Shown here one piece after another: positions 1 to 64,000 of a stretch of 64,000 bases of DNA. The DNA lies in contig NZ_CP101462.1 in the NCBI RefSeq assembly GCF_024362205.1, positions 1,268,501 to 1,332,500 on the forward strand, in the 5' to 3' direction. Origin of the DNA: Exiguobacterium aurantiacum (GTDB lineage: Bacteria > Bacillota > Bacilli > Exiguobacteriales > Exiguobacteriaceae). Each line of letters begins with the position of its first letter. Positions within the stretch are counted from its first letter, which is position 1. The notes beneath the pieces are model-generated. The model was not told the DNA's origin, searched no databases, and saw only the letters and a list, made by a program, of their open reading frames with translations. Position numbers and translations under genes: made by a program.

Positions 1-2
1 CC

Positions 3-134
3 CTCGACGAGTTCACGGTATCGGGCATCCATACGACGATCCCATTCCATCAACAAGTCATGGCCCACGAACGTTTCCGAACCGGTGCGTTCGACACGAA
101 ATTTGTCGAAAAAGAAATGACGCTCACGAAATGA
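3..134 (+). CDS. accC: Biotin carboxylase of acetyl-CoA carboxylase, C-terminal fragment
   Basis: Only the last 43 residues and the stop are in the window. The stretch SGIHTTIPFHQQVM followed by FRTGAFDTKF is the typical end of AccC, the ATP-dependent subunit that carboxylates biotin on AccB in fatty acid synthesis. The gene enters from upstream. In B. subtilis accC is followed by yqhY and then nusB; here a terminator and then nusB follow directly. The identity rests on a short but characteristic C-terminus. Confidence 0.85.
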   Translation, partial: LDEFTVSGIHTTIPFHQQVMAHERFRTGAFDTKFVEKEMTLTK

Positions 135-140
135 GCCTGA

Positions 141-179
141 CCAGGAAGCCCGAACATTATTTGGGCTTCCTGGTTTTTT
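141..179 (+). terminator. Rho-independent terminator after accC
   Basis: A perfect 11-bp stem CCAGGAAGCCC / GGGCTTCCTGG (141-151 and 163-173) with an 11-nt loop is followed by six T. It separates accC from the nusB operon. Confidence 0.92.
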
Positions 180-206
180 GTACTGAATTTATGGAGGCGT
201 TATGCT
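178..206 (+). promoter_or_regulatory. Probable sigma-A promoter of the nusB operon
   Basis: TTGTAC (178-183) and TATGCT (201-206) lie 17 bp apart, just after the accC terminator and 40 bp before the nusB start. The -35 overlaps the terminator T-tract. A ribosome site AAAGGAGAG precedes the ATG. Confidence 0.6.
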
Positions 207-246
207 AAACTATCAAAATGAAAGCATGCAAAAGGAGAGTATCTGA

Positions 247-630
247 ATGAAACGTCATGAAGCACGGGAAAAAGCGATTCAAACGCTTTTTCAAATCGAA
301 GTATCAAAACTTGAGGTAGACGAGGCCATCGAATTTGCCCTCGATGGCATGGACTCCGATCCATTTTACGAACAACTCGTCGTGGAGACGTTAGAAAAGA
401 AAGACGAGATTGATGAATTGCTCATCGAAAACTTGAAAAACTGGAGACTCGATCGTCTCGGAAATGTCGAGCGGACGATTCTCCGCATGGCGACGTACGA
501 GTTGCTCTACGTCGAGACGATTCCGGACAAAGTGACGATCAACGAGGCGGTCGAACTCGCCAAATCGTTCGCCGATGAAGAAGCGGCCAAGCTCGTCAAC
601 GGCGTGCTCGGTAACATCATCAAAGCGTAA
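247..630 (+). CDS. nusB: Transcription antitermination protein NusB
   Basis: The 127-residue all-helical protein starts MKRHEAREKAIQTLFQIE, the usual N-terminus of the family, and has the conserved C-terminal part with TINEAVELAKSFADEEA and KLVNGVLG. NusB binds boxA RNA together with NusE (S10) and supports antitermination on rRNA operons. Length is normal for the family. The start is supported by AAAGGAGAG about 8 nt upstream. It is the first gene of the operon running through folD, xseA, xseB and ispA; a 78-bp gap before folD shows no clear signal. Confidence 0.95.
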   Translation: MKRHEAREKAIQTLFQIEVSKLEVDEAIEFALDGMDSDPFYEQLVVETLEKKDEIDELLIENLKNWRLDRLGNVERTILRMATYELLYVETIPDKVTINEAVELAKSFADEEAAKLVNGVLGNIIKA

Positions 631-717
631 GCGAAGACAAGCATACGGTCTGTTAAACAAATAGAGAAGACACCACACCAACTACAGAGAAACCTAAGAC
701 AACGGGGGATGAGAGAG

Positions 718-1554
718 ATGGCAGTAGTGATCGACGGGAAACAAATCGCAGCATCATATCGGGAGACGTTAAAGAAACGGGTCAGCGCGCTACGCGCGCG
801 CGGCATCGTGCCAAAACTGAAAGTCATTTTAATCGGGGATGATCCGGCGAGCCACAGCTACGTCCGGGGGAAAGAACGGGCGGCGGCTGACATCGGCATC
901 GATTCACAAGTGATTCGCTTCGATGACACGATTTCAGAACGTGAAGTGCTCGAACTGATTGATTCGATGAATGCGGACGACGCGTTGCACGGGATTCTCG
1001 TGCAGTTGCCGTTGCCGAAGCATATCGATGAGAATCGCGTCATCATGCGCATCTCACCGGACAAAGACGTGGATGGATTCCACCCGACGAACGTCGGGAA
1101 GATGATGCTCGGTCTCGAAACGCTATTGCCATGTACGCCGCACGGGATTCTGCATCTCGTCAAGACGCAGACCGACCTGGTCGGCAAACACGTCGTCGTC
1201 GTCGGTCGCAGTCAAATCGTCGGGAAACCGGTCGGGATGCTGTTCTTGAACGAGTCGGCCACGGTGACATACTGTCACTCGAAGACGGTCGACCTCGGGG
1301 CGATGACACGCCAAGCTGACATTTTGATTGTCGCCGTCGGTCGGGCCGGTCTCGTCACGAAAGAGATGGTCAAACCGGGAGCAATCGTCATCGACGTCGG
1401 GGTCAACCGCGTCGACGGCCGTCTCGTCGGGGATGTCGACTTTGAAGGCGTCCGTGACGTCGCGAGCGCCATCACTCCAGTTCCGGGTGGAGTCGGTCCG
1501 ATGACGATCACGATGCTCATGCACAATACGGTCGAGGTCGCCTCACGTGGCTAA
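718..1554 (+). CDS. folD: Bifunctional methylenetetrahydrofolate dehydrogenase/cyclohydrolase
   Basis: FolD interconverts 5,10-methylene-, methenyl- and 10-formyl-tetrahydrofolate using NADP. The sequence has the family motifs DDPASHSYVRGKERAA near residue 45, PLPKHIDE and KDVDGFHP in the catalytic domain, the Rossmann segment VVVGRSQIVGKPVGMLF and the end TPVPGGVGPMT. I place the start at ATG 718 (MAVVIDGK), giving 278 residues, because GGGGG lies 9 nt upstream; ATG 709 would be too close to it. The 3' end overlaps xseA by 8 nt, so the two are probably translationally coupled. Confidence 0.95.
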   Translation: MAVVIDGKQIAASYRETLKKRVSALRARGIVPKLKVILIGDDPASHSYVRGKERAAADIGIDSQVIRFDDTISEREVLELIDSMNADDALHGILVQLPLPKHIDENRVIMRISPDKDVDGFHPTNVGKMMLGLETLLPCTPHGILHLVKTQTDLVGKHVVVVGRSQIVGKPVGMLFLNESATVTYCHSKTVDLGAMTRQADILIVAVGRAGLVTKEMVKPGAIVIDVGVNRVDGRLVGDVDFEGVRDVASAITPVPGGVGPMTITMLMHNTVEVASRG

Positions 1555-2896
1555 TCCGATTCAAGTCTCCGAAGTCGTCCGTTATGTGAAACGTCAACTC
1601 GACGGTGACCCGGTGTTGCAACAAATCGCCGTCATCGGCGAGATCTCGAACTTCAAACGGTACGCCTCGGGGCACTGCTACTTCACCCTCAAAGACGAAA
1701 CGTCCCGGATGAAGGCGGTCATGTTCTCACGTGACGCCCGGACGCTCAATTTCGAGCCGACGGACGGGGTGAACGTGGTCGTCGTCGCCCGGGTGACGAT
1801 GTATGAGTCAACGGGTGATATTCAATTGTACGTCGAACTCATGCGGCAGGACGGCATCGGTGTGTTGTTCGAACGGTATGAGACTAGAAAGCGTGAGCTC
1901 GAGGCGAAGGGCTGGTTCGCAGCGGAACGGAAACGTCCGCTGCCGGCCTTCCCAGAGCGCATCGGCATCATCACCTCGCCGAAAGGCGCGGCCCTCCACG
2001 ATATCGCCACGACGCTCAGAAGGCGCGCGCCGCACGTGGCCATCACGTTCGCGCCCGTCGCCGTACAAGGGGAACAATCCGCTCCGCAAGTGGCGAGTGC
2101 GATTCGCTGGATGAACGAACGCACCGACTGCGACGTGTTGATCGTCGGACGCGGCGGCGGGTCGATCGAGGAGTTATGGGCGTTCAACGAGGACGTCGTC
2201 GTCGAGGCGATTTACGACTCCGAGATCCCTGTCATCTCGGCCGTCGGCCATGAGACTGATTTCACGCTGGCTGATTTTGTCGCCGACGTACGAGCGGCCA
2301 CGCCGACAGCGGCGGCGGAGCTCGCGACGGCCACGATCGAAGCGCAACGGAAAGACGTGGAACGATTAAGCCGCGCACTCACGCGGGTCGTGACGACTCA
2401 AATGGCCTCGCTTCGCGAACGCGTCGAACGCATGAAAAACAGTTACGGCTTAAAATCACCTCGTTATACGATCATGCAAAAACGTGAACGGTTCGCCCAA
2501 GCTGAGATTCGACTCGAACAAAGTGCCACGAAACAAGTGACGCACGCGCGGCACCGTTTCGCAGCATCGGCGCAACGTCTCGACGTCCGCAATCTGATGC
2601 AAGTGTTCCGAACGCAAGACGACCGCTTCCGTCAATATGAAGGACGGTTGGAACGCATTCGACCTCTCGAGAGACCGACGGATCAATTCGCGCGGTTGGC
2701 AGGTCGATTGGAATCTGTCAGCCCGCTCGCCGTTCTCGCGAGAGGCTATACGTTCGTCGAACAGGACGGGACGTACGTGAAAGATGTCAAACAACTACAT
2801 GACGGTGTGGTGACGATCCGATTTCGGGATGGCCATGCCCTCGCGGAAGTGAAGGAGAGACACGATGGCGAAGAAACAAGAAGAACTGACGTTTGA
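1547..2896 (+). CDS. xseA: Exodeoxyribonuclease VII large subunit
   Basis: XseA degrades single-stranded DNA to oligonucleotides together with several XseB subunits. The 449-residue protein has an N-terminal OB-fold (ISNFKRYASGHCYFTLKD, about residues 27-44), then the catalytic domain with RIGIITSPKGAALHDI and VGRGGGSIEELWAFN, and SAVGHETDFTLADFVAD. A long basic helical region follows. Translation starts at GTG 1547 inside the end of folD. The 3' end overlaps xseB by 32 nt, so the two subunits are likely made in a coupled way. Confidence 0.95.
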   Translation: MANPIQVSEVVRYVKRQLDGDPVLQQIAVIGEISNFKRYASGHCYFTLKDETSRMKAVMFSRDARTLNFEPTDGVNVVVVARVTMYESTGDIQLYVELMRQDGIGVLFERYETRKRELEAKGWFAAERKRPLPAFPERIGIITSPKGAALHDIATTLRRRAPHVAITFAPVAVQGEQSAPQVASAIRWMNERTDCDVLIVGRGGGSIEELWAFNEDVVVEAIYDSEIPVISAVGHETDFTLADFVADVRAATPTAAAELATATIEAQRKDVERLSRALTRVVTTQMASLRERVERMKNSYGLKSPRYTIMQKRERFAQAEIRLEQSATKQVTHARHRFAASAQRLDVRNLMQVFRTQDDRFRQYEGRLERIRPLERPTDQFARLAGRLESVSPLAVLARGYTFVEQDGTYVKDVKQLHDGVVTIRFRDGHALAEVKERHDGEETRRTDV

Positions 2897-3095
2897 AGCG
2901 GCGCTCGCCCGGCTCGAGGAAATCGTGACACAACTTGAGACGGGAGAGGTCGCCCTTGAAGAAGCGATGACGCTCTATGAGGAAGGTGTCCGGTTGTCGG
3001 CCCTCTGCCAGACCAAATTGACGGCGGCCGAGCAAAAGATGGACGAGATTCTTGAGCTCGACGGGACGCTCCGTGAAAAAGGAGGTACCGTATGA
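2865..3095 (+). CDS. xseB: Exodeoxyribonuclease VII small subunit
   Basis: The 76-residue helical protein has the family core FEAALARLEEIVTQLETGE followed by LEEAMTLYEEGVRL and a Lys/Glu-rich end, as expected for the small subunit that binds XseA. The start is led by GAAGGAGAG, located inside xseA coding sequence. It overlaps ispA by 4 nt (ATGA). Confidence 0.94.
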   Translation: MAKKQEELTFEAALARLEEIVTQLETGEVALEEAMTLYEEGVRLSALCQTKLTAAEQKMDEILELDGTLREKGGTV

Positions 3096-3970
3096 GCGTG
3101 CAGGTTCATCTACAGGCATGGAAAGACGAGGTCGAACAGGCGACGCGTCGCTTGCTCGACCCGTCTTTGATGCCGGAACGTCTGTTTCAATCGATGACGT
3201 ACTCCCTCGAGGCGGGTGGGAAACGGATTCGTCCGGCTCTTCTCTACGCTGTCCTCGATACATACGGCCGTCCGCGGGCGCTCGGTCATGAAGCGGCCGT
3301 CGCCCTTGAGATGGTCCACACGTACTCCCTCATCCACGATGACCTTCCGGCGATGGATGACGATGACGTCCGCCGCGGACGTCCGACGAACCATCGTCAG
3401 TTTGATGAGGCGACGGCGATTCTCGCAGGAGACGCCTTGCTCACGGACGCGTTCTATCTCATGGCACGAGCCGATTTGGAAGCGACAAAAATCGTCGCCC
3501 TCATCACGCGGTTCAGTGAGGCGGCAGGAAGTGCCGGCATGGTCGGTGGTCAGCTCGATGATATGCTCGCCGAAAAGCGAAGCGGCGTGACATTGTCGGC
3601 CTTGCAATCGATCCATGAACGGAAGACGGGTGCGCTCCTCGTGTACGCCCTTGAAGCGGGTGCCATCCTTGCGGACGCCTCGGAGGCGGACCGTCAGGCG
3701 CTGGCGCGGTTCGGGAAACATCTCGGGGTCGCTTTCCAAATCCAAGACGATATTTTAGACGTCGAAGGGGATGAAGCGTTGATCGGGAAGCGAGTCGGTT
3801 CGGACGAAGGCAACGATAAAGCCACTTATCCAAAACTGCTCGGCCTCGATGGAGCGAAAGAAGCGCTCGAACGGGAAGTCTCAGAAAGTAAGGCCGCCCT
3901 GGCCGAACTGTCGGTCGATGCCCCGCGTTTACGGGAACTACTCGACTTCGTTGTTCGACGCAATCATTAA
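3092..3970 (+). CDS. ispA: Polyprenyl (farnesyl) diphosphate synthase
   Basis: This trans-prenyltransferase condenses isopentenyl diphosphate with dimethylallyl and geranyl diphosphate. The 292-residue protein has GGKRIRPAL near residue 42, the first aspartate-rich motif in DDLPAMDDDDVRRGRP and the second in QIQDDILDVEGD. Size fits the bacterial FPP synthase class. The start follows AAAGGAGG and overlaps xseB by 4 nt. A strong terminator follows the stop, so dxs is expressed separately. Confidence 0.94.
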   Translation: MSVQVHLQAWKDEVEQATRRLLDPSLMPERLFQSMTYSLEAGGKRIRPALLYAVLDTYGRPRALGHEAAVALEMVHTYSLIHDDLPAMDDDDVRRGRPTNHRQFDEATAILAGDALLTDAFYLMARADLEATKIVALITRFSEAAGSAGMVGGQLDDMLAEKRSGVTLSALQSIHERKTGALLVYALEAGAILADASEADRQALARFGKHLGVAFQIQDDILDVEGDEALIGKRVGSDEGNDKATYPKLLGLDGAKEALEREVSESKAALAELSVDAPRLRELLDFVVRRNH

Positions 3971-3974
3971 TCTC

Positions 3975-4011
3975 GGTGACACGATGAGCACATCGTGTCA
4001 CCTTTGTTTTT
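3975..4011 (+). terminator. Rho-independent terminator after ispA
   Basis: A perfect 12-bp stem GGTGACACGATG / CATCGTGTCACC (3975-3986 and 3991-4002) with an AGCA loop is followed by TTTGTTTTT. It closes the nusB-ispA transcript. Confidence 0.93.
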
Positions 4012-4093
4012 GTGAATGTATAGCATCTATGGACACATTCTTGTAAAATGTAAGGTACGAATCAGTAATAAGACAGGAGAAAGGATGGTCATC

Positions 4094-5986
4094 ATGGACT
4101 TGACATCCATTCAAGACCCGTCATTTTTAAAGAGGATGTCGGTACCCGAGTTAGAAGCACTCGGCGCGGACATCAGACGGTTTTTGATTGAAAAATTGGC
4201 TGAAACGGGGGGGCACTTGGGGCCAAACCTAGGGGTTGTCGAATTGACGCTTGCCTTGCACCGTGTATTTGACAGTCCGAAAGACCAACTCGTATGGGAT
4301 GTGGGACATCAAGCCTACGTCCACAAAATCTTGACAGGGCGGACGAGCCAGTTCGACACGCTCCGTCAATACAACGGCTTATGTGGTTTCCCGAAACGCT
4401 GTGAGAGTGATCACGACGTCTGGGAGACAGGGCACAGCTCGACGTCCTTATCGGCCGCGATGGGAATCGCCATCGCGAACGAGTTGAAGGGGCGCGCGAA
4501 CGACCGGGCCATCGCCATCATCGGGGACGGGGCGCTCACAGGGGGCATGGCGCTCGAAGCACTGAACCATATCGGCGCCGAGAAACAAAATGTGATTGTC
4601 ATCTTGAACGACAATGAGATGTCGATCGCCCCGAACGTCGGGGCGTTGCACAATATGCTCGGCCGGATGCGGTCGTCACGTAAACTGAAACACGCCCGTG
4701 AGGAAGTCGAGACGCTCATCAAACATATCCCGATCGTCGGCAACTCGCTCGAACGGAGCGGGGAACGCGTGAAGGATATGCTGAAATCAGCACTCATCCC
4801 GGGGACGTTCTTCGAAGAGCTCGGATTCACGTATTTCGGACCGACAGACGGTCACGATTTGCGCGACCTGCTCGAGACGCTCGAGTACGCCAAGAAAATC
4901 GATGGACCGGTCATCGTCCACGTCATCACGAAAAAAGGCAAGGGCTATCGCCCGGCCGAACTCGATGGTGTCGGCACGTGGCACGGTCTCGGACCATACA
5001 AAATCGAGTCGGGTGAAGTCATCAAAGGCAAGGTCAAAGGACCAAGCTATTCGAAGGTCGTCGCCGAGACGATCACGAAAGTCGCCGAGACGGACGAGCG
5101 CGTGACACTTATCACACCAGCGATGAGCGTCGGCTCGAAACTCGATTGCTTCAACAAGCAATTCCCGGAGCGGATGTTTGACGTCGGCATCGCCGAACAG
5201 CATGCGGTCACATTGGCCGGAGGACAAGCGACGCAAGGATTGAAGCCGGTCGTCTCGATTTATTCGACGTTCTTCCAACGCGCCTACGATCAGCTCGTGC
5301 ACGACATTTGCCGTCAAAACTTGAACGTCGTGTTCACGATCGACCGTTCTGGTCTCGTCGGAGCGGACGGGGAGACGCACCAAGGGGTATTCGATATCGC
5401 CTTCATGCGTCACGTCCCGAACATTCGCATCTTGATGGCGAAAGACGAGGACGAATTGCAACATCTCGTCTATTCGGCGCTGAAGTATGACGACGGTCCA
5501 ATCGCCGTACGGTTCCCGCGTGGCGAAGGGATTGGCACACCGATGAGCGAGACGCTCCGCGAATTGCCGCTCGATGTCTGGGAGACGGTCGCGGATGGGA
5601 CGGACGTCGCCATCTTGACATTCGGTCCGCAAGTGCAAGACGCGCTTGAAGTGCGCGCGCTCTTAGAAGGACAAGTGAGCGTCCGCGTCATCAACGCCCG
5701 GACGATCAAACCGCTCGACGACAGCATGCTCGCCGCTCTTTATGCGGAAGGCATCCCGCTCGTCACGTTAGAAGAAGCAGCGCTCGCCGGTGGTTTCGGT
5801 AGCAGTGTGCTCGAACATGCGAGCGACGCTGGGCAGTTCCCGCGTGTGCTCCGACTCGGCATCCCGGACCGCTATATCGAACATGGCGGCGTCAATCAGC
5901 TGCTCGAAGAGATTGGGCTCCGTCCGACGCAAATCGCTGACTCGATTCAGCAGTTCGTTCAAGTGACAAATCGACAGAATGTGTGA
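4094..5986 (+). CDS. dxs: 1-deoxy-D-xylulose-5-phosphate synthase
   Basis: Dxs makes the first intermediate of the MEP isoprenoid pathway from pyruvate and glyceraldehyde 3-phosphate using thiamine diphosphate. Visible motifs are [33 protein letters not shown], the ThDP-binding [15 protein letters not shown] with ILNDN, and in the pyrimidine and C-terminal domains [19 protein letters not shown] 4094 ([11 protein letters not shown]) gives 630 residues and matches the N-terminus of Bacillus homologues; ATG 4085 is a possible alternative just after AGGAGA. It stands after the ispA terminator and 6 nt before tlyA. Confidence 0.95.
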
Positions 5987-5992
5987 GGAACT

Positions 5993-6814
5993 ATGGAAAA
6001 ACGAAAGAAAACTAGATTAGATGTGCTCCTCGTCGACCGTGGTTTAGCGGAGACGAGAGAGAAGGCGAAGCGGTCTGTCATGGCCGGGCTCGTCTATAGC
6101 GGGACCGAACGGCTCGATAAGGCCGGCGACAAAGTGTTCGATGACATCCCGCTCGAAGTGAAAGGACAAGTGTTGCCATACGTCGGACGGGGCGGACTGA
6201 AGCTTGAGAAAGCGCTCCAAGTCTTCCCGTTCGATGTGGCTGGTAATATCGGCATCGATATCGGCTCATCGACAGGTGGGTTTACCGATTGTGCGCTCCA
6301 AAACGGGGCCACGCAGATGTACGCCGTCGACGTCGGCTATAACCAGCTGGCGTGGAAGCTTCGGAGCGATGACCGCGTCGTCGTCATGGAGCGGATGAAC
6401 TTCCGCCATGCGACCGCGGACCAGTTCCCAGTGGCGCCAGATTTCGCGACGATTGATGTCTCGTTCATCTCGCTACGGCTCATGATCCCGCCTTTGAAGA
6501 CGATTTTAAAGCCGGGCGGTATCGTCATGGCGCTCGTCAAACCGCAATTTGAGGCCGGGAAGGCCGATGTCGGGAAAAAAGGCATCGTCCGGGACCGGGC
6601 CATTCATGAACGGGTCGTCGACGACATGGTCCGTTATTTCGCCTCGGAAGGGTTCGAAGTCGCGGGACTCGACTTTTCACCAATCACAGGTGGGGATGGG
6701 AATATCGAATTCTTATTGTTCGCCCGTTTCACTGGTGTCGGTAGTGTCGACCCAGCCATCGACGTGGACGCGGTCATCGACGCCGCCCACGCGCAATTGA
6801 AGAAGAACGCTTGA
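5993..6814 (+). CDS. tlyA: TlyA-family rRNA (cytidine-2'-O)-methyltransferase
   Basis: The 273-residue protein has an N-terminal S4-type RNA-binding domain (RLDVLLVDRGLAETREKAK, about residues 8-26) and a FtsJ-like methyltransferase fold with the SAM motif GIDIGSSTGGFTDCAL and LVKPQFEAG. Family members modify 16S and 23S rRNA and are often labelled haemolysin A. It lies 6 nt after dxs, so the two probably share a transcript, and matches yqxC of Bacillus. Its own terminator was split by the insertion sequence that follows. Confidence 0.9.
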   Translation: MEKRKKTRLDVLLVDRGLAETREKAKRSVMAGLVYSGTERLDKAGDKVFDDIPLEVKGQVLPYVGRGGLKLEKALQVFPFDVAGNIGIDIGSSTGGFTDCALQNGATQMYAVDVGYNQLAWKLRSDDRVVVMERMNFRHATADQFPVAPDFATIDVSFISLRLMIPPLKTILKPGGIVMALVKPQFEAGKADVGKKGIVRDRAIHERVVDDMVRYFASEGFEVAGLDFSPITGGDGNIEFLLFARFTGVGSVDPAIDVDAVIDAAHAQLKKNA

Positions 6815-6827
6815 GCTGCAGACGGAA

Positions 6828-6862
6828 TGATATGCTCCCCAATAGGTAGACAGATGAAATAA
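6828..6862 (+). repeat. Left terminal inverted repeat of the IS (IRL)
   Basis: About 35 bp. Compared with the right end it matches at TGA, TGCTCCC, GTAGACAG and AAATAA, with mismatches between. It contains TATGCT (6831-6836), a -10-like element facing inward. Confidence 0.85.
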
Positions 6863-6887
6863 CAAATCTGTTTATCTGATTGGGGAG
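6835..6887 (+). promoter_or_regulatory. Hairpin that can hide the orfA ribosome site
   Basis: CTCCCCAAT (6835-6843) pairs perfectly with ATTGGGGAG (6879-6887), with an inner ACAGAT / ATCTGT stem (6850-6855 and 6866-6871). The right arm contains the GGGGAG ribosome site of orfA, 9 nt before its ATG. Transcripts that read in from tlyA would fold this way. A transcript started about 6843 would lack the left arm. The arms are read directly; the protective role is inferred by analogy with IS10 and IS50. Confidence 0.7.
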
Positions 6888-6896
6888 TGTTTTTTT

Positions 6897-7571
6897 ATGG
6901 CGAGAAGTCGGCATTCGATCGAACAAAAACTGAGTGCGCTGCGCATGATGGAAGAAGAAACCTATACGTGGAAGGAAATCATGGAAGCGCATAACGTCTC
7001 TGAGAATACCCTCCGGGTGTGGAAAGTGAAATTCGATACCGGCGGGATCGACGCGTTGAAGGAATCGAGGACCTGGAGACATTACACCAAGGAACAAAAG
7101 ATTGCCGCCGTCCGTGACTATCTCGATGGGGCCACCACGGTGGAAGTCCTCTCCAACCATCAAATCAGTGATGGATCTGTTCTTCGAAAATGGATTAAGA
7201 AGTATACTAGTCATAGCGAGTTAACAGATTCGAGAAAAGGGATGAATCGAGCTATGACAAAAGGAAGAAAAACTACATTCGAAGAGCGCTTCGAGATCGT
7301 GAAATACTGTTTGGAGAATGGACGCAACTACCAGCAGACCGCGGAACAATATCAGGTGTCTTATGGGCAAATCTATAGCTGGGTCAAGAAGTATGACACG
7401 GACGGGGCAGAAGCGCTCCTGGACCGCCGTGGGCGTACGAAGCCAGAGGACGAACTAAGTGAAGAGGAGAAGCTGAAACGCCAGATCCGGCAAATGGAGC
7501 TTGAGAACGAACTTCTTCGTGCGGACAACCTGTTCCTAAAAAAGTTAGAGGAGATCGAGAGGAGGTCGTGA
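6897..7571 (+). CDS. IS3-family transposase OrfA (helix-turn-helix protein)
   Basis: The 224-residue protein carries repeated helix-turn-helix units: one near residues 8-50 (KLSALRMMEEETYTWKEIM), a second near 66-100, and a third near 130-170 with NYQQTAEQYQVSYGQIYSWV. A leucine-rich coiled coil follows (KRQIRQMELENELLRADNLF). OrfA binds the IS ends and forms the N-terminal part of the OrfAB transposase. An in-frame A AAA AAG at 7538-7544 allows a -1 shift into orfB. The ribosome site GGGGAG lies in a hairpin arm. It overlaps orfB by 4 nt. Confidence 0.92.
   Translation: MARSRHSIEQKLSALRMMEEETYTWKEIMEAHNVSENTLRVWKVKFDTGGIDALKESRTWRHYTKEQKIAAVRDYLDGATTVEVLSNHQISDGSVLRKWIKKYTSHSELTDSRKGMNRAMTKGRKTTFEERFEIVKYCLENGRNYQQTAEQYQVSYGQIYSWVKKYDTDGAEALLDRRGRTKPEDELSEEEKLKRQIRQMELENELLRADNLFLKKLEEIERRS
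7538..7544 (+). other. Programmed -1 ribosomal frameshift site A AAA AAG
   Basis: The heptamer is in the orfA reading frame exactly as X XXY YYZ. Slipping by -1 enters the orfB frame, which is open from here to the orfB start with no stop. This is the usual way IS3 elements make OrfAB. Confidence 0.85.
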
Positions 7572-8467
7572 TCAGCCAGGTACGGCTACAGCAACGATAT
7601 ATCGCCATCAAAGAATTATACGAAGAGGAGGCCATCTCGATCGTCCTCCTCTGTCGAGTCGCCGGCATCTCACGGGCGGCCTATTACAAATGGTTGAACC
7701 GTACCATACCGGTGCGTCAAGAAGAGAACGAGAAGCTTCTGGAGGACATTCGTCTACTCTATGACCAGGCGAACGGCACATACGGGTACCGTCGGATCAC
7801 GATGACAATCAATCGGCTGCGCCGGCAACAGAGCCTGTCCCGATTCAATGAGAAGCGAATCTATCGCTTGATGCATAGCCATGGGATCCAATCGGTCATC
7901 CGCCGGAAGCGGAAGAGACATAAGAAGTCAACGCCGCAACATGTGGCCGAGAACCTGATGAACCGAGAATTCAGTGCGTCCCGCCCGGACGAGAAATGGT
8001 GCACCGACGTCACCGAGTTCAAGTATGGGACCGGGAAGAAGGCGTATCTGAGCGCGATCATCGACCTGTATGACGGCTCGATCGTCGCCTACCGCATCGG
8101 AAGGTCCAATAACAACGGGCTCGTCTTCCAGACGATGATGCCAGCCATCGCGGGGCTCCGTACAGGAGCACGTCCGATGATCCATAGCGACCGAGGGTTC
8201 CAATATACCTCAAGAGGGTTCAAACAGATGGTAGAAGACGCGGGAATGACCCGCAGCATGTCCCGGGTCGGGCGTTGCATCGACAACGCCCCGATCGAGA
8301 GTTTTTGGGGCACCTTGAAAGTGGAGATGTACTACTTGCGTGAGTTCCAGGCCTATAGCGAACTCACGAGGGCCATCGAGAACTACATATCGTTCTACAA
8401 CCACGATCGTTTCCAGAAACGACTAAACGGCTTGAGCCCTGTCGAATACAGGTCTCAAACCGCCTAG
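7568..8467 (+). CDS. IS3-family transposase OrfB (DDE integrase)
   Basis: The 299-residue catalytic part has an N-terminal HTH_21-like region (LYDQANGTYGYRRITMTI) and a retroviral-type integrase core. The DDE residues are the Asp of WCTDVTEFKY, the Asp of HSDRGFQYTS and the Glu of NAPIESFWGTLK, all with normal spacing. No stop or frameshift interrupts it. It starts with GTG overlapping the orfA stop, but the active enzyme is more likely the OrfAB fusion made at the A AAA AAG site. Confidence 0.94.
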   Translation: MISQVRLQQRYIAIKELYEEEAISIVLLCRVAGISRAAYYKWLNRTIPVRQEENEKLLEDIRLLYDQANGTYGYRRITMTINRLRRQQSLSRFNEKRIYRLMHSHGIQSVIRRKRKRHKKSTPQHVAENLMNREFSASRPDEKWCTDVTEFKYGTGKKAYLSAIIDLYDGSIVAYRIGRSNNNGLVFQTMMPAIAGLRTGARPMIHSDRGFQYTSRGFKQMVEDAGMTRSMSRVGRCIDNAPIESFWGTLKVEMYYLREFQAYSELTRAIENYISFYNHDRFQKRLNGLSPVEYRSQTA

Positions 8468-8478
8468 GCTGGTTTTCA

Positions 8479-8513
8479 TTATTTGTCCTGTCTACTTGAC
8501 AGGGAGCACTTCA
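8479..8513 (+). repeat. Right terminal inverted repeat of the IS (IRR)
   Basis: About 35 bp, imperfect match to the left repeat. It carries an outward TTGACA (8496-8501). No good -10 lies 16-19 bp beyond it in the present flank, but one would in an IS circle junction. Confidence 0.85.
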
Positions 8514-8516
8514 GAA

Positions 8517-8531
8517 CGTCTGCAGCTTTTT
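8517..8531 (+). terminator. Right arm of the tlyA terminator, split by the IS
   Basis: CGTCTGCAGCT followed by TTTT is the exact partner of AGCTGCAGACG at 6814-6824, which begins at the last base of the tlyA stop codon. The arms are now about 1.7 kb apart, so the hairpin can no longer form as a compact terminator. Confidence 0.88.
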
Positions 8532-8644
8532 CATGCTTGGATGCGACCGACTGGGGAAATCATCCTGCGAATGCTAGACCTTTTTTCGACAATACTTTAG
8601 AATGATACTGAGTATGTGAAACATAAAATGAGGTGTCAGCGAGT

Positions 8645-9094
8645 ATGAATAAAGGACAGCGCTTGATTAAGATTCGAGAAATCGTGACAAACCGTGAAAT
8701 CGAGACGCAAGACGAGCTCGTCGACGAGCTCCATCGCTCTGGATATCCAGTGACCCAGGCAACGGTATCACGGGATATCAAAGAGCTCCATCTCGTGAAA
8801 GTGCCGCTCAATGACGGCCGCTATAAGTATAGTTTGCCGGCCGATCAACGCTTTAATCCGTACGGCAAGATGAAACGGATCCTCGGGGACAGTTTTGTCT
8901 CGGTCGACTCGGCTCAAAATTTGGTCGTCATGAAAGTGTTGCCGGGCAATGCGGATGCGATCGGCGTCTTGATCGACCATTTGTCGTGGGATGAATTGAT
9001 CGGAACGGTTTGCGGGGACGACACGATCTTGATGATCGCCCGGGACGAAGACCAGGCGAAACGAATCATCGAACGACTACTCGGAATGTTATGA
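8645..9094 (+). CDS. argR: Arginine repressor ArgR/AhrC
   Basis: The 149-residue protein starts [16 protein letters not shown] and has the winged-helix DNA-binding domain with [18 protein letters not shown], a linker containing LPADQRFNP, and the C-terminal arginine-binding hexamerisation domain with [11 protein letters not shown] and [15 protein letters not shown]. It represses arginine synthesis and activates catabolism with arginine. ATG 8645 follows GAGGTG by 9 nt and gives the same length as B. subtilis AhrC. It lies downstream of the IS and just before recN; the arginine-type transporter at 25-27 kb may be one of its targets. Confidence 0.95.
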
Positions 9095-9107
9095 GGTGAA
9101 CTATCGT

Positions 9108-10805
9108 ATGTTAGCAGAACTATCGATCAAACAATTTGCGATCATCGATGAACTGAATATCACGTTCAACCGTGGGATGACCGTATTGACAGGGGAGACC
9201 GGGGCCGGGAAATCAATCCTGCTCGACGCCATCGGTTTGCTCGTCGGGGGACGAGGCTCAAGCGAGTTCGTCCGCTATGGCCAAGACAAGGCGGAGATCG
9301 AAGGGCTGTTCAACGTCGAATCGGACCATCCGATTATCGATGCGGCGACTCAGTACGGCATCGAGATCGAAGAAGGGACCGTCATATTGCGCCGCGACTT
9401 ACATAGCAGCGGGAAAAGCGTTTGCCGCGTCAACGGGAAGATGATGCCGTTGTCGACGTTGCGTGAGCTCGGTCGGTTGCTCGTCGATATCCATGGCCAA
9501 CATGAACATCAACACTTGATGGATGCCGAATACCATCTCGGCATCTTGGACAGTTTCGCTGAAGCCGAACTCGCCCCGCTCCTCGAGCGTTATCGCGACG
9601 CTTACGTCGACTGGAAGAACGTCGCCGATGAGTTGAAGCGATTGAGTCAAAGTGAACAAGAGCTGGCCCAGCGCATGGACCTGCTCGCGTTCCAGACGAA
9701 CGAGATCGAGGCTGCCGAGCTGAAGGTCGGTGAAGAACAGGCACTCACCGAGGAACGGAACGAGCTCGCCAATTTCGAGCGGATTCATCAACATGTCCGG
9801 TTATCGTATGAGGCCGTCGCGGACGAGGCGAAAGGGCTCGATCAAATCGGGATCGCCATGCGCGAGATGGAGGAAGCGTCCGCACTGTCGACATCGCTTG
9901 CGCCGATGGCCGAGACGATTTCGAACGCCTACTTCCTGCTCGAAGACGCGAAATTCCAGTTGCGTGACCAGCTCGACTCGCTCGAATTCGATCCGATTCG
10001 TCTCGATGAGATCGAGACGAGGCTCGCCTTGTTCCAGCAGTTGAAGCGGAAGTACGGGGCCACGATCGACGAGGTCATCACGTATGGGGAGAAAATCGCC
10101 GACGAGTTAAAGTCGATGACGAATCGGGAAGAACATTTGCAAGAGCTGTCAGACCGCCTCGAGCGGCTCGAGCAGACGGTGCGTACGACCGGGCTGGCAT
10201 TATCGGCGGCCCGTAAACAAGCGGCGACCGAGCTCGAGAAGGCGATTCAACGCGAATTGAAAGAATTGTACATGGAGAAGACCCAGTTCGAGGTCCGCTT
10301 CAAAGAAGGGGCGTACAAAGTAGACGGTCTTGACCAAGTCGAGTTCTATATGATGACGAACGTCGGTGAACCGTTCAAACCGCTCGCGAAAGTCGCGTCA
10401 GGCGGAGAACTGTCCCGCGTCATGCTCGCCTTGAAGTCGATTTTCTCCCGAACGGTCGGCGTCGCATCGATCATTTTCGATGAAGTGGACACGGGCGTCT
10501 CCGGACGGGTCGCCCAAGCGATGGGCGAGAAAATCTTCCGCCTGTCGGTCGGCTCGCAAGTGCTCTGTATCACCCACTTGGCCCAAGTGGCCGCGATGGC
10601 GGACCAGCATTTGTATATCACGAAGACGGAGATGGACGACCGTACGAAGACGAACGTCTCGACGCTCGGTCATGCCGAACGGGTCGATGAGCTCGGGCGC
10701 ATGATCGCTGGAGCGCAGATGACGGATTTGACGAAACAACATGTGGAGGAACTGCTCACTATGTCCCTCCAATTAAAACGGAAGTTTATCGAAGGGGTGT
10801 CTTAA
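9108..10805 (+). CDS. recN: DNA repair protein RecN
   Basis: RecN is an SMC-like ATPase acting at double-strand breaks. The 565-residue protein has an N-terminal Walker A GETGAGKSILLDAI (about residues 29-42), a long central coiled coil (about 150-390), the signature VASGGELSRVMLALKSI and Walker B in ASIIFDEVDTGVSG with ITHLAQVAAMAD. Start ATG 9108 (MLAELSIKQFAIID) is preceded by GAGGTG inside the argR stop region and matches the Bacillus N-terminus. The stop codon directly abuts the spo0A start. Confidence 0.95.
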   Translation: MLAELSIKQFAIIDELNITFNRGMTVLTGETGAGKSILLDAIGLLVGGRGSSEFVRYGQDKAEIEGLFNVESDHPIIDAATQYGIEIEEGTVILRRDLHSSGKSVCRVNGKMMPLSTLRELGRLLVDIHGQHEHQHLMDAEYHLGILDSFAEAELAPLLERYRDAYVDWKNVADELKRLSQSEQELAQRMDLLAFQTNEIEAAELKVGEEQALTEERNELANFERIHQHVRLSYEAVADEAKGLDQIGIAMREMEEASALSTSLAPMAETISNAYFLLEDAKFQLRDQLDSLEFDPIRLDEIETRLALFQQLKRKYGATIDEVITYGEKIADELKSMTNREEHLQELSDRLERLEQTVRTTGLALSAARKQAATELEKAIQRELKELYMEKTQFEVRFKEGAYKVDGLDQVEFYMMTNVGEPFKPLAKVASGGELSRVMLALKSIFSRTVGVASIIFDEVDTGVSGRVAQAMGEKIFRLSVGSQVLCITHLAQVAAMADQHLYITKTEMDDRTKTNVSTLGHAERVDELGRMIAGAQMTDLTKQHVEELLTMSLQLKRKFIEGVS

Positions 10806-11537
10806 TTGATCACATTATGCATCGCGGACGACAATCGTGAAATCGTCGATTTGTTGACCCGCCAACTCGAGTCCGAGGATGACTTAAAAGTCGTCGGCAC
10901 CGCCTACGACGGCGAGGCATGCTTAGACGTCGTCAAGACACACCAGCCGGACGTGCTCCTACTCGACATTATCATGCCGCACCTTGACGGTATCGGCGTC
11001 CTCGAACGTTTACAGACAGACCTGGCGCACGCCAAACCGGAAGTGATCATGCTCAGCGCGTTCGGGAAAGATGAAGTGACGAAGCAGGCCGTTCAACTCG
11101 GTGCTTCTTACTTTTTGGTCAAGCCGTTCAACATCCAACAGCTAATTACGAAAATCCGTGAACTGGCCGCCGGATCGAGCCGGGAGTTCGAGGCGATGTC
11201 GCCAGAAGAACTCGATATCTCGTTGTTGCTGCAACAGCTCGGGATTTCACCGCGAATCAAAGGATTCAAGTATATCCGCCAGGCTGTCGTCTACGTCCGG
11301 GAGCGTCAGGAACTGCTCGGATTGATCACGAAGGAACTGTATCCGATGATTGCGAAAGAACATGAGACGACCTCGTCGCGCGTCGAGCGGGCGATGCGAC
11401 ACGCGATCAAGACGGCGTGGGAGAATGGGATGCGCAACCATGAGATGTTCGATGGACGTCCGGAGCGCGAGCGCAGTCCGAAAAATTCCGAATTCATTTC
11501 TTATTTTGTCACCTATCAATCGTTCAAACAGCAATGA
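10806..11537 (+). CDS. spo0A: Response regulator Spo0A
   Basis: The 243-residue protein has a receiver domain with acidic pocket CIADDNREI, phospho-acceptor Asp in LLLDIIMPHLDG and Lys in YFLVKPF, then a C-terminal DNA-binding domain with IKGFKYIRQAVVYV and SRVERAMRHAIKTAWENG, the helix region that recognises 0A boxes and contacts sigma-A. Start is TTG 10806, directly after the recN stop, with AAGGGG 9 nt upstream. In sporulating Bacillus spoIVB sits between recN and spo0A; it is absent here. Spo0A may act as a stationary-phase or biofilm regulator instead. Confidence 0.93.
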   Translation: MITLCIADDNREIVDLLTRQLESEDDLKVVGTAYDGEACLDVVKTHQPDVLLLDIIMPHLDGIGVLERLQTDLAHAKPEVIMLSAFGKDEVTKQAVQLGASYFLVKPFNIQQLITKIRELAAGSSREFEAMSPEELDISLLLQQLGISPRIKGFKYIRQAVVYVRERQELLGLITKELYPMIAKEHETTSSRVERAMRHAIKTAWENGMRNHEMFDGRPERERSPKNSEFISYFVTYQSFKQQ

Positions 11538-11581
11538 CCGATCAGGGGGGTTCTCCTCCTGATTTTCTTTCACTTCGTTAA

Positions 11582-11595
11582 AGAAAGCGCTTGCA
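11582..11595 (+). promoter_or_regulatory. cre-like CcpA site over the ncRNA promoter
   Basis: AGAAAGCGCTTGCA agrees with the cre consensus TGWNANCGNTNWCA at 12 of 14 positions. It covers most of the -35 box of the following promoter, a position expected to repress when CcpA is bound. Confidence 0.55.
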
Positions 11596-11618
11596 AATCG
11601 AGGGGAACTTGTTATAAT
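11591..11618 (+). promoter_or_regulatory. Strong sigma-A promoter of the non-coding RNA
   Basis: TTGCAA (11591-11596) and a perfect TATAAT (11613-11618) are 16 bp apart. Transcription would begin near 11625. No ribosome site with a credible gene follows before the terminator at 12105. Confidence 0.82.
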
Positions 11619-11624
11619 AAAGGT

Positions 11625-12147
11625 GTACCAAGTTACTTGGACGAGCGTCAGATGAACGCTTTCTAACGTGTCCCGGAACACGTTAAAGCAAGAAATCATC
11701 TCGGACCGCTATCCGTCAATAGCTCAGAGGTGGGAACGACATCTCAAATCGTCATCGTCCCGACGAGAGGTCGCGACGTACGCTCATTCGCGAGGCGATT
11801 CCGGCATCGGTTCGAAGCTAGGGACCGTGTCTGGGGAAAACGAATCGTTCAGTTGACCAAAAGGAGTGTTGTCAACCGTTGAACAGTTTATGGCAAGCGT
11901 TCGACTTCACGATGGATGGTTCGACATGACCCGATGAACATTTGTTAGTAACTCGAATGGGTACGTTTCCGTTCACGCAAGACGGCAGTTACTACTTTCT
12001 TTCAAACTTCTTCATTAAGAAGACCATTGGACCTCATGTCACAAGATTGTAGCAAGTAGGAGAGGAGATCATCCGTAGTGATCACAATTCAATATGAATA
12101 AAAAGGTTCCGCACTTGAAATGAAGTCAAGTTAGGGAACCTTTTTTT
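11625..12147 (+). ncRNA. Predicted structured non-coding RNA, about 520 nt
   Basis: This gene-free stretch after spo0A has its own promoter and an intrinsic terminator. It is full of complementary arms: CCAAG/CTTGG (11628-11640), AGCGT/ACGCT (11644-11660), an 8-bp TAACGTGT/ACACGTTA (11664-11685), GAGGTG/CATCTC (11727-11745), TCGCGA/TCGCGA (11771-11793), GTTCA-TTGAC with GTCAA-TGAAC (11847-11884), an 8-bp TAGTAACT/AGTTACTA (11946-11994) and CTTCTT/AAGAAG (12007-12022). Stop codons and lack of ribosome sites argue against coding. It does not resemble rnpB, tmRNA or SRP RNA. OLE RNA, a large RNA of Firmicutes found among similar genes, is a possibility I cannot test from memory. Confidence 0.7.
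12105..12147. terminator. Terminator of the ncRNA, also facing yqzF
   Basis: GGTTCC / GGAACC (12105-12110 and 12135-12140) encloses ACTTGA / TCAAGT (12113-12118 and 12126-12131), followed by seven T. A run of A on the left side gives U residues on the other strand too, so it can also end the leftward DUF2627 gene. Confidence 0.9.
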
Positions 12148-12151
12148 GTGT

Positions 12152-12400
12152 TCAAGAATCTATTCGTGGGACTTTGCCTGTTTTCTTGTCACGATTGAAG
12201 ATATAACCTGCCACGAAACCAATCCCGCCCATCGCAATCAACAGCCCGAACGTTCCTTGAAGCATCGAGGCGGCTGCCACTGACTCGATCCAAGAGAACG
12301 GGACGCTCGTCTTGAGGAAGAAACTGTCGCGAAGTAACTTGATGCCATAGACACCTAAGAGGCCAGGGATGATTAAGATCAACAGTGCGATGATGCGCAT
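12152..12400 (-). CDS. yqzF: DUF2627 small membrane protein (YqzF-like)
   Basis: The 82-residue protein has two hydrophobic segments (about residues 3-22, IIALLILIIPGLLGVYGIKL, and 45-69) and a charged end NRDKKTGKVPR, as in B. subtilis YqzF, which also lies next to bkdR. Function is unknown. The start is supported by AGGAGGAG. It is transcribed away from bkdR and toward the ncRNA terminator. Confidence 0.85.
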   Translation of the reverse strand: MRIIALLILIIPGLLGVYGIKLLRDSFFLKTSVPFSWIESVAAASMLQGTFGLLIAMGGIGFVAGYIFNRDKKTGKVPRIDS

Positions 12401-12532
12401 AGGATCTCCTCCTTAACACTCATAAGTTTACCAGAAAATACATACGTCGACACGGCCTTTTTTTGTGAGGTTGCGAAATCAGTTCAGGTTCAGTAGCATG
12501 AATGCAGAACGGTAAAATTGGGGGATGTCAAA

Positions 12533-14170
12533 ATGAATAAACGATTGATGATTGTCGGTGCGGGGAAAGGCGGGACCGAGGTGTTGAAGATGTTGCTCGA
12601 CTCTCCGCTCGTCACCGTCGTCGCCGTCATCGACCCGGAAGCGACGGCCGAAGGCGTACAGCTCGCGCGGAACCATGGGATCATGACTGCAGGGGATTGG
12701 CGGGTGTGCGCCGACAAGCGCCTCGATTTCGTGATCGAGACGACGGGGCGCTCCGAGACGTTTGATGAGTTGAAGGAACATTTCGCGGACGCGGTCGTCT
12801 TGCCCGGCGAATTCATTCGTATCGTCGTCGAACGGTTGAAACAGAACCAACAGATGCTCGAGGCGATCATCGACTGTACGAGCGAGGCGATCTCGGTCGC
12901 CGACCATAACGGGAATACAATCTTGATCAACCCGTCCTATACACGGCTGACGGGTTTTAAAAAAGAAGACGTCGTCGACAAGCCGGCGACAGCCGATATC
13001 GGCATGCAGGAGAGTGTCCATTTGAAAGTGCTCTCGACCGGACAAGGCGTCCGTGACATCCGGATGCAAATCGGTGCGACACGCCGCGATATTCTCGTCA
13101 ACGCCGAACCGATTATCGTCGAAGGAAAGTTGCGGGGGTCGGTCGGTGTCATTCGCGACGTGTCTCAAATCCGGGCGCTCCGAGACGAGTTACAGGAAGC
13201 AAAGACACGGATTCGCAACCTCGAGGCGAAATATCAGTTCGCCGATATCATCGCGACGAGCGACAAGATGCGTTTCGTCATCGAACAGGCTCGGCTCGCA
13301 GCCGTGACACCCGTCACCGTCCTCATCCGCGGTGAGTCGGGAACGGGCAAAGAGCTGTTCGCCCATGCCATCCACGGGGAGTCTCCGCGCAAATATAAGA
13401 AATTCGTCCGTGTCAACTGTGCCGCCATCTCACCGACACTCCTCGAGAGCGAACTGTTCGGTTATGAGGACGGTGCCTTCAGTGGGGCGAAGCGAGGCGG
13501 CAAGGTAGGGTATTTCGAAGAGGCCGATGGCGGTTCGCTCTTCCTCGATGAGATTGGCGAGTTGCCGGTCGACGTCCAAGTCAAACTGCTCCGTGTCCTC
13601 CAGGAACATGAGATTGTCCGAGTTGGTGGCACGAGTGCGATCCCAGTCGATGTGCGCATCATCGCGGCGACGAACGCCGACCTCGAACTGAAAGTGGCTG
13701 ACGGGACGTTCCGCGAAGACCTGTATTACCGGATTAATCGGATGCCGATCCATATTCCGCCGCTCCGGGACCGGCTCGAGGAAATTGAGCCGCTCTGTGA
13801 GCGCATCGTCCGTAAGTTGAACCAAGAATATGGCCGCAGCGTGCGCGGTGTGAACCTAGAGGCGACCGAGCTATTGAAAAGCCAGTATTGGAAAGGCAAC
13901 GTCCGTGAACTCGAGAACGTGCTCGGCCGGGCGATGATCTATATGGCGAGCACCGAGCAATGGATCGCCCCGCACCATCTCCAACTGTCACCGCGCGTCA
14001 CATCGACGCGACCGACGGACGCGCTCTCTTTACACGATGCCGTCGCGCGTTATGAACGGGATTTGATTGAACGAGCGATCGAAGATGCGGACGGAAATAA
14101 GTCGGAAGCGGCTCGTCGCTTACACATCTCCATCCGGACGTTGTATAATAAACTTGAACGTCTGCAATAA
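12533..14170 (+). CDS. bkdR: Sigma-54-dependent activator of branched-chain amino acid catabolism
   Basis: The 545-residue regulator has four parts: an N-terminal Rossmann-like domain ([16 protein letters not shown]), a PAS sensor (about 105-215, with [15 protein letters not shown]), an AAA+ domain with Walker [16 protein letters not shown], and a C-terminal Fis-type HTH ([20 protein letters not shown]). The sigma-54-contact loop reads GAFSGA rather than the usual GAFTGA. ATG 12533 follows GGGGG by 8 nt. A -24/-12 promoter just downstream, before ptb, is its obvious target. In Bacillus BkdR activates the same cluster in response to branched-chain substrates. Confidence 0.92.
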
Positions 14171-14223
14171 ATTGCCTGCAACTTTATTCACGCTATGTAA
14201 AAATATGCAGAATCATTGACCGG

Positions 14224-14237
14224 TTGAAGCGCTTTCA
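14224..14237 (+). promoter_or_regulatory. cre-like palindrome before the ptb promoter
   Basis: TTGAAGCGCTTTCA matches the cre consensus at 12 of 14 positions and has the AAGCGCTT core. It ends 4 bp before the -24 box, so CcpA bound here could hinder the sigma-54 polymerase or its activator. Confidence 0.5.
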
Positions 14238-14241
14238 AAAG

Positions 14242-14257
14242 TGGAAACAAACTTGCA
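14242..14257 (+). promoter_or_regulatory. Sigma-54 promoter of the ptb-bkd operon
   Basis: TGGAAACAAACTTGCA has GG and GC dinucleotides exactly 10 bp apart and fits the -24/-12 consensus TGGCAC-N5-TTGC well. It lies 37 bp upstream of the ptb start and right after the gene of a sigma-54 activator. Confidence 0.88.
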
Positions 14258-14293
14258 TAAGAATAAGTGAAGACAGGCAAGGGGGGGACATGC

Positions 14294-15190
14294 ATGAATT
14301 TTGAACGGATGCTCGATCAAGCGAAACAGTTAGACGGGCGAACCGTCTCGATCGCGGGGGCGGCCGACGTAGAAGTCATCCGCGCCGTCAAGCTCGCGAC
14401 CGATCACGGATTATCTCGGTTCAAACTAATCGGGGATGCCCGAGAGATCAAACGATTATGTGACGAACACGACATCGATGAGGACGCGGTCGATATCATC
14501 CACGTCAAGGGCGACAAGAATATTGCCAAACGGGCGACGCTCGCCGTCAGGACCGGAGAAGCCGACGTGCTCATGAAAGGTATGGTGGCGACATCGACGT
14601 TCATGAAAGCGGTGCTAAGCCGAGAGACGGGACTTCGGACGAACCGGACGCTCAGCCATATCGCTTTGTTCCAAATCCCGAATCGGGAACGGCTGATCGG
14701 AGTGACCGATGCGGCGATCCATATCGCTCCGACACTCGATGAGAAAGTCGAGATTATCCACAACGCCGTCGCGGCGATGCATGACATCGGTTACGCGTCG
14801 CCGAAAGTGGCCGCAATCGGGGCGGTCGAGGTCGTCAACCCGCAGATGACGGCGACACTCGACGCTGCGCTGCTCAGTCAGATGAACCGGCGCGGACAAA
14901 TCAAAGGTTGTGTCGTCGATGGACCGCTCGCGCTCGATAACGCCGTCGACATGGTCGCGGCCAAACAAAAAGGCATCGCTAGCGAAGTCGCCGGGCAAGC
15001 CGACTTATTGCTCGTCCCATACATAGAGGTCGGCAACGTCCTTTATAAGTCGATGATGTACTTTGCCGGAGCGAGCGTGGCGGCCATCGTCGTCGGCGCG
15101 GCCGCACCGGTCGTCTTGACGAGCCGGGCCGACACGGCCGAGGCCAAACTGTACTCACTCGCGTTCGCGCTCTTGCACGCCAAAAAATAA
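14294..15190 (+). CDS. ptb: Phosphate butyryltransferase
   Basis: Ptb converts butyryl-, isobutyryl- or isovaleryl-CoA and phosphate to the acyl phosphate and CoA. The 298-residue protein has [58 protein letters not shown] and the end [14 protein letters not shown], all typical of the phosphate acetyl/butyryltransferase family. ATG 14294 is preceded by a run of seven G. With buk it yields ATP from branched-chain acyl-CoA made by the dehydrogenase complex encoded downstream. First gene of the seven-gene operon. Confidence 0.94.
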
Positions 15191-15209
15191 ATTTATGGAG
15201 GAATCATCA

Positions 15210-16331
15210 ATGATGGAAACAAACATGGAACCACGCTTTCGTATTTTCGACGTCTTACAGGCTGAGGATTATGAGCAAATCGTCTTCTGCCAAGACCAGG
15301 CGTCAGGATTAAAGGCGATTATCGCGATTCACGATACGACGCTCGGACCGGCTCTCGGGGGGCTGCGCATGTGGAACTATGCGTCGGAAGAAGAAGCGCT
15401 TACGGACGTCCTTCGTTTGGCAAAAGGGATGACGTATAAAAACGCGGCTGCGGGACTTAACCTCGGCGGCGGCAAGGCCGTCATCATCGGGAACGCGAAG
15501 ACGGACAAGTCCGAGGCGCTGTTCCGGGCGTTCGGTCGTTACGTGCAATCACTCAGCGGTCGCTACATCACGGCCGAGGACGTCAACACGACGGTCGCTG
15601 ATATGGACTTCATCCACATGGAGACCGATTATGTGACCGGCGTCAGCCCAGCGTTCGGATCGAGCGGCAATCCGTCGCCGGTGACGGCGTACGGCGTTTA
15701 CCGCGGCATGAAGGCGGCGGCGAAATGGAAGTTCGGTTCGGACTCGCTCGCTGGGAAGACGGTCGCCGTCCAAGGGGTCGGGAACGTCGCCTACAACTTG
15801 TGCCGTCATTTACACGAGGAAGGGGCGCACTTGGTCGTGACCGACATTAACGAAGAGGCGCTCAAGCGGGCCGAGACGGACTTCGGAGCGACAGTCGTCA
15901 AGCCGGATGAGATCTATGCGGTCGATTGCGACATCTTCGCGCCGTGTGCACTTGGAGCGGTCATCAATGACAAGACGATTCCAATGCTCAAAGCCCAAAT
16001 CGTGGCCGGTGCGGCCAACAACCAACTCGCTGAGGACCGTCATGGGGACGTGTTAGAAGAGCGCGGCATCCTCTATGCGCCAGACTTCGTCATCAACGCG
16101 GGCGGCGTCATCAACGTGGCCGACGAGCTCGAAGGCTATAACCGCGAGCGGGCGATGAAGAAAGTCGAGCTCATTTACGACAACATGCAGCGCGTCTTCG
16201 AGATTGCTGAGCGCGATGGTGTCCCGACGCATGTCGCGGCCGAGAAGATGGCCGAAGAGCGCATCCAGATGATGTCACGGTCGCGCAGCCAGTTCTTGAA
16301 AGTCGAAAAGAGCTTGTTAGGTGGGCGCTGA
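15210..16331 (+). CDS. bcd: Leucine dehydrogenase
   Basis: This NAD-dependent enzyme deaminates leucine, isoleucine and valine to the 2-oxo acids. The 373-residue protein has the dimerisation/substrate domain with GGLRMWNY and the catalytic-lysine motif [16 protein letters not shown], then the NAD domain with [16 protein letters not shown]. Start ATG 15210 follows GGAGG by 8 nt. It supplies substrate for the BkdA-BkdB-Lpd complex in the same operon. Confidence 0.95.
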
Positions 16332-16332
16332 G

Positions 16333-17424
16333 ATGACACGACAGCTCATTCTCGCCATCAACCCGGGTTCGACTTCGACAAAGGTCGGTTTGTTTGACGG
16401 AACGGACGAGATCATGTCTCGTACCGTCCGTCATGGGGCCGACGTCACAGGATTGTCACTTCCGGAGCAACTGCCACATCGGGAACGCGAAGTGCGGGAC
16501 TTATTGGCCGAGACGGGCATCGCGGGCGAGGAGTTGTCCGCGATCGTCGGTCGCGGCGGTTTGCTCGCCCCGATGACATCGGGGACGTACGCCGTCAACC
16601 CGCTCATGCGGGAAGATTTGGCGAGCGGACGCTTCGGTATGCATGCCTCGAATTTGGGCGGTTTGCTCGCACACAAGCTCGGTGATTTATTTCAAGTGCC
16701 GAATTTCATCGTTGACCCGGTCGTCGTCGACGAGCTCGGACCGCTCGCGCGGGCGACAGGAATGCCTGAAATCAATCGGCGCAGCATCTTTCACGCCTTG
16801 AACCAGAAGGCGGTCGCGAAACGTTTTGCGGCTGAAAATGGAAGCGATTACAACGAACTTAACTTGGTCATCGCCCACCTCGGTGGCGGTATCACGGTCG
16901 GCGCCCATGCCAAAGGAAAAGTCATCGATGTAAACAATGGGCTCGATGGCGACGGCCCGCTCGCCCCGGAACGGGCAGGTTCAATTCCTGTTGGACAGGT
17001 AGTAGAACTATGTTATAGTACCAGGTATAAAGAGTCGGAAATGAAACAGAAAATCGTCGGACGCGGAGGACTGTTTGCCCACCTCGGGACGTTCGACGCG
17101 ATCGAGATCGAACAGCGCATGGCAGATGGTGATGAACAGGCCGCTCTTCTTTATGAGACGATGGCATACCGCGTCGCCCAAGAGATCGCCAAACATGGCG
17201 CTACGCTGCGCGGCGACGTCGATGCGATTTTGTTGACGGGCGGCATCGCCTATTCGACTTGGCTGACCGAGCAAATCAGTGCCCGCGTCGGCTATTTGGC
17301 GCCGGTCCACATCTATCCGGGTGAAGATGAGCTGAAGGCACTCGCCGAAGGAGCTTTCCGGGCCATCCGACATGAAGAAGCAGTTCGAGAATATGAGGGG
17401 GATACACATGGCACGAGAATTTGA
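16333..17424 (+). CDS. buk: Butyrate kinase
   Basis: Buk transfers phosphate from (iso)butyryl phosphate to ADP. The 363-residue protein belongs to the acetokinase/ASKHA fold, with NPGSTSTKVGLFDG at the N-terminus, AHLGGGITVGAHAKGKVIDV in the middle and AILLTGGIAYS near the end. ATG 16333 directly follows the bcd stop. The 3' end overlaps lpdA by 17 nt. Confidence 0.94.
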   Translation: MTRQLILAINPGSTSTKVGLFDGTDEIMSRTVRHGADVTGLSLPEQLPHREREVRDLLAETGIAGEELSAIVGRGGLLAPMTSGTYAVNPLMREDLASGRFGMHASNLGGLLAHKLGDLFQVPNFIVDPVVVDELGPLARATGMPEINRRSIFHALNQKAVAKRFAAENGSDYNELNLVIAHLGGGITVGAHAKGKVIDVNNGLDGDGPLAPERAGSIPVGQVVELCYSTRYKESEMKQKIVGRGGLFAHLGTFDAIEIEQRMADGDEQAALLYETMAYRVAQEIAKHGATLRGDVDAILLTGGIAYSTWLTEQISARVGYLAPVHIYPGEDELKALAEGAFRAIRHEEAVREYEGDTHGTRI

Positions 17425-18817
17425 AATCGTCGTCATCGGCGGCGGTCCTGGCGGATATGTCGCGGCCATCAAGGCGGCCCAAGCCGGTAAAACTGTCGCA
17501 ATCGTGGAGGCTGAGAAACTTGGCGGGACATGTCTACATAAAGGCTGCATCCCGACGAAGGCGTTGTTGAAAGCGGCCCACGTCTATCAGACGGCGAAAC
17601 ACGGGAGCGCGTACGGTGTCGAGACAGGGGCCGTCACGTTCAACATGGAACGGGCCCAGTCGTTCAAACGAGACTTGGTCGCAGGATTAGAGAAAGGCAT
17701 CGAGCATTTGATGAAGCAAGGCAAAATCGAAGTGTTCCGCGGCAAAGCGTCCATCTTAGGGCCGAGCATCTTCTCACCGCAGCCGGGAACGGTCGCGGTC
17801 GAAGACGCCTCGGGCGAGTCCGAGCTTATCTTGCCGAACCAGCTCATCATCGCGACAGGATCGATTCCGCGCGAACTGCCTGGCCTCCCGTTTGACCATA
17901 CACGCATCTTGAACTCGGATGACCTGCTCCAGTTCGAACAGTTGCCGGACTCAATCGCCATCGTCGGCGGTGGCGTCATCGGTGTCGAATGGGCCTCGAT
18001 GCTCATCGACTTAGATGTAAACGTCACTTTGATCGAAGTCGGGGAGCGTCTGTTGCCGCTCGAAGACAAAGCGGTGTCACGAGAAGTCGAACGGCTCCTC
18101 AAAAAGCGCGGCGTAAAAGTGAAAAAGAACGTGACGGTCGACCCAGAACGGACGATTGTGTCCTCGGACGATGTCGCACTCGCCGTCGGGGATGAGACGA
18201 TTTCGGTCGACTGCGTCCTCGTCTCGGTCGGACGGGTCGCCAATACGGAGCATCTCGGCTTACAGAACACCTCGATTGTCGTCGAGAACGGTGTCATCCA
18301 AGTCGATGAACAGTATCGGACGAAAGAACGTCACATCTTCGCCATTGGAGACTGCATCGGCAAACTCCAGCTCGCCCATGTCGCCTCGGCGGAAGGGGTG
18401 AAGGCGGTCGAGACGATTCTCGGCCACGAGCCGACACCGCTCGATTACGCCTTGATCCCACGTTGCGTCTATGGGGTGCCGGAAGTCGCATCGGTCGGCA
18501 TGACCGAGGAAACAGCCAAAGCGGCCGGACATGAAGTCAAGACGGGCACGTATCGTTTCAACGGCCTCGGCAAGGCCCGCATCGAAGGGCAAGCGGATGG
18601 GTTCGTCAAACTTGTATCGGACAAGGAAACCGACGACCTGCTCGGGGTGCACATCGTCGGACCGAAAGCGACAGAATTAATCACAGAAGGCGGACTCGCT
18701 CTCGTCTTGAACGCCACGGCATGGGAAATGGGCCAGCTCGTCCATCCTCACCCGGCGCTGAGCGAAGCGTTCCAAGAGGCGGCACTGGCCGTCGACGGAT
18801 TACCGATTCACGCCTAA
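17408..18817 (+). CDS. lpdA: Dihydrolipoyl dehydrogenase (E3) of the branched-chain complex
   Basis: E3 reoxidises lipoyl groups on BkdB with NAD. The 469-residue flavoprotein shows the FAD motif VVIGGGPGGYVAAIKAA, the redox-active cysteines in GGTCLHKGCIPTK, the NAD motif IAIVGGGVIGVEWASML and the C-terminal active-site HPHPALSE. ATG 17408 (MAREFEIVV) is preceded by GAGGGGG inside buk. It matches lpdV of the Bacillus bkd operon. Confidence 0.95.
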   Translation: MAREFEIVVIGGGPGGYVAAIKAAQAGKTVAIVEAEKLGGTCLHKGCIPTKALLKAAHVYQTAKHGSAYGVETGAVTFNMERAQSFKRDLVAGLEKGIEHLMKQGKIEVFRGKASILGPSIFSPQPGTVAVEDASGESELILPNQLIIATGSIPRELPGLPFDHTRILNSDDLLQFEQLPDSIAIVGGGVIGVEWASMLIDLDVNVTLIEVGERLLPLEDKAVSREVERLLKKRGVKVKKNVTVDPERTIVSSDDVALAVGDETISVDCVLVSVGRVANTEHLGLQNTSIVVENGVIQVDEQYRTKERHIFAIGDCIGKLQLAHVASAEGVKAVETILGHEPTPLDYALIPRCVYGVPEVASVGMTEETAKAAGHEVKTGTYRFNGLGKARIEGQADGFVKLVSDKETDDLLGVHIVGPKATELITEGGLALVLNATAWEMGQLVHPHPALSEAFQEAALAVDGLPIHA

Positions 18818-18829
18818 GGAGGAAACAGA

Positions 18830-19837
18830 ATGGAACAGATGACTGTGAATTCATATGAGGAACTAGGGTTGACGAAACAAGACCTCGGTGCGATGTACGA
18901 GACGATGGTCCGTGCCCGTAAAATCGATGAGCGCATGTGGAAATTAAACCGTGCCGGAAAAATCCCGTTCGTCGTCTCGTGTCAAGGACAAGAGGCGGCC
19001 CAAGTCGGTGCGGCGTTCGCGCTCGAGAAAGGGACGGACTACATCCTCCCGTATTACCGGGATGTCGCCGTCGTCTTACACTTCGGACAGACGGCCCGCG
19101 ACTTGATGTTGTCGGCGTTCGCCAAGGCGGAGGACCCGAACTCGGGCGGTCGTCAAATGCCGGGCCATTTCGGTTCGAAACAGCACCGCATCGTGACGGG
19201 CTCGTCTCCGGTGACGACGCAAGTGCCGCATGCGGTCGGTGTGGCACTCGCCGCCAAACTGAAAAAAGAAGAGCTCGTCACGTTCGTCTCGTTCGGTGAA
19301 GGCTCGTCGAACCAAGGGGACTTCCACGAAGGCGCGAACTTCGCGGGTGTCCATAAATTGCCGGTGATCTTGTTCTGTGAGAACAACAAATATGCCATCT
19401 CGGTACCGCTCTCGAAGCAGCTCGCCTGTGAGCGCGTGTCGGACCGGGCCAAAGGTTACGGCATGCCTGGCGTCACGGTCGATGGGACAGATCCGATCGC
19501 CGTCTATGTCGTCGTGAAAGAAGCCCGTGCCCGCGCCCTTCGCGGTGAAGGCCCGACACTCATCGAAGCCGAGGTCGAACGTCTCGTACCGCATTCGTCG
19601 GATGACGATGACAAAGCGTACCGCTCGGTCGAAGAGTTGGCTAACCTGAAGAATCGCGACGGGAATCAATTGTTCCGGAAGCGTTTGATCGAGGACGGCG
19701 TCATGACCGAGGAAGAACTCGCAGAGATCGAGGCGAACGTCGATCGTGAAGTCAATGAGGCGACTGCTTACGCCGACAAGGCACCATATGCGTCTCCTGA
19801 ATCGACGATGGACCATGTGTACGAGGGGGAAATGTGA
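18830..19837 (+). CDS. bkdAA: Branched-chain 2-oxo acid dehydrogenase E1 alpha subunit
   Basis: This is the thiamine-diphosphate-binding half of the decarboxylase. The 335-residue protein has ARKIDERMWKLNRAGK, PYYRDVAVVLHFGQTA, and the ThDP motif FGEGSSNQGDFHEGANFA with ENNKYAIS. The start is led by AAGGAGG. It overlaps bkdAB by one base (TGATG), in keeping with equal production of the two subunits. Confidence 0.94.
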   Translation: MEQMTVNSYEELGLTKQDLGAMYETMVRARKIDERMWKLNRAGKIPFVVSCQGQEAAQVGAAFALEKGTDYILPYYRDVAVVLHFGQTARDLMLSAFAKAEDPNSGGRQMPGHFGSKQHRIVTGSSPVTTQVPHAVGVALAAKLKKEELVTFVSFGEGSSNQGDFHEGANFAGVHKLPVILFCENNKYAISVPLSKQLACERVSDRAKGYGMPGVTVDGTDPIAVYVVVKEARARALRGEGPTLIEAEVERLVPHSSDDDDKAYRSVEELANLKNRDGNQLFRKRLIEDGVMTEEELAEIEANVDREVNEATAYADKAPYASPESTMDHVYEGEM

Positions 19838-20814
19838 TGAAAACGTTTATTGAAGCGATCAATGAAGCGATCCATGAAGAGATGGAACGCGATGAGAACG
19901 TCTTCGTGCTCGGGGAAGATGTCGGTGTCCGTGGCGGTGTGTTCCGCGCGACGCAAGGCTTGATTGAGAAGTATGGTGAGGACCGCGTCATCGATGCGCC
20001 GCTCGCCGAGAGTGCGATCGCAGGTGTCGGGATCGGGGCGGCCATGTACGGCATGCGTCCGATCGCCGAAATGCAATTCGCCGACTTCATCATGCCGGCG
20101 GTCAACCAAATCGTCTCCGAAGCGGCAAAAATCCGCTACCGTTCAAATAACGATTGGACGTGCCCGATGGTCATCCGTGCACCGTTCGGCGGTGGGATTC
20201 ATGGCGCGCTCTATCATTCTCAATCGGTCGAGGCGATGTTCAATTCGACACCTGGCCTCAAGGTCGTCATCCCGTCCGACCCGGTCGATGCGAAAGGATT
20301 GCTCAAGTCAGCCATCCGCTCGAACGACCCGGTCCTCTTCTTCGAACATAAACGGGCGTACCGCCTCTTGAAAGCCGACATTCCGACTGACGACTATACG
20401 GTCGAAATCGGCAAGGCCGCCGTCAAACGGGAAGGTGACGACATCACGATTATCACGTACGGTCTGTGCGTCCATATGGCCCAGGAAGCGGCGAAGACGC
20501 TCGAAGGCGAAGGCATCAGTACGCACATCCTCGATTTGCGCACGATCTATCCGCTCGACCAAGAGGGGATCGTCGAAGCCGTCAAGAAGACCGGGAAAGT
20601 GCTCCTCGTCACCGAGGACAATAAAGAAGGTAGCATCATCGGGGAAGTCGCGGCCATCATCGCGGAGAAAGCGCTGTTCGAACTCGACGCGCCAATCGAG
20701 CGTCTGGCGGGACCGGACGTGCCGTCGATGCCGTATGCACCACCGATGGAGAAATTTTTCATCGTATCCCCTGAAAAAATCGCGGAGCGGGCACGTCAGC
20801 TCGCCGCCTTTTAA
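19837..20814 (+). CDS. bkdAB: Branched-chain 2-oxo acid dehydrogenase E1 beta subunit
   Basis: The 325-residue transketolase-type subunit pairs with BkdAA. It has NVFVLGEDVGVRGGVFRAT, DAPLAESAIAGVGIGAAMYG and the C-terminal domain with DLRTIYPLD. I choose ATG 19837, with GAGGGGG seven nt upstream; a GTG three bases earlier is less well placed. Confidence 0.94.
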   Translation: MKTFIEAINEAIHEEMERDENVFVLGEDVGVRGGVFRATQGLIEKYGEDRVIDAPLAESAIAGVGIGAAMYGMRPIAEMQFADFIMPAVNQIVSEAAKIRYRSNNDWTCPMVIRAPFGGGIHGALYHSQSVEAMFNSTPGLKVVIPSDPVDAKGLLKSAIRSNDPVLFFEHKRAYRLLKADIPTDDYTVEIGKAAVKREGDDITIITYGLCVHMAQEAAKTLEGEGISTHILDLRTIYPLDQEGIVEAVKKTGKVLLVTEDNKEGSIIGEVAAIIAEKALFELDAPIERLAGPDVPSMPYAPPMEKFFIVSPEKIAERARQLAAF

Positions 20815-20825
20815 GGAGGGGTCGT

Positions 20826-22145
20826 ATGGAACAGACAATTAAAATGCCACAGCTCGGAGAAAGTGTCACTGAGGGGACGATCACAACGTTTCTCGTCAAA
20901 CCAGGTGACCGCGTCGAGGAGTATGAGCCGCTCGCCGAGGTCATGACCGATAAAGTAACCGCTGAGATTCCGGCGACGAGCGCCGGTGTCGTGAAACAGA
21001 TTTTAATCAGTGAAGGCGATACGGTCGCCGTCGGCACACCGGTCCTCGTCATGGAAGTCGAAGGTGCCGAGTCTGCGCCGGCGAAAGCAGAAGTGGAAGT
21101 AGAACCGGCACAAGTCGAAGCGGACCCGGTCGAGACGAAGCAAGCGGTCACTGCCGCATCGGCTGCACCGCGGAAACAGAATAACGGACGGTTCTCACCG
21201 GCCGTCATCCGACTCGCCAACGAGAATGCAATCGATTTGAACGAGCTCGACGGCAGCGGCCTCGGCGGTCGCATCACGCGCAAAGACGTCCTTCGCTATT
21301 TGTCGGAAGGCCGTCCGGTCAAACCGGAAGCGGCGACGCAAGCTCCGGTTCAAGAGACGATGACACAAACGAAGCTCGACGTGCCTGAGACGGTCGCGGC
21401 ACCGGCTGTAACGCAGCCTGCCCCGGCAGCCAGCTCGTCGTCGGACCGAGTCGAACTCATTCCGACGGCCGGTGTCCGTCAAGCGATCGCGAACAACATG
21501 GTACGCTCGAAACATGAGGCCCCGCATGCGTGGCTCATGATCGAGGTCGATGTGACGAACCTCGTCGCAGCCCGGGCTAAGTTGAAAGACGAGTTCTTCA
21601 AACGGGAAGGTGTCAAGCTGACGTTCATGCCGTTCTTCATGAAGGCGGCCATCGAGGCGCTGAAAAAACATCCGATGATGAACTCCGAATGGGCAGGCGA
21701 TCACATCAAAGTCCATCAAGACATCCATCTATCGGTCGCCGTCGCGGCGAACGATGCCCTCTACGTCCCGGTCATCAAGCATGCGGACGAGAAGAACATC
21801 AAAGGTCTCGCTGTCGCCCTTCAAGACGTCGCGGCCCGTGCCCGCGCCAATCGCTTGAAAGCGGACGAGATGCGGGGCGGCACGTTCACGATCAACAACA
21901 CGGGTGCGTTCGGTTCAATCCAATCGGCCCCGATTCTGAATTACCCGCAAGCGGCGATTTTGTCGGTCGAGTCGATCGTGAAGCGCCCGGTATGGGTGAA
22001 CGGGATGTTCGCGGCGCGCGATATGGTCAACTTGTGCATGTCGGTCGACCACCGCGTCCTCGACGGTCTCGTCGCCGGTCAGTTCTTGCAGGCAATCAAA
22101 CAGTCGCTTGAATCGATCAATCCCGACACGTATACGCTCTATTGA
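20826..22145 (+). CDS. bkdB: Branched-chain 2-oxo acid dehydrogenase E2, lipoyl acyltransferase
   Basis: The 439-residue core protein has an N-terminal lipoyl domain with the lipoylated lysine in EVMTDKVTAEIPA (about residue 43), a Pro/Ala/Glu-rich linker, a peripheral-subunit-binding domain (SPAVIRLANENAIDLNELDG), a second linker and the acyltransferase domain ending with the catalytic SVDHRVLDG. It transfers the branched acyl group to CoA. It is the last gene of the operon, followed by a strong terminator. Confidence 0.95.
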   Translation: MEQTIKMPQLGESVTEGTITTFLVKPGDRVEEYEPLAEVMTDKVTAEIPATSAGVVKQILISEGDTVAVGTPVLVMEVEGAESAPAKAEVEVEPAQVEADPVETKQAVTAASAAPRKQNNGRFSPAVIRLANENAIDLNELDGSGLGGRITRKDVLRYLSEGRPVKPEAATQAPVQETMTQTKLDVPETVAAPAVTQPAPAASSSSDRVELIPTAGVRQAIANNMVRSKHEAPHAWLMIEVDVTNLVAARAKLKDEFFKREGVKLTFMPFFMKAAIEALKKHPMMNSEWAGDHIKVHQDIHLSVAVAANDALYVPVIKHADEKNIKGLAVALQDVAARARANRLKADEMRGGTFTINNTGAFGSIQSAPILNYPQAAILSVESIVKRPVWVNGMFAARDMVNLCMSVDHRVLDGLVAGQFLQAIKQSLESINPDTYTLY

Positions 22146-22152
22146 TTCACGT

Positions 22153-22180
22153 CCTGCCTTCAGTCGAAGGCAGGATTTTT
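22153..22180 (+). terminator. Terminator of the ptb-bkdB operon
   Basis: A perfect 9-bp stem CCTGCCTTC / GAAGGCAGG with an AGTC loop is followed by ATTTTT. Confidence 0.92.
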
Positions 22181-22185
22181 CATAT

Positions 22186-22213
22186 AAAAAAGCCACGGAT
22201 CCGTTTCCGTGGC
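22186..22213 (-). terminator. Terminator of spo0M
   Basis: On the minus strand GCCACGGA pairs with TCCGTGGC and is followed by six T. It stands back to back with the bkdB terminator. Confidence 0.9.
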
Positions 22214-22221
22214 GGTAGAAG

Positions 22222-22998
22222 TCAAATGGAGCGTTCGATTAACGTTTCGAGGTCACGCCGGATGCGCTCGGGCGAGGCGAGCTCGGCGTTCGTGTAGCTG
22301 AGGCGGTGTGTCGACTCGTCGGTCCCCGTCAAATCGGCGAACAGGCTGCCGAGGTTATGGACGCTCTTGTCGACTTGAATCAATAAATCTAGCGACGACT
22401 CCGTTTGCAGCATGACGACTTCGAGCTCATCAAGTTTGCGTCCGTAGCTCGTCCCGTTCGGTGAATATTCGAGTTCTTGGGCAATCGGGAGGCGACCGGA
22501 ACGATGGCGGGCCGGAAGCATCTCAGTATCGGCCTTCTTCAAGCGGAAGCCGATGTCGTCGAGCACGTCGAGGACGACCTGCTGGGCCTGGTTCGGTTTG
22601 ACGAGAATCGAGTCCTCGTCTTTCGGGTCGACGGCCTGGGCGATGTCGAGGCCGGTCTCGATCCATGATTTGGACTGGCTGACCGAGATCGGTGTGTTGT
22701 ACGGGACCTCGATCGTGAACGGGATCTCTTTCACTTCCTCAGGACCGATCATGAACGGCGCCTCATTCAACAAGATCTTCTCGATCGTGAACGTCGAATA
22801 CGTCGTCTTGTCGTTCACCTCATGTTTATAGAGCGTGTTGAAGAAGATGTAAATCCGGTCGACCGATTGTTCGGTGCTGCCGCCTTTAATATGGACGACA
22901 CCGTCGAGCGTCCCGCCAGGCACACAGGCGCTCTCGGTGAGTCGCGTGTCCACTGTCGCGGCGCCGATTCCAATCGATGATAATAACTTTTTGAACAT
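22222..22998 (-). CDS. spo0M: Sporulation-control protein Spo0M
   Basis: The 258-residue arrestin-like protein starts MFKKLLSSIGIGAATVDTRL, with the family segments VDRIYIFFNTLYKHEV and KEIPFTIEVPYNTPIS, and has the same length as the B. subtilis protein. Spo0M affects sporulation and cell morphology in Bacillus; its presence in a lineage lacking spoIVB suggests another role. Start is preceded by AAAGGAGG. It is transcribed leftward, divergent from the following methyltransferase gene. Confidence 0.9.
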   Translation of the reverse strand: MFKKLLSSIGIGAATVDTRLTESACVPGGTLDGVVHIKGGSTEQSVDRIYIFFNTLYKHEVNDKTTYSTFTIEKILLNEAPFMIGPEEVKEIPFTIEVPYNTPISVSQSKSWIETGLDIAQAVDPKDEDSILVKPNQAQQVVLDVLDDIGFRLKKADTEMLPARHRSGRLPIAQELEYSPNGTSYGRKLDELEVVMLQTESSLDLLIQVDKSVHNLGSLFADLTGTDESTHRLSYTNAELASPERIRRDLETLIERSI

Positions 22999-23097
22999 AC
23001 AATGATCCTCCTTTGACGTTTGCACGTGTTCGTGTAATAGTATGTACGAATACACGTGAACAAAAGTTTCGAAACTATTGAAAAAAGGATGAACGCA

Positions 23098-24282
23098 GTG
23101 GAATATACAGAGTTAAAACAGCGGCTCGCTGATGTGATTCACCAAAACGAGCTCGTGACGGCGACAATCAGCCAACCCCGCCTCAAGTCGAACGATTTGC
23201 GCCGGATCAAACTTAAACCGGTCTTATTGAAAGGCGAGTACCATATACAGTTCGAATACCAATTTGAACGGGTGATGAAACATAAAAATCTCACGTCGGA
23301 CGAGGCGGTCATCGAACTCGAGGAACTGCTCGAGACGTTTCGCCAAGGACAGTTTCAACTGAAGGCATCCGAGCTCCATTTCCAACTGTCTAAAAAGTTT
23401 AAAGTGACGTTCAAAGAACGCGAGACGGCCGTCAAACAAGTGCAGCTGAGCCATAACCGCGAGAAGCAGTACGTGTTGCCGCTCGATGAACCGGTACCGT
23501 TCCTCATCCGTCTCGGTGTCCAGTCCGAGGACGGAAAAGTGAAACGTCAAAAATACGATAAGTTCAAACAAATCAACCGTTTCCTCGAATTTATCGAGGA
23601 CTCGATTAAACACTTGCCGACCGACCGGACCGTCCGGATTCTTGACTTCGGATCTGGAAAGTCGTATTTAACGTTCGCCCTCTACCACTTCCTGCATGAG
23701 ATGAAAGGGTACGACGTTCATATCACCGGGCTTGATTTGAAGAAAGAAGTCATCGAGGAGTGTGCGGGGATCGCCCGTGACCTCGGCTATGAACGTCTCG
23801 AGTTCCTCGTCGGCGACATCAACGAGTTCGAAGGCGAGACGGCGGTCGATATGGTCGTCACGCTCCATGCGTGTGACGTCGCGACAGACATGGCGCTCGC
23901 CCGGGCCGTGCGTTGGGGTGCGAAAGTCATCTTGAGCGTGCCGTGCTGTCAAAAAGAATTGAACCGTCAACTTGAGGCACCGAGCCTTGACGTCATGTTG
24001 CAACATGGACTCATCAAAGAGCGGTTCGCCGCGCTCGCCACTGATTCGATTCGGGCCGAATTGCTCGGTCTCGTCGGCTATGAAGCCCAACTGCTCGAGT
24101 TCATCGACATGGAGCACACACCGAAAAACATTCTCATCCGGGCCTATTTGACGAACCGGGAAGCGACCGATGAAGCACGGGCCCGCTATGTGGCGTTCAA
24201 GACGTTATTGAACGCGACACCGTTCCTAGAAGGGCAATTGAGCGATAGACTTGTCCTAACCGATCCACAAGACGTAAAATGA
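23098..24282 (+). CDS. Class I SAM-dependent methyltransferase, target unknown
   Basis: A 394-residue protein with an N-terminal region of about 170 residues that I do not recognise and a C-terminal methyltransferase fold. The SAM-binding motif is ILDFGSGKSYLTFALYHF, followed by GLDLKKEVIEEC. The VPCCQKELNRQ motif after the sheet recalls RNA or DNA methyltransferase-like proteins of the DUF/COG class found next to bkd genes in Bacilli. GTG 23098 is chosen because AAAGGA lies 8 nt upstream; ATG 23089 would abut the ribosome site. The substrate cannot be told from sequence. Confidence 0.75.
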   Translation: MEYTELKQRLADVIHQNELVTATISQPRLKSNDLRRIKLKPVLLKGEYHIQFEYQFERVMKHKNLTSDEAVIELEELLETFRQGQFQLKASELHFQLSKKFKVTFKERETAVKQVQLSHNREKQYVLPLDEPVPFLIRLGVQSEDGKVKRQKYDKFKQINRFLEFIEDSIKHLPTDRTVRILDFGSGKSYLTFALYHFLHEMKGYDVHITGLDLKKEVIEECAGIARDLGYERLEFLVGDINEFEGETAVDMVVTLHACDVATDMALARAVRWGAKVILSVPCCQKELNRQLEAPSLDVMLQHGLIKERFAALATDSIRAELLGLVGYEAQLLEFIDMEHTPKNILIRAYLTNREATDEARARYVAFKTLLNATPFLEGQLSDRLVLTDPQDVK

Positions 24283-24316
24283 GAAAGAATAGACGCAAGT
24301 CGAAAGGGGAAACAAT

Positions 24317-24745
24317 ATGGATTTTCAATTATATTTTCAAGATGTAGTCGAACAAGCTCGCAATGAGGTACGCTCTGCAGGGTACACGGAACTTACGACA
24401 CCGGAAGAAGTCGACGCGGCGTTAACGAAAGAAGGCAAGACGCTCGTCCTCGTCAACTCGGTCTGTGGCTGTGCCGGTGGCATCGCCCGTCCGGCAGCGG
24501 CATACGTGAACAAGATGGAAGGCGTCAAGCCGGATCAGTTCGTCACCGTGTTCGCAGGTCAAGATCGTGAAGCGACGGACCGGGCCCGTGAATACTTCGA
24601 AGGCTACGCCCCGTCGTCACCATCGATCGCGTTGTTAGAAGACGGCAATATCGTCACGATGGTCGAGCGGAGCACGATTGAATCATCGACGGCCGAAGAG
24701 CTCGTCGAGCAGTTACAGACGTTGTTCGATATTTATTACGCCTAA
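24317..24745 (+). CDS. brxB: Bacilliredoxin BrxB (YqiW)
   Basis: The 142-residue thioredoxin-fold protein of the YphP/YqiW family has the CGC active site in [14 protein letters not shown]. It removes bacillithiol from S-bacillithiolated proteins. Length and the start [11 protein letters not shown] fit the family. In B. subtilis yqiW also lies directly before the artPQR genes, as here. Ribosome site AAAGGGG. Confidence 0.92.
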
Positions 24746-24751
24746 GAAGTG

Positions 24752-24779
24752 AGCGCAGAGGCATTGCCTTTGCGCTTTT
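24752..24779 (+). terminator. Terminator after brxB
   Basis: AGCGCA-AGGC pairs with GCCT-TGCGCT around an ATT loop with one mismatch, then TTTT. Confidence 0.8.
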
Positions 24780-24800
24780 GCTTAAGAAGGGAACGATGAG

Positions 24801-25142
24801 ATGGAACCAGTCGTCAAAATCATGAGCGAGGCCGAATATACGATCGCCTTGTCGCGTGGTGAGATCAATGAACCGACCCTCCAGACGGAAGGGTATATTC
24901 GTTGTTGCACCCCGCAACAGATCGGTAAATTCGTGCGTCGGCATTATCATGGGGAGCGAGTCGTACTCGTCTCGTTCCATGTCGGACGTCTCGGCAGCCT
25001 GCTCCACTACGAGTTTGACGAGGACGGGGAACGCTATCCCCACGTGTATAGCGCCATCCCGATCGCGTCGGTCAAACGGGTGCAGCCCTACGGCTCTCGC
25101 GACAACGGTACGGTCACTTATTTTGCTTACGAGCGAATGTGA
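24801..25142 (+). CDS. DUF952 family protein
   Basis: The 113-residue protein has the features of DUF952: EGYIRCCTPQQIGKFV, a central VLVSFHVGRLGSLLHYEFD and YPHVYSAIPIASVKRVQPY. These correspond to the usual glu-gly-phe-ile-his and phe-pro-his-iso-tyr signatures with changes. Function is unknown. It begins 22 bp after the brxB terminator, with GAAGGGA upstream, and ends before the CodY-boxed promoter of artP. Confidence 0.78.
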   Translation: MEPVVKIMSEAEYTIALSRGEINEPTLQTEGYIRCCTPQQIGKFVRRHYHGERVVLVSFHVGRLGSLLHYEFDEDGERYPHVYSAIPIASVKRVQPYGSRDNGTVTYFAYERM

Positions 25143-25247
25143 CCGTATTTTTTTTTAGATTTTATGCATGAATATACTTTACAAGTAATAATTATGTGTA
25201 TATAGTGGTTGAAGAACAAGTCGGACATATGATGAGTTAGAGAACAG

Positions 25248-25276
25248 TTGAGCAACATTCACATATATGTCATAAT
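25248..25276 (+). promoter_or_regulatory. Sigma-A promoter of the art operon
   Basis: TTGAGC (25248-25253) and CATAAT (25271-25276) are exactly 17 bp apart, in AT-rich DNA 52 bp upstream of the artP start. Confidence 0.72.
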
Positions 25277-25297
25277 TTTGTTAAAGTTCTGAAAATT
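25274..25297 (+). promoter_or_regulatory. Two overlapping CodY boxes
   Basis: AATTTTGTTAAAGTT (25274-25288) matches the CodY consensus AATTTTCWGAAAATT at 12 of 15 positions, and AAAGTTCTGAAAATT (25283-25297) at 13 of 15. They overlap by 6 bp, an arrangement known for CodY sites. They cover the end of the -10 box and the transcription start, so binding should repress. Confidence 0.78.
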
Positions 25298-25327
25298 TCA
25301 TCCTATATGAAGAAAGGGACGATGAAC

Positions 25328-26116
25328 ATGAAAAAAGGTTTTCTAGCATTATGTATCGCGAGTCTGGCCGCTTTCACGGTAGCTTGCGGGTCGGACGTGA
25401 ATGAAGGGGGCAGCACGTCGACCGATGAGGAGGATAAAGTCATCGTCATGGGGACGAGTGCTGACTATTTCCCATATGAGTTCGTCGATACGGCGAACGG
25501 CGATGAGATTGTCGGCTTCGACATCGATATCGCCAAGCAAGTGGCCGAGAACATGGGCTATGAATTGAAAATTGAAGACATGGACTTTGGTAGCCTGCTT
25601 GGGGCGCTCAATGCCGGCCGTGTCGACTTCGTCATGGCGGGTATGACGCCGACAGAAGAACGAAAAGAGAACGCCGATTTCTCGGATATCTATTTCACGG
25701 CAAAAAACTTGATCCTGTCAAAAGGGGATGCCATCCAGTCGCTTGAAGACTTGGACGGCAAGCAAGTCGGGGTCCAACTCGGTTCGATTCAAGAAGGGAT
25801 TGCCAAAGAGCAAATCCCGGGCGCTGAAATCGTCGCCTTGAACAAGATCCCAGAGATCATCCAGGAAATCAAGACGGGGCGCATCGATGCGATGGTCATC
25901 GAGGATACGGTCGCGAAGAAATATCTTGACCAAGACAGCGAACTTTCAACGTTTGAAATCGTCGACGAGGAAGAGGCCGGTTCTGCCGCTGCCTTCCGCA
26001 AGGACGATGAGCTCCGCGATCAATTCAATGAAGAGTTGAACAAGATGATTGATTCAGGAGAAATCGAGAAGTTGGCACAAAAATGGTTCGAACAAGAAGC
26101 AGCACCAGCTGAATAA
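25328..26116 (+). CDS. artP: Amino-acid ABC transporter substrate-binding lipoprotein (arginine type)
   Basis: The 262-residue protein has a signal peptide ending in the lipobox FTVAC (Cys about residue 20) and the SBP_bac_3 fold: YFPYEFVDTANGDEIVGFDIDIAKQVAENM in pieces, VDFVMAGMTPTEERKENADF and QVGVQLGSIQEG. It captures a polar amino acid outside the membrane. Position after brxB and before matching permease and ATPase genes equals B. subtilis artP (yqiX), an arginine binder. ATG 25328 is chosen, 9 nt after AAAGGG. Confidence 0.9.
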   Translation: MKKGFLALCIASLAAFTVACGSDVNEGGSTSTDEEDKVIVMGTSADYFPYEFVDTANGDEIVGFDIDIAKQVAENMGYELKIEDMDFGSLLGALNAGRVDFVMAGMTPTEERKENADFSDIYFTAKNLILSKGDAIQSLEDLDGKQVGVQLGSIQEGIAKEQIPGAEIVALNKIPEIIQEIKTGRIDAMVIEDTVAKKYLDQDSELSTFEIVDEEEAGSAAAFRKDDELRDQFNEELNKMIDSGEIEKLAQKWFEQEAAPAE

Positions 26117-26125
26117 AGATTGAAG

Positions 26126-26159
26126 AAGGCTGACTGAAAATATCAGTCAGCCTTTTTTT
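26126..26159 (+). terminator. Internal terminator between artP and artQ
   Basis: A perfect 12-bp stem AAGGCTGACTGA / TCAGTCAGCCTT (26126-26137 and 26143-26154) runs into a tract of T. The artQ ribosome site AGGAGG follows at once, so partial read-through would give more binding protein than permease. Confidence 0.9.
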
Positions 26160-26173
26160 AGGAGGAACTCACA

Positions 26174-26833
26174 ATGGATTTTAGTCGGATTTATGATTCT
26201 ATCCCGTATATTCTCGAAGGGATCCCGGTCATGTTCCAAGTCGTGCTCGTCTCGGCCTTGCTCGGGATCACGCTCGGGGTCGTCGTCGCCACATTCAAAA
26301 TCGTCCCGAACCGGCTCGTCAATTTTATCGGACACGCCTATACGGCCGTATTCCGCGGAACACCGCTCATCTTGCAACTCGCGATCATCCACTTCGGTTT
26401 GCCGCAGTTGACCGGTTACATCACGACGCCGTATCAGTCGGCCGTCATCGCCTTCTCGCTCAACTCGGCAGCCTATATCTCGGAAATCATCCGGGCCGGG
26501 ATTCAAGCGGTCGATAAAGGGCAGTGGGAAGCATCGGACGCGCTCGGCGTCCCGTACGTCAAACAATTACGGTCGATCATCTTGCCGCAGGCGTTTAAAA
26601 ACATCTTGCCGGCCCTCGTCAATGAGATGATCACGCTCACGAAAGAATCGGCGCTCGTCTCGACGGTCGGCGTGCTCGACATCATGCGCCGGGCGCAAAT
26701 CGTCGGTGGGCAAAAGGCGATCTACTTTGAACCGCTCCTGTTTGCCGGTGTGATATACTTTACAATAGTGATGGTGTTGACGTATCTTGGTCAACGTCTA
26801 GAAAAACGGCTTAGAAAGAGTGATGGCAGATGA
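26174..26833 (+). CDS. artQ: Amino-acid ABC transporter permease
   Basis: The 219-residue HisM-type permease has about five membrane segments and the EAA loop [21 protein letters not shown] that docks the ATPase; [12 protein letters not shown] is the usual N-terminal signature. It forms the channel for the ArtP substrate. AGGAGG precedes the start and the end overlaps artR by 4 nt. Confidence 0.92.
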
Positions 26834-27552
26834 TACAAGTAAATGATTTATACAAACAATTTGGCGACCTCGAGGTCCTCAAAGGCATTACGACATCGAT
26901 TGAGAAAGGGGAAGTCGTCGCCGTCATCGGTCCCTCAGGTTCCGGGAAATCGACGTTCCTCCGTTGCTTGAACATGCTCGAGGTGCCGACAAGCGGGACG
27001 GTCAGCGTCGACGGCTATGAGTTGACGAAGAAAGGCGCCAACGTCTCGAAAGCACGGCAAAATATCGGGATGGTGTTCCAACAGTTCAATTTGTTCCCGC
27101 ATATGAACGTGCTCGACAACTTGACGTACGCGCCGATCAATGTGTTGAAAGTGAGCAAGGCCGAAGCGGTCGAACGGGCGAAGAAACTGCTAGAGCGCGT
27201 CGGATTGTCTGAGAAGATTGACGCGTACCCGAGCCAACTGTCGGGCGGACAAAAGCAACGTGTCGCCATCGCCCGGGCGCTCGCCATGGAGCCGAACGTC
27301 ATGTTGTTCGATGAGCCGACATCGGCGCTCGACCCAGAGATGGTCAACGAAGTGCTCGACGTCATGAAAGGACTCGCCGATTCAGGGATGACGATGGTCG
27401 TCGTCACGCACGAGATGGGCTTTGCCCGCGAAGTGGCGGATCGCGTCCTCTTCCTCGACGAAGGTATCTTGATGGAGGAAGGCAAACCGGCCGACCTGCT
27501 CCTCAATCCGCAGACCGACCGCGCGAAACGATTCTTAGAGAAAGTCTTGTAA
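26830..27552 (+). CDS. artR: Amino-acid ABC transporter ATP-binding protein
   Basis: The 240-residue ATPase has Walker [14 protein letters not shown]-loop [15 protein letters not shown], signature [15 protein letters not shown], Walker [15 protein letters not shown] and H-loop [13 protein letters not shown], all intact. It powers ArtPQ uptake. Confidence 0.94.
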
Positions 27553-27591
27553 CTGAAACGTTCCATCTGATATCAGAAAGGGAGGATTTCG

Positions 27592-28266
27592 ATGAAGATC
27601 ACATACTATGGCCATGCGACTGTACACCTCGATCTCGACGGGACGTCTGTCTTAATCGATCCGTTTTTGACGAGCAATCCGCATACGGACGTCGACCCGG
27701 CGACCGTCAAGGCAGATTATCTGTTGCTCACCCACGCTCATTTTGACCATATCGAAGACGTGGAGCTGATTGCGAAACAGACGGGTGCGACGATTGTCGC
27801 GACGCACGAACTGGCGACATATTATGAGAAGAAAGGTTATTCGGTCCACGGTATGAACATCGGAGGCGGTCATCCGTTTCCGTTCGGTCGCGTCACGATG
27901 ACGCAGGCGTTCCATAGCTCGAGCCTTGACATGGGTGATGTGCCCGTCTATATGGGCATGCCGGGAGGCTTTATCATCGAAGCGGATGCACTCACGTTGT
28001 ACCACGCCGGAGACACGGCGTTGTTCTCCGATATGAAACTGTACGGGGAACGCTTCGATATCGACGTCGCCTTCCTCCCGATTGGAGACAACTTCACGAT
28101 GGGACCGGTCGATGCGCTCGATGCCGCACACTGGCTTCAAGCGAAACGGGTCGTCCCGATCCACTTCGACACGTTCCCACCGATCAAACAAGACGCTCGG
28201 GCGTTCTGCGATCAATTGCACCAACGTGGTCTCTTGATCGAGCCGAACACGACGATCGAGATTTGA
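27592..28266 (+). CDS. Metal-dependent hydrolase of the UPF0173 family (YtkL-like)
   Basis: The 224-residue metallo-beta-lactamase-fold protein has the metal motif [27 protein letters not shown] and [15 protein letters not shown]. Sequence features match B. subtilis YtkL; the substrate is unknown. Ribosome site AAAGGGAGG. Its stop overlaps the next start (TTGATG), suggesting translational coupling with the HD-domain gene. Confidence 0.88.
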
Positions 28267-28853
28267 TGACGCATCCAGCGGTACTCGAGACCGAACGGTA
28301 CGTGGCGACGCTACATGCCGGAGACCATACCGGTCATGACATGGCCCACCTTGAACGGGTACGCCGCTTGGCGATTCATCTCGCGGAAGGGGAAGCGGTC
28401 GACGGTCTCGTCTTGACGCTCGCGGCGCTCTTGCACGACGTCGAGGATGAGAAGCTCGGTCGCGAGGCAGGGCTCGTCGCGCGTCACCTGGACACGTTAG
28501 CGCTCGATCCGGATCGACGGGAGCACGTCCTGACGATCATCGGCGAGACATCATTCTCGAAGCAAACAGATCCGTCGACACGGGAGAGTGCCATCCTGCA
28601 AGATGCGGACCGGCTCGACGCGATCGGGGCGATCGGCATCGCTCGGACGTTCCAATTTGCGGGTTCGCGAGGCAGTTCCCTCTATGGAGAGCATGATCCA
28701 ACGAGCGCGGTCGCTCATTTCGACGCCAAACTGTTTCGGCTCGCGAATCAGATGCATACGGAACGGGCACGCCAAATCGCCCGGGAACGCCACGCCTTTA
28801 TGGTCACATTTTTGGACCGATTCGAAGCGGAATGGACGGGGCAAGACATATGA
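28266..28853 (+). CDS. HD-domain phosphohydrolase
   Basis: The 195-residue protein has the HD-domain metal ligands: His in HDMAHLERVRRLA, the HD pair in AALLHDVEDEKLG and the final Asp in AILQDADRLDAIGAIGI. Related proteins (YpgQ, YedJ class) hydrolyse nucleotide pyrophosphates, but this cannot be assigned here. The start ATG 28266 sits on the stop codon of the UPF0173 gene and has no good ribosome site of its own. Confidence 0.85.
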   Translation: MTHPAVLETERYVATLHAGDHTGHDMAHLERVRRLAIHLAEGEAVDGLVLTLAALLHDVEDEKLGREAGLVARHLDTLALDPDRREHVLTIIGETSFSKQTDPSTRESAILQDADRLDAIGAIGIARTFQFAGSRGSSLYGEHDPTSAVAHFDAKLFRLANQMHTERARQIARERHAFMVTFLDRFEAEWTGQDI

Positions 28854-28883
28854 AACGGCCGAGGAATCCCTCGGCCGTTTTTT
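28854..28883 (+). terminator. Terminator after the HD-domain gene
   Basis: A perfect 11-bp stem AACGGCCGAGG / CCTCGGCCGTT with an AATC loop runs into six T. Confidence 0.92.
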
Positions 28884-28884
28884 G

Positions 28885-29649
28885 TTAGAACGGATGTTTA
28901 TTGAGCCAATGGCCACCGTCGAGCGAGATACATTCTCCGTTCAAGTAGCGCATCTCGTCCGATGCCATCCAAAAGGCGAGGTCGGCAATCTCTTCCGGTG
29001 TCCCGAACCGTCCGAGCGGCACGTTGCGACGGATCCGTTCGACCTCTTTGACGTGGACGGCGAGTTTGTCGGCACCACCGGTCCGCTCGATCGGGCCAGG
29101 GCTGATCGCGTTGACGCGCGCCCCGAACTGATACCCCCATTCGACGGCGAGCGTTCGCGTCAAATTGAGTACGCCGGCTTTGGCGGCCGCGCTCGGTGCG
29201 ACACCGGCGCCCGCTTGCCAGGCGTAGGAGGCGACCATATTGATGATGGAGCCGTCCCGCAACTGCTCCCGTTCCCAATGCTTGCCGAGGACGTGCGTGC
29301 AATTGAACGTCCCGTTCAAGACGATATCGATGACGCTCGTCCAACCGTTCGGCGTCAAGTCGAGCGTCGGACAGACGAAGTTGCCGGCCGCATTGTTGAC
29401 GAGCGCATGCACCGGACCTAACCGTTCGCTGATTTGGTCGAGTGCTTGCGTGCACGCCTCATAGTCACGTACATCGTGTTGAACGGCGATGGCTGCTCCG
29501 GCCCCGATAGCCTCGAGCTCACCCATCGCTTCTTGTAACCGCTCCTCGTTCCGGCCGCTGATGGCGACGTTCCATCCCTCCGTCTTGAATTTTAAGGCCA
29601 TCGCTTTGCCCATCCCCGATGAGCCGCCTGTGATCCAAATCGTTTTCAT
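28885..29649 (-). CDS. fadH: SDR oxidoreductase, 2,4-dienoyl-CoA reductase type
   Basis: The 254-residue short-chain dehydrogenase has the cofactor motif ITGGSSGMGKAMA, NNAAGNF, a catalytic Ser region NMVASYAWQAG and AAAKAGVLNLTRTLA with the family lysine, and the segment RVNAISPGPIERTGGADKL that is typical of 2,4-dienoyl-CoA reductases of Bacillus (FadH/YkuF). The catalytic Tyr position reads Ser/Ala in APSAAAKAG, as in that subgroup. It would act in breakdown of unsaturated fatty acids. A TetR-type palindrome lies just upstream. Confidence 0.82.
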   Translation of the reverse strand: MKTIWITGGSSGMGKAMALKFKTEGWNVAISGRNEERLQEAMGELEAIGAGAAIAVQHDVRDYEACTQALDQISERLGPVHALVNNAAGNFVCPTLDLTPNGWTSVIDIVLNGTFNCTHVLGKHWEREQLRDGSIINMVASYAWQAGAGVAPSAAAKAGVLNLTRTLAVEWGYQFGARVNAISPGPIERTGGADKLAVHVKEVERIRRNVPLGRFGTPEEIADLAFWMASDEMRYLNGECISLDGGHWLNKHPF

Positions 29650-29664
29650 ACAAATCCCCCTTTA

Positions 29665-29684
29665 AAATGAATGGTCGTTCATTT
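29665..29684 (-). promoter_or_regulatory. TetR/FadR-type operator palindrome before fadH
   Basis: AAATGAATGGTCGTTCATTT has perfect 7-bp arms around 6 bp and lies 16 bp upstream of the fadH start. Similar ATGAA-N-TTCAT palindromes bind TetR-family repressors of fatty acid breakdown such as FadR. The link is inferred from the target gene. Confidence 0.6.
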
Positions 29685-29716
29685 AGGTATTCGCTGACCT
29701 GCATCGGGATTCCTGC

Positions 29717-29746
29717 AAAAAAATGACGGCCGCGGGGGCCGTCATT
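29717..29746 (-). terminator. Terminator of the glucosaminidase gene
   Basis: On the minus strand AATGACGGCC pairs with GGCCGTCATT and runs into a T-tract. The stop codon of the gene lies within the first arm. Confidence 0.88.
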
Positions 29747-30812
29747 TGAGCTGTTCTAAATAAGTCAATCCAAGTTCGCGGTCGATGCGATACATCGTCC
29801 CGGCGACTTTCTCGCCCCAATATGGGTCCGAGGCGTAAAAGACGTTGACACCTTCTTGTTTATTGCCAGGAAACGGACCACGGTCGTAATCGCCGGTCAC
29901 GTATTTTTCAGCGAATAGTCGAGCGGCCGCATCGATGCTCGCCTCGACGGATCGATAAGAGGCCGCATTACCGCTCGGGTCGTTGTCGGTCGCTTGGAAG
30001 CCGAACAAGTTATTCTTTTCCCTGGCGATGGCAGACGTTCCGAACCCCGATTCGTGCCCGGCGACGGCCATGAGGAACAAGGCGTTGATGCCAAATTCGG
30101 CCTCGGCGTCCTTGAAGGCATCGCCTTTCCCGGCGAGCGGGCTGTCATCGAGTGAGCCGAGGAATGCGTCGAGCTCGCGAGCCGAATACGGTGCCTTCGA
30201 AGCGATTGAAGCGAATTGATACGGCGAATCGAACACATCGCGCACATTCTCCGTATATATTCGGTCTGACGACTCGTCCGGTGCCGGTCCGACGAGAAAC
30301 GTCCCGGCCAAATTTCCATTCGCCTCGACGGTATGGAACACTTGGCCGTCCCGCATCTGGTAGAAGCCTCGACGCTCAACGACGGCGTCTGGGTAAAGCG
30401 TCATGTCGGCGGGCTTCACGTAGACATCGGCCCCGGAGATAGTCACCAACAAATGCTTGTCGCCCGTCTGCATGAGTCGGAGACGGGTTCCACCGGCGAC
30501 ATAGGACTGTCGTTTCTTAAACTCGGCGTCCTGGTATAGGTTGGTGATTCGGTCGGTCGGGGTGACCGCGATTCCAGTACCCGTGAAATCGATGACGTCC
30601 CCTGACGCATCGAGTAGGGCGCGGTTGCCCCCGCGTGCCATGTAGGCGCGTGCCTCATCGAGCGACTCAAACGCCCGGGTCGAAACGTCCCCCTCCTCAT
30701 AGGTCTGAACGGTATACGACCCGCTCGGACGATCTTGGAGCCAAAGGAAGCCGACGATGGCGAGGGCGAGGATGAGCAGCGTGGGAACCACGCCGCGTTT
30801 CTTTCTTTTCAA
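29742..30812 (-). CDS. Membrane-anchored endo-beta-N-acetylglucosaminidase-domain protein
   Basis: The 356-residue protein has a basic N-terminus (KRKKRGVV), one membrane anchor (about residues 8-24, TLLILALAIVGFLWL), a region of about 180 residues of unknown role, and a C-terminal glucosaminidase domain with the probable catalytic Glu in FLMAVAGHESGFGTSA and NNLFGFQATDNDP. It likely cuts peptidoglycan glycan strands outside the membrane. I choose TTG 30812, which has GGAAG upstream; in-frame codons before it lack a ribosome site. Confidence 0.85.
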   Translation of the reverse strand: MKRKKRGVVPTLLILALAIVGFLWLQDRPSGSYTVQTYEEGDVSTRAFESLDEARAYMARGGNRALLDASGDVIDFTGTGIAVTPTDRITNLYQDAEFKKRQSYVAGGTRLRLMQTGDKHLLVTISGADVYVKPADMTLYPDAVVERRGFYQMRDGQVFHTVEANGNLAGTFLVGPAPDESSDRIYTENVRDVFDSPYQFASIASKAPYSARELDAFLGSLDDSPLAGKGDAFKDAEAEFGINALFLMAVAGHESGFGTSAIAREKNNLFGFQATDNDPSGNAASYRSVEASIDAAARLFAEKYVTGDYDRGPFPGNKQEGVNVFYASDPYWGEKVAGTMYRIDRELGLTYLEQLK

Positions 30813-30888
30813 TACGATCACTTCCAAACATATGGATTGCCAAACGGAAGAAACTAGTGAACAATTTTGTGAGAGAGGAGGAGATAAT

Positions 30889-31878
30889 ATGAAAATCGGA
30901 TCACGTACGCTCAAGACGGCGGCAGCAGCCGGGATTGCCATGCTCATCTCGGAGACGATCCATCTCGATTACTACGTCTTCGCAGCCATCATCGCTATCC
31001 TCAGTATTCAGGAGACGCGGAAAAAGTCGTTTCGGGCCTCCTATGAACGGGTCATGGCCAGCTTGATCGCCATCGGCATGGGTGCGTTGATGTTCACCTT
31101 GCTCGGCTATTCGCCAGCGACGCTCACACTTTATTTTGTCATGTTCATCCCGCTCGTTCAACAGCTCAAACTGCAAGACGGCATGATCACGAGTGTCGTC
31201 ATCTTGACCCATCTGTATACGGAAGGACGGTTCTCGCTCGATTTGTTCGTGAACGAACTGTTACTGATCGCCATCGGGGTCGGGGTCGGGCTCATCGTCA
31301 ATATGTATATGCCGACGCTCGATAAAGAGATCGAACGCATCAAGGACAATATCGATCGGGCCCTCGCCGTCCATTTTTATGATGTGGCCGCCTGTGTCGA
31401 GACGGGCGTCTATAACGACCATTCGATGATGCTCTTGAAGACACGGGATTATTTGAAGCAAGGGAAAGATCTTGCGCTTCGCCGGATGGGAAATTCGATC
31501 GGCAAGCGGAACGAGGACATGGATTATTTGTACTTCCGGATGCGGGAGCGGCAATATGATATCTTGAAACGCATCGCCGAGAACTCGCGGGAGATCACGC
31601 TCGTCGTCAATGAGGCCAAACCGGTCGCGACGTTCCTTCGACTCGTCGGTGACAACGTCAACCAGCAAGCCGACGCCTCGACGTACCTGCGGGAGCTCGA
31701 GGAGACGATCGAGCACTATCGAAAAAACGTACCCCTCCCCACGTCACGTGAGGAATTTGAGGTACGTTCATCGCTGCTCAATATCTTGTCTGATGTGAAG
31801 AGCTACTTGATTTTGAAAGAGCGCTATATTCTGTTGTTACAGGAACATGGCCATCCCCGACAAAAACGTGCTCAATAA
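30889..31878 (+). CDS. yqjA: Aromatic acid exporter family membrane protein (YqjA-like)
   Basis: The 329-residue protein has an N-terminal membrane domain with five hydrophobic segments (residues about 10-135, including YYVFAAIIAILSIQETRKKS) and a C-terminal soluble helical domain. This is the ArAE_1/DUF939 architecture of B. subtilis YqjA. Transport substrate is not known. Start ATG 30889 follows GAGGAGG. Its 3' end overlaps, antisense, the Prli42-like gene by 42 nt. Confidence 0.87.
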   Translation: MKIGSRTLKTAAAAGIAMLISETIHLDYYVFAAIIAILSIQETRKKSFRASYERVMASLIAIGMGALMFTLLGYSPATLTLYFVMFIPLVQQLKLQDGMITSVVILTHLYTEGRFSLDLFVNELLLIAIGVGVGLIVNMYMPTLDKEIERIKDNIDRALAVHFYDVAACVETGVYNDHSMMLLKTRDYLKQGKDLALRRMGNSIGKRNEDMDYLYFRMRERQYDILKRIAENSREITLVVNEAKPVATFLRLVGDNVNQQADASTYLRELEETIEHYRKNVPLPTSREEFEVRSSLLNILSDVKSYLILKERYILLLQEHGHPRQKRAQ

Positions 31879-31947
31879 AAAGATGGACACGATGACGACG
31901 ACTCCGATTTGAATGATGCGTTGCCGCTTTTTCTGTTTATTACTCAT
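31837..31947 (-). CDS. Prli42-like membrane miniprotein
   Basis: A 36-residue protein MSNKQKKRQRIIQIGVVV (start) with a basic N-terminus, a single membrane helix and the end FLSGMAMFL. This layout matches Prli42, the Listeria miniprotein that ties the stressosome to the membrane. The start has an excellent GGAGGA 6 nt upstream. The 3' part lies antisense to the end of yqjA. The identity rests on pattern and my memory of the family; no search was run. Confidence 0.72.
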   Translation of the reverse strand: MSNKQKKRQRIIQIGVVVIVSIFLLSTFLSGMAMFL

Positions 31948-31994
31948 GACGTTCCTCCAAATGTGTTTGTCCTCATTGTACAGAATGGAAAAGG

Positions 31995-32024
31995 TTCGTG
32001 CAAATGGCACGAGTTTGTTATAAT
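31995..32024 (+). promoter_or_regulatory. Sigma-A promoter of the tripeptidase gene
   Basis: TTCGTG (31995-32000) and a perfect TATAAT (32019-32024) are 18 bp apart, 34 bp before the start codon. Confidence 0.7.
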
Positions 32025-32057
32025 AACCTAGAAATGTTTGGATGGAGGGATGTTTTC

Positions 32058-33188
32058 ATGGTAAACGAGAAACGAGTGCTTGACACATTTTTACAACTGG
32101 TCGGGATCGACTCAGAGACGAAAGAAGAAGCAGTCATCTGTGAGCATTTGAAGGCGGTCTTCACAGAGCTCGGATGTGACGTCTATGAGGACGACGCATC
32201 GACGAAAACGGCTCATTCAGGTAACAACCTCATCATCACGCTACCGGCGACGAAACAAGGCGTCGATCCGATTTATTTCACGGCGCACATGGACACGGTC
32301 ACCCCAGGTAAGGGCATCAAGACGAGCATTCAAGACGGCTACGTCGTGACGGACGGGACGACCATCCTCGGCGCTGATGATAAAACCGGTTTGACGGCGA
32401 TGATCGAGCTTGTCCGTGTCTTGACGGAACAAGCGATCCCGCACGGACAAATCCAGTTCGTCATCACGGTCGGGGAAGAATCAGGTCTCGTCGGGGCGAA
32501 AGTGCTCGATTTGTCGAAAATCGATGCGAAGTTCGGTTTCGCGCTCGACTCGGACGGCCCGGTCGGCGACATCATCGTCGCAGCCCCGACCCAGGCGAAA
32601 GTGAACGCTAGAATTTACGGTAAGACGGCGCACGCCGGTGTCGCTCCTGAGAAAGGGGTTTCGGCGATTCAAATCGCGGCGAAGGCGATCGCGAAGATGC
32701 AGCTCGGCCGAATCGATGACGAGACGACGGCGAACATCGGACGGTTCGAAGGCGGTCGTGCCACGAACATCGTCTGTGATTACGTCGAGGTGCTCGCCGA
32801 AGCGCGGTCGCTCATCCACGAAAAAATGGAAGCCCAAGCCGAGTCGATGAAACAAGCGTATATCGAGGCGGCAGCCACACACGGTGGCCGAGCTGAGGTC
32901 GACATCGACATCATGTACCCAGGCTTCAAGTTCGAGGAAGGGGACGAAGTCGTCGAGGTCGCGAAAGCGGCGGCAGCGGCGATCGGACGCCCGACACGCA
33001 TCTTACATTCTGGCGGCGGTTCAGACGCGAACGTCATCGCTGGCGGCGGAATTCCGACCGTCAACCTCGCTGTCGGTTATGAAGAGATTCATACGACGAA
33101 CGAGCGCATGCCACTCGTCGAGCTATACAAGTTGGTTGAATATGTCGTTCAAATTGTCGAGCACGTCGCGACACCGAAAACGAAATGA
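32058..33188 (+). CDS. yqjE: PepT-like M20 tripeptidase (YqjE)
   Basis: The 376-residue zinc peptidase has metal ligands in YFTAHMDTVTPG, the bridging Asp in LGADDKTGLTAM, the catalytic Glu in TVGEESGLVGAK, a dimerisation domain in the middle and HSGGGSDANVIAGGG near the end. It should cleave small peptides in the cytoplasm. ATG 32058 follows GGAGGG. Position downstream of yqjA agrees with B. subtilis. Confidence 0.9.
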   Translation: MVNEKRVLDTFLQLVGIDSETKEEAVICEHLKAVFTELGCDVYEDDASTKTAHSGNNLIITLPATKQGVDPIYFTAHMDTVTPGKGIKTSIQDGYVVTDGTTILGADDKTGLTAMIELVRVLTEQAIPHGQIQFVITVGEESGLVGAKVLDLSKIDAKFGFALDSDGPVGDIIVAAPTQAKVNARIYGKTAHAGVAPEKGVSAIQIAAKAIAKMQLGRIDDETTANIGRFEGGRATNIVCDYVEVLAEARSLIHEKMEAQAESMKQAYIEAAATHGGRAEVDIDIMYPGFKFEEGDEVVEVAKAAAAAIGRPTRILHSGGGSDANVIAGGGIPTVNLAVGYEEIHTTNERMPLVELYKLVEYVVQIVEHVATPKTK

Positions 33189-33214
33189 AAAAGAGCCGAC
33201 GTGATGTCGGCTCT
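33187..33214 (-). terminator. Terminator of the 57-residue gene
   Basis: On the minus strand AGAGCCGAC pairs with GTCGGCTCT and runs into TTTTT. It also overlaps the end of yqjE, where it may work poorly for lack of T residues on that side. Confidence 0.8.
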
Positions 33215-33232
33215 TCCTATGTGTTCGAGTGA

Positions 33233-33406
33233 TTATGCGGCGAACTCCAACGATTCCAAAACGAGTTCGTCTGAACAGTGAAGTTCCATCGCTATGTCGT
33301 GAATGTGGATTGAGGTGCCTGATTCTTGTTGGTGTTTGCGATTCATTGAAGTCGCCCGTTCCCGGATCTGTTGATAGATCGAGTCGGAATGTTCAACTTT
33401 CTTCAT
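33233..33406 (-). CDS. Small hypothetical protein with a sigma-factor-like helix pair
   Basis: A 57-residue protein starting MKKVEHSDSIYQQIRERA, ending IHDIAMELHCSDELVLESLE. The C-terminal part resembles the sigma-70 region 3 pattern (ala-glu-glu-leu-gly-val-ser-glu-glu-glu-val). There is no region 2 or 4. AAAGGA lies upstream, somewhat far from ATG; a terminator follows, and an extended -10 (TGCTATACT on the minus strand) lies before it. I do not recognise a named family. Confidence 0.6.
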   Translation of the reverse strand: MKKVEHSDSIYQQIRERATSMNRKHQQESGTSIHIHDIAMELHCSDELVLESLEFAA

Positions 33407-33481
33407 CACGGATCACATCCTTTATCAACGATTGCCTACAGTATAGCATGGAATGGACGACAAGAAAGGACATTATCATTT

Positions 33482-34387
33482 ATGAAGTTACAATTTTTAG
33501 GAACTGGCTCTGGTATGCCCTCGAAACAACGGAACGTCTCCGGGTTGGCAGTCACGCTTGCGAAACAGACGTGGCTCATCGATTGTGGCGAGGCGACGCA
33601 GCACCAGATGCTGCATACGAAAGTAAAACCGCGCAAAGTCTCCGCCGTTTGGGTGACACACCTTCACGGCGATCACGTCTTCGGTCTGCCCGGGTTCTTG
33701 TCGACGCGTTCAGCGCTCGACGGGTCGAGCCCGCTCACGCTTTACGGACCGAAAGGCATCAAGAAATGGCTCGAGTTGACGATGAAAGTGACGGGTTCTT
33801 ATCTCGGCTATGACTTGACGATTGTCGAGTACGAGGACGGCGATACGTTCGAACAGGACGGTCACCTCGTCATCGTCAAACGACTCGACCATCGCTTCCC
33901 GTCGTACGGATTCCGTATTGAAGCGCCGGAACGACCGGGCGCATTGCTCGTCGACAAAGTGAAGGCGCTCGGCATCCCGAGCGGACCGATTTATCGGACG
34001 ATCAAGCAGTCTGACACGTTCGAGTTTGAAGGGAAAACCTACGCCTCTAAAGAATACGTCACTGACGCGGTCCCAGGACCGGTCGTGGCGATTCTAGGGG
34101 ATACGGTCCCATGTCCAAACGCCGCTGTCCTTGCTGAAGGAGTCGATGTGCTCGTCCACGAAGCGACGTTCATGCACGGAGAGGCAAAGCTGGCCCGTCA
34201 ATACGGTCACTCGACGACGGTCGAGGCGGCGACGCTCGCGAAGACGGTTCAAGCTGGACGCTTGATCGTCACCCATATCTCGGCCCGCTATCAAGGGCGG
34301 GAAGATGAATTTTTAGACGAAGTCCGGTCCGTGTTCCAAAATAGCTTAGTCGCCAATGACTTCTTCGAGTATACAGTGGGGGATTAA
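33482..34387 (+). CDS. rnz: Ribonuclease Z
   Basis: RNase Z trims the 3' end of tRNA precursors lacking CCA. The 301-residue protein starts MKLQFLGTGSGMPSKQRNVS, with the zinc motif VWVTHLHGDHVFGLPGFLST, the exosite arm region near 150-200 and the C-terminal LAEGVDVLVHEATF and HITH-like IVTHISARYQGRE. Start ATG 33482 follows AAAGGA at a long spacing. Divergent from the small gene before it; the next gene starts 1 bp after its stop. Confidence 0.93.
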   Translation: MKLQFLGTGSGMPSKQRNVSGLAVTLAKQTWLIDCGEATQHQMLHTKVKPRKVSAVWVTHLHGDHVFGLPGFLSTRSALDGSSPLTLYGPKGIKKWLELTMKVTGSYLGYDLTIVEYEDGDTFEQDGHLVIVKRLDHRFPSYGFRIEAPERPGALLVDKVKALGIPSGPIYRTIKQSDTFEFEGKTYASKEYVTDAVPGPVVAILGDTVPCPNAAVLAEGVDVLVHEATFMHGEAKLARQYGHSTTVEAATLAKTVQAGRLIVTHISARYQGREDEFLDEVRSVFQNSLVANDFFEYTVGD

Positions 34388-34388
34388 C

Positions 34389-35279
34389 GTGACAGTACAA
34401 CTATATGTATGGCTTGGTTTTTTTGTCATCAGTACGTTGCTAGGTTTACGCTTGAATCAACTGAAAGAACCTGAACCGAACTTTTTCTTTAAATTTTTAT
34501 TTTTCTCTTTGCTCGGGATCGTCTCGTTTCCGATTGGCGGGTTCCATATCCCGATTGGTTTTCTCATGTCATTCTTATTTTTTCCGAAGCGGAACAGTCG
34601 CTACAAATGGTACGGCGCGCTCGTCGGTTTCTTTTTCTTCATCGTGCTCTTATTCGTCCCGTTGTTTGATCAATCTGAGTTTCGGGCCGAGTCGCAACAA
34701 ATCGGGGCGGTGTCGATTCAAGACGATACATTTGACCGGATGACGGACAATATCTTGCGCCGCATCAATAGCGATTCGATTAAGCTCGACCGGAGCAAGA
34801 TGGTGTTCACCGAGGACGGTGACCTCCGCTCGCTCGAGTATCTGCTCATGGTCGAGCGCTCGAACTCGTTTCAACAGATTCGAATCAACTATAATGAGTC
34901 CGGCGAGTTGTCGTATCGTCAAGTCGACGAACTGAACTCGGATTCCGGAAGTGCGTTTTTCGAGAAGCTCGTCGACTTTGAACATATGCTCGATGCCGTG
35001 CGCGACACCCCTTGGTCTGAATTCGCGGACCGAGTCGATGCACCGCTTCTCCAGTTCTCATTTGACGGGCTGTACGACATGTATACGTTCGAGAACGAGT
35101 CGATGCTCATGATCAATCGTGACCGCCGACTCGTCAAATTCTGGTTGCAACGGGAACCCGTGCTTGCGAACAGTATCCAATTGTCGGGGCTTACCCGAGA
35201 AGGCCGAACGACTGGTGAAAAATATACGATCCTATACAATTATTCTATCCATCAACGAGAGGATTTGACCGATCAATGA
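34389..35279 (+). CDS. Membrane protein of unknown function
   Basis: I do not recognise this 296-residue protein. The first 100 residues hold about four hydrophobic segments (QLYVWLGFFVISTLLGL, FKFLFFSLLGIVSFPIGGF, IPIGFLMSFLFF, WYGALVGFFFFIVLLF); the remaining 190 residues are soluble, charged and probably extracellular. GTG 34389 follows GGGGGATTAAC right after the rnz stop. Its end overlaps the DUF4430 lipoprotein gene by 4 nt, so it may belong to the ECF operon. Confidence 0.7.
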   Translation: MTVQLYVWLGFFVISTLLGLRLNQLKEPEPNFFFKFLFFSLLGIVSFPIGGFHIPIGFLMSFLFFPKRNSRYKWYGALVGFFFFIVLLFVPLFDQSEFRAESQQIGAVSIQDDTFDRMTDNILRRINSDSIKLDRSKMVFTEDGDLRSLEYLLMVERSNSFQQIRINYNESGELSYRQVDELNSDSGSAFFEKLVDFEHMLDAVRDTPWSEFADRVDAPLLQFSFDGLYDMYTFENESMLMINRDRRLVKFWLQREPVLANSIQLSGLTREGRTTGEKYTILYNYSIHQREDLTDQ

Positions 35280-35686
35280 AAAAACTGCTCCTGATGAGTT
35301 TACTCGTCCCACTGTTGACCGCTTGCGGCGGGGAAGAACCGTCGAACGAAAATGCGACCTGTGACGTCGAACCAACGATTTCCGTTTATGACGCTTCGAC
35401 CGAAGAGACGTTGTTCCATGAGAAGAGCGTTTGTTTAGAGGACGGGGCGACGGTGCTAGATGCGCTCGAAGCGACCGAACTCGACATCGAATCGGTCGGC
35501 AGCGGGGAGATGACCTATGTGACGGCGATCGACGGCATCCAAGAGAAGTCGGCTGGTCAATCGTCGGGCTGGGTCTACGCCTTTAACGGTAGTCCGGGTG
35601 ATGAAGGCGCCGGAGCCAAACAAGTCGAATCGACCGATATCATTCAATGGCGTTTTGAAGAAGATGCGATTTCTTTCTTCGAATGA
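35276..35686 (+). CDS. DUF4430 lipoprotein
   Basis: The 136-residue protein has a lipoprotein signal (LLVPLLTACGG, Cys about residue 17) and a DUF4430 domain with DGATVLDALEATELDI and SSGWVYAFNG; this domain is related to the C-terminal domain of vertebrate cobalamin carriers. It would sit outside the membrane and may help bind the substrate of the ECF transporter encoded downstream. The gene overlaps its neighbours on both sides (4 and 23 nt). Confidence 0.82.
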   Translation: MKKLLLMSLLVPLLTACGGEEPSNENATCDVEPTISVYDASTEETLFHEKSVCLEDGATVLDALEATELDIESVGSGEMTYVTAIDGIQEKSAGQSSGWVYAFNGSPGDEGAGAKQVESTDIIQWRFEEDAISFFE

Positions 35687-36332
35687 GGCGGATTGGGAGC
35701 GTAGACATCCGGTCACGCTCCTTTTCTTCTTAATTGCCCATCTGTATATCCTGACCTACGTAAATGACTCAGTTTGGCTCCTTGTCGGTCTGTTCGGTTT
35801 GTTATTGATTGAGCGACGATTTCCACTGACGATGCTCGGTGTGTTGGTCGCGTTCGTGTTGATTTCGTTTGCTCCAATCATCTTCGGCTGGAACGTTTCT
35901 CTCGCGGGCGTCACGAATCAATTGATTCCGTTATCGACGTTCTTGTTCGGCATGATTTGGGTGAACCGATTCATGCGACTCGAACGGTTACTTCCGTTCT
36001 TGAACAGATGGCCGCGTTCGACACGGCTGCTCTATGGGGGCTGGGCGCTCGTGCCGTCGATGGAGCGAGCGGTGCGACTATCTATCGCGAGCCATCCGAG
36101 GCGCGAGTGGCAAGAGGCGATCGTTGTCGGGATTGACAGCCAACGCTTTGAACCGGTGTATGTGACGAATCGAATGCGACGCTTTGAACGGCATGACACG
36201 GTCCAATGCCTTGTCTTGCTCGGTTTCGCGGCGGCCGCTTCTTTAGGAACTCCGGTCGTTTGGTTGCTGTATCCATATTTGACGAAGGGAGGGGTGCGCG
36301 ATGCGCTGGTTATCCTTGACAGACGGTCATGA
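35664..36332 (+). CDS. ECF transporter T-component-like membrane protein
   Basis: The 222-residue protein has about five hydrophobic segments (PVTLLFFLIAHLYILTYV, VWLLVGLFGLLLIER, VLVAFVLISFAPIIFGW and others) and a basic helical cytoplasmic region (RLERLLPFLNRWPRSTRLLY). Size, layout and position before an ATPase and an S component suggest EcfT/CbiQ, the scaffold that couples ATPase to S component. Classical Ala-Arg-Gly coupling motifs are not clear, so the call depends on context. Confidence 0.62.
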   Translation: MRFLSSNEADWERRHPVTLLFFLIAHLYILTYVNDSVWLLVGLFGLLLIERRFPLTMLGVLVAFVLISFAPIIFGWNVSLAGVTNQLIPLSTFLFGMIWVNRFMRLERLLPFLNRWPRSTRLLYGGWALVPSMERAVRLSIASHPRREWQEAIVVGIDSQRFEPVYVTNRMRRFERHDTVQCLVLLGFAAAASLGTPVVWLLYPYLTKGGVRDALVILDRRS

Positions 36333-37263
36333 AGTATTAGATGACTGGGTTCGGACAGAACAGGCTAAAATCGTCCATCTTGATACGCCGCTCGCAGGCA
36401 AGGTCGCCTCGCTCATTTCAGAAGGCGACGCCCTCCGAGGAGCGGAGTTGGCCGCCCTTCTCCAAATCGATCATCTGTTCCATAAAAGGTTCGATGAATG
36501 TTCGAGCGGGGAACGACAACTCGTCCGGATTGCTTATGCGCTCAGCAAGTCGACGGAGGCGCTCGTCTTGATTGAACCGTTTCGACACCTTGATCGATTT
36601 CGGAGTGAGCACTTATCGATGCTGCTTCGAAGATTGACAAACCTCGGTGTTCGAATCGCCTATACGGATCGAGCAAGAGAACGTGGCGTCGCTGACAGGT
36701 TCCTCGTCGCCAAAACGATTACCTCACCGCACCTCGACGTGAACGATGTGTCATATCGGCACCCGCTACAAGCGTCTTACGCGGTCGAACATGTATCTTA
36801 CGAAACGAGAGGGCCTGGTTTGACCGTCTGTATCGGCACGAACGGCAGCGGCAAGTCGACGTTGCTCGAGCTGATTGCGAAAAGCGTGCGTCCCTTGTAT
36901 GGGAAAGTCAAATGGTCAGAGCGCCCGGTCTATTTACCGGCTGATCAAGAGTATGGGCCGTTCCCACATGCCACGAATCGTCGCTTCGCTCAACTGCAAG
37001 CCGTGTTCGCTTCCGAAGCCTCGCTCTTATTGCTTGATGAACCTACCGTCGGGCTGACGGAACTGGAACGGCGCGATTTTGAGCGGGCGCTAAGCGAGAA
37101 GGCCGAGACGGCGCACATCATATGCGCCACCCATGACGAGCAGTTGATCAAGACGGCGGACCGGATCATCTGTCTGTCGAACGGGGCGCTCGTCTTTGAT
37201 GGCGACCGCAGTGAGTATATGAAACGGAGTGCGCTATGGTCACATATGTCATCATCCTCTTGA
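36301..37263 (+). CDS. ECF-type tandem ABC ATPase with complementary halves
   Basis: A 320-residue protein with two ABC modules. The N-terminal half (about 1-140) has a signature-like CSSGERQLVRIAYAL and a Walker-B-like ALVLIEPFRHLD but no Walker A. The C-terminal half has Walker A CIGTNGSGKSTLLELI, Walker B SLLLLDEPTVGL and H-loop CATHDE but no LSGGQ-type signature. Joined head to tail they would form a single complete ATP site. The protein would energise the EcfT-like and S components. Ribosome site AGGGAGGGG; overlaps both neighbours. Confidence 0.85.
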   Translation: MRWLSLTDGHEVLDDWVRTEQAKIVHLDTPLAGKVASLISEGDALRGAELAALLQIDHLFHKRFDECSSGERQLVRIAYALSKSTEALVLIEPFRHLDRFRSEHLSMLLRRLTNLGVRIAYTDRARERGVADRFLVAKTITSPHLDVNDVSYRHPLQASYAVEHVSYETRGPGLTVCIGTNGSGKSTLLELIAKSVRPLYGKVKWSERPVYLPADQEYGPFPHATNRRFAQLQAVFASEASLLLLDEPTVGLTELERRDFERALSEKAETAHIICATHDEQLIKTADRIICLSNGALVFDGDRSEYMKRSALWSHMSSSS

Positions 37264-37781
37264 TTGCGGCGGGGGTCATGTCGAGGTTCGAACGGATTGA
37301 CGTCCCGATTGCCGTCTTGACACAAATTCTCGCCCTCGCGGTCATCGGGCGCTGGCTGTTCGTGGCCATCCCGAACGTACAACCGTCGACGGCGCTGCTC
37401 ATGCTGACGGCCCTTTATTTTGGATTTACGAGTGCGGCGATGCTTGCTCTGTTCGTCCCGATCTTATCGGGGCTGTTGCTCGGCATCGGCCCGTTCGTCC
37501 TCTTTCAATTTTTAGGGTGGCTTTTCGTCGTCGCTGTCGTCACGGTCCTGAAGCCGTTACTAAGTCGCTCCCGATGGTTTCTTGCCGCCGTCGGTCTCGG
37601 AGCCGGCTATTTGTTCGGGTGGACGGCCAACCTGTCCTTCGCCGAAGTGATTGGGGTCGATTTCTTCAAATTGCTCGTGCTCAGTTTGCCGTTCGATACG
37701 GCCCATGGCATCGGGAATGTCGTCTTTCTCGTCTTATTGCACGATCTCTTCGTCCGCATATTTGTACGAGAAGACGGGTAA
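37236..37781 (+). CDS. ECF transporter S component (substrate-binding membrane protein)
   Basis: The 181-residue protein has six hydrophobic segments and the stretch AIPNVQPSTALLMLTALYFG, which resembles S components paired with DUF4430 lipoproteins in other Firmicutes. It would give the substrate specificity of the transporter. The substrate is not shown by sequence; a cobalamin-like compound is a guess from the DUF4430 partner. ATG 37236 lies inside the ATPase gene. Confidence 0.72.
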   Translation: MVTYVIILLIAAGVMSRFERIDVPIAVLTQILALAVIGRWLFVAIPNVQPSTALLMLTALYFGFTSAAMLALFVPILSGLLLGIGPFVLFQFLGWLFVVAVVTVLKPLLSRSRWFLAAVGLGAGYLFGWTANLSFAEVIGVDFFKLLVLSLPFDTAHGIGNVVFLVLLHDLFVRIFVREDG

Positions 37782-37816
37782 CTAGTAGGTATCACACCGA
37801 GTGAGGTGACGCGTGC

Positions 37817-38137
37817 ATGAACGGATACGTCAATCTAGTTGAAATTGGCTGGTTCCTTTTCATCGGTCTATTGTTTATGGGACTCAATTTATTGTTGATG
37901 TCCCGTCGTCTCATTCGAACGCGCTACGGGATGCTGAGCATTCTCGGCGCGAGTGTATGGCCTGCGCTTATGATCGTCCTGTCCGTCCAAGGGGGACGCG
38001 TCCTTGACGGGCTGACCGAACGAGCGGTCACGCTCGAGAGCGTATTGGCCTGGTCGGTCGTCGTCGCGACGGCTCTGATGGTGTGCATCCCGGGTGTTTC
38101 GCTGATTCGACGGATGGTGCAGTTGGCTCGGCATTGA
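37817..38137 (+). CDS. Small three-helix membrane protein, unknown
   Basis: The 106-residue protein has three hydrophobic segments (about residues 9-28, 43-59 and 77-95). GAGGTGACG precedes the start and a strong terminator follows the stop. No family recognised. It may be the last gene of the ECF operon, 35 bp after the S component. Confidence 0.65.
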   Translation: MNGYVNLVEIGWFLFIGLLFMGLNLLLMSRRLIRTRYGMLSILGASVWPALMIVLSVQGGRVLDGLTERAVTLESVLAWSVVVATALMVCIPGVSLIRRMVQLARH

Positions 38138-38154
38138 AATTTCATGACACGTAT

Positions 38155-38192
38155 AAGGAGGAGGTCCCGCATCGGGAACCTCCTCCTTTTTT
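38155..38192 (+). terminator. Terminator of the ECF operon
   Basis: AAGGAGGAGGT-CCCG pairs with CGGG-A-ACCTCCTCCTT (one bulged A), loop CAT, followed by six T. Confidence 0.92.
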
Positions 38193-38206
38193 GTTGAATA
38201 CGATTG

Positions 38207-39001
38207 TCAGGCTGTCGGCACGTCTTCCGTTCCGGCATCCGACGGTTTTTGGAACCGGCGCAAAATCTCCAGGCTGACCGCCCGCGGCATGAGTTTGGTC
38301 GCGGCGACGAGCAATTGGTTCGAGACGCCGGGAACGATCACGCGCTTGTTGTTCATGACACCCTTATAGCCGAAGAAGGCGACGAGGTGGGAAGGCATTT
38401 TCGACACCATCATCTCACTGCCGGCCCGGTTGAAGAAACCGGTATCGGTCGGTCCGGGGCACAGGACGCTCACGTTCACGCCTGTCCCTTTCACTTCGGT
38501 ATGGAGTGCCTCGGTGAGGGATAACACGTACGCTTTCGTCGCGTAATAGACAGCCATGTATGGACCGGGCTGGAAAGCGGCGACCGAGGCGACGTTCAAG
38601 ACATAGCCATGATTTCGCTCGACCATGCCGGGTAAGTAGGCTTTCGTCAGTTCCGTCAAGGCGTTGACGTTCAAGCGGACCTCTTCAGCCTCGGTCTCGG
38701 CGTCGAGGTCGATGAACTCACCGGCCGTCCCAAAACCGGCGTTGTTGATTAAAAAGTCGACTGTTAGTCCCGCGTCGCTAATCGCGCTCGTCAACCGTTT
38801 TGCGGCCTGGTGTTCAGACAAGTCGAGGGCGAACACGTGTACATCGACGCGATACCGCTTCTCGAGTACTTTTTTCAATTCGTGCAGACGGGGCTCATTG
38901 CGAGACACGAGGATACAGTCAAACCCGTCCCGGGCCGCCAAGACGGCAAGGTCGAGGCCAATTCCGGTCGAGGCTCCAGTAATTAAGGCGGTTTTTGTCA
39001 A
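38207..39001 (-). CDS. Short-chain dehydrogenase/reductase
   Basis: The 264-residue protein of the SDR DltE-like class has the cofactor motif ALITGASTGIGLDLA, DFLINNAGFGTAGEF and the catalytic YYATKAYVLSLTEAL (Tyr and Lys of YxxxK). NADP preference is possible. The substrate is not known. It is transcribed leftward, toward the ECF operon. Confidence 0.87.
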   Translation of the reverse strand: MTKTALITGASTGIGLDLAVLAARDGFDCILVSRNEPRLHELKKVLEKRYRVDVHVFALDLSEHQAAKRLTSAISDAGLTVDFLINNAGFGTAGEFIDLDAETEAEEVRLNVNALTELTKAYLPGMVERNHGYVLNVASVAAFQPGPYMAVYYATKAYVLSLTEALHTEVKGTGVNVSVLCPGPTDTGFFNRAGSEMMVSKMPSHLVAFFGYKGVMNNKRVIVPGVSNQLLVAATKLMPRAVSLEILRRFQKPSDAGTEDVPTA

Positions 39002-39151
39002 AATCGTCCACTCCTTCGATGTAAAAAGTCATACATTGTTACTGATTTCTTCACGAGTTGTTAAATTCCTGCCCGGCCACCACATCAAAACGTGTGCTAG
39101 AGTATAGCGAGAATATGTGATTAGGCTCACAAAGTGAGGAGAAGAAACCAG

Positions 39152-40054
39152 ATGATGATTCAGCTAGTGACTACGGCACAAAGCGTCGAGCAAGCAGAGG
39201 CGCTAATCATGGCGGGCTCCGACCGCATCTATATCGGAGATTCAAAATACGGGTTACGCCACAAAGGTGACTGGTCGCTCCCGGCTGTGCGAGAAGTCAC
39301 AGCCGTCGCCCACCGATACGGCAAAGAAGTGACGGTCGCCGTCAATAATTTGATGCATAACGAGCAAATCGAGACGCTCCCTGAGTATTTGCAGGAACTC
39401 AAGGCGATCGGGGTCGACAGTGTGACGGCCGGTGACCCGGGCGCTATCCGCATAATCCGTAATGCCAATATCCCCTATTGGTATGATGCTCAAACGCTCG
39501 TCACGTCGGCGCGACACATTCAGTTTTGGGGTAAACGTGACGCCATCGGCGCGGTTGCGGCCCGTGAAGTGACGCTCACCGAACTCGGGATGATCCAACA
39601 ACAGATTGGGTTGCCGGTCGAGGTGCAAGTGTATGGCCCGACGTGCATCCATCATTCGAAACGTCCGCTCTTGACGAACTACTTCAATGAGATTGGCCGG
39701 TCGAACACGTTGGCAGAAGCACGTGAGTATTATATGAGCGAACCTTCGGATGCGGACAGTCGCTATCCAGTCTATCAAGACGACAACGGCACGCACGTCT
39801 TCTCTGAAGATTTGACGCTCATGGGTCAACTGCCCGCGCTCTTGAAGGGCGGGTTACACACGTGGAAACTCGAAGGGTGGCATGCGGGAGATGCGTTCGT
39901 CGACATCGTCCGCCTGTTCGACAAGGCCAGGTCAGATCTATTGAACGGGCGGTTCGACCGCCACGTCATGGAGCGGCGCCTCGCCGAACTCCAACCTGAA
40001 CAATTCCGGCTCGGAACCGGATTGTTGTTACGAAATCCAGAAGAGATCAAGTGA
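39152..40054 (+). CDS. trhP1: U32-family tRNA hydroxylation protein P1 (YrrN-like)
   Basis: The 300-residue U32 protein has AGSDRIYIGDSKYGLRHKGD, VTVAVNNLMHNEQIETL and PVEVQVYGPTCIHHSKRPLL. In B. subtilis YrrN and YrrO act together in forming 5-hydroxyuridine at tRNA position 34. ATG 39152 follows AGGAGA by 9 nt. It lies 10 bp before the second U32 gene, the usual pair. Confidence 0.87.
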   Translation: MMIQLVTTAQSVEQAEALIMAGSDRIYIGDSKYGLRHKGDWSLPAVREVTAVAHRYGKEVTVAVNNLMHNEQIETLPEYLQELKAIGVDSVTAGDPGAIRIIRNANIPYWYDAQTLVTSARHIQFWGKRDAIGAVAAREVTLTELGMIQQQIGLPVEVQVYGPTCIHHSKRPLLTNYFNEIGRSNTLAEAREYYMSEPSDADSRYPVYQDDNGTHVFSEDLTLMGQLPALLKGGLHTWKLEGWHAGDAFVDIVRLFDKARSDLLNGRFDRHVMERRLAELQPEQFRLGTGLLLRNPEEIK

Positions 40055-40064
40055 GGGAACCGAG

Positions 40065-41318
40065 ATGAAAAAACGTCCAGAATTATTAGCACCAGCCGGG
40101 AATTTGGAGAAATTGAAGATGGCGATCTTATACGGGGCCGATGCGGTCTTCATCGGGGGGCAACAGTTCGGGCTCCGCTCCCGGGCCGGCAACTTCGGGT
40201 ACGACGAGATGACCGAAGGCGTCGCGTTCGCCCATGAACGTGGGGCGAAAGTATACGTCGCCGCGAATATGGTGACGCATGAAGGGGACATCGATGGCGC
40301 GGGCGAGTTCTTTTGTAAACTTCGTGACATCGGCATCGATGCCGTCATCGTCTCCGATCCGGCCATGATCGAGGTATGTCTCACGGATGCACCGGGACTT
40401 CCGGTCCACTTGTCGACGCAGGCATCGGCGACAAACTATGAGACGCTCCGTTTTTGGCAAGAGGAAGGGTTGGAGCGGATCGTCCTTGCGCGTGAAGTAT
40501 CGATGGAAGAAATCAAAGAGATGAAGCGGCAAGTCGATGTCGAAATCGAGACGTTCGTCCATGGGGCGATGTGCATCTCCTATTCGGGCCGTTGCACCTT
40601 ATCGAACCATATGGCGCTCCGAGATGCGAACCGTGGTGGTTGTGCCCAGTCATGTCGTTGGAAATATGGTTTCTTCGAGGCGGACGAGCTGTTGACCGAA
40701 GAGATGGCGGCACGCGATGAGGAACCGTTCTCGATGAGCTCGGTCGATTTGGCGATGGTGCGCCACATCCCGGACTTGGTCGACGCGGGCGTCGACAGCT
40801 TGAAAATCGAGGGCCGGATGAAATCGATTCACTATGTGGCGACGGTCTGTAACGTCTATCGTCAAGTCATCGATGCCTACTGTGCTGATCCTGAAGGGTT
40901 CGAGTTCGATCCGGCGTGGGAAGAAGAGATTTGGAAAGCGGCGCAGCGAGAGCTCGCGACCGGGTTCTATTATGGTGTCCCGACCGAGAACGAGCAACTG
41001 TTCGGCAAGCCGCGCGCCATCCCGCAATATGCGTTCGCGGCACGCGTCATCTCGTATGAGCCGTCGACACAGATGGCGACACTCGAACAGCGGAATCATT
41101 TCCGACGCGGGGAAGAAGTCGAGTTCTTCGGTCCTGGCTTCGTCCGGTTCTCGCAGCGGATCGATGAGCTGTACGATGAGTCGGGAGAAAGACTCGAGAC
41201 GGCGAACCAGGCAATGATGACAGTGCGCGTCAAAGTCGAGCAACCGGTCGCGACCGATTTCATCATGCGCAAGCGAAAAGCCGGCGTCGTGAGTACGCCG
41301 GTCCCGAGTCCGGTCTGA
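40065..41318 (+). CDS. trhP2: U32-family tRNA hydroxylation protein P2 (YrrO-like)
   Basis: The 417-residue protein starts KKRPELLAPAGNLEKLKMAI and contains the U32 signature ETFVHGAMCISYSGRCTLSN with the later cysteines of NRGGCAQSCRWKY, which probably bind an iron-sulfur cluster. Its C-terminal small beta domain (about 330-410) is typical. It works with TrhP1 on tRNA wobble uridine. Confidence 0.9.
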   Translation: MKKRPELLAPAGNLEKLKMAILYGADAVFIGGQQFGLRSRAGNFGYDEMTEGVAFAHERGAKVYVAANMVTHEGDIDGAGEFFCKLRDIGIDAVIVSDPAMIEVCLTDAPGLPVHLSTQASATNYETLRFWQEEGLERIVLAREVSMEEIKEMKRQVDVEIETFVHGAMCISYSGRCTLSNHMALRDANRGGCAQSCRWKYGFFEADELLTEEMAARDEEPFSMSSVDLAMVRHIPDLVDAGVDSLKIEGRMKSIHYVATVCNVYRQVIDAYCADPEGFEFDPAWEEEIWKAAQRELATGFYYGVPTENEQLFGKPRAIPQYAFAARVISYEPSTQMATLEQRNHFRRGEEVEFFGPGFVRFSQRIDELYDESGERLETANQAMMTVRVKVEQPVATDFIMRKRKAGVVSTPVPSPV

Positions 41319-41399
41319 CACATCCGGTAAGACAACATAGTCGACCGTTCCATCCAATCTTGCTAACCTATTAACATAGACGACAAAGGGGATGGAAGC

Positions 41400-42782
41400 A
41401 TGAATCAAAATACGGAGCAGCTCCGGACCGATCCGATCGGACGCCTGCTGTTCAAGCTGTCGCTGCCGGCGATGATCGGCATGCTGGTGACGGCGCTCTA
41501 CAATATCATTGATACGATCTTCGTCGCCCGCGGCATCGGGGCAACCGCTGTGGCCGCCATCGGGATCGCCTTTCCGATTCAAATGATTCTCATGGCCGTC
41601 TCGAGCGCGGTCGGACTAGGCGGGGCGTCCATCAGTTCACGGAAACTCGGCAAAGGCGACGATGCCGGGGCCGCTGTCACGTTCTTGAACGTGCTCGTCC
41701 TCGTCGGCGTGTTCGCGGCCTTCGCGGTCAGTTCCGCCTTTTTCATGCTGGATGACATTTTGACAGTGTTCGGGGCGACGTCGGCCATCATGGAATTGAG
41801 CCGACAATACTTATCGGTCGTGCTCATCAGCTCGCCGTTCTTCATGTTCACGCTCGCTGCCAGTGCGATGGTGCGCGCCGAGGGGCAGGCTCCCTATCAG
41901 ATGAAAGTGATGCTTACGACCGTCGTCGTCAACTTGGTGACGACGCCGCTGTTCATCTTCACGTTTGGCTGGGGCATATACGGGGCGGCTTGGTCGACGG
42001 CGCTCGCACAAGTCGTCGGATCGGTGCTCATGCTCCGCTTCTTCTTCGCAAAAAATCGCCGCACCGAGCTCGATTTCCAGTGGCGGAAGTTTCGATTACG
42101 GTTCGGCGAGTTGAAAGAGATCATGGCAATCGGATCGTCCTCGTTTATCATGATGGTGTCGCAGTCGATTTTATTTGTCGGTGTCAACGTTATGCTCGGG
42201 ACGTATGGCGGCACCGAGGAGCTTGCCATCTTCGCGATCATCAATAAATTCATGGCGCTCGTCGGGATGCCGATCATGGGCATCGTCCAAGGCATGCAAC
42301 CGATCGTCGGCTACAACTTCGGGGCCAGACAGTTCGACCGGATGCGCGAGACGATTTGGACGGCGATGCGGGCCGGAATTGCCATTGCCGTTATCATTTG
42401 GCTGACGCTCCAGTTGATTCCGGAGCAGCTGATGCGCATGTTCACGTCTGACGCCAACTTGATTGCCGGCGGTGTGACGGCGATCCATGTGTTGTTCGCT
42501 GTCTCGTTCCTCCCGAGCGTGCAAATGCTCGTAAACGGTATTTATCAATCGCTCGGTAAGGCCCGGGTCGCGATGTTTTTGTCGCTGTCGAGACAGACGC
42601 TCTATACGATTCCGCTCGTCTTCATCCTGCCGAACTTCTTCGGCGTGTTCGGCGTCTGGCTCGCATTCCCGATCGCCGATGCGATGACTTTCCTGACAGC
42701 GGTCGGGATGGCGGTCTGGGATCGCAAGCTCTTGTTCCGCCCGTCGGAAGATGAAATCGAAGCGAAAGCAACCAATTTATGA
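41400..42782 (+). CDS. MATE family efflux transporter
   Basis: The 460-residue protein has twelve hydrophobic segments in two similar halves, beginning IGRLLFKLSLPAMIGMLVTA and with NIIDTIFVARGIGATAVAAI and GIVQGMQPIVGYNFGA, standard MATE features. It would export cationic or drug-like compounds using an ion gradient; the substrate is not known. Ribosome site GGGG ATGG before the start is moderate. Converges with the EamA gene, overlapping by 6 bp. Confidence 0.9.
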   Translation: MNQNTEQLRTDPIGRLLFKLSLPAMIGMLVTALYNIIDTIFVARGIGATAVAAIGIAFPIQMILMAVSSAVGLGGASISSRKLGKGDDAGAAVTFLNVLVLVGVFAAFAVSSAFFMLDDILTVFGATSAIMELSRQYLSVVLISSPFFMFTLAASAMVRAEGQAPYQMKVMLTTVVVNLVTTPLFIFTFGWGIYGAAWSTALAQVVGSVLMLRFFFAKNRRTELDFQWRKFRLRFGELKEIMAIGSSSFIMMVSQSILFVGVNVMLGTYGGTEELAIFAIINKFMALVGMPIMGIVQGMQPIVGYNFGARQFDRMRETIWTAMRAGIAIAVIIWLTLQLIPEQLMRMFTSDANLIAGGVTAIHVLFAVSFLPSVQMLVNGIYQSLGKARVAMFLSLSRQTLYTIPLVFILPNFFGVFGVWLAFPIADAMTFLTAVGMAVWDRKLLFRPSEDEIEAKATNL

Positions 42783-43646
42783 ACTGACGTCCGTTCTTGT
42801 CGAACGGGCGTCTTCTTTTAAGAACAAGTAAATCCCGCCGAGCAGGACGGCCGCGCCGATCCATTGCATGACGCCGAGGCGTTCCTCGAAGAAGACGTAT
42901 CCGAACAGCATGCCCCACAGCGCTTCCCCGAGAATGGTGATACTGACGACTGTCGCACTGACACGGGCGAGCGCATAGTTGAACAAATTATGTCCTAAAA
43001 TCGTCGGGAAGAAGGCGAGGGCAAGGAAGTACCACCAGTTGACCGATTCAAACGCGGTGAATGTCGTACCCCGGACGAGCAGCATGAAGCAGAGGACGAC
43101 CGTCGCCACGAGATAGACGCTGAACGAGTATGTATTCGTATTCATCTCGGTCCGGACGTGTTGGCCGACGAGCCAATAGCCGGCGATGAGCAGAGCGGCG
43201 ATTAAGGCAAGCAAGTCCCCGAACAGCGCTTCGCGTCCGAGTTGAATGTCGCCTGCCGCGACAAGCATGCCTCCTAAGACAGCGATGAGCGCGAACGCTA
43301 AACCTTTCCGGGTCGGATTCTTTTTAAAGATTAAGGCGTTCCCGATTAAGACAAAAATCGGACTCGAGGTGACGAACAGCGTCGAGCTCGCGACCGTTGT
43401 GTAATCAAGCGATAAAAACCAGAGCCAAAAATGAAACGCGAGCAACGTCCCACTGAGCAACAAGGCATATCGCGTCATGAGGCGTGTCCCGAGGAGTGAC
43501 TTGAAGTCGACGAATGGCAACAACATCAGACACGTAATCAGCATCCGGTAAAACGCGGCCGTCTCGGCCGGTGCGGACGTCCATTTGACGAACAAGACGC
43601 TCGTCGATAAGAAAAAGACGGCGGCGAATAAGATAAGATAAGACAA
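42777..43646 (-). CDS. EamA/DMT family transporter
   Basis: The 289-residue protein has ten hydrophobic segments in two EamA repeats; VFFLSTSVLFVKW starts the first, and FPTILGHNLFNYALARVSA with ILGEALWGMLFGYVFFEER marks the second. Substrate unknown. I choose TTG 43646, 7 nt after GGGGG; the in-frame codons further up lack a ribosome site. Confidence 0.87.
   Translation of the reverse strand: MSYLILFAAVFFLSTSVLFVKWTSAPAETAAFYRMLITCLMLLPFVDFKSLLGTRLMTRYALLLSGTLLAFHFWLWFLSLDYTTVASSTLFVTSSPIFVLIGNALIFKKNPTRKGLAFALIAVLGGMLVAAGDIQLGREALFGDLLALIAALLIAGYWLVGQHVRTEMNTNTYSFSVYLVATVVLCFMLLVRGTTFTAFESVNWWYFLALAFFPTILGHNLFNYALARVSATVVSITILGEALWGMLFGYVFFEERLGVMQWIGAAVLLGGIYLFLKEDARSTRTDVSS
42786..42819 (+). 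terminator. Terminator after the MATE gene
   Basis: GACGTCCGTTC pairs with GAACGGGCGTC (one G-U) around TTGTC, followed by TTCTTTT. It lies within the 3' end of the convergent EamA gene. Confidence 0.7.
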
Positions 43647-43772
43647 GAGACATCCCCCTTTGTGTTGTACATACTCTTCTAATGATATTATAGAATAGAT
43701 AAGAAAATACATTCTTTCTCGAAAGTGTCGTTCCGACAAGAGATTTCGGATGACTTTGAAAGTAGGGATCCT

Positions 43773-45899
43773 ATGAGATTAATCATTGCGGAGAAACCGT
43801 CGCAGGCCCAAAAACTGGCTGCGCCGTATCCATCAAAAAAGAAAAAAGATGAGATTGAAATATCTTCTTGTGCCCGTTTCCCGGAAGGCGCCATCGTCGT
43901 CTGGGCGGTCGGTCATTTATGCGAGCTTCAAGAACCGTCTCACTATAAGCCGGAATGGAAGTCGTGGAAATATGAGTCACTCCCGATTGTGCCGGACCGA
44001 TTCGACTATCGCATCTCGAAAGGCAAGTCGAAACCGTTCCAGACAATCAAGAAATGGTTGCACGACCGGTCCATCACCGATATCATCATCGCGTCCGATG
44101 CCGAGCGAGAAGGGGAGGCCATCGTCCGCCTCATATTACGCCTCGCCGGCAATAAAAAACCGTTGTCGCGCCTTTGGATCTCGAGTTTGACCGAACAGGC
44201 GGTCGACCGTGGTTTCGCCGATTTGCTACCGGGTGACCAGACCGTCCCCTATTATCATGAGGCGATGAGTCGTGCCTGTGCCGACTGGCTCGTCGGTATG
44301 AACGCCTCAAGGGCATACACGACACTGTTGAAGACGATTGGTATCGAGGACGTGTTCTCGCTCGGCCGCGTCCAGACACCGACGCTCGCCTTGATCGTCA
44401 ATCGCGAGCGCGAGATTAAACAGTTCGTCCCGGAACCGTATTTCGAGGTCGAAGCGACGCTCCAAAAAGGGCGGGGTACGTTCAAAGCGAAATACACGCT
44501 CGGCAAGACGACGAAATTGAAGACGCGTGAACAAGCCGATGCGGTCGTCAACCGGGCGACCGGGACAGCAATCGTTCGCTCGATCGACAAGGAAGACAAG
44601 ACGGAACACCCGCCGTTTTGGTTCAGCTTATCGGGTTTGCAGGCCGAGGCCGGCAAGCGGTTCGGTTTTGGGGCGAAGAAGACACTCGATATCGCCCAAA
44701 AGCTGTATACGAAAGGATGGATCAGTTATCCACGGACCGACTCAAGTTTCGTCACACCAGATGAGGCGACGCTGTTCCCGCAGACGAAAGCGCGCCTGTT
44801 AAAGTCCTCGGCCTACGCCGGACTGAAGGACGTATTGACCGAGAATCCGTCCCGCAACAGCCGTTACGTGAACGCGAAAAAGGTCAGTGACCACTATGCG
44901 ATCATTCCGACCGAGGCGTGTGGCGATGTGGCTCGACTAAGCGGGGACGAGGCGAAGCTATACGATTTGATCAATCGGCGTTTCCTCGCGGCGTTTGCCC
45001 CGCCGGCCAAGCTCGAGAAAACGACGGTCGACCTTATGGACGGGGACGACTTGTACCGGGCAAAAGGGACGGTCGTCGTCAGTGCCGGCTATCGTCAAGT
45101 CGTCGAGATAAAGTCCAAAGACGTCGAGCTCCCGGCACTCACGGTCGGTGAACCGTTGACCGAAAAGAAAGTCGAAGTATTATCGAAACAGACGGAGCCG
45201 CCGAAACGGTATACGGAAGGCGCGCTCATCATGGCGATGAAGGTGGCCGGTAAGCAGCTCGATGATGAGGAACTGATTCACATCATGAAAGAAGTCGAAG
45301 GGCTCGGCACCGAGGCGACGCGGGCCAACATTATCGATGGATTGAAGAAGCGGGGTTATGTCGAACTCCAAAAGAAAGAGCTCGTCCCGACCGACAAAGG
45401 GCGCCTGTTGATTGACGTGCTCGGTGACAGTATCCTCGCCTCGCCGGCCATGACGGCGAAGTGGGAGAAGCGGCTCCACGAGATTGGGCAGGCGTCGGCG
45501 TCCGCCGCCGAGTTCATCGACCAGGCGAAGAAGATGTCGATCCATCTCGTCGAGGAGGCGAAGGCGCGAGTCGAATCGGCGAACCCGGAAGGCTATACGA
45601 TTGAAGCACGACGTTTCGGGAAGAAGTCGGCGGCGCGGCCGAAAGCGTCGTTTGGCGTCTGTCCGAATTGTGGCAAGGGACTCGTCGAGCATCCGAAGTT
45701 CATCGGCTGCAGCGGCTACCGAGAAGGGTGCAAGTTCACGATGTCGAAACAAGTGCTCGGCGTCGGGATTGCCAAGGATGAGCTGAAACAGATGATCAAT
45801 GGCGGTCAGTCGAACGTGCATACGTTCAAAAAAGGCGACAAGACGTTCGACGCCGCGCTTTACCTTGAAAAAGGAGCGCTTCGGTTCGAGTTCAAATAA
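43773..45899 (+). CDS. topB: DNA topoisomerase III
   Basis: The 708-residue type IA topoisomerase has the Toprim domain (MRLIIAEKPSQAQKLA and ASDAEREGEAIVRLI), the catalytic Tyr in KGWISYPRTDSSFV (about residue 310), and a C-terminal zinc-ribbon-like region with CPNCGKGLVEHPKF and CSGYREGC. It unlinks single-strand crossings in replication and recombination intermediates. ATG 43773 follows AGGG closely. A bidirectional terminator follows. Confidence 0.94.
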   Translation: MRLIIAEKPSQAQKLAAPYPSKKKKDEIEISSCARFPEGAIVVWAVGHLCELQEPSHYKPEWKSWKYESLPIVPDRFDYRISKGKSKPFQTIKKWLHDRSITDIIIASDAEREGEAIVRLILRLAGNKKPLSRLWISSLTEQAVDRGFADLLPGDQTVPYYHEAMSRACADWLVGMNASRAYTTLLKTIGIEDVFSLGRVQTPTLALIVNREREIKQFVPEPYFEVEATLQKGRGTFKAKYTLGKTTKLKTREQADAVVNRATGTAIVRSIDKEDKTEHPPFWFSLSGLQAEAGKRFGFGAKKTLDIAQKLYTKGWISYPRTDSSFVTPDEATLFPQTKARLLKSSAYAGLKDVLTENPSRNSRYVNAKKVSDHYAIIPTEACGDVARLSGDEAKLYDLINRRFLAAFAPPAKLEKTTVDLMDGDDLYRAKGTVVVSAGYRQVVEIKSKDVELPALTVGEPLTEKKVEVLSKQTEPPKRYTEGALIMAMKVAGKQLDDEELIHIMKEVEGLGTEATRANIIDGLKKRGYVELQKKELVPTDKGRLLIDVLGDSILASPAMTAKWEKRLHEIGQASASAAEFIDQAKKMSIHLVEEAKARVESANPEGYTIEARRFGKKSAARPKASFGVCPNCGKGLVEHPKFIGCSGYREGCKFTMSKQVLGVGIAKDELKQMINGGQSNVHTFKKGDKTFDAALYLEKGALRFEFK

Positions 45900-45903
45900 A
45901 AAA

Positions 45904-45933
45904 TAGAGCCATCCGCCGATGGCTCTATTTTTT
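45904..45933. terminator. Bidirectional terminator between topB and a small membrane gene
   Basis: A perfect 10-bp stem TAGAGCCATC / GATGGCTCTA with a CGCC loop is flanked by A on the left and T on the right. Confidence 0.92.
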
Positions 45934-46092
45934 CTGTTGTTCTTCTTCAGTGATGCGGCGATTGATCTCATCGTAATCGAGCATGATGTCGTCCTTGTTG
46001 TCCTTATAGGCGTAGCCTTTTTGAATGACGACGATTGAGGCGATCAAGACGAGCAAGATAATCAAACCGCTCACAGCGAATATCCATCCCAT
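45925..46092 (-). CDS. Small single-span membrane protein
   Basis: A 55-residue protein with one N-terminal membrane helix (about residues 3-23, IFAVSGLIILLVLIASIVV), then a charged tail with DNKDDIMLDYDEINRRI and EEEQQKK. GAGGA lies 8 nt before the ATG and its stop is inside the shared terminator. No family recognised. Confidence 0.68.
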   Translation of the reverse strand: MGWIFAVSGLIILLVLIASIVVIQKGYAYKDNKDDIMLDYDEINRRITEEEQQKK

Positions 46093-46253
46093 GCGGCATT
46101 CCTCGCTTTCGTACTTCTAGTATGCCAAAAATGAACGAGATTCTCCATCTTTCGGGTACTTCGAACTGTCACAGCATTGAAATACCTAATGGAGCGATTA
46201 GATATGATACAATAATATGCAGAAGAACACTGACAGAGAAAGTAGGGATGACT

Positions 46254-47366
46254 ATGGCGATTTTGATTGTGGACGACGAACCGGTCAATACGATGGTTCT
46301 CGAACAATTATTGCATCAACATGATTATGAGACGATTTCGGTCTCAAGTGGTGAAGATGCGCTCGCGCTCCTGATGGATCCGCAAGCCCCGTCGCTATAC
46401 GACCTTGTTCTGCTTGATGTTGAGATGCCAGGAATCTCTGGGATCGAGACGTGCAAACGGATTCGACAGATGGCCGGTTACGAGGAGTTGCCTGTGATCA
46501 TGGTCTCGGGCCGCACCGAAGAAAAACAGATTGCGGAAGGACTCGACGCCGAGGCGTCCGACTATACGACGAAACCGATTAAAATCACGGAACTGCTCGC
46601 GCGGATTCGTTCGGCGCTCCGTTACAAAGCAGCCGTTGACGAACGGAAAAAATATGAGACGCGTCTCCAATACGACCTCGACCTCGCCCAAAAGATTCAA
46701 CAGAGCGCATTGACCCCGCCGATCAGCAACGATGAGATCGACGTCCGGGCCTTATACTTGCCGTCTAAAAAACTGGCCGGTGACATGTACGCCTGGTTCC
46801 AGGTCGCGCCTGACCGCTACGGCGTCATCATTTTCGATGTGATGGGGCACGGCGTGTCGTCCGCGTTGATCACGATGGGGATTCGTTCGATTTTACCGGG
46901 CCTCGTCGGCAACGTGCAATATCCGGTCGATGTCATGACCGAGCTGAACCGCCAGATGACGTTCTTGTTCTCAGGTGACGACATGCAGAGCTACTTCACC
47001 GCGGTATATTGCTATATCGATACGACGAAGCGTCAAATCGAGTACGTCAACGCCGGACATCCTCCGGTCATCGTGACGTCTGATACAGGTGTAACTCGCC
47101 TCGAGACGACCGGAGTGCCGGTCGGTATGTTCGAAGAGCCGAACTATGAGTCGAACGTCGTCGGCATCGAGCCGGGCATGACGATGCATATGTATACGGA
47201 TGGACTGATGGAATGTTACAGCAAAGATATCGATGACGGCATTCGCTGGCTCGAGAAGGACGTCGCTTCTTATGGGCTTGACTATGCACGTCATGTTGCC
47301 GAACAGCTCGTTCCTAAAATCGAGATTGACGACGACCTGTGTCTCGTCACAGTCAAATTGATGTAA
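46254..47366 (+). CDS. Response regulator with PP2C-type (SpoIIE/RsbU) phosphatase domain
   Basis: The 370-residue protein joins a receiver domain (ILIVDDEPVNTMVLE, phospho-Asp in LVLLDVEMPGISG, Lys in DYTTKPIK) to a serine phosphatase domain (about 165-370) with GVIIFDVMGHGVSSALITMG, MHMYTDGLMECY and DDDLCLV. Such proteins dephosphorylate an anti-sigma-factor antagonist. No such partner lies in the window. ATG 46254 follows AGGG by 6 nt; ATG 46248 is possible. Confidence 0.88.
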   Translation: MAILIVDDEPVNTMVLEQLLHQHDYETISVSSGEDALALLMDPQAPSLYDLVLLDVEMPGISGIETCKRIRQMAGYEELPVIMVSGRTEEKQIAEGLDAEASDYTTKPIKITELLARIRSALRYKAAVDERKKYETRLQYDLDLAQKIQQSALTPPISNDEIDVRALYLPSKKLAGDMYAWFQVAPDRYGVIIFDVMGHGVSSALITMGIRSILPGLVGNVQYPVDVMTELNRQMTFLFSGDDMQSYFTAVYCYIDTTKRQIEYVNAGHPPVIVTSDTGVTRLETTGVPVGMFEEPNYESNVVGIEPGMTMHMYTDGLMECYSKDIDDGIRWLEKDVASYGLDYARHVAEQLVPKIEIDDDLCLVTVKLM

Positions 47367-47407
47367 AAAAGATGGTGTCGCCGCAACGGGCAACACCATC
47401 TTTTTTT
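47365..47407. terminator. Bidirectional terminator between the phosphatase gene and corA
   Basis: GATGGTGT (47371-47378) pairs with ACACCATC (47393-47400), extended by CGCC-GGC pairing, flanked by A6 on the left and T7 on the right. Confidence 0.9.
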
Positions 47408-48341
47408 AGAAATATCGTTTGCGCCACAAAATATAAAAGGCGAGGCTTGAGAACCCGATCATCATCGTAATGGCGAACACAAAGCCGATGGGTTGGCCTT
47501 CCCATGGCACTTGGACGTTCATCCCGAATATCCCGGAAATCATCGTCGGGATGCTGAGTACAATCGTAATCGAGGCCAAGAATTTCATGACGAAGTTGAC
47601 GTTGTTCGAGATAATCGAACCGAAGGCGTCCATCTTGATGCTGATGATGTCGTTATAAATCGACGCCATCTCCATCGCCTGGCGGTGTTCGACGAACACG
47701 TCCTCGAGCAACTCCTCGTCTTCTTCATGCTTCTCGAGACTCGGTGTCTTGACGATGCGGTCGAGGACGCTGTCGTTCGCTTTGAGCGATGTCATGAAAT
47801 AGACGAGCGACTTCTGTAAGTTCATCAATTGAAAGATTTCCTGATTTCGCATCGAACGTTGCAACTCTTGCTCGAGCTCGTCCATACGCCGATCGATTTG
47901 GCGAAGGAAGCGCAAGTACGTCATGCTGACTCGGTGCAAAATCTGAAAGACGAACCGACTCCGATAGTTCGTCCGGAACAATCGGGCTTTTCCGTTGGCG
48001 AACAAATTGAGCACGTCGAGGTCACGCGAACAGACGGTAATGAAATGTCGCCCGGTGACGATAATACCGAGTGGAATCGTATTGTAGGCGCGTCCCGTGT
48101 CGTCTTCTTCGACGTATGGGACGTCGATGATCATGAGGAGTCCCTCATCATCTTTTTCAAATCGTGGTTTTTCTTCAATATCAAGCGGGTCGTAGACGAA
48201 ATCTTCAGGAATGCCGGAGGCGGCGATGACTTGATCAGCCTCATCTTTCGTCGGATTGACGAGTTGAATCCAGCTCCCTTTGTCAAAATCTTCGATTTCG
48301 TCGACACGCCCAGATGCATCGGTACGGTAAATCGTTAGCAT
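47406..48341 (-). CDS. corA: CorA-family magnesium transporter
   Basis: The 311-residue protein has a large cytoplasmic N-terminal domain with long helices and two C-terminal membrane segments, with the family motif GMN in MISGIFGMNVQVPWEG between them. It forms a pentameric Mg2+ channel. AGGAGG stands upstream of the start. Co or Ni transport cannot be excluded. Confidence 0.9.
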   Translation of the reverse strand: MLTIYRTDASGRVDEIEDFDKGSWIQLVNPTKDEADQVIAASGIPEDFVYDPLDIEEKPRFEKDDEGLLMIIDVPYVEEDDTGRAYNTIPLGIIVTGRHFITVCSRDLDVLNLFANGKARLFRTNYRSRFVFQILHRVSMTYLRFLRQIDRRMDELEQELQRSMRNQEIFQLMNLQKSLVYFMTSLKANDSVLDRIVKTPSLEKHEEDEELLEDVFVEHRQAMEMASIYNDIISIKMDAFGSIISNNVNFVMKFLASITIVLSIPTMISGIFGMNVQVPWEGQPIGFVFAITMMIGFSSLAFYILWRKRYF

Positions 48342-48488
48342 AATGTTCCTCCTACCTTAGCTCAACCTAATTATAGGTAGGCGAATGGGAGAGTGCAATC
48401 GGAAAAGGAGGAGTTTTTTTGTTTTTTCTCGAAAACATGCTACAGTGGGAAAGAATGGTAGTAGGATTGAGTCAAAGGAGGGATGGAG

Positions 48489-48860
48489 TTGTCACAAACG
48501 CCCCAAAATGCTCTGTTTAACGAAGAAAAGTTGGCGGAGCTCCATCAAATCGCTAGCGGGAATAAAGATTTCCTGAAAAAGATTGCCGATACGTACGTGC
48601 GCCAATTCGAGGCGAAATTCCCTGAATTGAAGCAGATGGTGCGTGAACAAAACCACGAACAAATCGAACAACTTGCCCACTTGTTGAAAGGAGCTTCTTA
48701 TTCTGTCGGGCTCGACGAGACAGCTGGCCGGTTCCATCGGCTCGAATTGGCTGGGGAGACAAATGAGACCTCGAACCTCGAACCGATTCTCGATGAAATC
48801 GAAGCCGACATGCGCCGCTTCGATTACGAATGGGACGCGCGGTTGAATGAATTAGCATAA
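48489..48860 (+). CDS. HPt-domain phosphotransfer protein
   Basis: The 123-residue helical protein has the phosphorylatable His in IEQLAHLLKGASYSVGL and the following GxxxL helices, typical of stand-alone HPt proteins. I prefer TTG 48489, 7 nt after GGAGG, to ATG 48483, which is 1 nt from it. It lies tail to tail with cheV and near a response-regulator phosphatase, so it may shuttle phosphate in a chemotaxis or stress relay. No kinase is present in the window. Confidence 0.82.
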   Translation: MSQTPQNALFNEEKLAELHQIASGNKDFLKKIADTYVRQFEAKFPELKQMVREQNHEQIEQLAHLLKGASYSVGLDETAGRFHRLELAGETNETSNLEPILDEIEADMRRFDYEWDARLNELA

Positions 48861-48862
48861 AT

Positions 48863-48898
48863 AAAACGGGATTTCGCCACGATGCGAAGTCCCGTTTT
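48863..48898. terminator. Bidirectional terminator between the HPt gene and cheV
   Basis: AAAACGGGA pairs with TCCCGTTTT, with inner TTCG/GCGAA pairing; A and T tracts are on both sides. Confidence 0.85.
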
Positions 48899-48902
48899 CA
48901 GT

Positions 48903-49784
48903 TCAAGCTAAAAATTCGTCGAGTGTGGCGATCAACATGCCAATCTCTGGCTTCGTGATTTGGGCGTTCGCCCCGACCGCGTCGCCTTTATGCTTCAAGT
49001 CATCCGAGATGAGCGAAGAGAAGATGATGATCGGCAACTCGGCGAACTGGTCCATCTCACGGAGTCGTTTCGTCAAATGCAAGCCGTCCATTTGCGGCAT
49101 CTCGATATCGGTGATGAGCAGGTCACAATGGACGTCGCTCTGTTCGAACGCATCGAGCGCTTCCTTTCCGTTGTTGAAGATCGTCGTGTTGAAATAACCG
49201 GCATCATCGAGCGTGTCGATGATGAGCGTCCGCAACATCTCCGAGTCTTCGGCGATCCACACTTGTTTGTTCGACCGTTCCCGGGCACCGAGCCGTTTGA
49301 CCGATTCGCGGGCCATGATGTCCTTGCGGGAAAGTTCGAGGGCGATGCGCTCGTAGTCGAGCAGGATAATCATCTGGTCTCCTGTTTTGACGACCCCATT
49401 CGTGATGCCTTGCATGCCGCGCGCGAGGTCGGACGGCGTGTCGATCTGTTCCCAAGAGATGCGTTTGATCTCCGTCACTTGGTCGACGCGGAGCACCGAC
49501 TTCTCACCGTTGAACTCGCAGACAATCAAGCGGTCGTTGTCCCCGACGTCACGCGGATGACCGATGACCATCGGTAAATCGATGACCGTCATGACCTCTC
49601 CACGGAGCTCGATTAGCCCCATGATCGCTTCCGGGGTTCCCGGGAGCGGGGTGAGGGGAAGCATTGTGATAATCTCACGCACCTTCATGACGTTGATCCC
49701 GAAAATGAACGGGCCTGATTGGAAAATGACAATCTCTAATTCGTTCGTGCCTGCCTCAAGTAAAATATTATGATCCATGCTCAC
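48903..49784 (-). CDS. cheV: Chemotaxis coupling protein CheV
   Basis: The 293-residue protein has a CheW-like domain (about 12-150, FGINVMKVREIITM and GLIELRGEVMTVIDL) and a receiver domain (about 170-293) with DLLITDIEMPQMDG and the Lys of AQITKPE. It couples receptors to CheA and supports adaptation. Translation starts at GTG 49784, 8 nt after AGGAGG; the in-frame ATG two codons later is an alternative. Confidence 0.93.
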   Translation of the reverse strand: MSMDHNILLEAGTNELEIVIFQSGPFIFGINVMKVREIITMLPLTPLPGTPEAIMGLIELRGEVMTVIDLPMVIGHPRDVGDNDRLIVCEFNGEKSVLRVDQVTEIKRISWEQIDTPSDLARGMQGITNGVVKTGDQMIILLDYERIALELSRKDIMARESVKRLGARERSNKQVWIAEDSEMLRTLIIDTLDDAGYFNTTIFNNGKEALDAFEQSDVHCDLLITDIEMPQMDGLHLTKRLREMDQFAELPIIIFSSLISDDLKHKGDAVGANAQITKPEIGMLIATLDEFLA

Positions 49785-49886
49785 TGGTGGTCCCTCCTAG
49801 TTCACGTACTCTCATCTCTTCTATCGGTCGATTTAAAGAATATCTTCAGTTGAAAGTGGCAAAGTCGAGGCGAAATTGACAAAAAG

Positions 49887-49915
49887 TTGACGAGTAACCG
49901 TTTACATTACATAAA
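49887..49915 (+). promoter_or_regulatory. gapN promoter with a cre site in its spacer
   Basis: TTGACG (49887-49892) and CATAAA (49910-49915) are 17 bp apart. Between them AGTAACCGTTTACA (49893-49906) matches the cre consensus at 13 of 14 positions, a position where bound CcpA would block polymerase. Confidence 0.68.
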
Positions 49916-50008
49916 CTGAATCTTTATAGTTGTTCTACCGATTTGATTTTGCATACAATGGGGGTGGCAACGAGATATCAAAGCTTACTCAGGAGGCAGA
50001 TAGAGATT

Positions 50009-51442
50009 ATGAGTATGAACACGTATCCATATTTAATTAATGGACAATGGCAGGAATCAACAACGAACGAAACAATCGAACTCGTTTCACCTTATACAGA
50101 AGAAGTCGTCGGGCACGTCCAGGCGATGTCTCGCGACGAAGTCGACGAGGCGATTCATGGCGCGAAAAGCGCACAACAGGAATGGGCGGCGCTTCCGGTC
50201 AACAAGCGTGCCGAACTGTTGTACGCTTGGGCGGACAAACTCGAAGAGCGTGTCGATGAGATCGGTCAAATCATCATGCGCGAAGTCGGGAAGAACTTGA
50301 GCGACGCGAAGAAAGAAGTCATCCGGACGGCGGAAATCATCCGCTATACGGCCGAAGAAGGACTTCGCTTCACGGGCGGATTCATGCAAGGGGACTCATT
50401 CCCTGGCGGTTCGAAGAACAAGATGGCGATCATCAAGAAAGAGGCACTCGGTGTCGTCCTCGCGATCTCGCCGTTCAACTATCCGGTCAACTTGGCAGCA
50501 GCCAAGATCGCACCGGCGCTCATCACAGGCAACGCGGTCGTCTTTAAACCGGCGACACAAGGCGCCATCAGTGGTGTGAAGATGGTCGAGGCACTCCAAG
50601 ACGCAGGTCTTCCGAGCGGTCTATTGAACCTCGTCACAGGACGCGGGTCGGTCATCGGTGACTATTTGACGTCTCACCCTGGCATCGACATGATCACATT
50701 CACAGGTGGTACGGGTACCGGGCAACACTTGTCACAACAGGCATCGATGGTACCTGTCGTGCTCGAACTTGGCGGCAAGGACCCGGCGCTCGTCCTCGAA
50801 GACGCAGACCTCACGCTCGCGGCCGATCAAATCGTCAGCGGGGCGTTCTCGTATTCAGGACAGCGCTGTACGGCCATCAAGCGCGTATTCGTGCTCGAGC
50901 ACCAAGCGGACGAACTCGTCGGCATGTTGAAAGAGCGCGTCGAGAAGCTCACGGTCGGTTCACCGGTCGACAACAGCTTCATCGTTCCACTCATCGACAA
51001 GAAGTCGGCAGATTACGTCCAAGGTTTGATTGACGACGCCGTCAACAAACAAGCGACGGTCGTCCATGGAAACGAACGCGACGGCAACCTCCTTCATCCG
51101 ACGCTCCTCGACCGCGTCACGCGTGAGATGCGCGTCGCTTGGGAAGAGCCGTTCGGACCGGTCTTGCCGGTCATTCGCGTCAAGTCGCTCGACGAGATGA
51201 TTGAACTGACGAACGAATCGGAGTTCGGTCTTCAAGCGAGTGTGTTCACACAAAACGTGAACAGCGCCTTCACGGTCGCCGACAAGCTCGAAGTCGGTAC
51301 GGTCCAAGTGAATGGCCGCACGGAACGCGGCCCTGACCACTTCCCGTTCATCGGCGTGAAGCAGTCAGGCCTCGGTGTTCAAGGAATTGGACGCAGCCTC
51401 GAAACGATGACACGCGACAAAGTCACCGTCATCAACTTATAA
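50009..51442 (+). CDS. gapN: NADP-dependent non-phosphorylating glyceraldehyde-3-phosphate dehydrogenase
   Basis: The 477-residue aldehyde dehydrogenase has ISPFNYPVNLAAAKIAPAL, catalytic Glu in VVLELGGKDPALV and nucleophilic Cys in SYSGQRCTAIKRVF, the last being the GapN form that sets it apart from general aldehyde dehydrogenases. It oxidises glyceraldehyde 3-phosphate directly to 3-phosphoglycerate, giving NADPH without ATP. AGGAGG lies 12 nt before ATG 50009. A strong cre in the promoter suggests control by glucose. Confidence 0.88.
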   Translation: MSMNTYPYLINGQWQESTTNETIELVSPYTEEVVGHVQAMSRDEVDEAIHGAKSAQQEWAALPVNKRAELLYAWADKLEERVDEIGQIIMREVGKNLSDAKKEVIRTAEIIRYTAEEGLRFTGGFMQGDSFPGGSKNKMAIIKKEALGVVLAISPFNYPVNLAAAKIAPALITGNAVVFKPATQGAISGVKMVEALQDAGLPSGLLNLVTGRGSVIGDYLTSHPGIDMITFTGGTGTGQHLSQQASMVPVVLELGGKDPALVLEDADLTLAADQIVSGAFSYSGQRCTAIKRVFVLEHQADELVGMLKERVEKLTVGSPVDNSFIVPLIDKKSADYVQGLIDDAVNKQATVVHGNERDGNLLHPTLLDRVTREMRVAWEEPFGPVLPVIRVKSLDEMIELTNESEFGLQASVFTQNVNSAFTVADKLEVGTVQVNGRTERGPDHFPFIGVKQSGLGVQGIGRSLETMTRDKVTVINL

Positions 51443-51448
51443 GTGATT

Positions 51449-51475
51449 GGAGAGGAGAAATCCTCTCCTTTTTTT
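51449..51475 (+). terminator. Terminator after gapN
   Basis: A perfect 8-bp stem GGAGAGGA / TCCTCTCC with a GAAA loop is followed by seven T. Confidence 0.92.
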
Positions 51476-51481
51476 GTGTGA

Positions 51482-51511
51482 TTGAAATCCGTTCTTATCG
51501 ACAGGTATAAT
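51482..51511 (+). promoter_or_regulatory. Sigma-A promoter of the MBL-SDR pair
   Basis: TTGAAA (51482-51487) and TATAAT (51506-51511) are 18 bp apart, 32 bp upstream of the MBL gene start. Confidence 0.7.
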
Positions 51512-51543
51512 GAGTGAAGATAGGTGGAAGGGGTTGTGGGGAC

Positions 51544-52521
51544 GTGGCGAACTGGATTTCAAGCCAACTGGCAAGACTCGATATACCGACGCCGTTCGAG
51601 GTCGGCAACGTGAACGTCTATGTCGTCGAACATATGAACCGTTTCTTTATGGTCGATTGCGGTCCGGATACGGAAGAAGCGTGGGCCTCGTTGACGACGC
51701 AATTGGCCGAGCTCGAACTGACGCTCGCGGACATTGACTTTTTATTTTTGACGCATCATCATGCCGACCATGCGGGGCAGGCGTGGCGCTTGCGTGACGC
51801 CTCGATACCCGTGTACGGGCATGAGAAGCTCGTTCGGTACTTGGAACAGACGCCGAATTTCATCAAACGGGGCAATCAGTTTTTACATGACTTGGCGCAC
51901 TGGTTCGGCACGCCAGAGACGATTGTGAACAAATTGCCCGACTACCGGGAGGCGCTGCGTTGGATCGGCCCGACGACCGTCACAATGACGTTCACGGACG
52001 GGCAGGACGTGACGAGTGACGGGGCATGGAAGACGATTCATCTGCCTGGCCATGCGAGCGATCAGCTCGGTCTGCTCGGCCCGGGCGGCGTGTTGATTGC
52101 GGGCGACCATTTGATTGATACGGTCGAACCGAACCCACTCATTGAACAACCATACGAGGAGGAAGGGTTCGCCTCACCGGTCGTGTTGTATCTCGATTCG
52201 CTTCGAAAACTCCAAGAAGTGGACTTGAAACTTGTCGTGAGCGGGCACGGGGAACCGATTCAAAAACCGCGGCCGTTGATCGAGGCCCGCATCAGTCAGC
52301 GTTATGAGCGGAGTGAGTTGCTCCTCAACGACTGGATCGATGGCTTGAGCGTATTCGATTGGTCGATGCGGCTCTATGGGCGCAAGATGCGTCGGGCGAT
52401 GCCGCTCGTCTTCAGCGAGGTGTTCGCCCGCTTGACGTTGCTCGAAGAACGCGGCCGTGTCGTCAAACAGTTGACGGACGGGAAATGGATTTATATAAGA
52501 GCGGAGGAAATCGTGGAATGA
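51544..52521 (+). CDS. MBL-fold metallohydrolase
   Basis: The 325-residue protein has the metal motif FLFLTHHHADHAGQAW, a distal His in HLPGHASDQLGLLG and Asp in LIAGDHLID, then a C-terminal winged-helix-like tail (about 245-325). This layout is shared with LACTB2-like hydrolases. Substrate unknown. GTG 51544 has only a loosely placed GGGG upstream, so an earlier start (51514) is possible. It overlaps the SDR gene by 4 nt. Confidence 0.82.
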   Translation: MANWISSQLARLDIPTPFEVGNVNVYVVEHMNRFFMVDCGPDTEEAWASLTTQLAELELTLADIDFLFLTHHHADHAGQAWRLRDASIPVYGHEKLVRYLEQTPNFIKRGNQFLHDLAHWFGTPETIVNKLPDYREALRWIGPTTVTMTFTDGQDVTSDGAWKTIHLPGHASDQLGLLGPGGVLIAGDHLIDTVEPNPLIEQPYEEEGFASPVVLYLDSLRKLQEVDLKLVVSGHGEPIQKPRPLIEARISQRYERSELLLNDWIDGLSVFDWSMRLYGRKMRRAMPLVFSEVFARLTLLEERGRVVKQLTDGKWIYIRAEEIVE

Positions 52522-53264
52522 GACATATTGTGATCACGGGTGCGTCGAGCGGCTTTGGGGCCGCGCTGGCGCATTCTTTTTATGAGTCGGGTGCCAAGTT
52601 GACGTTGATCGCACGGAACGAGGAGCGGTTGCGCGAACTCGGACAGAAGTTATCGGCCGAGTGGATGGTGGCCGACGTCTGTACCGATTATGACACGCTC
52701 GTGGCAAAAGTCATACGTACATATGGAGCAATCGACGTTTGGGTGAACAATGCCGGGATTGGCGAGTTCGACCGGGTCGTCGATCAAACGACCGACGTCA
52801 TCGAGGAGACGATGCGCTTGAACGCCGTCGCGCCGATGATGCTCGCACGAGACTGCGCACGGCAGATGCGACGCGGCAGTACGATCATCAACGTCTGTTC
52901 ACAAGCAGCGAAAGTGCCGACACCAAAGTCGGCCGTTTATGCCGGTTCGAAGGCGGCGCTGCTCCAGTTCTCGAACGCGCTGCGATTGGAACTGAAGCCG
53001 GACGGGATCCACGTGTTGACCGTCAATCCGGGGCCGATCGCGACCCCGTTCTTTCTTCGGGCCGATAAGAGCGGACGTTACGAGGCGAGCGTCAAGTCAA
53101 TCATGCTAGATCCAGAACGTCTCGCGAAGCGTGTCGTCGCGGCGTGTGAGGCGTCGAAACGTGACGTGAACGCCCCGTGGTGGATGGAACTTGGCGCGAA
53201 ACTGTACGCAATGTGCCCAGTCATGTTCGAACGACTCGCAAAACGGGGATTTGACAAAAAGTAA
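52518..53264 (+). CDS. Short-chain dehydrogenase/reductase
   Basis: The 248-residue protein has ITGASSGFGAALAHSF, VWVNNAGIGEFDRVV and catalytic Tyr/Lys in SAVYAGSKAALLQFSN. ATG 52518 overlaps the MBL stop (ATGA) with GGAGG upstream. The promoter of the following ABC genes lies within its last codons. Substrate unknown. Confidence 0.86.
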   Translation: MRHIVITGASSGFGAALAHSFYESGAKLTLIARNEERLRELGQKLSAEWMVADVCTDYDTLVAKVIRTYGAIDVWVNNAGIGEFDRVVDQTTDVIEETMRLNAVAPMMLARDCARQMRRGSTIINVCSQAAKVPTPKSAVYAGSKAALLQFSNALRLELKPDGIHVLTVNPGPIATPFFLRADKSGRYEASVKSIMLDPERLAKRVVAACEASKRDVNAPWWMELGAKLYAMCPVMFERLAKRGFDKK

Positions 53265-53279
53265 ATGTGTAAATATAGA
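53251..53279 (+). promoter_or_regulatory. Promoter of the ynjB-like operon
   Basis: A perfect TTGACA (53251-53256) inside the SDR 3' end and TATAGA (53274-53279) are 17 bp apart. AAAGGGGGAG precedes the next start. Confidence 0.78.
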
Positions 53280-53296
53280 GAAAAAAAGGGGGAGAC

Positions 53297-54469
53297 ATGA
53301 TGCGCCGATTGAAACAATTTGGCTTGATGCTGTCACTCATCTTCCTCGCTGCCTGCGGGACGACCCGAGCCGAGATCGCACCGACATTCGAACAGGCGGC
53401 CGAGGAAGCGAAGCAATCGACGGTCAATTTTTATATGTGGGGAGGCGATGACGGCATCAATCGCTATATCGATGAGTATGTTGCGCCACGTCTGAAAGAG
53501 ACGTATGACCTGGACTTGAACCGCATCCCGATGGATACGGCCGAGTTCGTGCGTCAATTGTCACTCGACAAACGTGCGAACCGTGAAGCAGGAACGATTG
53601 ACCTGATGTGGATCAACGGGGACAATTTTCGTAACGCCGCCGAGGCGGAGTTGCTCCAAGGCGACCTGCTCGACAAAATTCCAAACGCCGCGCTATTGAA
53701 CGAGGAAGCCCAAGCGAACGATGCGGGCACCCCGACCAATGGACTCGAAGTCGCCTGGGGGAATGTGCAGTTCGTCTTGCACTACGATACGGACAAGGTG
53801 AAAAATCCGCCGACGACGTTTGACGAATTACATCGTTGGACCGAAGCGAACCCGGGCCGTTTCACGTATCCTGAAGTGACAGACTTCACGGGCAACGCGT
53901 TCGTGCGCCATCTGCTTTATGCCGAATATGGGGACACGGTCCGTGACGGTGAGATCCCAGACGCGTTTTGGGAAGAAGTTTCGACCTGGTCACCGAACCT
54001 TTGGAAACAAGGAACGACGTATCCGAAGTCACTCGCCCAACTCGACCAGCTGTACGCCTCGGGTGAGGTCTGGATGACGATGGGCTTCAATGAACGCCGA
54101 GCCGAGGCCGAGCGCAACGCCGGGGTATTTCCGGACGGGACGCGTGCCCTCACGCTCGAACACTCGATCGCATCGACGCATTTTCTCGCCGTGCCGTTCA
54201 ATGCGGAAAATCCGAACGGGGCGCTCGTTGTCATCAACGAGTTGCTCTCCCCTGAAGCCCAGCTCGCCAAACAAGACGCGACGTATTGGGGGGACGGGAC
54301 ATCGCTCGACTTGACGAAGCTCGATGCGGCCGACCGTGACGCATTCTTGAAGCTAGATGATGGGGTGACCTATCCTGACCCGGAACGGCTCGCCGAACGT
54401 TCGCTTCCCGACTATGGGCCGACCGTGATTGATGCGATTCGTGAGGAGTGGGATCGTGTCGCGAAGTAG
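53297..54469 (+). CDS. ABC transporter substrate-binding lipoprotein (YnjB-like)
   Basis: The 390-residue protein has a lipoprotein signal (MLSLIFLAACGTT, Cys about residue 20) and an extracellular solute-binding fold with VNFYMWGGDDGINRYIDEYV and IDLMWINGDNFRNA, and TGNAFVRHLLY, which agree with the YnjB class (COG4134). Ligand unknown. It starts the six-gene run and overlaps the first permease gene by 14 nt. Confidence 0.82.
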   Translation: MMRRLKQFGLMLSLIFLAACGTTRAEIAPTFEQAAEEAKQSTVNFYMWGGDDGINRYIDEYVAPRLKETYDLDLNRIPMDTAEFVRQLSLDKRANREAGTIDLMWINGDNFRNAAEAELLQGDLLDKIPNAALLNEEAQANDAGTPTNGLEVAWGNVQFVLHYDTDKVKNPPTTFDELHRWTEANPGRFTYPEVTDFTGNAFVRHLLYAEYGDTVRDGEIPDAFWEEVSTWSPNLWKQGTTYPKSLAQLDQLYASGEVWMTMGFNERRAEAERNAGVFPDGTRALTLEHSIASTHFLAVPFNAENPNGALVVINELLSPEAQLAKQDATYWGDGTSLDLTKLDAADRDAFLKLDDGVTYPDPERLAERSLPDYGPTVIDAIREEWDRVAK

Positions 54470-55229
54470 TCTATGGCTTAGTTTGTTCGTTCTAACATTG
54501 CCATTCACCGGTGTCGCCTTCCTGCTCTACGAGACCATCGGCTTTGACTGGTCTCAATTGAATGAAGCAGCGTGGCGCGCCAGTATCGCTGTGACACTTT
54601 ACGTCACGCTCACATCGACGTTCCTCTCACTTGTGATTGGGACGTGGCTCGCCCGAACGGTCTATATGAGGCGTTCGATGTGGCTGGCATCGCTCCTCAA
54701 ATGGCCGATGTTCGTTCCGCACGTTGCGGCAGCCTATTTGTTTTATCTATTGTTCTCGGGCGGCTTTCCGGTATATGGCCTCATTGAGGCGAATGAACGC
54801 CATCATCTCGTCGTCATCTTGACGTACGTCTGGAAAGAAGTACCGTTCGTCTTTTTGATGGTGGTCGGCACATACGGCCAACTGAATCCAGGGTACTTGG
54901 ATATGGCCAAGACGCTCCAGCTCAATCCGCTCGAACAGTTCAGAGTGGCCGAATGGCCATTTCTCGTCAAACCGCTCCTCGACTCGTTCTGGGTGCTCGT
55001 GGCGTTCATGTCGTTCGCCTATGAAGTGCCGGCCTTGTTGGGCGTCACCTACCCTGAGCTGCTCGGGGTACTCGCCTACGAGCGCTTGACGACTGGTCTG
55101 TTTTTAAATGCGTTCGAGTCATATGCGGTCGCGCTCGCTTGGACATTGTTCATCTTCAGCGGCGTCATCACATCCTACGCCTTGACGGCCAAACGACGGC
55201 GGCGCATCGAACGGGGGGTGAGACGATGA
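54456..55229 (+). CDS. ABC transporter permease, first half (YnjC N-half-like)
   Basis: The 257-residue protein has six hydrophobic segments and a permease EAA-type loop (GYLDMAKTLQLNPLEQFRVA). In E. coli YnjC is one fused double permease; here the two halves are separate genes. GTG 54456 follows GGAG by 7 nt. It overlaps the next gene by 4 nt. Confidence 0.82.
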   Translation: MSRSSLWLSLFVLTLPFTGVAFLLYETIGFDWSQLNEAAWRASIAVTLYVTLTSTFLSLVIGTWLARTVYMRRSMWLASLLKWPMFVPHVAAAYLFYLLFSGGFPVYGLIEANERHHLVVILTYVWKEVPFVFLMVVGTYGQLNPGYLDMAKTLQLNPLEQFRVAEWPFLVKPLLDSFWVLVAFMSFAYEVPALLGVTYPELLGVLAYERLTTGLFLNAFESYAVALAWTLFIFSGVITSYALTAKRRRRIERGVRR

Positions 55230-55927
55230 GTCGGCTTCTCGTCGCTTGTTTCGTCGTCTTTCCGTTCATCGGGTTGTTTTTGACGTTCCCGACGTCACTC
55301 ATGTGGGACGAGGCGATTTTAAATACGGTCTCCTACGTGGTCGTAGTGGCGCTCGTCAACGTCTGGCTTGGCATCGGGACGGCCTGGTGGCTCTTGTTCA
55401 CCGAGTCGAGGTGGAAGTCGTGGGTCGAGTGGCTCACGTTCCTCCCGTTGTTTATCCCCGTCCTGGCGAGCATGTTCGGCATGTATATCGTCCTCGCCCA
55501 AATCGGGCTCATCGGGACGTACACGGGGGTCGGGCTCGTCCTGCTCGTCACGACGTTACCGTATTCGATTCGCTTGGCATACAACGCCATGTACGTAATC
55601 GGGAGACCGCTCCTCGAGCAGACATTGACGCTCGCGCCGCTCACTCGGATCGGGTTCGTCCTGTTTCCACTCATGAAAGAGTCGGTCCGAACGATCGTCT
55701 TGTTCTCGACCGTCATCGTATTGAGCCAATTTGTGCTCGTCCAATTGATTGGGGCCGGACTCGTCCCGACGGTCACGACGCGGCTCTATCAGGCCTACGC
55801 AGGCAATGACGTCTCACTGGCGTTACAAAACACATGGGTGCTCGTCTCGTTGCCGGTCCTATTTTATATCGGGCTCTGGGCAATGTTCAGCATCTGGATT
55901 AGATTGGTGAAGGGGCGTTTGCAATGA
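55226..55927 (+). CDS. ABC transporter permease, second half
   Basis: The 233-residue protein has six hydrophobic segments (including LVACFVVFPFIGLFLTFP and LFIPVLASMFGMYIVLA) and a coupling loop with RPLLEQTLTLAPLTRIGFVL. It should form the membrane channel with the previous gene product. GGGGGG lies upstream of ATG 55226; overlaps the ATPase by 4 nt. Confidence 0.82.
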   Translation: MSRLLVACFVVFPFIGLFLTFPTSLMWDEAILNTVSYVVVVALVNVWLGIGTAWWLLFTESRWKSWVEWLTFLPLFIPVLASMFGMYIVLAQIGLIGTYTGVGLVLLVTTLPYSIRLAYNAMYVIGRPLLEQTLTLAPLTRIGFVLFPLMKESVRTIVLFSTVIVLSQFVLVQLIGAGLVPTVTTRLYQAYAGNDVSLALQNTWVLVSLPVLFYIGLWAMFSIWIRLVKGRLQ

Positions 55928-56811
55928 GCTTGGTATTGTCAGGAATACGAAAACGTTTTAAAGACCGTGATGTGTTACGCGGCATCGATCTCGCCATCCC
56001 GAACGGGGAAATCCATGCCCTCGTCGGTGTGAGTGGGTCAGGGAAGTCGACACTGCTCCGTATCGTCGCAGGTCTTGAGACGCTTGATGCCGGTACGGTG
56101 ACGTGGGAGGAGATGCCGCTCGATGGGGTGCCGCCGCATTTGCGCCGGGTTACGATGTTGTCTCAATCCCCGCTCTTGTTCCCGCATCTGACTGTCGGGG
56201 AGAACGTGACGCTCGCCACCCCGAACCGGTCACGGGAAGAAGCGGAAGCGTGGCTCGCCCGGGTCAAGCTTCCCGGCCGCTATGACGCTGAAATTCATGA
56301 ACTGTCTGGAGGAGAACAGCAACGCGCAAGCTTCGCCCGGGCGCTCGCGGCCGCGCCTCGGCTTATTCTACTCGATGAGCCGTTCACGAACCTCGACCCC
56401 GGTCTCAAGTCTGAGTTGCAACGGCTGATTCGTGACCTCGTCCGTGAACTTGAGTTGACGGCGCTCCTTGTGACCCACGACCGTGAAGAAGCGATGCTCG
56501 TCGCCGACCGAGTGACATTGCTTGAGACGGGCCACGTTCGGGCAACCGGTACGCCGGGACGTTTATCCGAGACGGAGTCGACGTTCGGAGACTTTGTCGA
56601 ATTGGGCGGTGCGTTGCTTCCATCGACCGATATCGCCGTGTCGACAGAGCCGACGTCCGATCCCATTGTTCTCGTCCGGCCGTTCATTCGTTTCGGGCAT
56701 CATTTTGGCGAGTATCGACGCCCGACCGGAGAATATGTCATCTTGCCGCGGAGCGAATCGTTCAAAGTCGGTGAGACGTATTATTTGCGACAGAAACAAG
56801 GAGGAATTTGA
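55924..56811 (+). CDS. ABC transporter ATP-binding protein (YnjD-like)
   Basis: The 295-residue ATPase has Walker A GVSGSGKSTLLRIVAGL, Q-loop MLSQSPLLFPHLTVG, signature LSGGEQQRASFARAL, Walker B LILLDEPFTNLDPG and H-loop LVTHDREEAML. Beyond about residue 215 there is a short C-terminal regulatory-type domain. It energises the two permeases before it. Its stop overlaps the next start. Confidence 0.88.
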   Translation: MSLVLSGIRKRFKDRDVLRGIDLAIPNGEIHALVGVSGSGKSTLLRIVAGLETLDAGTVTWEEMPLDGVPPHLRRVTMLSQSPLLFPHLTVGENVTLATPNRSREEAEAWLARVKLPGRYDAEIHELSGGEQQRASFARALAAAPRLILLDEPFTNLDPGLKSELQRLIRDLVRELELTALLVTHDREEAMLVADRVTLLETGHVRATGTPGRLSETESTFGDFVELGGALLPSTDIAVSTEPTSDPIVLVRPFIRFGHHFGEYRRPTGEYVILPRSESFKVGETYYLRQKQGGI

Positions 56812-57392
56812 TGTTAGACACATATGGTAGCCGCTTCGTCCGTCCCGTCATCGAGCGCGGGGCCGATCGGCTTTTGAAATGGAACTTTACCCCGAACGAG
56901 GTGACGATTCTGGGGGGCATCATCGGCGTGTCGGTCGGGGTGTTCATTTATAACGATATGTTGTGGACGGCCGTGTTGCTGTTATGGGTGTCGGGTCTGT
57001 TCGACGTCCTTGATGGGACGATGGCCCGGCGCACCCAAAAGACGGGGTTCGGTACGGTACTTGACCTCGTCTTCGATCGCATCGTCGAGATTGCCGTCGT
57101 CATCGCACTCGCTTTACGCCATCCGGAACATATGCCAATCTTTCTTCTCTTGCTCGGATCGTTCGTCGTGGCGATGACGTTGTTCCTCGCCGTCGGGGCG
57201 AGCAGCTCACGCCGTTCAGAGAAATCATTTTATTATCAGCCCGGCATCTTGGAGCGGACAGAATGTTTCATCTTGTTCACGCTCATGATTCTTTTCCCGA
57301 CGTGGATCGGTGTCATCGCGACGATTTTCCTCGTCCTTGAAGTGTTCACGATTCTTCAACGTTTGTTTGAAGCGAGGCGGATTCTAAGATGA
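56811..57392 (+). CDS. CDP-alcohol phosphatidyltransferase family protein (YnjF-like)
   Basis: The 193-residue membrane protein has the catalytic pattern with four Asp in DVLDGTMARRTQKTGFGTVL and DLVFDR. It should transfer a phosphatidyl group from CDP-diacylglycerol to an alcohol. The acceptor is unknown. E. coli YnjF, of the same family, lies with ynjBCD. GGAGG precedes ATG 56811. Confidence 0.86.
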   Translation: MLDTYGSRFVRPVIERGADRLLKWNFTPNEVTILGGIIGVSVGVFIYNDMLWTAVLLLWVSGLFDVLDGTMARRTQKTGFGTVLDLVFDRIVEIAVVIALALRHPEHMPIFLLLLGSFVVAMTLFLAVGASSSRRSEKSFYYQPGILERTECFILFTLMILFPTWIGVIATIFLVLEVFTILQRLFEARRILR

Positions 57393-58321
57393 AGCCGCGC
57401 CTTGTCTTGGTAGGGCTCGGCCATGGGCAACTTGAGATTCTCGAACATCTCGATGCGCTTAACGAAAACTACGAAGTGTCGTATATCGGTGGACGAGAGG
57501 CGATTTATACGGGTGCGTTTCCTCAAGTGATCGCTGGCGAGATGGAATCGGCGACGACGCGGTTGCGTCGTGACGTCTCTCCCGTCGCCGAGCGCCTGAT
57601 CGGTCTCGATCCGGATGCGCGCCTCGTCGAAACCGATCGCGGCCACGTCGCATATGACATCCTCGTGCTCGCGACCGGTGCGAAGAGTCGTGGAATCGGG
57701 AACCGGTTAAAACCGATGACGACAAACATGTTGGACGAGATTTTACAGAGTGACGCAATCACGATCGTCGGCGGGGGCAAAGCCGGAGTCGAACTCGCCT
57801 TCGCTTGCATCAGACAGAAGCAACGCGTGACGCTCTATGCTCGTGACATCTTACCCGAGCTTCCCCGTCATGTCGGGCGACAGATGGCGCGCCGCCTCGT
57901 CCACAGCGGCGTGACGCTCATTCTGACGTCATTCCAACCAGGGACTAAGACGGAGGGACTCGTCTTGGACGCGACCGGTGTCGTTCCTGATGATTTTTGG
58001 TCTGCGGCCGGACTTGCGGCCGCTGGGGCGTTCATTGACACGGAAGACGATTTGCGACACCCCGTCTACCGCGAGATTTATATCACTGGGGATATGGCGG
58101 CTCGACTGAATGGTGGTGTTGATGCCGTCCGTTCGGGCCGTCACGTCGCTCGTCAACTGCTCGGTACACCACGGCCGTTCAAGTCACGGACGTCGCTCAA
58201 TATCTTGTTGACGACACCAGGGCGGGCGCTCTTGACGTTCGGGAAGCTGACGTGGCACGGGCGATTGCCATATCGGTTGAAACGGACAATCGACCGGCGC
58301 TACGTCGAACGATTTAGATGA
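57389..58321 (+). CDS. FAD/NAD(P)-dependent oxidoreductase, NDH-2-like
   Basis: The 310-residue flavoprotein has an FAD motif LVLVGLGHGQLEILEHL, YDILVLATGAKSRGI, a second dinucleotide motif ITIVGGGKAGVELAFAC and the FAD contact IYITGDMAARLNGG. It is shorter than NDH-2 and has no membrane helix. Related to the Ndh-like domain found fused to selenide water dikinases. Partner and substrate unknown. Last gene of the ynj-like run. Confidence 0.82.
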   Translation: MKPRLVLVGLGHGQLEILEHLDALNENYEVSYIGGREAIYTGAFPQVIAGEMESATTRLRRDVSPVAERLIGLDPDARLVETDRGHVAYDILVLATGAKSRGIGNRLKPMTTNMLDEILQSDAITIVGGGKAGVELAFACIRQKQRVTLYARDILPELPRHVGRQMARRLVHSGVTLILTSFQPGTKTEGLVLDATGVVPDDFWSAAGLAAAGAFIDTEDDLRHPVYREIYITGDMAARLNGGVDAVRSGRHVARQLLGTPRPFKSRTSLNILLTTPGRALLTFGKLTWHGRLPYRLKRTIDRRYVERFR

Positions 58322-58328
58322 AGGAACG

Positions 58329-58359
58329 AAAAAAGACGACCATGACGGTCGTCTTTTTT
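58329..58359. terminator. Bidirectional terminator after the ynj-like operon
   Basis: GACGACC / GGTCGTC (58335-58341 and 58347-58353) with A6 before and T6 after; serves the thioredoxin-like gene too. Confidence 0.9.
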
Positions 58360-58672
58360 AGGCATTCAACGTATCGAGGAAAGAGCGGATTTGCATTTCC
58401 GTCTTGGCGTTCGCCGAGTGAAGATGTTCTTGTTTGACACCTTCCTGATAGAAGAGGAGCGAGGGGATGCCTCGGACTTCTTGCGCGTCTGACAGGTCAG
58501 GCAACTCATCGCGGTCGACGACGTACCAGTTGAACTGCGGGTAGTCTTTGACGAGTTCGTCGACGTACATATCGAGGCGACGGCAGTCGGGGCACCATGA
58601 TGTCGTGAAGACGACCATGCCTTTATCTTGGATGGCCTCTTGGAATTGTTGATCGGATTGAATCGGTTTCAT
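58358..58672 (-). CDS. Thioredoxin-family protein (YtpP-like)
   Basis: The 104-residue thioredoxin-fold protein has the active site WCPDC in FTTSWCPDCRRLDMYVDEL and the cis-Pro in VRGIPSLLFYQEG. It likely reduces disulfides; the CPDC site differs from the CGPC of TrxA. Start is led by GAGAG in AAGGGAGAG. Confidence 0.88.
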   Translation of the reverse strand: MKPIQSDQQFQEAIQDKGMVVFTTSWCPDCRRLDMYVDELVKDYPQFNWYVVDRDELPDLSDAQEVRGIPSLLFYQEGVKQEHLHSANAKTEMQIRSFLDTLNA

Positions 58673-58801
58673 AAAAAATCTCTCCCTTCATAATATATTG
58701 TCTGTGTATTCGTGATAGGCGTCAACCGATTGGCATTCTCGGTCGCAACTGAATATGTGATACACTAATAAAAATAGAACCGCAAGGGATAGGTGATGGT
58801 T

Positions 58802-59341
58802 ATGGCGTTACGTCATGCACTTCTCGGGTTGTTGACTCATCAACCTGCTACCGGCTATGCCTTGAACGCGACGTTCAAAGCGCAAATGATTCACTTTTGG
58901 CACGCCCATCATACACAGATTTATCGCGAACTGTTAAAGATGGAAGACGAAGCACTCGTCTCCTCTGAGCACGTCGCCCAACATGACTTACCGGATAAAA
59001 AGATTTATTCAATCACCGAGGCGGGACGTCAAGAGTTGATTGATTGGCTGCGGCAACCGACCTCGTACCAACCGAAGATGAAAGATGAGAACTTGCTCCG
59101 GGTCAGCCTGTTGCAATTGCTCCCGCTCGACGAGGCGATTCGCTACGTCGAAGAGACGAAAGCGCATCATGAACAAGTCGCTCACCAGATTCGGGCGTTT
59201 CAAGCGGCCCACCAGTCCGAGGCCGACACGCTCGGTTATTTACTGACGAGCGAGTACGCGATCCGGATGATGGAAAATTACGCCGGTTGGGCCGATTGGG
59301 CCATCGAACAGATGAAACAACGAGACACCAATGCGACCTGA
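58802..59341 (+). CDS. PadR-family transcriptional regulator
   Basis: The 179-residue protein has a winged-helix domain (ALRHALLGLLTHQPATGYAL, then KKIYSITEAGRQELIDWL) and a C-terminal helical dimerisation domain (about 95-175). The target and ligand are unknown; the genes around it are not obviously regulated by it. ATG 58802 follows AGGTG; a GTG 9 nt earlier is less likely. Confidence 0.88.
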   Translation: MALRHALLGLLTHQPATGYALNATFKAQMIHFWHAHHTQIYRELLKMEDEALVSSEHVAQHDLPDKKIYSITEAGRQELIDWLRQPTSYQPKMKDENLLRVSLLQLLPLDEAIRYVEETKAHHEQVAHQIRAFQAAHQSEADTLGYLLTSEYAIRMMENYAGWADWAIEQMKQRDTNAT

Positions 59342-59361
59342 CGATCAGGTCGCATGTTTTG
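59331..59361 (+). terminator. Terminator after the PadR gene
   Basis: A perfect 11-bp stem ATGCGACCTGA / TCAGGTCGCAT overlaps the PadR stop and is followed by GTTTT. The T-tract is short. Confidence 0.7.
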
Positions 59362-60175
59362 TGTACGGATGGATCGGCAGCCGGGCCAATAGGTCATCGA
59401 GTTGATCTGGGTCGACGGCGTATTGATTGGCTTCAATCAAGTCATTCAATTGATCGACCGAGGATGCCCCGGGCAAGACGACGGCACACGTCCGTTTCGC
59501 GGCGGCAAGGGCGTACGCTTGAATCGGCTCTGGGATTGTCGGCAACAACTCACGCAACTCCGATGCAGACCACGCCTCGAAACCTTTGTCCGCCAAACGC
59601 TCGGACCATTCAGTGGTCAACAGGCCTTTGGCGAGCGGACCGCGTCCGACGATCGGGATGTCGAGGTCGAGCGATTCGATTCGGCGGTCGAGCAGTGAGT
59701 ATGGCGTCATCAAGACGTCGAGTTCACCGTGCTCGAGCCAATAGCGGATGACGTTCGGACGAATCGAGGACAGGCCGATTTGTCGGATGACCCCGGCTTG
59801 TTTTTGGTGACGCATGAAGGCGATCGTCTCATCGAGGTCGTCCTCGAGCGTGCCGCCATGGACGTAATACAAATCCAAATAATCGGTCTGGAGACGCTCG
59901 AGCGAATCAGCGAGCGCCTGCTCCAAATATGCGGCGCTCGGGTCCCAGCGCATCCCTTCCTCGGTCCGCACATTCCCGCCTTTGCTCGTCAAGAATAGAT
60001 CGTCCCGGCGTCCGGCGAACGTTGAACCGACAAGACGTTCCACCTCGAAGTGATCGTAGACGTCGGCCGTATCGAAATGCCGAATCCCGGCTTCGTAAGC
60101 GGCCTCTAGAATCCGACGACCTTCCGCTTCCCCGTGCTTTAAAATCGACATCGTTCCTAACCCTAACTCTGCCAT
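59345..60175 (-). CDS. Aldo/keto reductase
   Basis: The 276-residue protein starts MAELGLGTMSI, with GIRHFDTADVYDHFEVERL (catalytic Asp and Tyr), catalytic Lys in DLFLTSKGGNVR and the His region YLDLYYVHGG. It uses NADPH to reduce a carbonyl. Substrate unknown. AAGGAGG precedes ATG 60175. Confidence 0.87.
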   Translation of the reverse strand: MAELGLGTMSILKHGEAEGRRILEAAYEAGIRHFDTADVYDHFEVERLVGSTFAGRRDDLFLTSKGGNVRTEEGMRWDPSAAYLEQALADSLERLQTDYLDLYYVHGGTLEDDLDETIAFMRHQKQAGVIRQIGLSSIRPNVIRYWLEHGELDVLMTPYSLLDRRIESLDLDIPIVGRGPLAKGLLTTEWSERLADKGFEAWSASELRELLPTIPEPIQAYALAAAKRTCAVVLPGASSVDQLNDLIEANQYAVDPDQLDDLLARLPIHPYTKHAT

Positions 60176-60251
60176 TGATAATTCCTCCTTGTTCCGTCTG
60201 ACGATATGAATCATAATCACAGTATATAGGAAAAGTGAGGGGTACATACAA

Positions 60252-60782
60252 ATGGAAGAGAAAACGATTGAACGGGAAGTCATTTACGAAGGAAAGATCT
60301 TTAACGTCGAGAAACACGTCGTGTCGCTCCCGAACGGTGGCACCTCGGTCCGCGAACTCGTCTACCATAACGGTGCCGTCGCCGTACTCGTCGTTGATGA
60401 AGACGATCGCATCGTCCTCGTCGAGCAGTACCGGAAAGCGTTCGAATCGATGTCACTCGAGATTCCGGCCGGGAAATTGGAAGTCGGTGAGGAGCCGCTC
60501 ACGAGCGCGAAACGCGAACTCGAAGAAGAGACGGGCTATACGGCCGAGACGCTCGAAAAAATCTTCTCATTTTATGGGGCACCTGGTTTTTGTAGCGAAC
60601 GGGTCGATGTCTATGTCGCCCACGGCTTGACTTCGGGCGCGATGAACCTCGATGAGGATGAATTTTTACAGGTCCAGCGCTTCACGTTCGATGAGGCGGT
60701 CGCGTTACTCGCGAGCGGACGGATCACCGACGCAAAGACGATTATGGCGATTCAATGGTGGCAATTGTCTAAATTGAAATGA
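60252..60782 (+). CDS. nudF: ADP-ribose pyrophosphatase (Nudix hydrolase)
   Basis: The 176-residue protein has the Nudix box GKLEVGEEPLTSAKRELEEE followed by TGY, and IVLVEQYRKAFESMSLEIPA, the ADP-ribose type. It hydrolyses ADP-ribose to AMP and ribose 5-phosphate. GAGGGG lies upstream. Its stop codon lies inside a long inverted repeat shared with the fur promoter region. Confidence 0.9.
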   Translation: MEEKTIEREVIYEGKIFNVEKHVVSLPNGGTSVRELVYHNGAVAVLVVDEDDRIVLVEQYRKAFESMSLEIPAGKLEVGEEPLTSAKRELEEETGYTAETLEKIFSFYGAPGFCSERVDVYVAHGLTSGAMNLDEDEFLQVQRFTFDEAVALLASGRITDAKTIMAIQWWQLSKLK

Positions 60783-60833
60783 TTCTAAACTGGAGTGACA
60801 TATGTTACACTTACATAGGAATCATTTTAATTT
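60771..60833 (+). repeat. 15-bp inverted repeat over the nudF stop and before fur
   Basis: AAATTGAAATGATTC (60771-60785) and GAATCATTTTAATTT (60819-60833) are complementary at 14 of 15 positions and 33 bp apart. The right arm touches the fur -35 box. The sequence between has GTGACATATGTTACAC, itself nearly symmetric. It may be a terminator of nudF, an operator, or both. Confidence 0.75.
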
Positions 60834-60860
60834 GAAAAACCGGATGAACTTCGGTATGAT
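60832..60860 (+). promoter_or_regulatory. Sigma-A promoter of fur
   Basis: TTGAAA (60832-60837) and TATGAT (60855-60860) are exactly 17 bp apart, 34 bp before the fur start. Confidence 0.75.
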
Positions 60861-60894
60861 TTGAATAGTGAATTATGCAAAGAGGGGGCGCCTT

Positions 60895-61374
60895 ATGGAA
60901 ACGCGAATTGAACGGATCAAACAGCAATTGAGCGCCAAAGGATATAAATTGACACCGCAACGAGAATCGACGGTCCGGATTCTACTTGAGAATGAGACCG
61001 ATCATTTAAGTGCGGAAAACGTGTTCATGCTCGTCAAAAGCATCGCACCGGAAATCGGGCTCGCGACGGTTTACCGGACGCTCGAGCTATTGACCGAGCT
61101 AGGTGTCGTCGACAAAGTCAACTTCGGTGATGGCGTCGCCCGCTTCGACCTTAGACCGGAAGGCGCGAACCATTCGCACCATCATCTCGTCTGTGTCGAG
61201 TGCGGTTCGGTCGAGGAGATTATGGAAGACCTGCTCGTCGACGTCGAGAAAAAAGTCGAAAGCAAATACGAATTTTTAATCAAAGACCATCGCTTGACGT
61301 TTCACGGCATCTGTAAAGTCTGCCAAGCCAAAGGCGTCACGCTCGAGGGTCATAAAGCAGTCATCAACGGATAA
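60895..61374 (+). CDS. fur: Fur-family metal-dependent repressor
   Basis: The 159-residue protein has the winged helix (YKLTPQRESTVRILLE and GLATVYRTLELLTELGVV), the metal site HSHHHLVCVECGSVEEI and the second Cys pair in CKVCQAKG. Features fit Fur rather than PerR or Zur, and nudF-fur neighbourhood fits Bacillus. ATG 60895 follows GGGGG. It uses iron to repress iron uptake genes. Confidence 0.88.
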   Translation: METRIERIKQQLSAKGYKLTPQRESTVRILLENETDHLSAENVFMLVKSIAPEIGLATVYRTLELLTELGVVDKVNFGDGVARFDLRPEGANHSHHHLVCVECGSVEEIMEDLLVDVEKKVESKYEFLIKDHRLTFHGICKVCQAKGVTLEGHKAVING

Positions 61375-61377
61375 ACG

Positions 61378-61413
61378 AAGACAGGCAGCCTCTTAAGGGG
61401 CTGCCTGTCTTTT
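61378..61413 (+). terminator. Terminator after fur
   Basis: AAGACAGGCAGCC pairs with GGCTGCCTGTCTT (13 bp), followed by a short TT. Confidence 0.82.
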
Positions 61414-61421
61414 GTATGTCG

Positions 61422-62261
61422 TCACGTCGTCAAGTAACGGGACAAGACGGTGGCGATGCCGTCTTCATTGTTCGAAGTCGTCACTTCTGTTGCGATGGCC
61501 AAGATGTCCTCGACGGCGTTGCCCATGGCGACACCGATGCCGGCATACTCGATGATCGACCGGTCATTATGCCCGTCACCGAAGGCGATGACACGGTCGC
61601 GGTTGATATTGAGGTTTTGGAACACATGGTCGAGTGCCCGGGCCTTGTCGATGCCAAGGTCTGTGAACTCATAGTACATGGCGGCCGTGAACATGCCAGT
61701 GACACGGTCCGTGAACGGTTCGGCGAGCGAGGCGGCATGCGTTTTTAGATAGTCAGGTTGTCCTGCGACGAGAATCTTATAGACGGGGAAATCGATGGCG
61801 TCGGCAAGACGAGGTGCCTCTCGTAATCGGAACCGTCCGCCGCGCGACTCATACTCGATAATGTTGAACGGCTCACCGTTCAACTCAAGCATGCCGCTGA
61901 AGACATCATTGACGTACATATACGTCTCGTCATTGATCATCGGGATGACGTCGAAGCCGGTCAAGTGATCCAAGATGGCACGGGCGTCGTCTAGATGAAT
62001 CGCCTGTTCGAACAACGTCTCATTGGTCGCCGCATCCGTGACGCACGCCCCGTTCGAAGAGACGATGAGTCCCCCGTACTCGTGCAGCCGGAGCTCCTCG
62101 GCGAACGCTTCGATGCCTCGTTTCGGACGGCCGGAAGCGAGCACGACTTTGATGCCGTCCGCTTGAAGGTCGAGCAACGTCTGTTTCGTACGTGGTGAAA
62201 TCATCTTCTGATCGGTCAATAACGTTCCGTCAAGGTCGAGTAAAATCGCCTGAATCATCAT
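61422..62261 (-). CDS. Cof-type HAD-family phosphatase
   Basis: The 279-residue protein has the HAD motif I AILLDLDGTLLTDQK, motif II VVLASGRP, a C2B cap (about 80-190) and motif IV GDGHNDRSII. It probably dephosphorylates a sugar or nucleotide phosphate. GGAGA precedes the start. It is the last gene of the leftward cluster. Confidence 0.9.
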   Translation of the reverse strand: MMIQAILLDLDGTLLTDQKMISPRTKQTLLDLQADGIKVVLASGRPKRGIEAFAEELRLHEYGGLIVSSNGACVTDAATNETLFEQAIHLDDARAILDHLTGFDVIPMINDETYMYVNDVFSGMLELNGEPFNIIEYESRGGRFRLREAPRLADAIDFPVYKILVAGQPDYLKTHAASLAEPFTDRVTGMFTAAMYYEFTDLGIDKARALDHVFQNLNINRDRVIAFGDGHNDRSIIEYAGIGVAMGNAVEDILAIATEVTTSNNEDGIATVLSRYLTT

Positions 62262-62270
62262 CTCATCTCC

Positions 62271-62651
62271 TTAAACTGTCAATTCGAGTTTGTTTTGTTC
62301 GGGATCGAGCAGCACGCTCTCGTAATATCCGTCTCCCGTCGTCCGTGGTCCATCGACGAGCGGATACCCGTCGGCCTCGAGCCGTCGCGTCAACGTGTCG
62401 ACCGCCTCTTTGCTACCGAGCGCGAAGGCGATATGCGCGTAACCGATCGTCTCGTCTGGGGTGCCTTGGATGTCCGGGCGGCGCATCAACTCGAGCCGGC
62501 ATGTCGACTCCGGGAACGTCAAAAAATAGGACTCGAACTGTTTCCGTTCGTTCGTATATTTGTCGTTCGCAATTGCCCCGAGATACGTCTCGTAGAAGCG
62601 GCGCATCTGTTCGAGGTCGTTCACCCAAAGGGCAACATGTTCAATTTTCAT
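62271..62651 (-). CDS. VOC-family (glyoxalase-like) protein
   Basis: The 126-residue protein starts MKIEHVALWVNDLEQMRRFY, with a central HIAFALGSKEAVD and DPEQNKLELTV at the end; His and Glu metal ligands are in the usual places. Members are dioxygenases, lyases or resistance proteins; the role is not known. It overlaps the MFS gene by 4 nt, so the two are coupled. Confidence 0.86.
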   Translation of the reverse strand: MKIEHVALWVNDLEQMRRFYETYLGAIANDKYTNERKQFESYFLTFPESTCRLELMRRPDIQGTPDETIGYAHIAFALGSKEAVDTLTRRLEADGYPLVDGPRTTGDGYYESVLLDPEQNKLELTV

Positions 62652-63829
62652 GTGAGTTCCTCCTTTGATGGTTGGTGCGTGATGAGGTTCAAGCGTTCCG
62701 TATTAAACAGCATCCCCAGCATAATCAAGACGGTCACGAGCGGGAATAAGCCGAGCGACGTCTGGGAAACGGCGAGTCCGAATAACGGTGGCAGGAACGT
62801 GCTGCCCGTATAGGCGAACGCCATTTGGAAGCCCATCAACCGTTTCGCCCGAACTGGTCCGAACCGCTGCGGCGTCTCATGGAGCATGCTCGGGTAAATC
62901 GGGGCCAAGCCGAGGCCGATACAAATCAATCCAATCAACATCGTTTCGGTCGTCGGAATGAGGAAGATGAGGCTGCCGATCAGAGCAAGAGTCTGGCCGA
63001 GCCGAATCATCTGTCGATTCGTGAAGCGGAACGAGAGGAATCCGCTCAGGAAGCGCCCGAGCGTGATGCTACCGTAGTAGATGGACACCCACGTCGCGGC
63101 CGAAGCGACAGAGAATTGTTTCATCTGGACGAGATAACTGCTGGCCCATAGCCCGATGAGCGCCTCAATCCCGCAATAGAGCAGGAACGTGGCGAGCGCA
63201 TACGAGATGCCTTTTGGCAATTTTCGTTCGAGCGAGGTCGCGGCGGTCTCATGTCGATCGAATGCGGAGGGCTCTGCTTTGACTTCGCGTTTCCAGAGCG
63301 GGAACGATAGGAGCAGAAGGAAGGCGAGTGCGAACTGAATCAATGCGACGATCAAATAGCCGTCACGCCAACCGTTCTCTGTCAAGACGCCGGCCATGAC
63401 GAGCGGTCCGCCCGTCGCCCCGACGCCCCAAAAACTATGCAGCCAGTTCATATGGTGCGCTTGATAGTGTTCCGCGACGTAATGGTTGAGGGCGGCATCG
63501 ACCGCCCCGGCACCAAGTCCGAGTGGAATCGAAAGGGCGAACAGACAAATCAAAGACGGGGCCGCGTAAAAGCCGAGCAGGCACAATGCCGTCACGAGTC
63601 CTGATCCGAACGTGACTTGCTTCGTATCGAACCGTTCGAGCAATCTCCCGCTGAGCAGGCTCGATAAAATCGTGCCCGCGGCGATAGTCATAAAAATCCA
63701 CCCGGCCATCGAGATCGGGGCGTTGAATTCGAGATGCATCAACGGCCAACCGACACCGAGCAAGGCGTCGGGTAGGCCGAGACTGATAAAGGCAATGTAA
63801 ATCACGGTCAATAACAAAAATCCTGTCAT
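62648..63829 (-). CDS. MFS transporter
   Basis: The 393-residue protein has twelve hydrophobic segments; the first has FLLLTVIYIAFISLGLPD, and GAVDAALNHYVAEHYQAHHM with WLHSFWGVGATGGPLVMA resembles the FucP/Bsc6-like sugar-related MFS branch. Substrate unknown. It overlaps the VOC gene and lies 11 bp after the end of the partial upstream gene. Confidence 0.88.
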   Translation of the reverse strand: MTGFLLLTVIYIAFISLGLPDALLGVGWPLMHLEFNAPISMAGWIFMTIAAGTILSSLLSGRLLERFDTKQVTFGSGLVTALCLLGFYAAPSLICLFALSIPLGLGAGAVDAALNHYVAEHYQAHHMNWLHSFWGVGATGGPLVMAGVLTENGWRDGYLIVALIQFALAFLLLLSFPLWKREVKAEPSAFDRHETAATSLERKLPKGISYALATFLLYCGIEALIGLWASSYLVQMKQFSVASAATWVSIYYGSITLGRFLSGFLSFRFTNRQMIRLGQTLALIGSLIFLIPTTETMLIGLICIGLGLAPIYPSMLHETPQRFGPVRAKRLMGFQMAFAYTGSTFLPPLFGLAVSQTSLGLFPLVTVLIMLGMLFNTERLNLITHQPSKEELT

Positions 63830-63840
63830 GGTTCACCTCT

Positions 63841-63999
63841 TCAAATCGATTCAAGGATCAACCCGACGCAACGTCGGGCCAAGCCTGCGAAATAATCTTC
63901 CTCCCATCTGCCGATCAATAAATCTGGGGTGTGAGCCGCCGGAATGTGACGCTGGCACGCATGCCGAATCCTCTCCAACTCGGTATCGACGAGATCGAC
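63841..63999 (-). CDS. C-terminal fragment of an unidentified protein
   Basis: The last 52 residues of a leftward gene that enters from beyond the window: ELERIRHACQRHIPAAHT, then GRWEEDYFAGLARRCVGLIL and the stop. The helical end and position before an MFS gene recall a transcriptional regulator of the TetR type, but nothing diagnostic is present. Confidence 0.6.
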   Translation of the reverse strand, partial: VDLVDTELERIRHACQRHIPAAHTPDLLIGRWEEDYFAGLARRCVGLILESI

Positions 64000-64000
64000 G

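Follow-up and report, generated by a model that had tools for sequence, protein, structure and literature searches.

Large complex RNAs outside the ribosome are few in bacteria, and what OLE, ROOL and GOLLD do is poorly understood (PMC12286853). The same paper describes OLE as forming an RNA dimer, and ROOL and GOLLD as large ornate RNAs that assemble into homo-oligomers, ROOL by means of kissing loops (PMC12286853). The OLE gene is reported to adjoin a gene for a predicted membrane protein (PMC11332333), and the literature names cold, alcohol, high Mg2+ and alternative carbon sources as conditions of stress for OLE. The raiA-motif RNA (ModT) is presented as a conserved structured RNA of Bacillota that is linked to growth in C. 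difficile (PMC11706538). A first-pass annotation of Exiguobacterium aurantiacum DNA had proposed that a large structured non-coding RNA, either of a new class or a diverged OLE, lies downstream of spo0A. We analysed this RNA (11625-12147, plus strand) in the window, by which we mean the whole stretch of 64,000 nucleotides, and compared it with the systems described above.

A scan of the whole window against Rfam 15 gave no family at the gathering score. The Infernal search that had been proposed for the stretch itself returned, among all 4227 Rfam families at E≤10, a single irrelevant match of 23 bits located at the terminator. We take raiA, ROOL and GOLLD to be among the families of the Rfam 15 library, and the stretch reached the gathering score of cmscan for none of its families. 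The RNA is, like ROOL and GOLLD, large, ornate and bacterial, with a palindromic loop that is a candidate only; it differs from them in having neither an Rfam match nor a match in phage or plasmid records. It differs from the raiA-motif RNA, reported from more than 2,500 species, in having been found in one family only and in lacking an Rfam match.

The resemblance to OLE RNA (RF01071) is, in our view, a functional analogy only. Both are ornate stand-alone RNAs of Bacilli with invariant boxes and of similar length (about 520-760 nt for the present RNA, about 600 for OLE), and the RNA adjoins a DUF2627 gene whose membrane character was judged by eye only. The remark that the surrounding genes are of the type found around OLE was pertinent: in the four OLE loci checked (4/4), OLE lies between ispA and dxs. 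In the window, dxs (from 4016/4088) is the immediate neighbour of ispA (3092-3970), the interval holds no OLE, and the RNA lies elsewhere. Of 121 genomes of the class, 35 were matched by the OLE covariance model, with 482-579 bits for a gathering score of 50 bits, and none of these was among the nine Exiguobacteriaceae in the set (the genome itself and eight others); one further weak match, of 22.9 bits, was found in another family. No OLE match to the stretch was obtained at E≤10. Both marks of OLE, a covariance match above 50 bits and a location between ispA and dxs, were thus lacking, and the RNA has been found in one family only. The length, the ornate fold, the host and the wider gene neighbourhood would suit a diverged OLE, a reading to which the results leave very little credence. 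A housekeeping RNA in an unusual form, for which size and structure alone would speak, has a practically negligible probability, as the genome encodes 6S RNA, RNase P RNA and tmRNA elsewhere (78.8, 310.1 and 191.2 bits, respectively) and the stretch matches none of the corresponding models (RF00013, RF00011 and RF00023). The RNA resembles 6S RNA in being stand-alone and structured, and differs in that the genome has a separate 6S. The first-pass annotation had been right to set these three families aside; for SRP RNA, also set aside, the check was the Rfam scan of the stretch.

No description of the RNA was found among the matches listed in a search of the open-access literature, mostly seen as titles and beginnings of abstracts, with subscription papers outside its scope. 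The available part of an Exiguobacterium genomics paper counts predicted sRNAs and names no such RNA (PMC10837837). In an RNA-seq study of E. antarcticum B7, the non-coding RNA reads were filtered out, according to the accessible text (PMC4247613).

The gap between spo0A and the DUF2627 gene

The RNA is flanked upstream by spo0A (10806-11537, plus strand; TIGR02875, 261 bits for a cut-off of 200) and downstream by a convergent DUF2627 (yqzF-like) gene (12152-12400, minus strand; PF11118, 79 bits). The gap had been given as 613 bp; we measured 614 bp between the end of the spo0A ORF at 11537 and the end of the minus-strand DUF2627 ORF at 12152. The predicted promoter was found at 11591-11618 (plus strand). 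It is of SigA type, with the -35 box TTGCAA at 11591-11596, a 16-bp spacer and the extended -10 box TGTTATAAT at 11610-11618. By itself, the arrangement TTGCAA-16-TATAAT does not occur beyond chance (2 found for 1.5 expected in the scanned stretch). The promoter letters TATAATAA/TATAATGA are unchanged in 37/37 loci of relatives, and the extended -10 motif TGnTATAAT is present in all 37. A start placed 7 nt past the -10 box and an end at the T-run would give a transcript of about 523 nt.

The strong terminator announced for this gap is indeed present and conserved, with a stem and T-run at 12101-12147 (plus strand) and a conserved inner hairpin, CUUGAAAUGA..UCAAG. A simple terminator scanner missed it, probably because the large inner hairpin exceeds the permitted loop. 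The T-run ends at 12147, four bases short of the convergent DUF2627 stop codon, which begins at 12152. On the other side, a pattern scan detected a terminator-like hairpin 3' of spo0A at 11540-11564 (plus strand; 25-nt stem-loop with a T-rich tail) which, as a consensus match only, would separate the RNA gene from spo0A transcription. Further upstream, between tlyA and argR, the window encodes two transposases (6897-8467), matched by HTH_Tnp_1 and by the rve integrase core, presumably in an IS3-like arrangement.

A cre-like (CcpA) site at 11581-11596 overlaps the -35 box, with one mismatch on the minus strand and two on the plus strand relative to the consensus. Since such matches are common by chance (61 found in the window for 43 expected), the weight of this site rests on its position and conservation. 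A match with at most two mismatches occupies the identical position in 19/19 genomes of the same clade. Nine of the 18 sister-clade genomes have it 13 bp upstream of this position, and no match with at most two mismatches was found in the other nine. The genome encodes a CcpA orthologue (516 bits for a cut-off of 442), and repression of the RNA by CcpA in many members would be a natural guess. Two further cre-like matches were noted in the window, one at 14223-14238 (two mismatches), just before a phosphate butyryltransferase gene at 14267, and one at 16838-16853 (no mismatch) within ORF 16321-17424.

The claim that the gap holds no credible gene also stood. No frame of at least 25 codons is common to all 37 aligned loci. 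The commonest frame of this size, of about 32 codons, occurs in 22/37 loci (14/19 and 8/18), and lowering the threshold to 20 codons raises the maximum to 28/37. Three frames of the window gave no Pfam match at E≤1. The locus combines a promoter and a terminator with covarying structure and the absence of a shared ORF, as expected of a large stand-alone structured non-coding RNA in the loose sense.

Conservation and fold of the RNA

Across the 19 genomes of the window's clade, the RNA has 90% nucleotide identity and is more conserved than spo0A, whose final 528 nt reach 81%. Between the two clades the RNA retains 59% nucleotide identity, with numerous compensatory changes; protein identity is 56-65% for Spo0A stretches and 57-61% for DUF2627. 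The single sequence folds at -160.8 kcal/mol (z -3.0), and none of 100 shuffles did as well. Three sets of 19, 17 and 36 distinct sequences gave consensus folding energies of -268.7, -248.3 and -166.9 kcal/mol, with alifold z scores of -8.6, -9.2 and -9.0; none of 60 column shuffles was as low in any set. Pairs with changes on both sides numbered 15, 24 and 33, for 3.6, 6.5 and 18.9 expected from the shuffles, which preserve gaps as well as conservation classes and do not model the tree (0/60 as high). The last 528 nt of spo0A, treated by the identical procedure, gave a z score of 0.10. This contrast is a better control than the shuffles, even though spo0A is somewhat more diverged. Conservation and covariation of the gap among relatives, the outcome to which the first-pass annotation had tied its proposal, were thus both observed.

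The reverse strand of the RNA also fell below each of its 60 shuffles, with weaker z scores (-5.2 and -7.8) and with 24 both-side pairs in g2, equal to the forward count, so that the strand call rests mainly on the promoter and the terminator. Because the sequences form only two deep clades, several of the compensatory changes that separate these may each go back to one event. We further evaluated structures set by hand. The 5' structure (26 pairs) is 97.3% paired, a value that falls to 27-45% after a shift of one to three columns. It contains 8 pairs with both-side change, a number reached by 7 of 500 shuffles, and 104 such cells, reached by none of 500. Among its five helices, one reaches only 86.5% pairing, and the pseudoknot helix is invariant. 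Three 3' helices are 100% paired, with both-side change at 3/17 pairs, a level reached by 472 of 500 shuffles, and with 39 both-side-change cells versus 16.3 in shuffles (0/500). As 3/17 pairs is not above the shuffles, the evidence for the 3' domain rests on cell counts, energies and clade-specific helices. The number of pair types lies under the shuffle level in both the 5' and the 3' hand-set structures. A pairing between CCGGA and UCUCGG proposed by RNAalifold was discarded, since one of its pairs is broken in 17 of 36 distinct rows.

All elements of the RNA are given on the plus strand. The 5' domain begins with hairpin P1 (CCAAG/CUUGG, 11628-11640), in which one G-C pair is swapped for A-U between clades, followed by hairpin P2 (AGCGU/ACGCU, 11644-11660), with two pairs changed on both sides and the loop CAGAUGA. 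Six nucleotides of this loop, AGAUGA (11650-11655), could pair with UCAUCU at 11696-11701. This candidate pseudoknot of 6 bp is invariant in 34/34 distinct rows, which is compatible with its formation without being a covariation proof. Hairpin P4 (GCUAU/AUAGC, 11708-11723) has two pairs with both-side change and 86.5% of its cells paired, one pair being lost in one clade. Hairpin P5 (AGGUG/CAUCU, 11728-11744) is 100% paired, with both-side change at 3/5 pairs. Some of these pairings are mutually exclusive: TCATCTC (11696-11702) has two possible partners, CAGATGA (11649-11655) and GAGGTG (11727-11732), and the latter also pairs with CATCTC (11740-11745). These alternatives within 11649-11745 could serve as a switch.

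Hairpin P3 (11664-11685) had to be examined sequence by sequence because it aligns poorly across clades. It corresponds to one of the two 8-bp arm pairs read directly in the first-pass annotation (11664-11671/11678-11685), both of which were confirmed and reappear among the helices of the consensus. Both the sequence and the length of the P3 stem vary among species, whereas the CCGGA of its loop (11673-11677) is identical in 37/37 loci. When the sequences were folded in isolation, CCGG occupied the apical loop in 33/37 cases despite very different stems; it was not looped in the remaining four (L031-L034), which are near-identical relatives. A fixed self-complementary CCGG carried by the loop of a freely changing stem resembles a symmetric kissing contact, and we consider this a candidate kissing loop.

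In the middle region, a hairpin at 11801-11835 presents the conserved loop UUCGAAGC(U/A)AGGG, around which the stems are rewritten within each clade through compensatory changes. In g1, both-side changes occur at 4/5 and 3/6 pairs, with 11.6% and 3.5% of cells unpaired. It is followed by the longest invariant run of the RNA, the Shine-Dalgarno-like 15-mer AAAAGGAGUGUUGUC (11859-11873), identical in 37/37 loci. The 3' domain (11914-12074) is closed by GGAUG (11914-11918) and CAUCC (12070-12074), pairs which are invariant in the combined alignment. At equivalent places inside it, the nested helices of the two clades are entirely different in sequence, namely GACAUGA/UCAUGUC plus CCGAUG/CAUUGG in one clade, GCUUC/GAAGU and ACCUAGGU/ACCUAUGGU in the other. 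The second 8-bp arm pair (11946-11953/11987-11994) belongs to the consensus helix UAGUAACU/AGUUACUA with its nested hairpin (11946-11994), the helix at this place being either UAGUAACU/AGUUACUA or GUCAGAU/AUCUGAU. UUCUUUC (11997-12003) has a candidate long-range partner in GAGAGGA (12060-12066); its 7 pairs are 100% paired in 31 rows, and two of them vary, on one side only. A hairpin at 12007-12022, CUUCUUCAUUAAGAAG, shows one swap from U-A to C-G and contains UCUUCAUUAAGA, invariant in 37/37; the domain includes the hairpin around the box CUUCAUUAAG. In 6 of 18 sister-clade genomes (L020, L022, L023, L024, L026 and L028), a tandem array of a 10-bp unit, AAGCAAGACC, lies inside the RNA and extends it from about 565 to 676-759 nt. 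There are 19 copies in L024 (1145-1335) and 11 in L020 (1824-1933), and L028 carries a 9-bp variant.

Distribution and synteny

A blastn search of 61 genomes detected the RNA in 37, namely the genome of origin, 18/18 others of the genus and 18/18 of the sister genus, and gave no match in any of the 24 genomes of other families. Repeated over the full genus, the search was positive in 19/19 genomes. We also built two covariance models, R1 for the 5' domain (126 positions) and R2 for the 3' domain (150 positions). In alignments A1 and A3 the terminators of the two clades are out of register by one base, so the models were built on A2 and A4, with helices unaffected by this error. The 398 genomes of the class that were searched include 38 Exiguobacteriaceae which each model matched with at least 109 bits, every listed member of the family being a carrier (38/38), and nothing credible was found in the remaining 360. 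R2 gave no match in 397 other genomes of the phylum; as searches over more than 40 genomes were run with strict filters, weak matches may be lost there. Outside the family, in the 360 genomes, R1 gave seven weak matches (E 0.001-0.041, at most 22.9 bits), and R2 one (27.7 bits, E 0.027). We treated these as noise because neither Spo0A nor DUF2627 was near any of the five loci inspected among the seven R1 matches. A search with the conserved pattern retrieved 135 stretches, 107 from genomes and 28 from viruses. R1 scored at least 114 bits in 25 of them, all from Exiguobacterium, and besides these matched just two, with 14.3 bits. A spread via phages or plasmids was rejected, as blastn found no match to the RNA among 50,697 records of phages and 72,556 of plasmids. 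The RNA has so far been found only in Exiguobacteriaceae.

The gene order is equally constant on the downstream side, where DUF2627 adjoins the RNA in 38/38 loci. Spo0A is encoded upstream in 37/38, with several hundred bases of other DNA intervening in some genomes of the sister genus. The single locus without a Spo0A match, that of E. flavidum, is on a contig with about 1.7 kb of sequence upstream of the RNA. In the sister-clade genome L034, a reading frame judged by eye to be reductase-like lies between spo0A and the RNA.

Possible functions of the RNA

The existence of a structured stand-alone RNA at this locus can be considered nearly certain. With its conservation, its covariation and the negative Rfam searches, it looks like a new RNA of Exiguobacteriaceae, matching no catalogued family searched, in agreement with the new class envisaged in the first-pass annotation. 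A cis-acting riboswitch or attenuator requires a downstream gene in the same direction; since the DUF2627 gene is convergent, such control of the downstream gene was rejected. As for a cis role on spo0A, the predicted hairpin between the two speaks against it.

The reading that we favour, tentatively and at a little under an even chance, is that of a trans-acting RNP scaffold of the OLE type, distinct from OLE, possibly dimeric and repressed by CcpA in many members. In the mechanism that we infer, SigA RNA polymerase would make the transcript of about 523 nt. When good sugars are present, its synthesis would in many members be blocked by CcpA at the cre-like site, so that the RNA would accumulate in poor carbon or in stationary phase. 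Folding would produce a 5' domain, comprising P1-P5 and the candidate pseudoknot, and a 3' domain with GGAUG/CAUCC as its closing helix. Two copies could pair via the palindromic CCGG loop of P3, and the boxes AAAAGGAGUGUUGUC, UUCGAAGC.AGGG, UUCUUUC/GAGAGGA and CUUCAUUAAG would be docking sites for proteins or the ribosome.

The strongest competitor, which we consider rather unlikely, is a trans-acting regulator of the antisense type. Its exposed boxes (UUCUUUC/CUUCUUCAUUAAG, which is CU-rich, or AAAAGGAG) would pair with mRNAs or with the 16S anti-Shine-Dalgarno and control translation, the rest being stabilising structure. The invariant boxes of 7-15 nt, some of which appear to resemble Shine-Dalgarno or anti-Shine-Dalgarno letters, would fit such a role, and a stand-alone unit with possible CcpA control is typical of regulatory sRNAs. 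However, several of the boxes are paired in the consensus, and antisense-type regulators usually need less maintained fold than the approximately 520 nt found here. Invariant unpaired letters around covarying stems are also the usual look of ribozymes and ligand-binding RNAs, whose catalytic or sensing core would then lie in the invariant boxes. We judge this improbable, as there is no cis target and no Rfam family, ribozymes and riboswitches included, reached threshold. A tiny peptide deserves mention as well, the RNA being in that case a dual-function RNA or an mRNA with a structured leader. A seven-codon GTG...TAA frame at 12078-12101 (plus strand) follows a GGAG box (GAGAGGAG) in 37/37 loci, and TAT/TAC and GAA/GAG changes occur in it. 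Other codons alter the residue and no clear coding signal emerges, the spacing is 10-11 nt, and the frame, which may be a chance occurrence or a mini-ORF, is short enough for chance. As a peptide message would also leave 450 nt of covarying fold upstream unexplained, we hold it to be highly improbable. We favour the RNP scaffold over an antisense regulator, a ribozyme and a peptide message.

A bolder form of the scaffold reading, which we regard as unlikely, is that this RNA belongs to a new ornate class in which two copies, joined at the CCGG kissing loop on a stem that is continually rewritten, make up a homodimeric RNP, and that it has assumed the role played by OLE in related Bacilli within a family where OLE was not found. 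The RNA would in any event be a further large ornate bacterial RNA, unrelated to OLE, ROOL and GOLLD. Present once per genome with clean flanks, in two divergent clades of cultivable environmental bacteria and with a candidate CcpA switch, it offers a tractable target for deletion. As OLE was not found in Exiguobacteriaceae, the family may allow the direct question of whether such RNAs replace one another.
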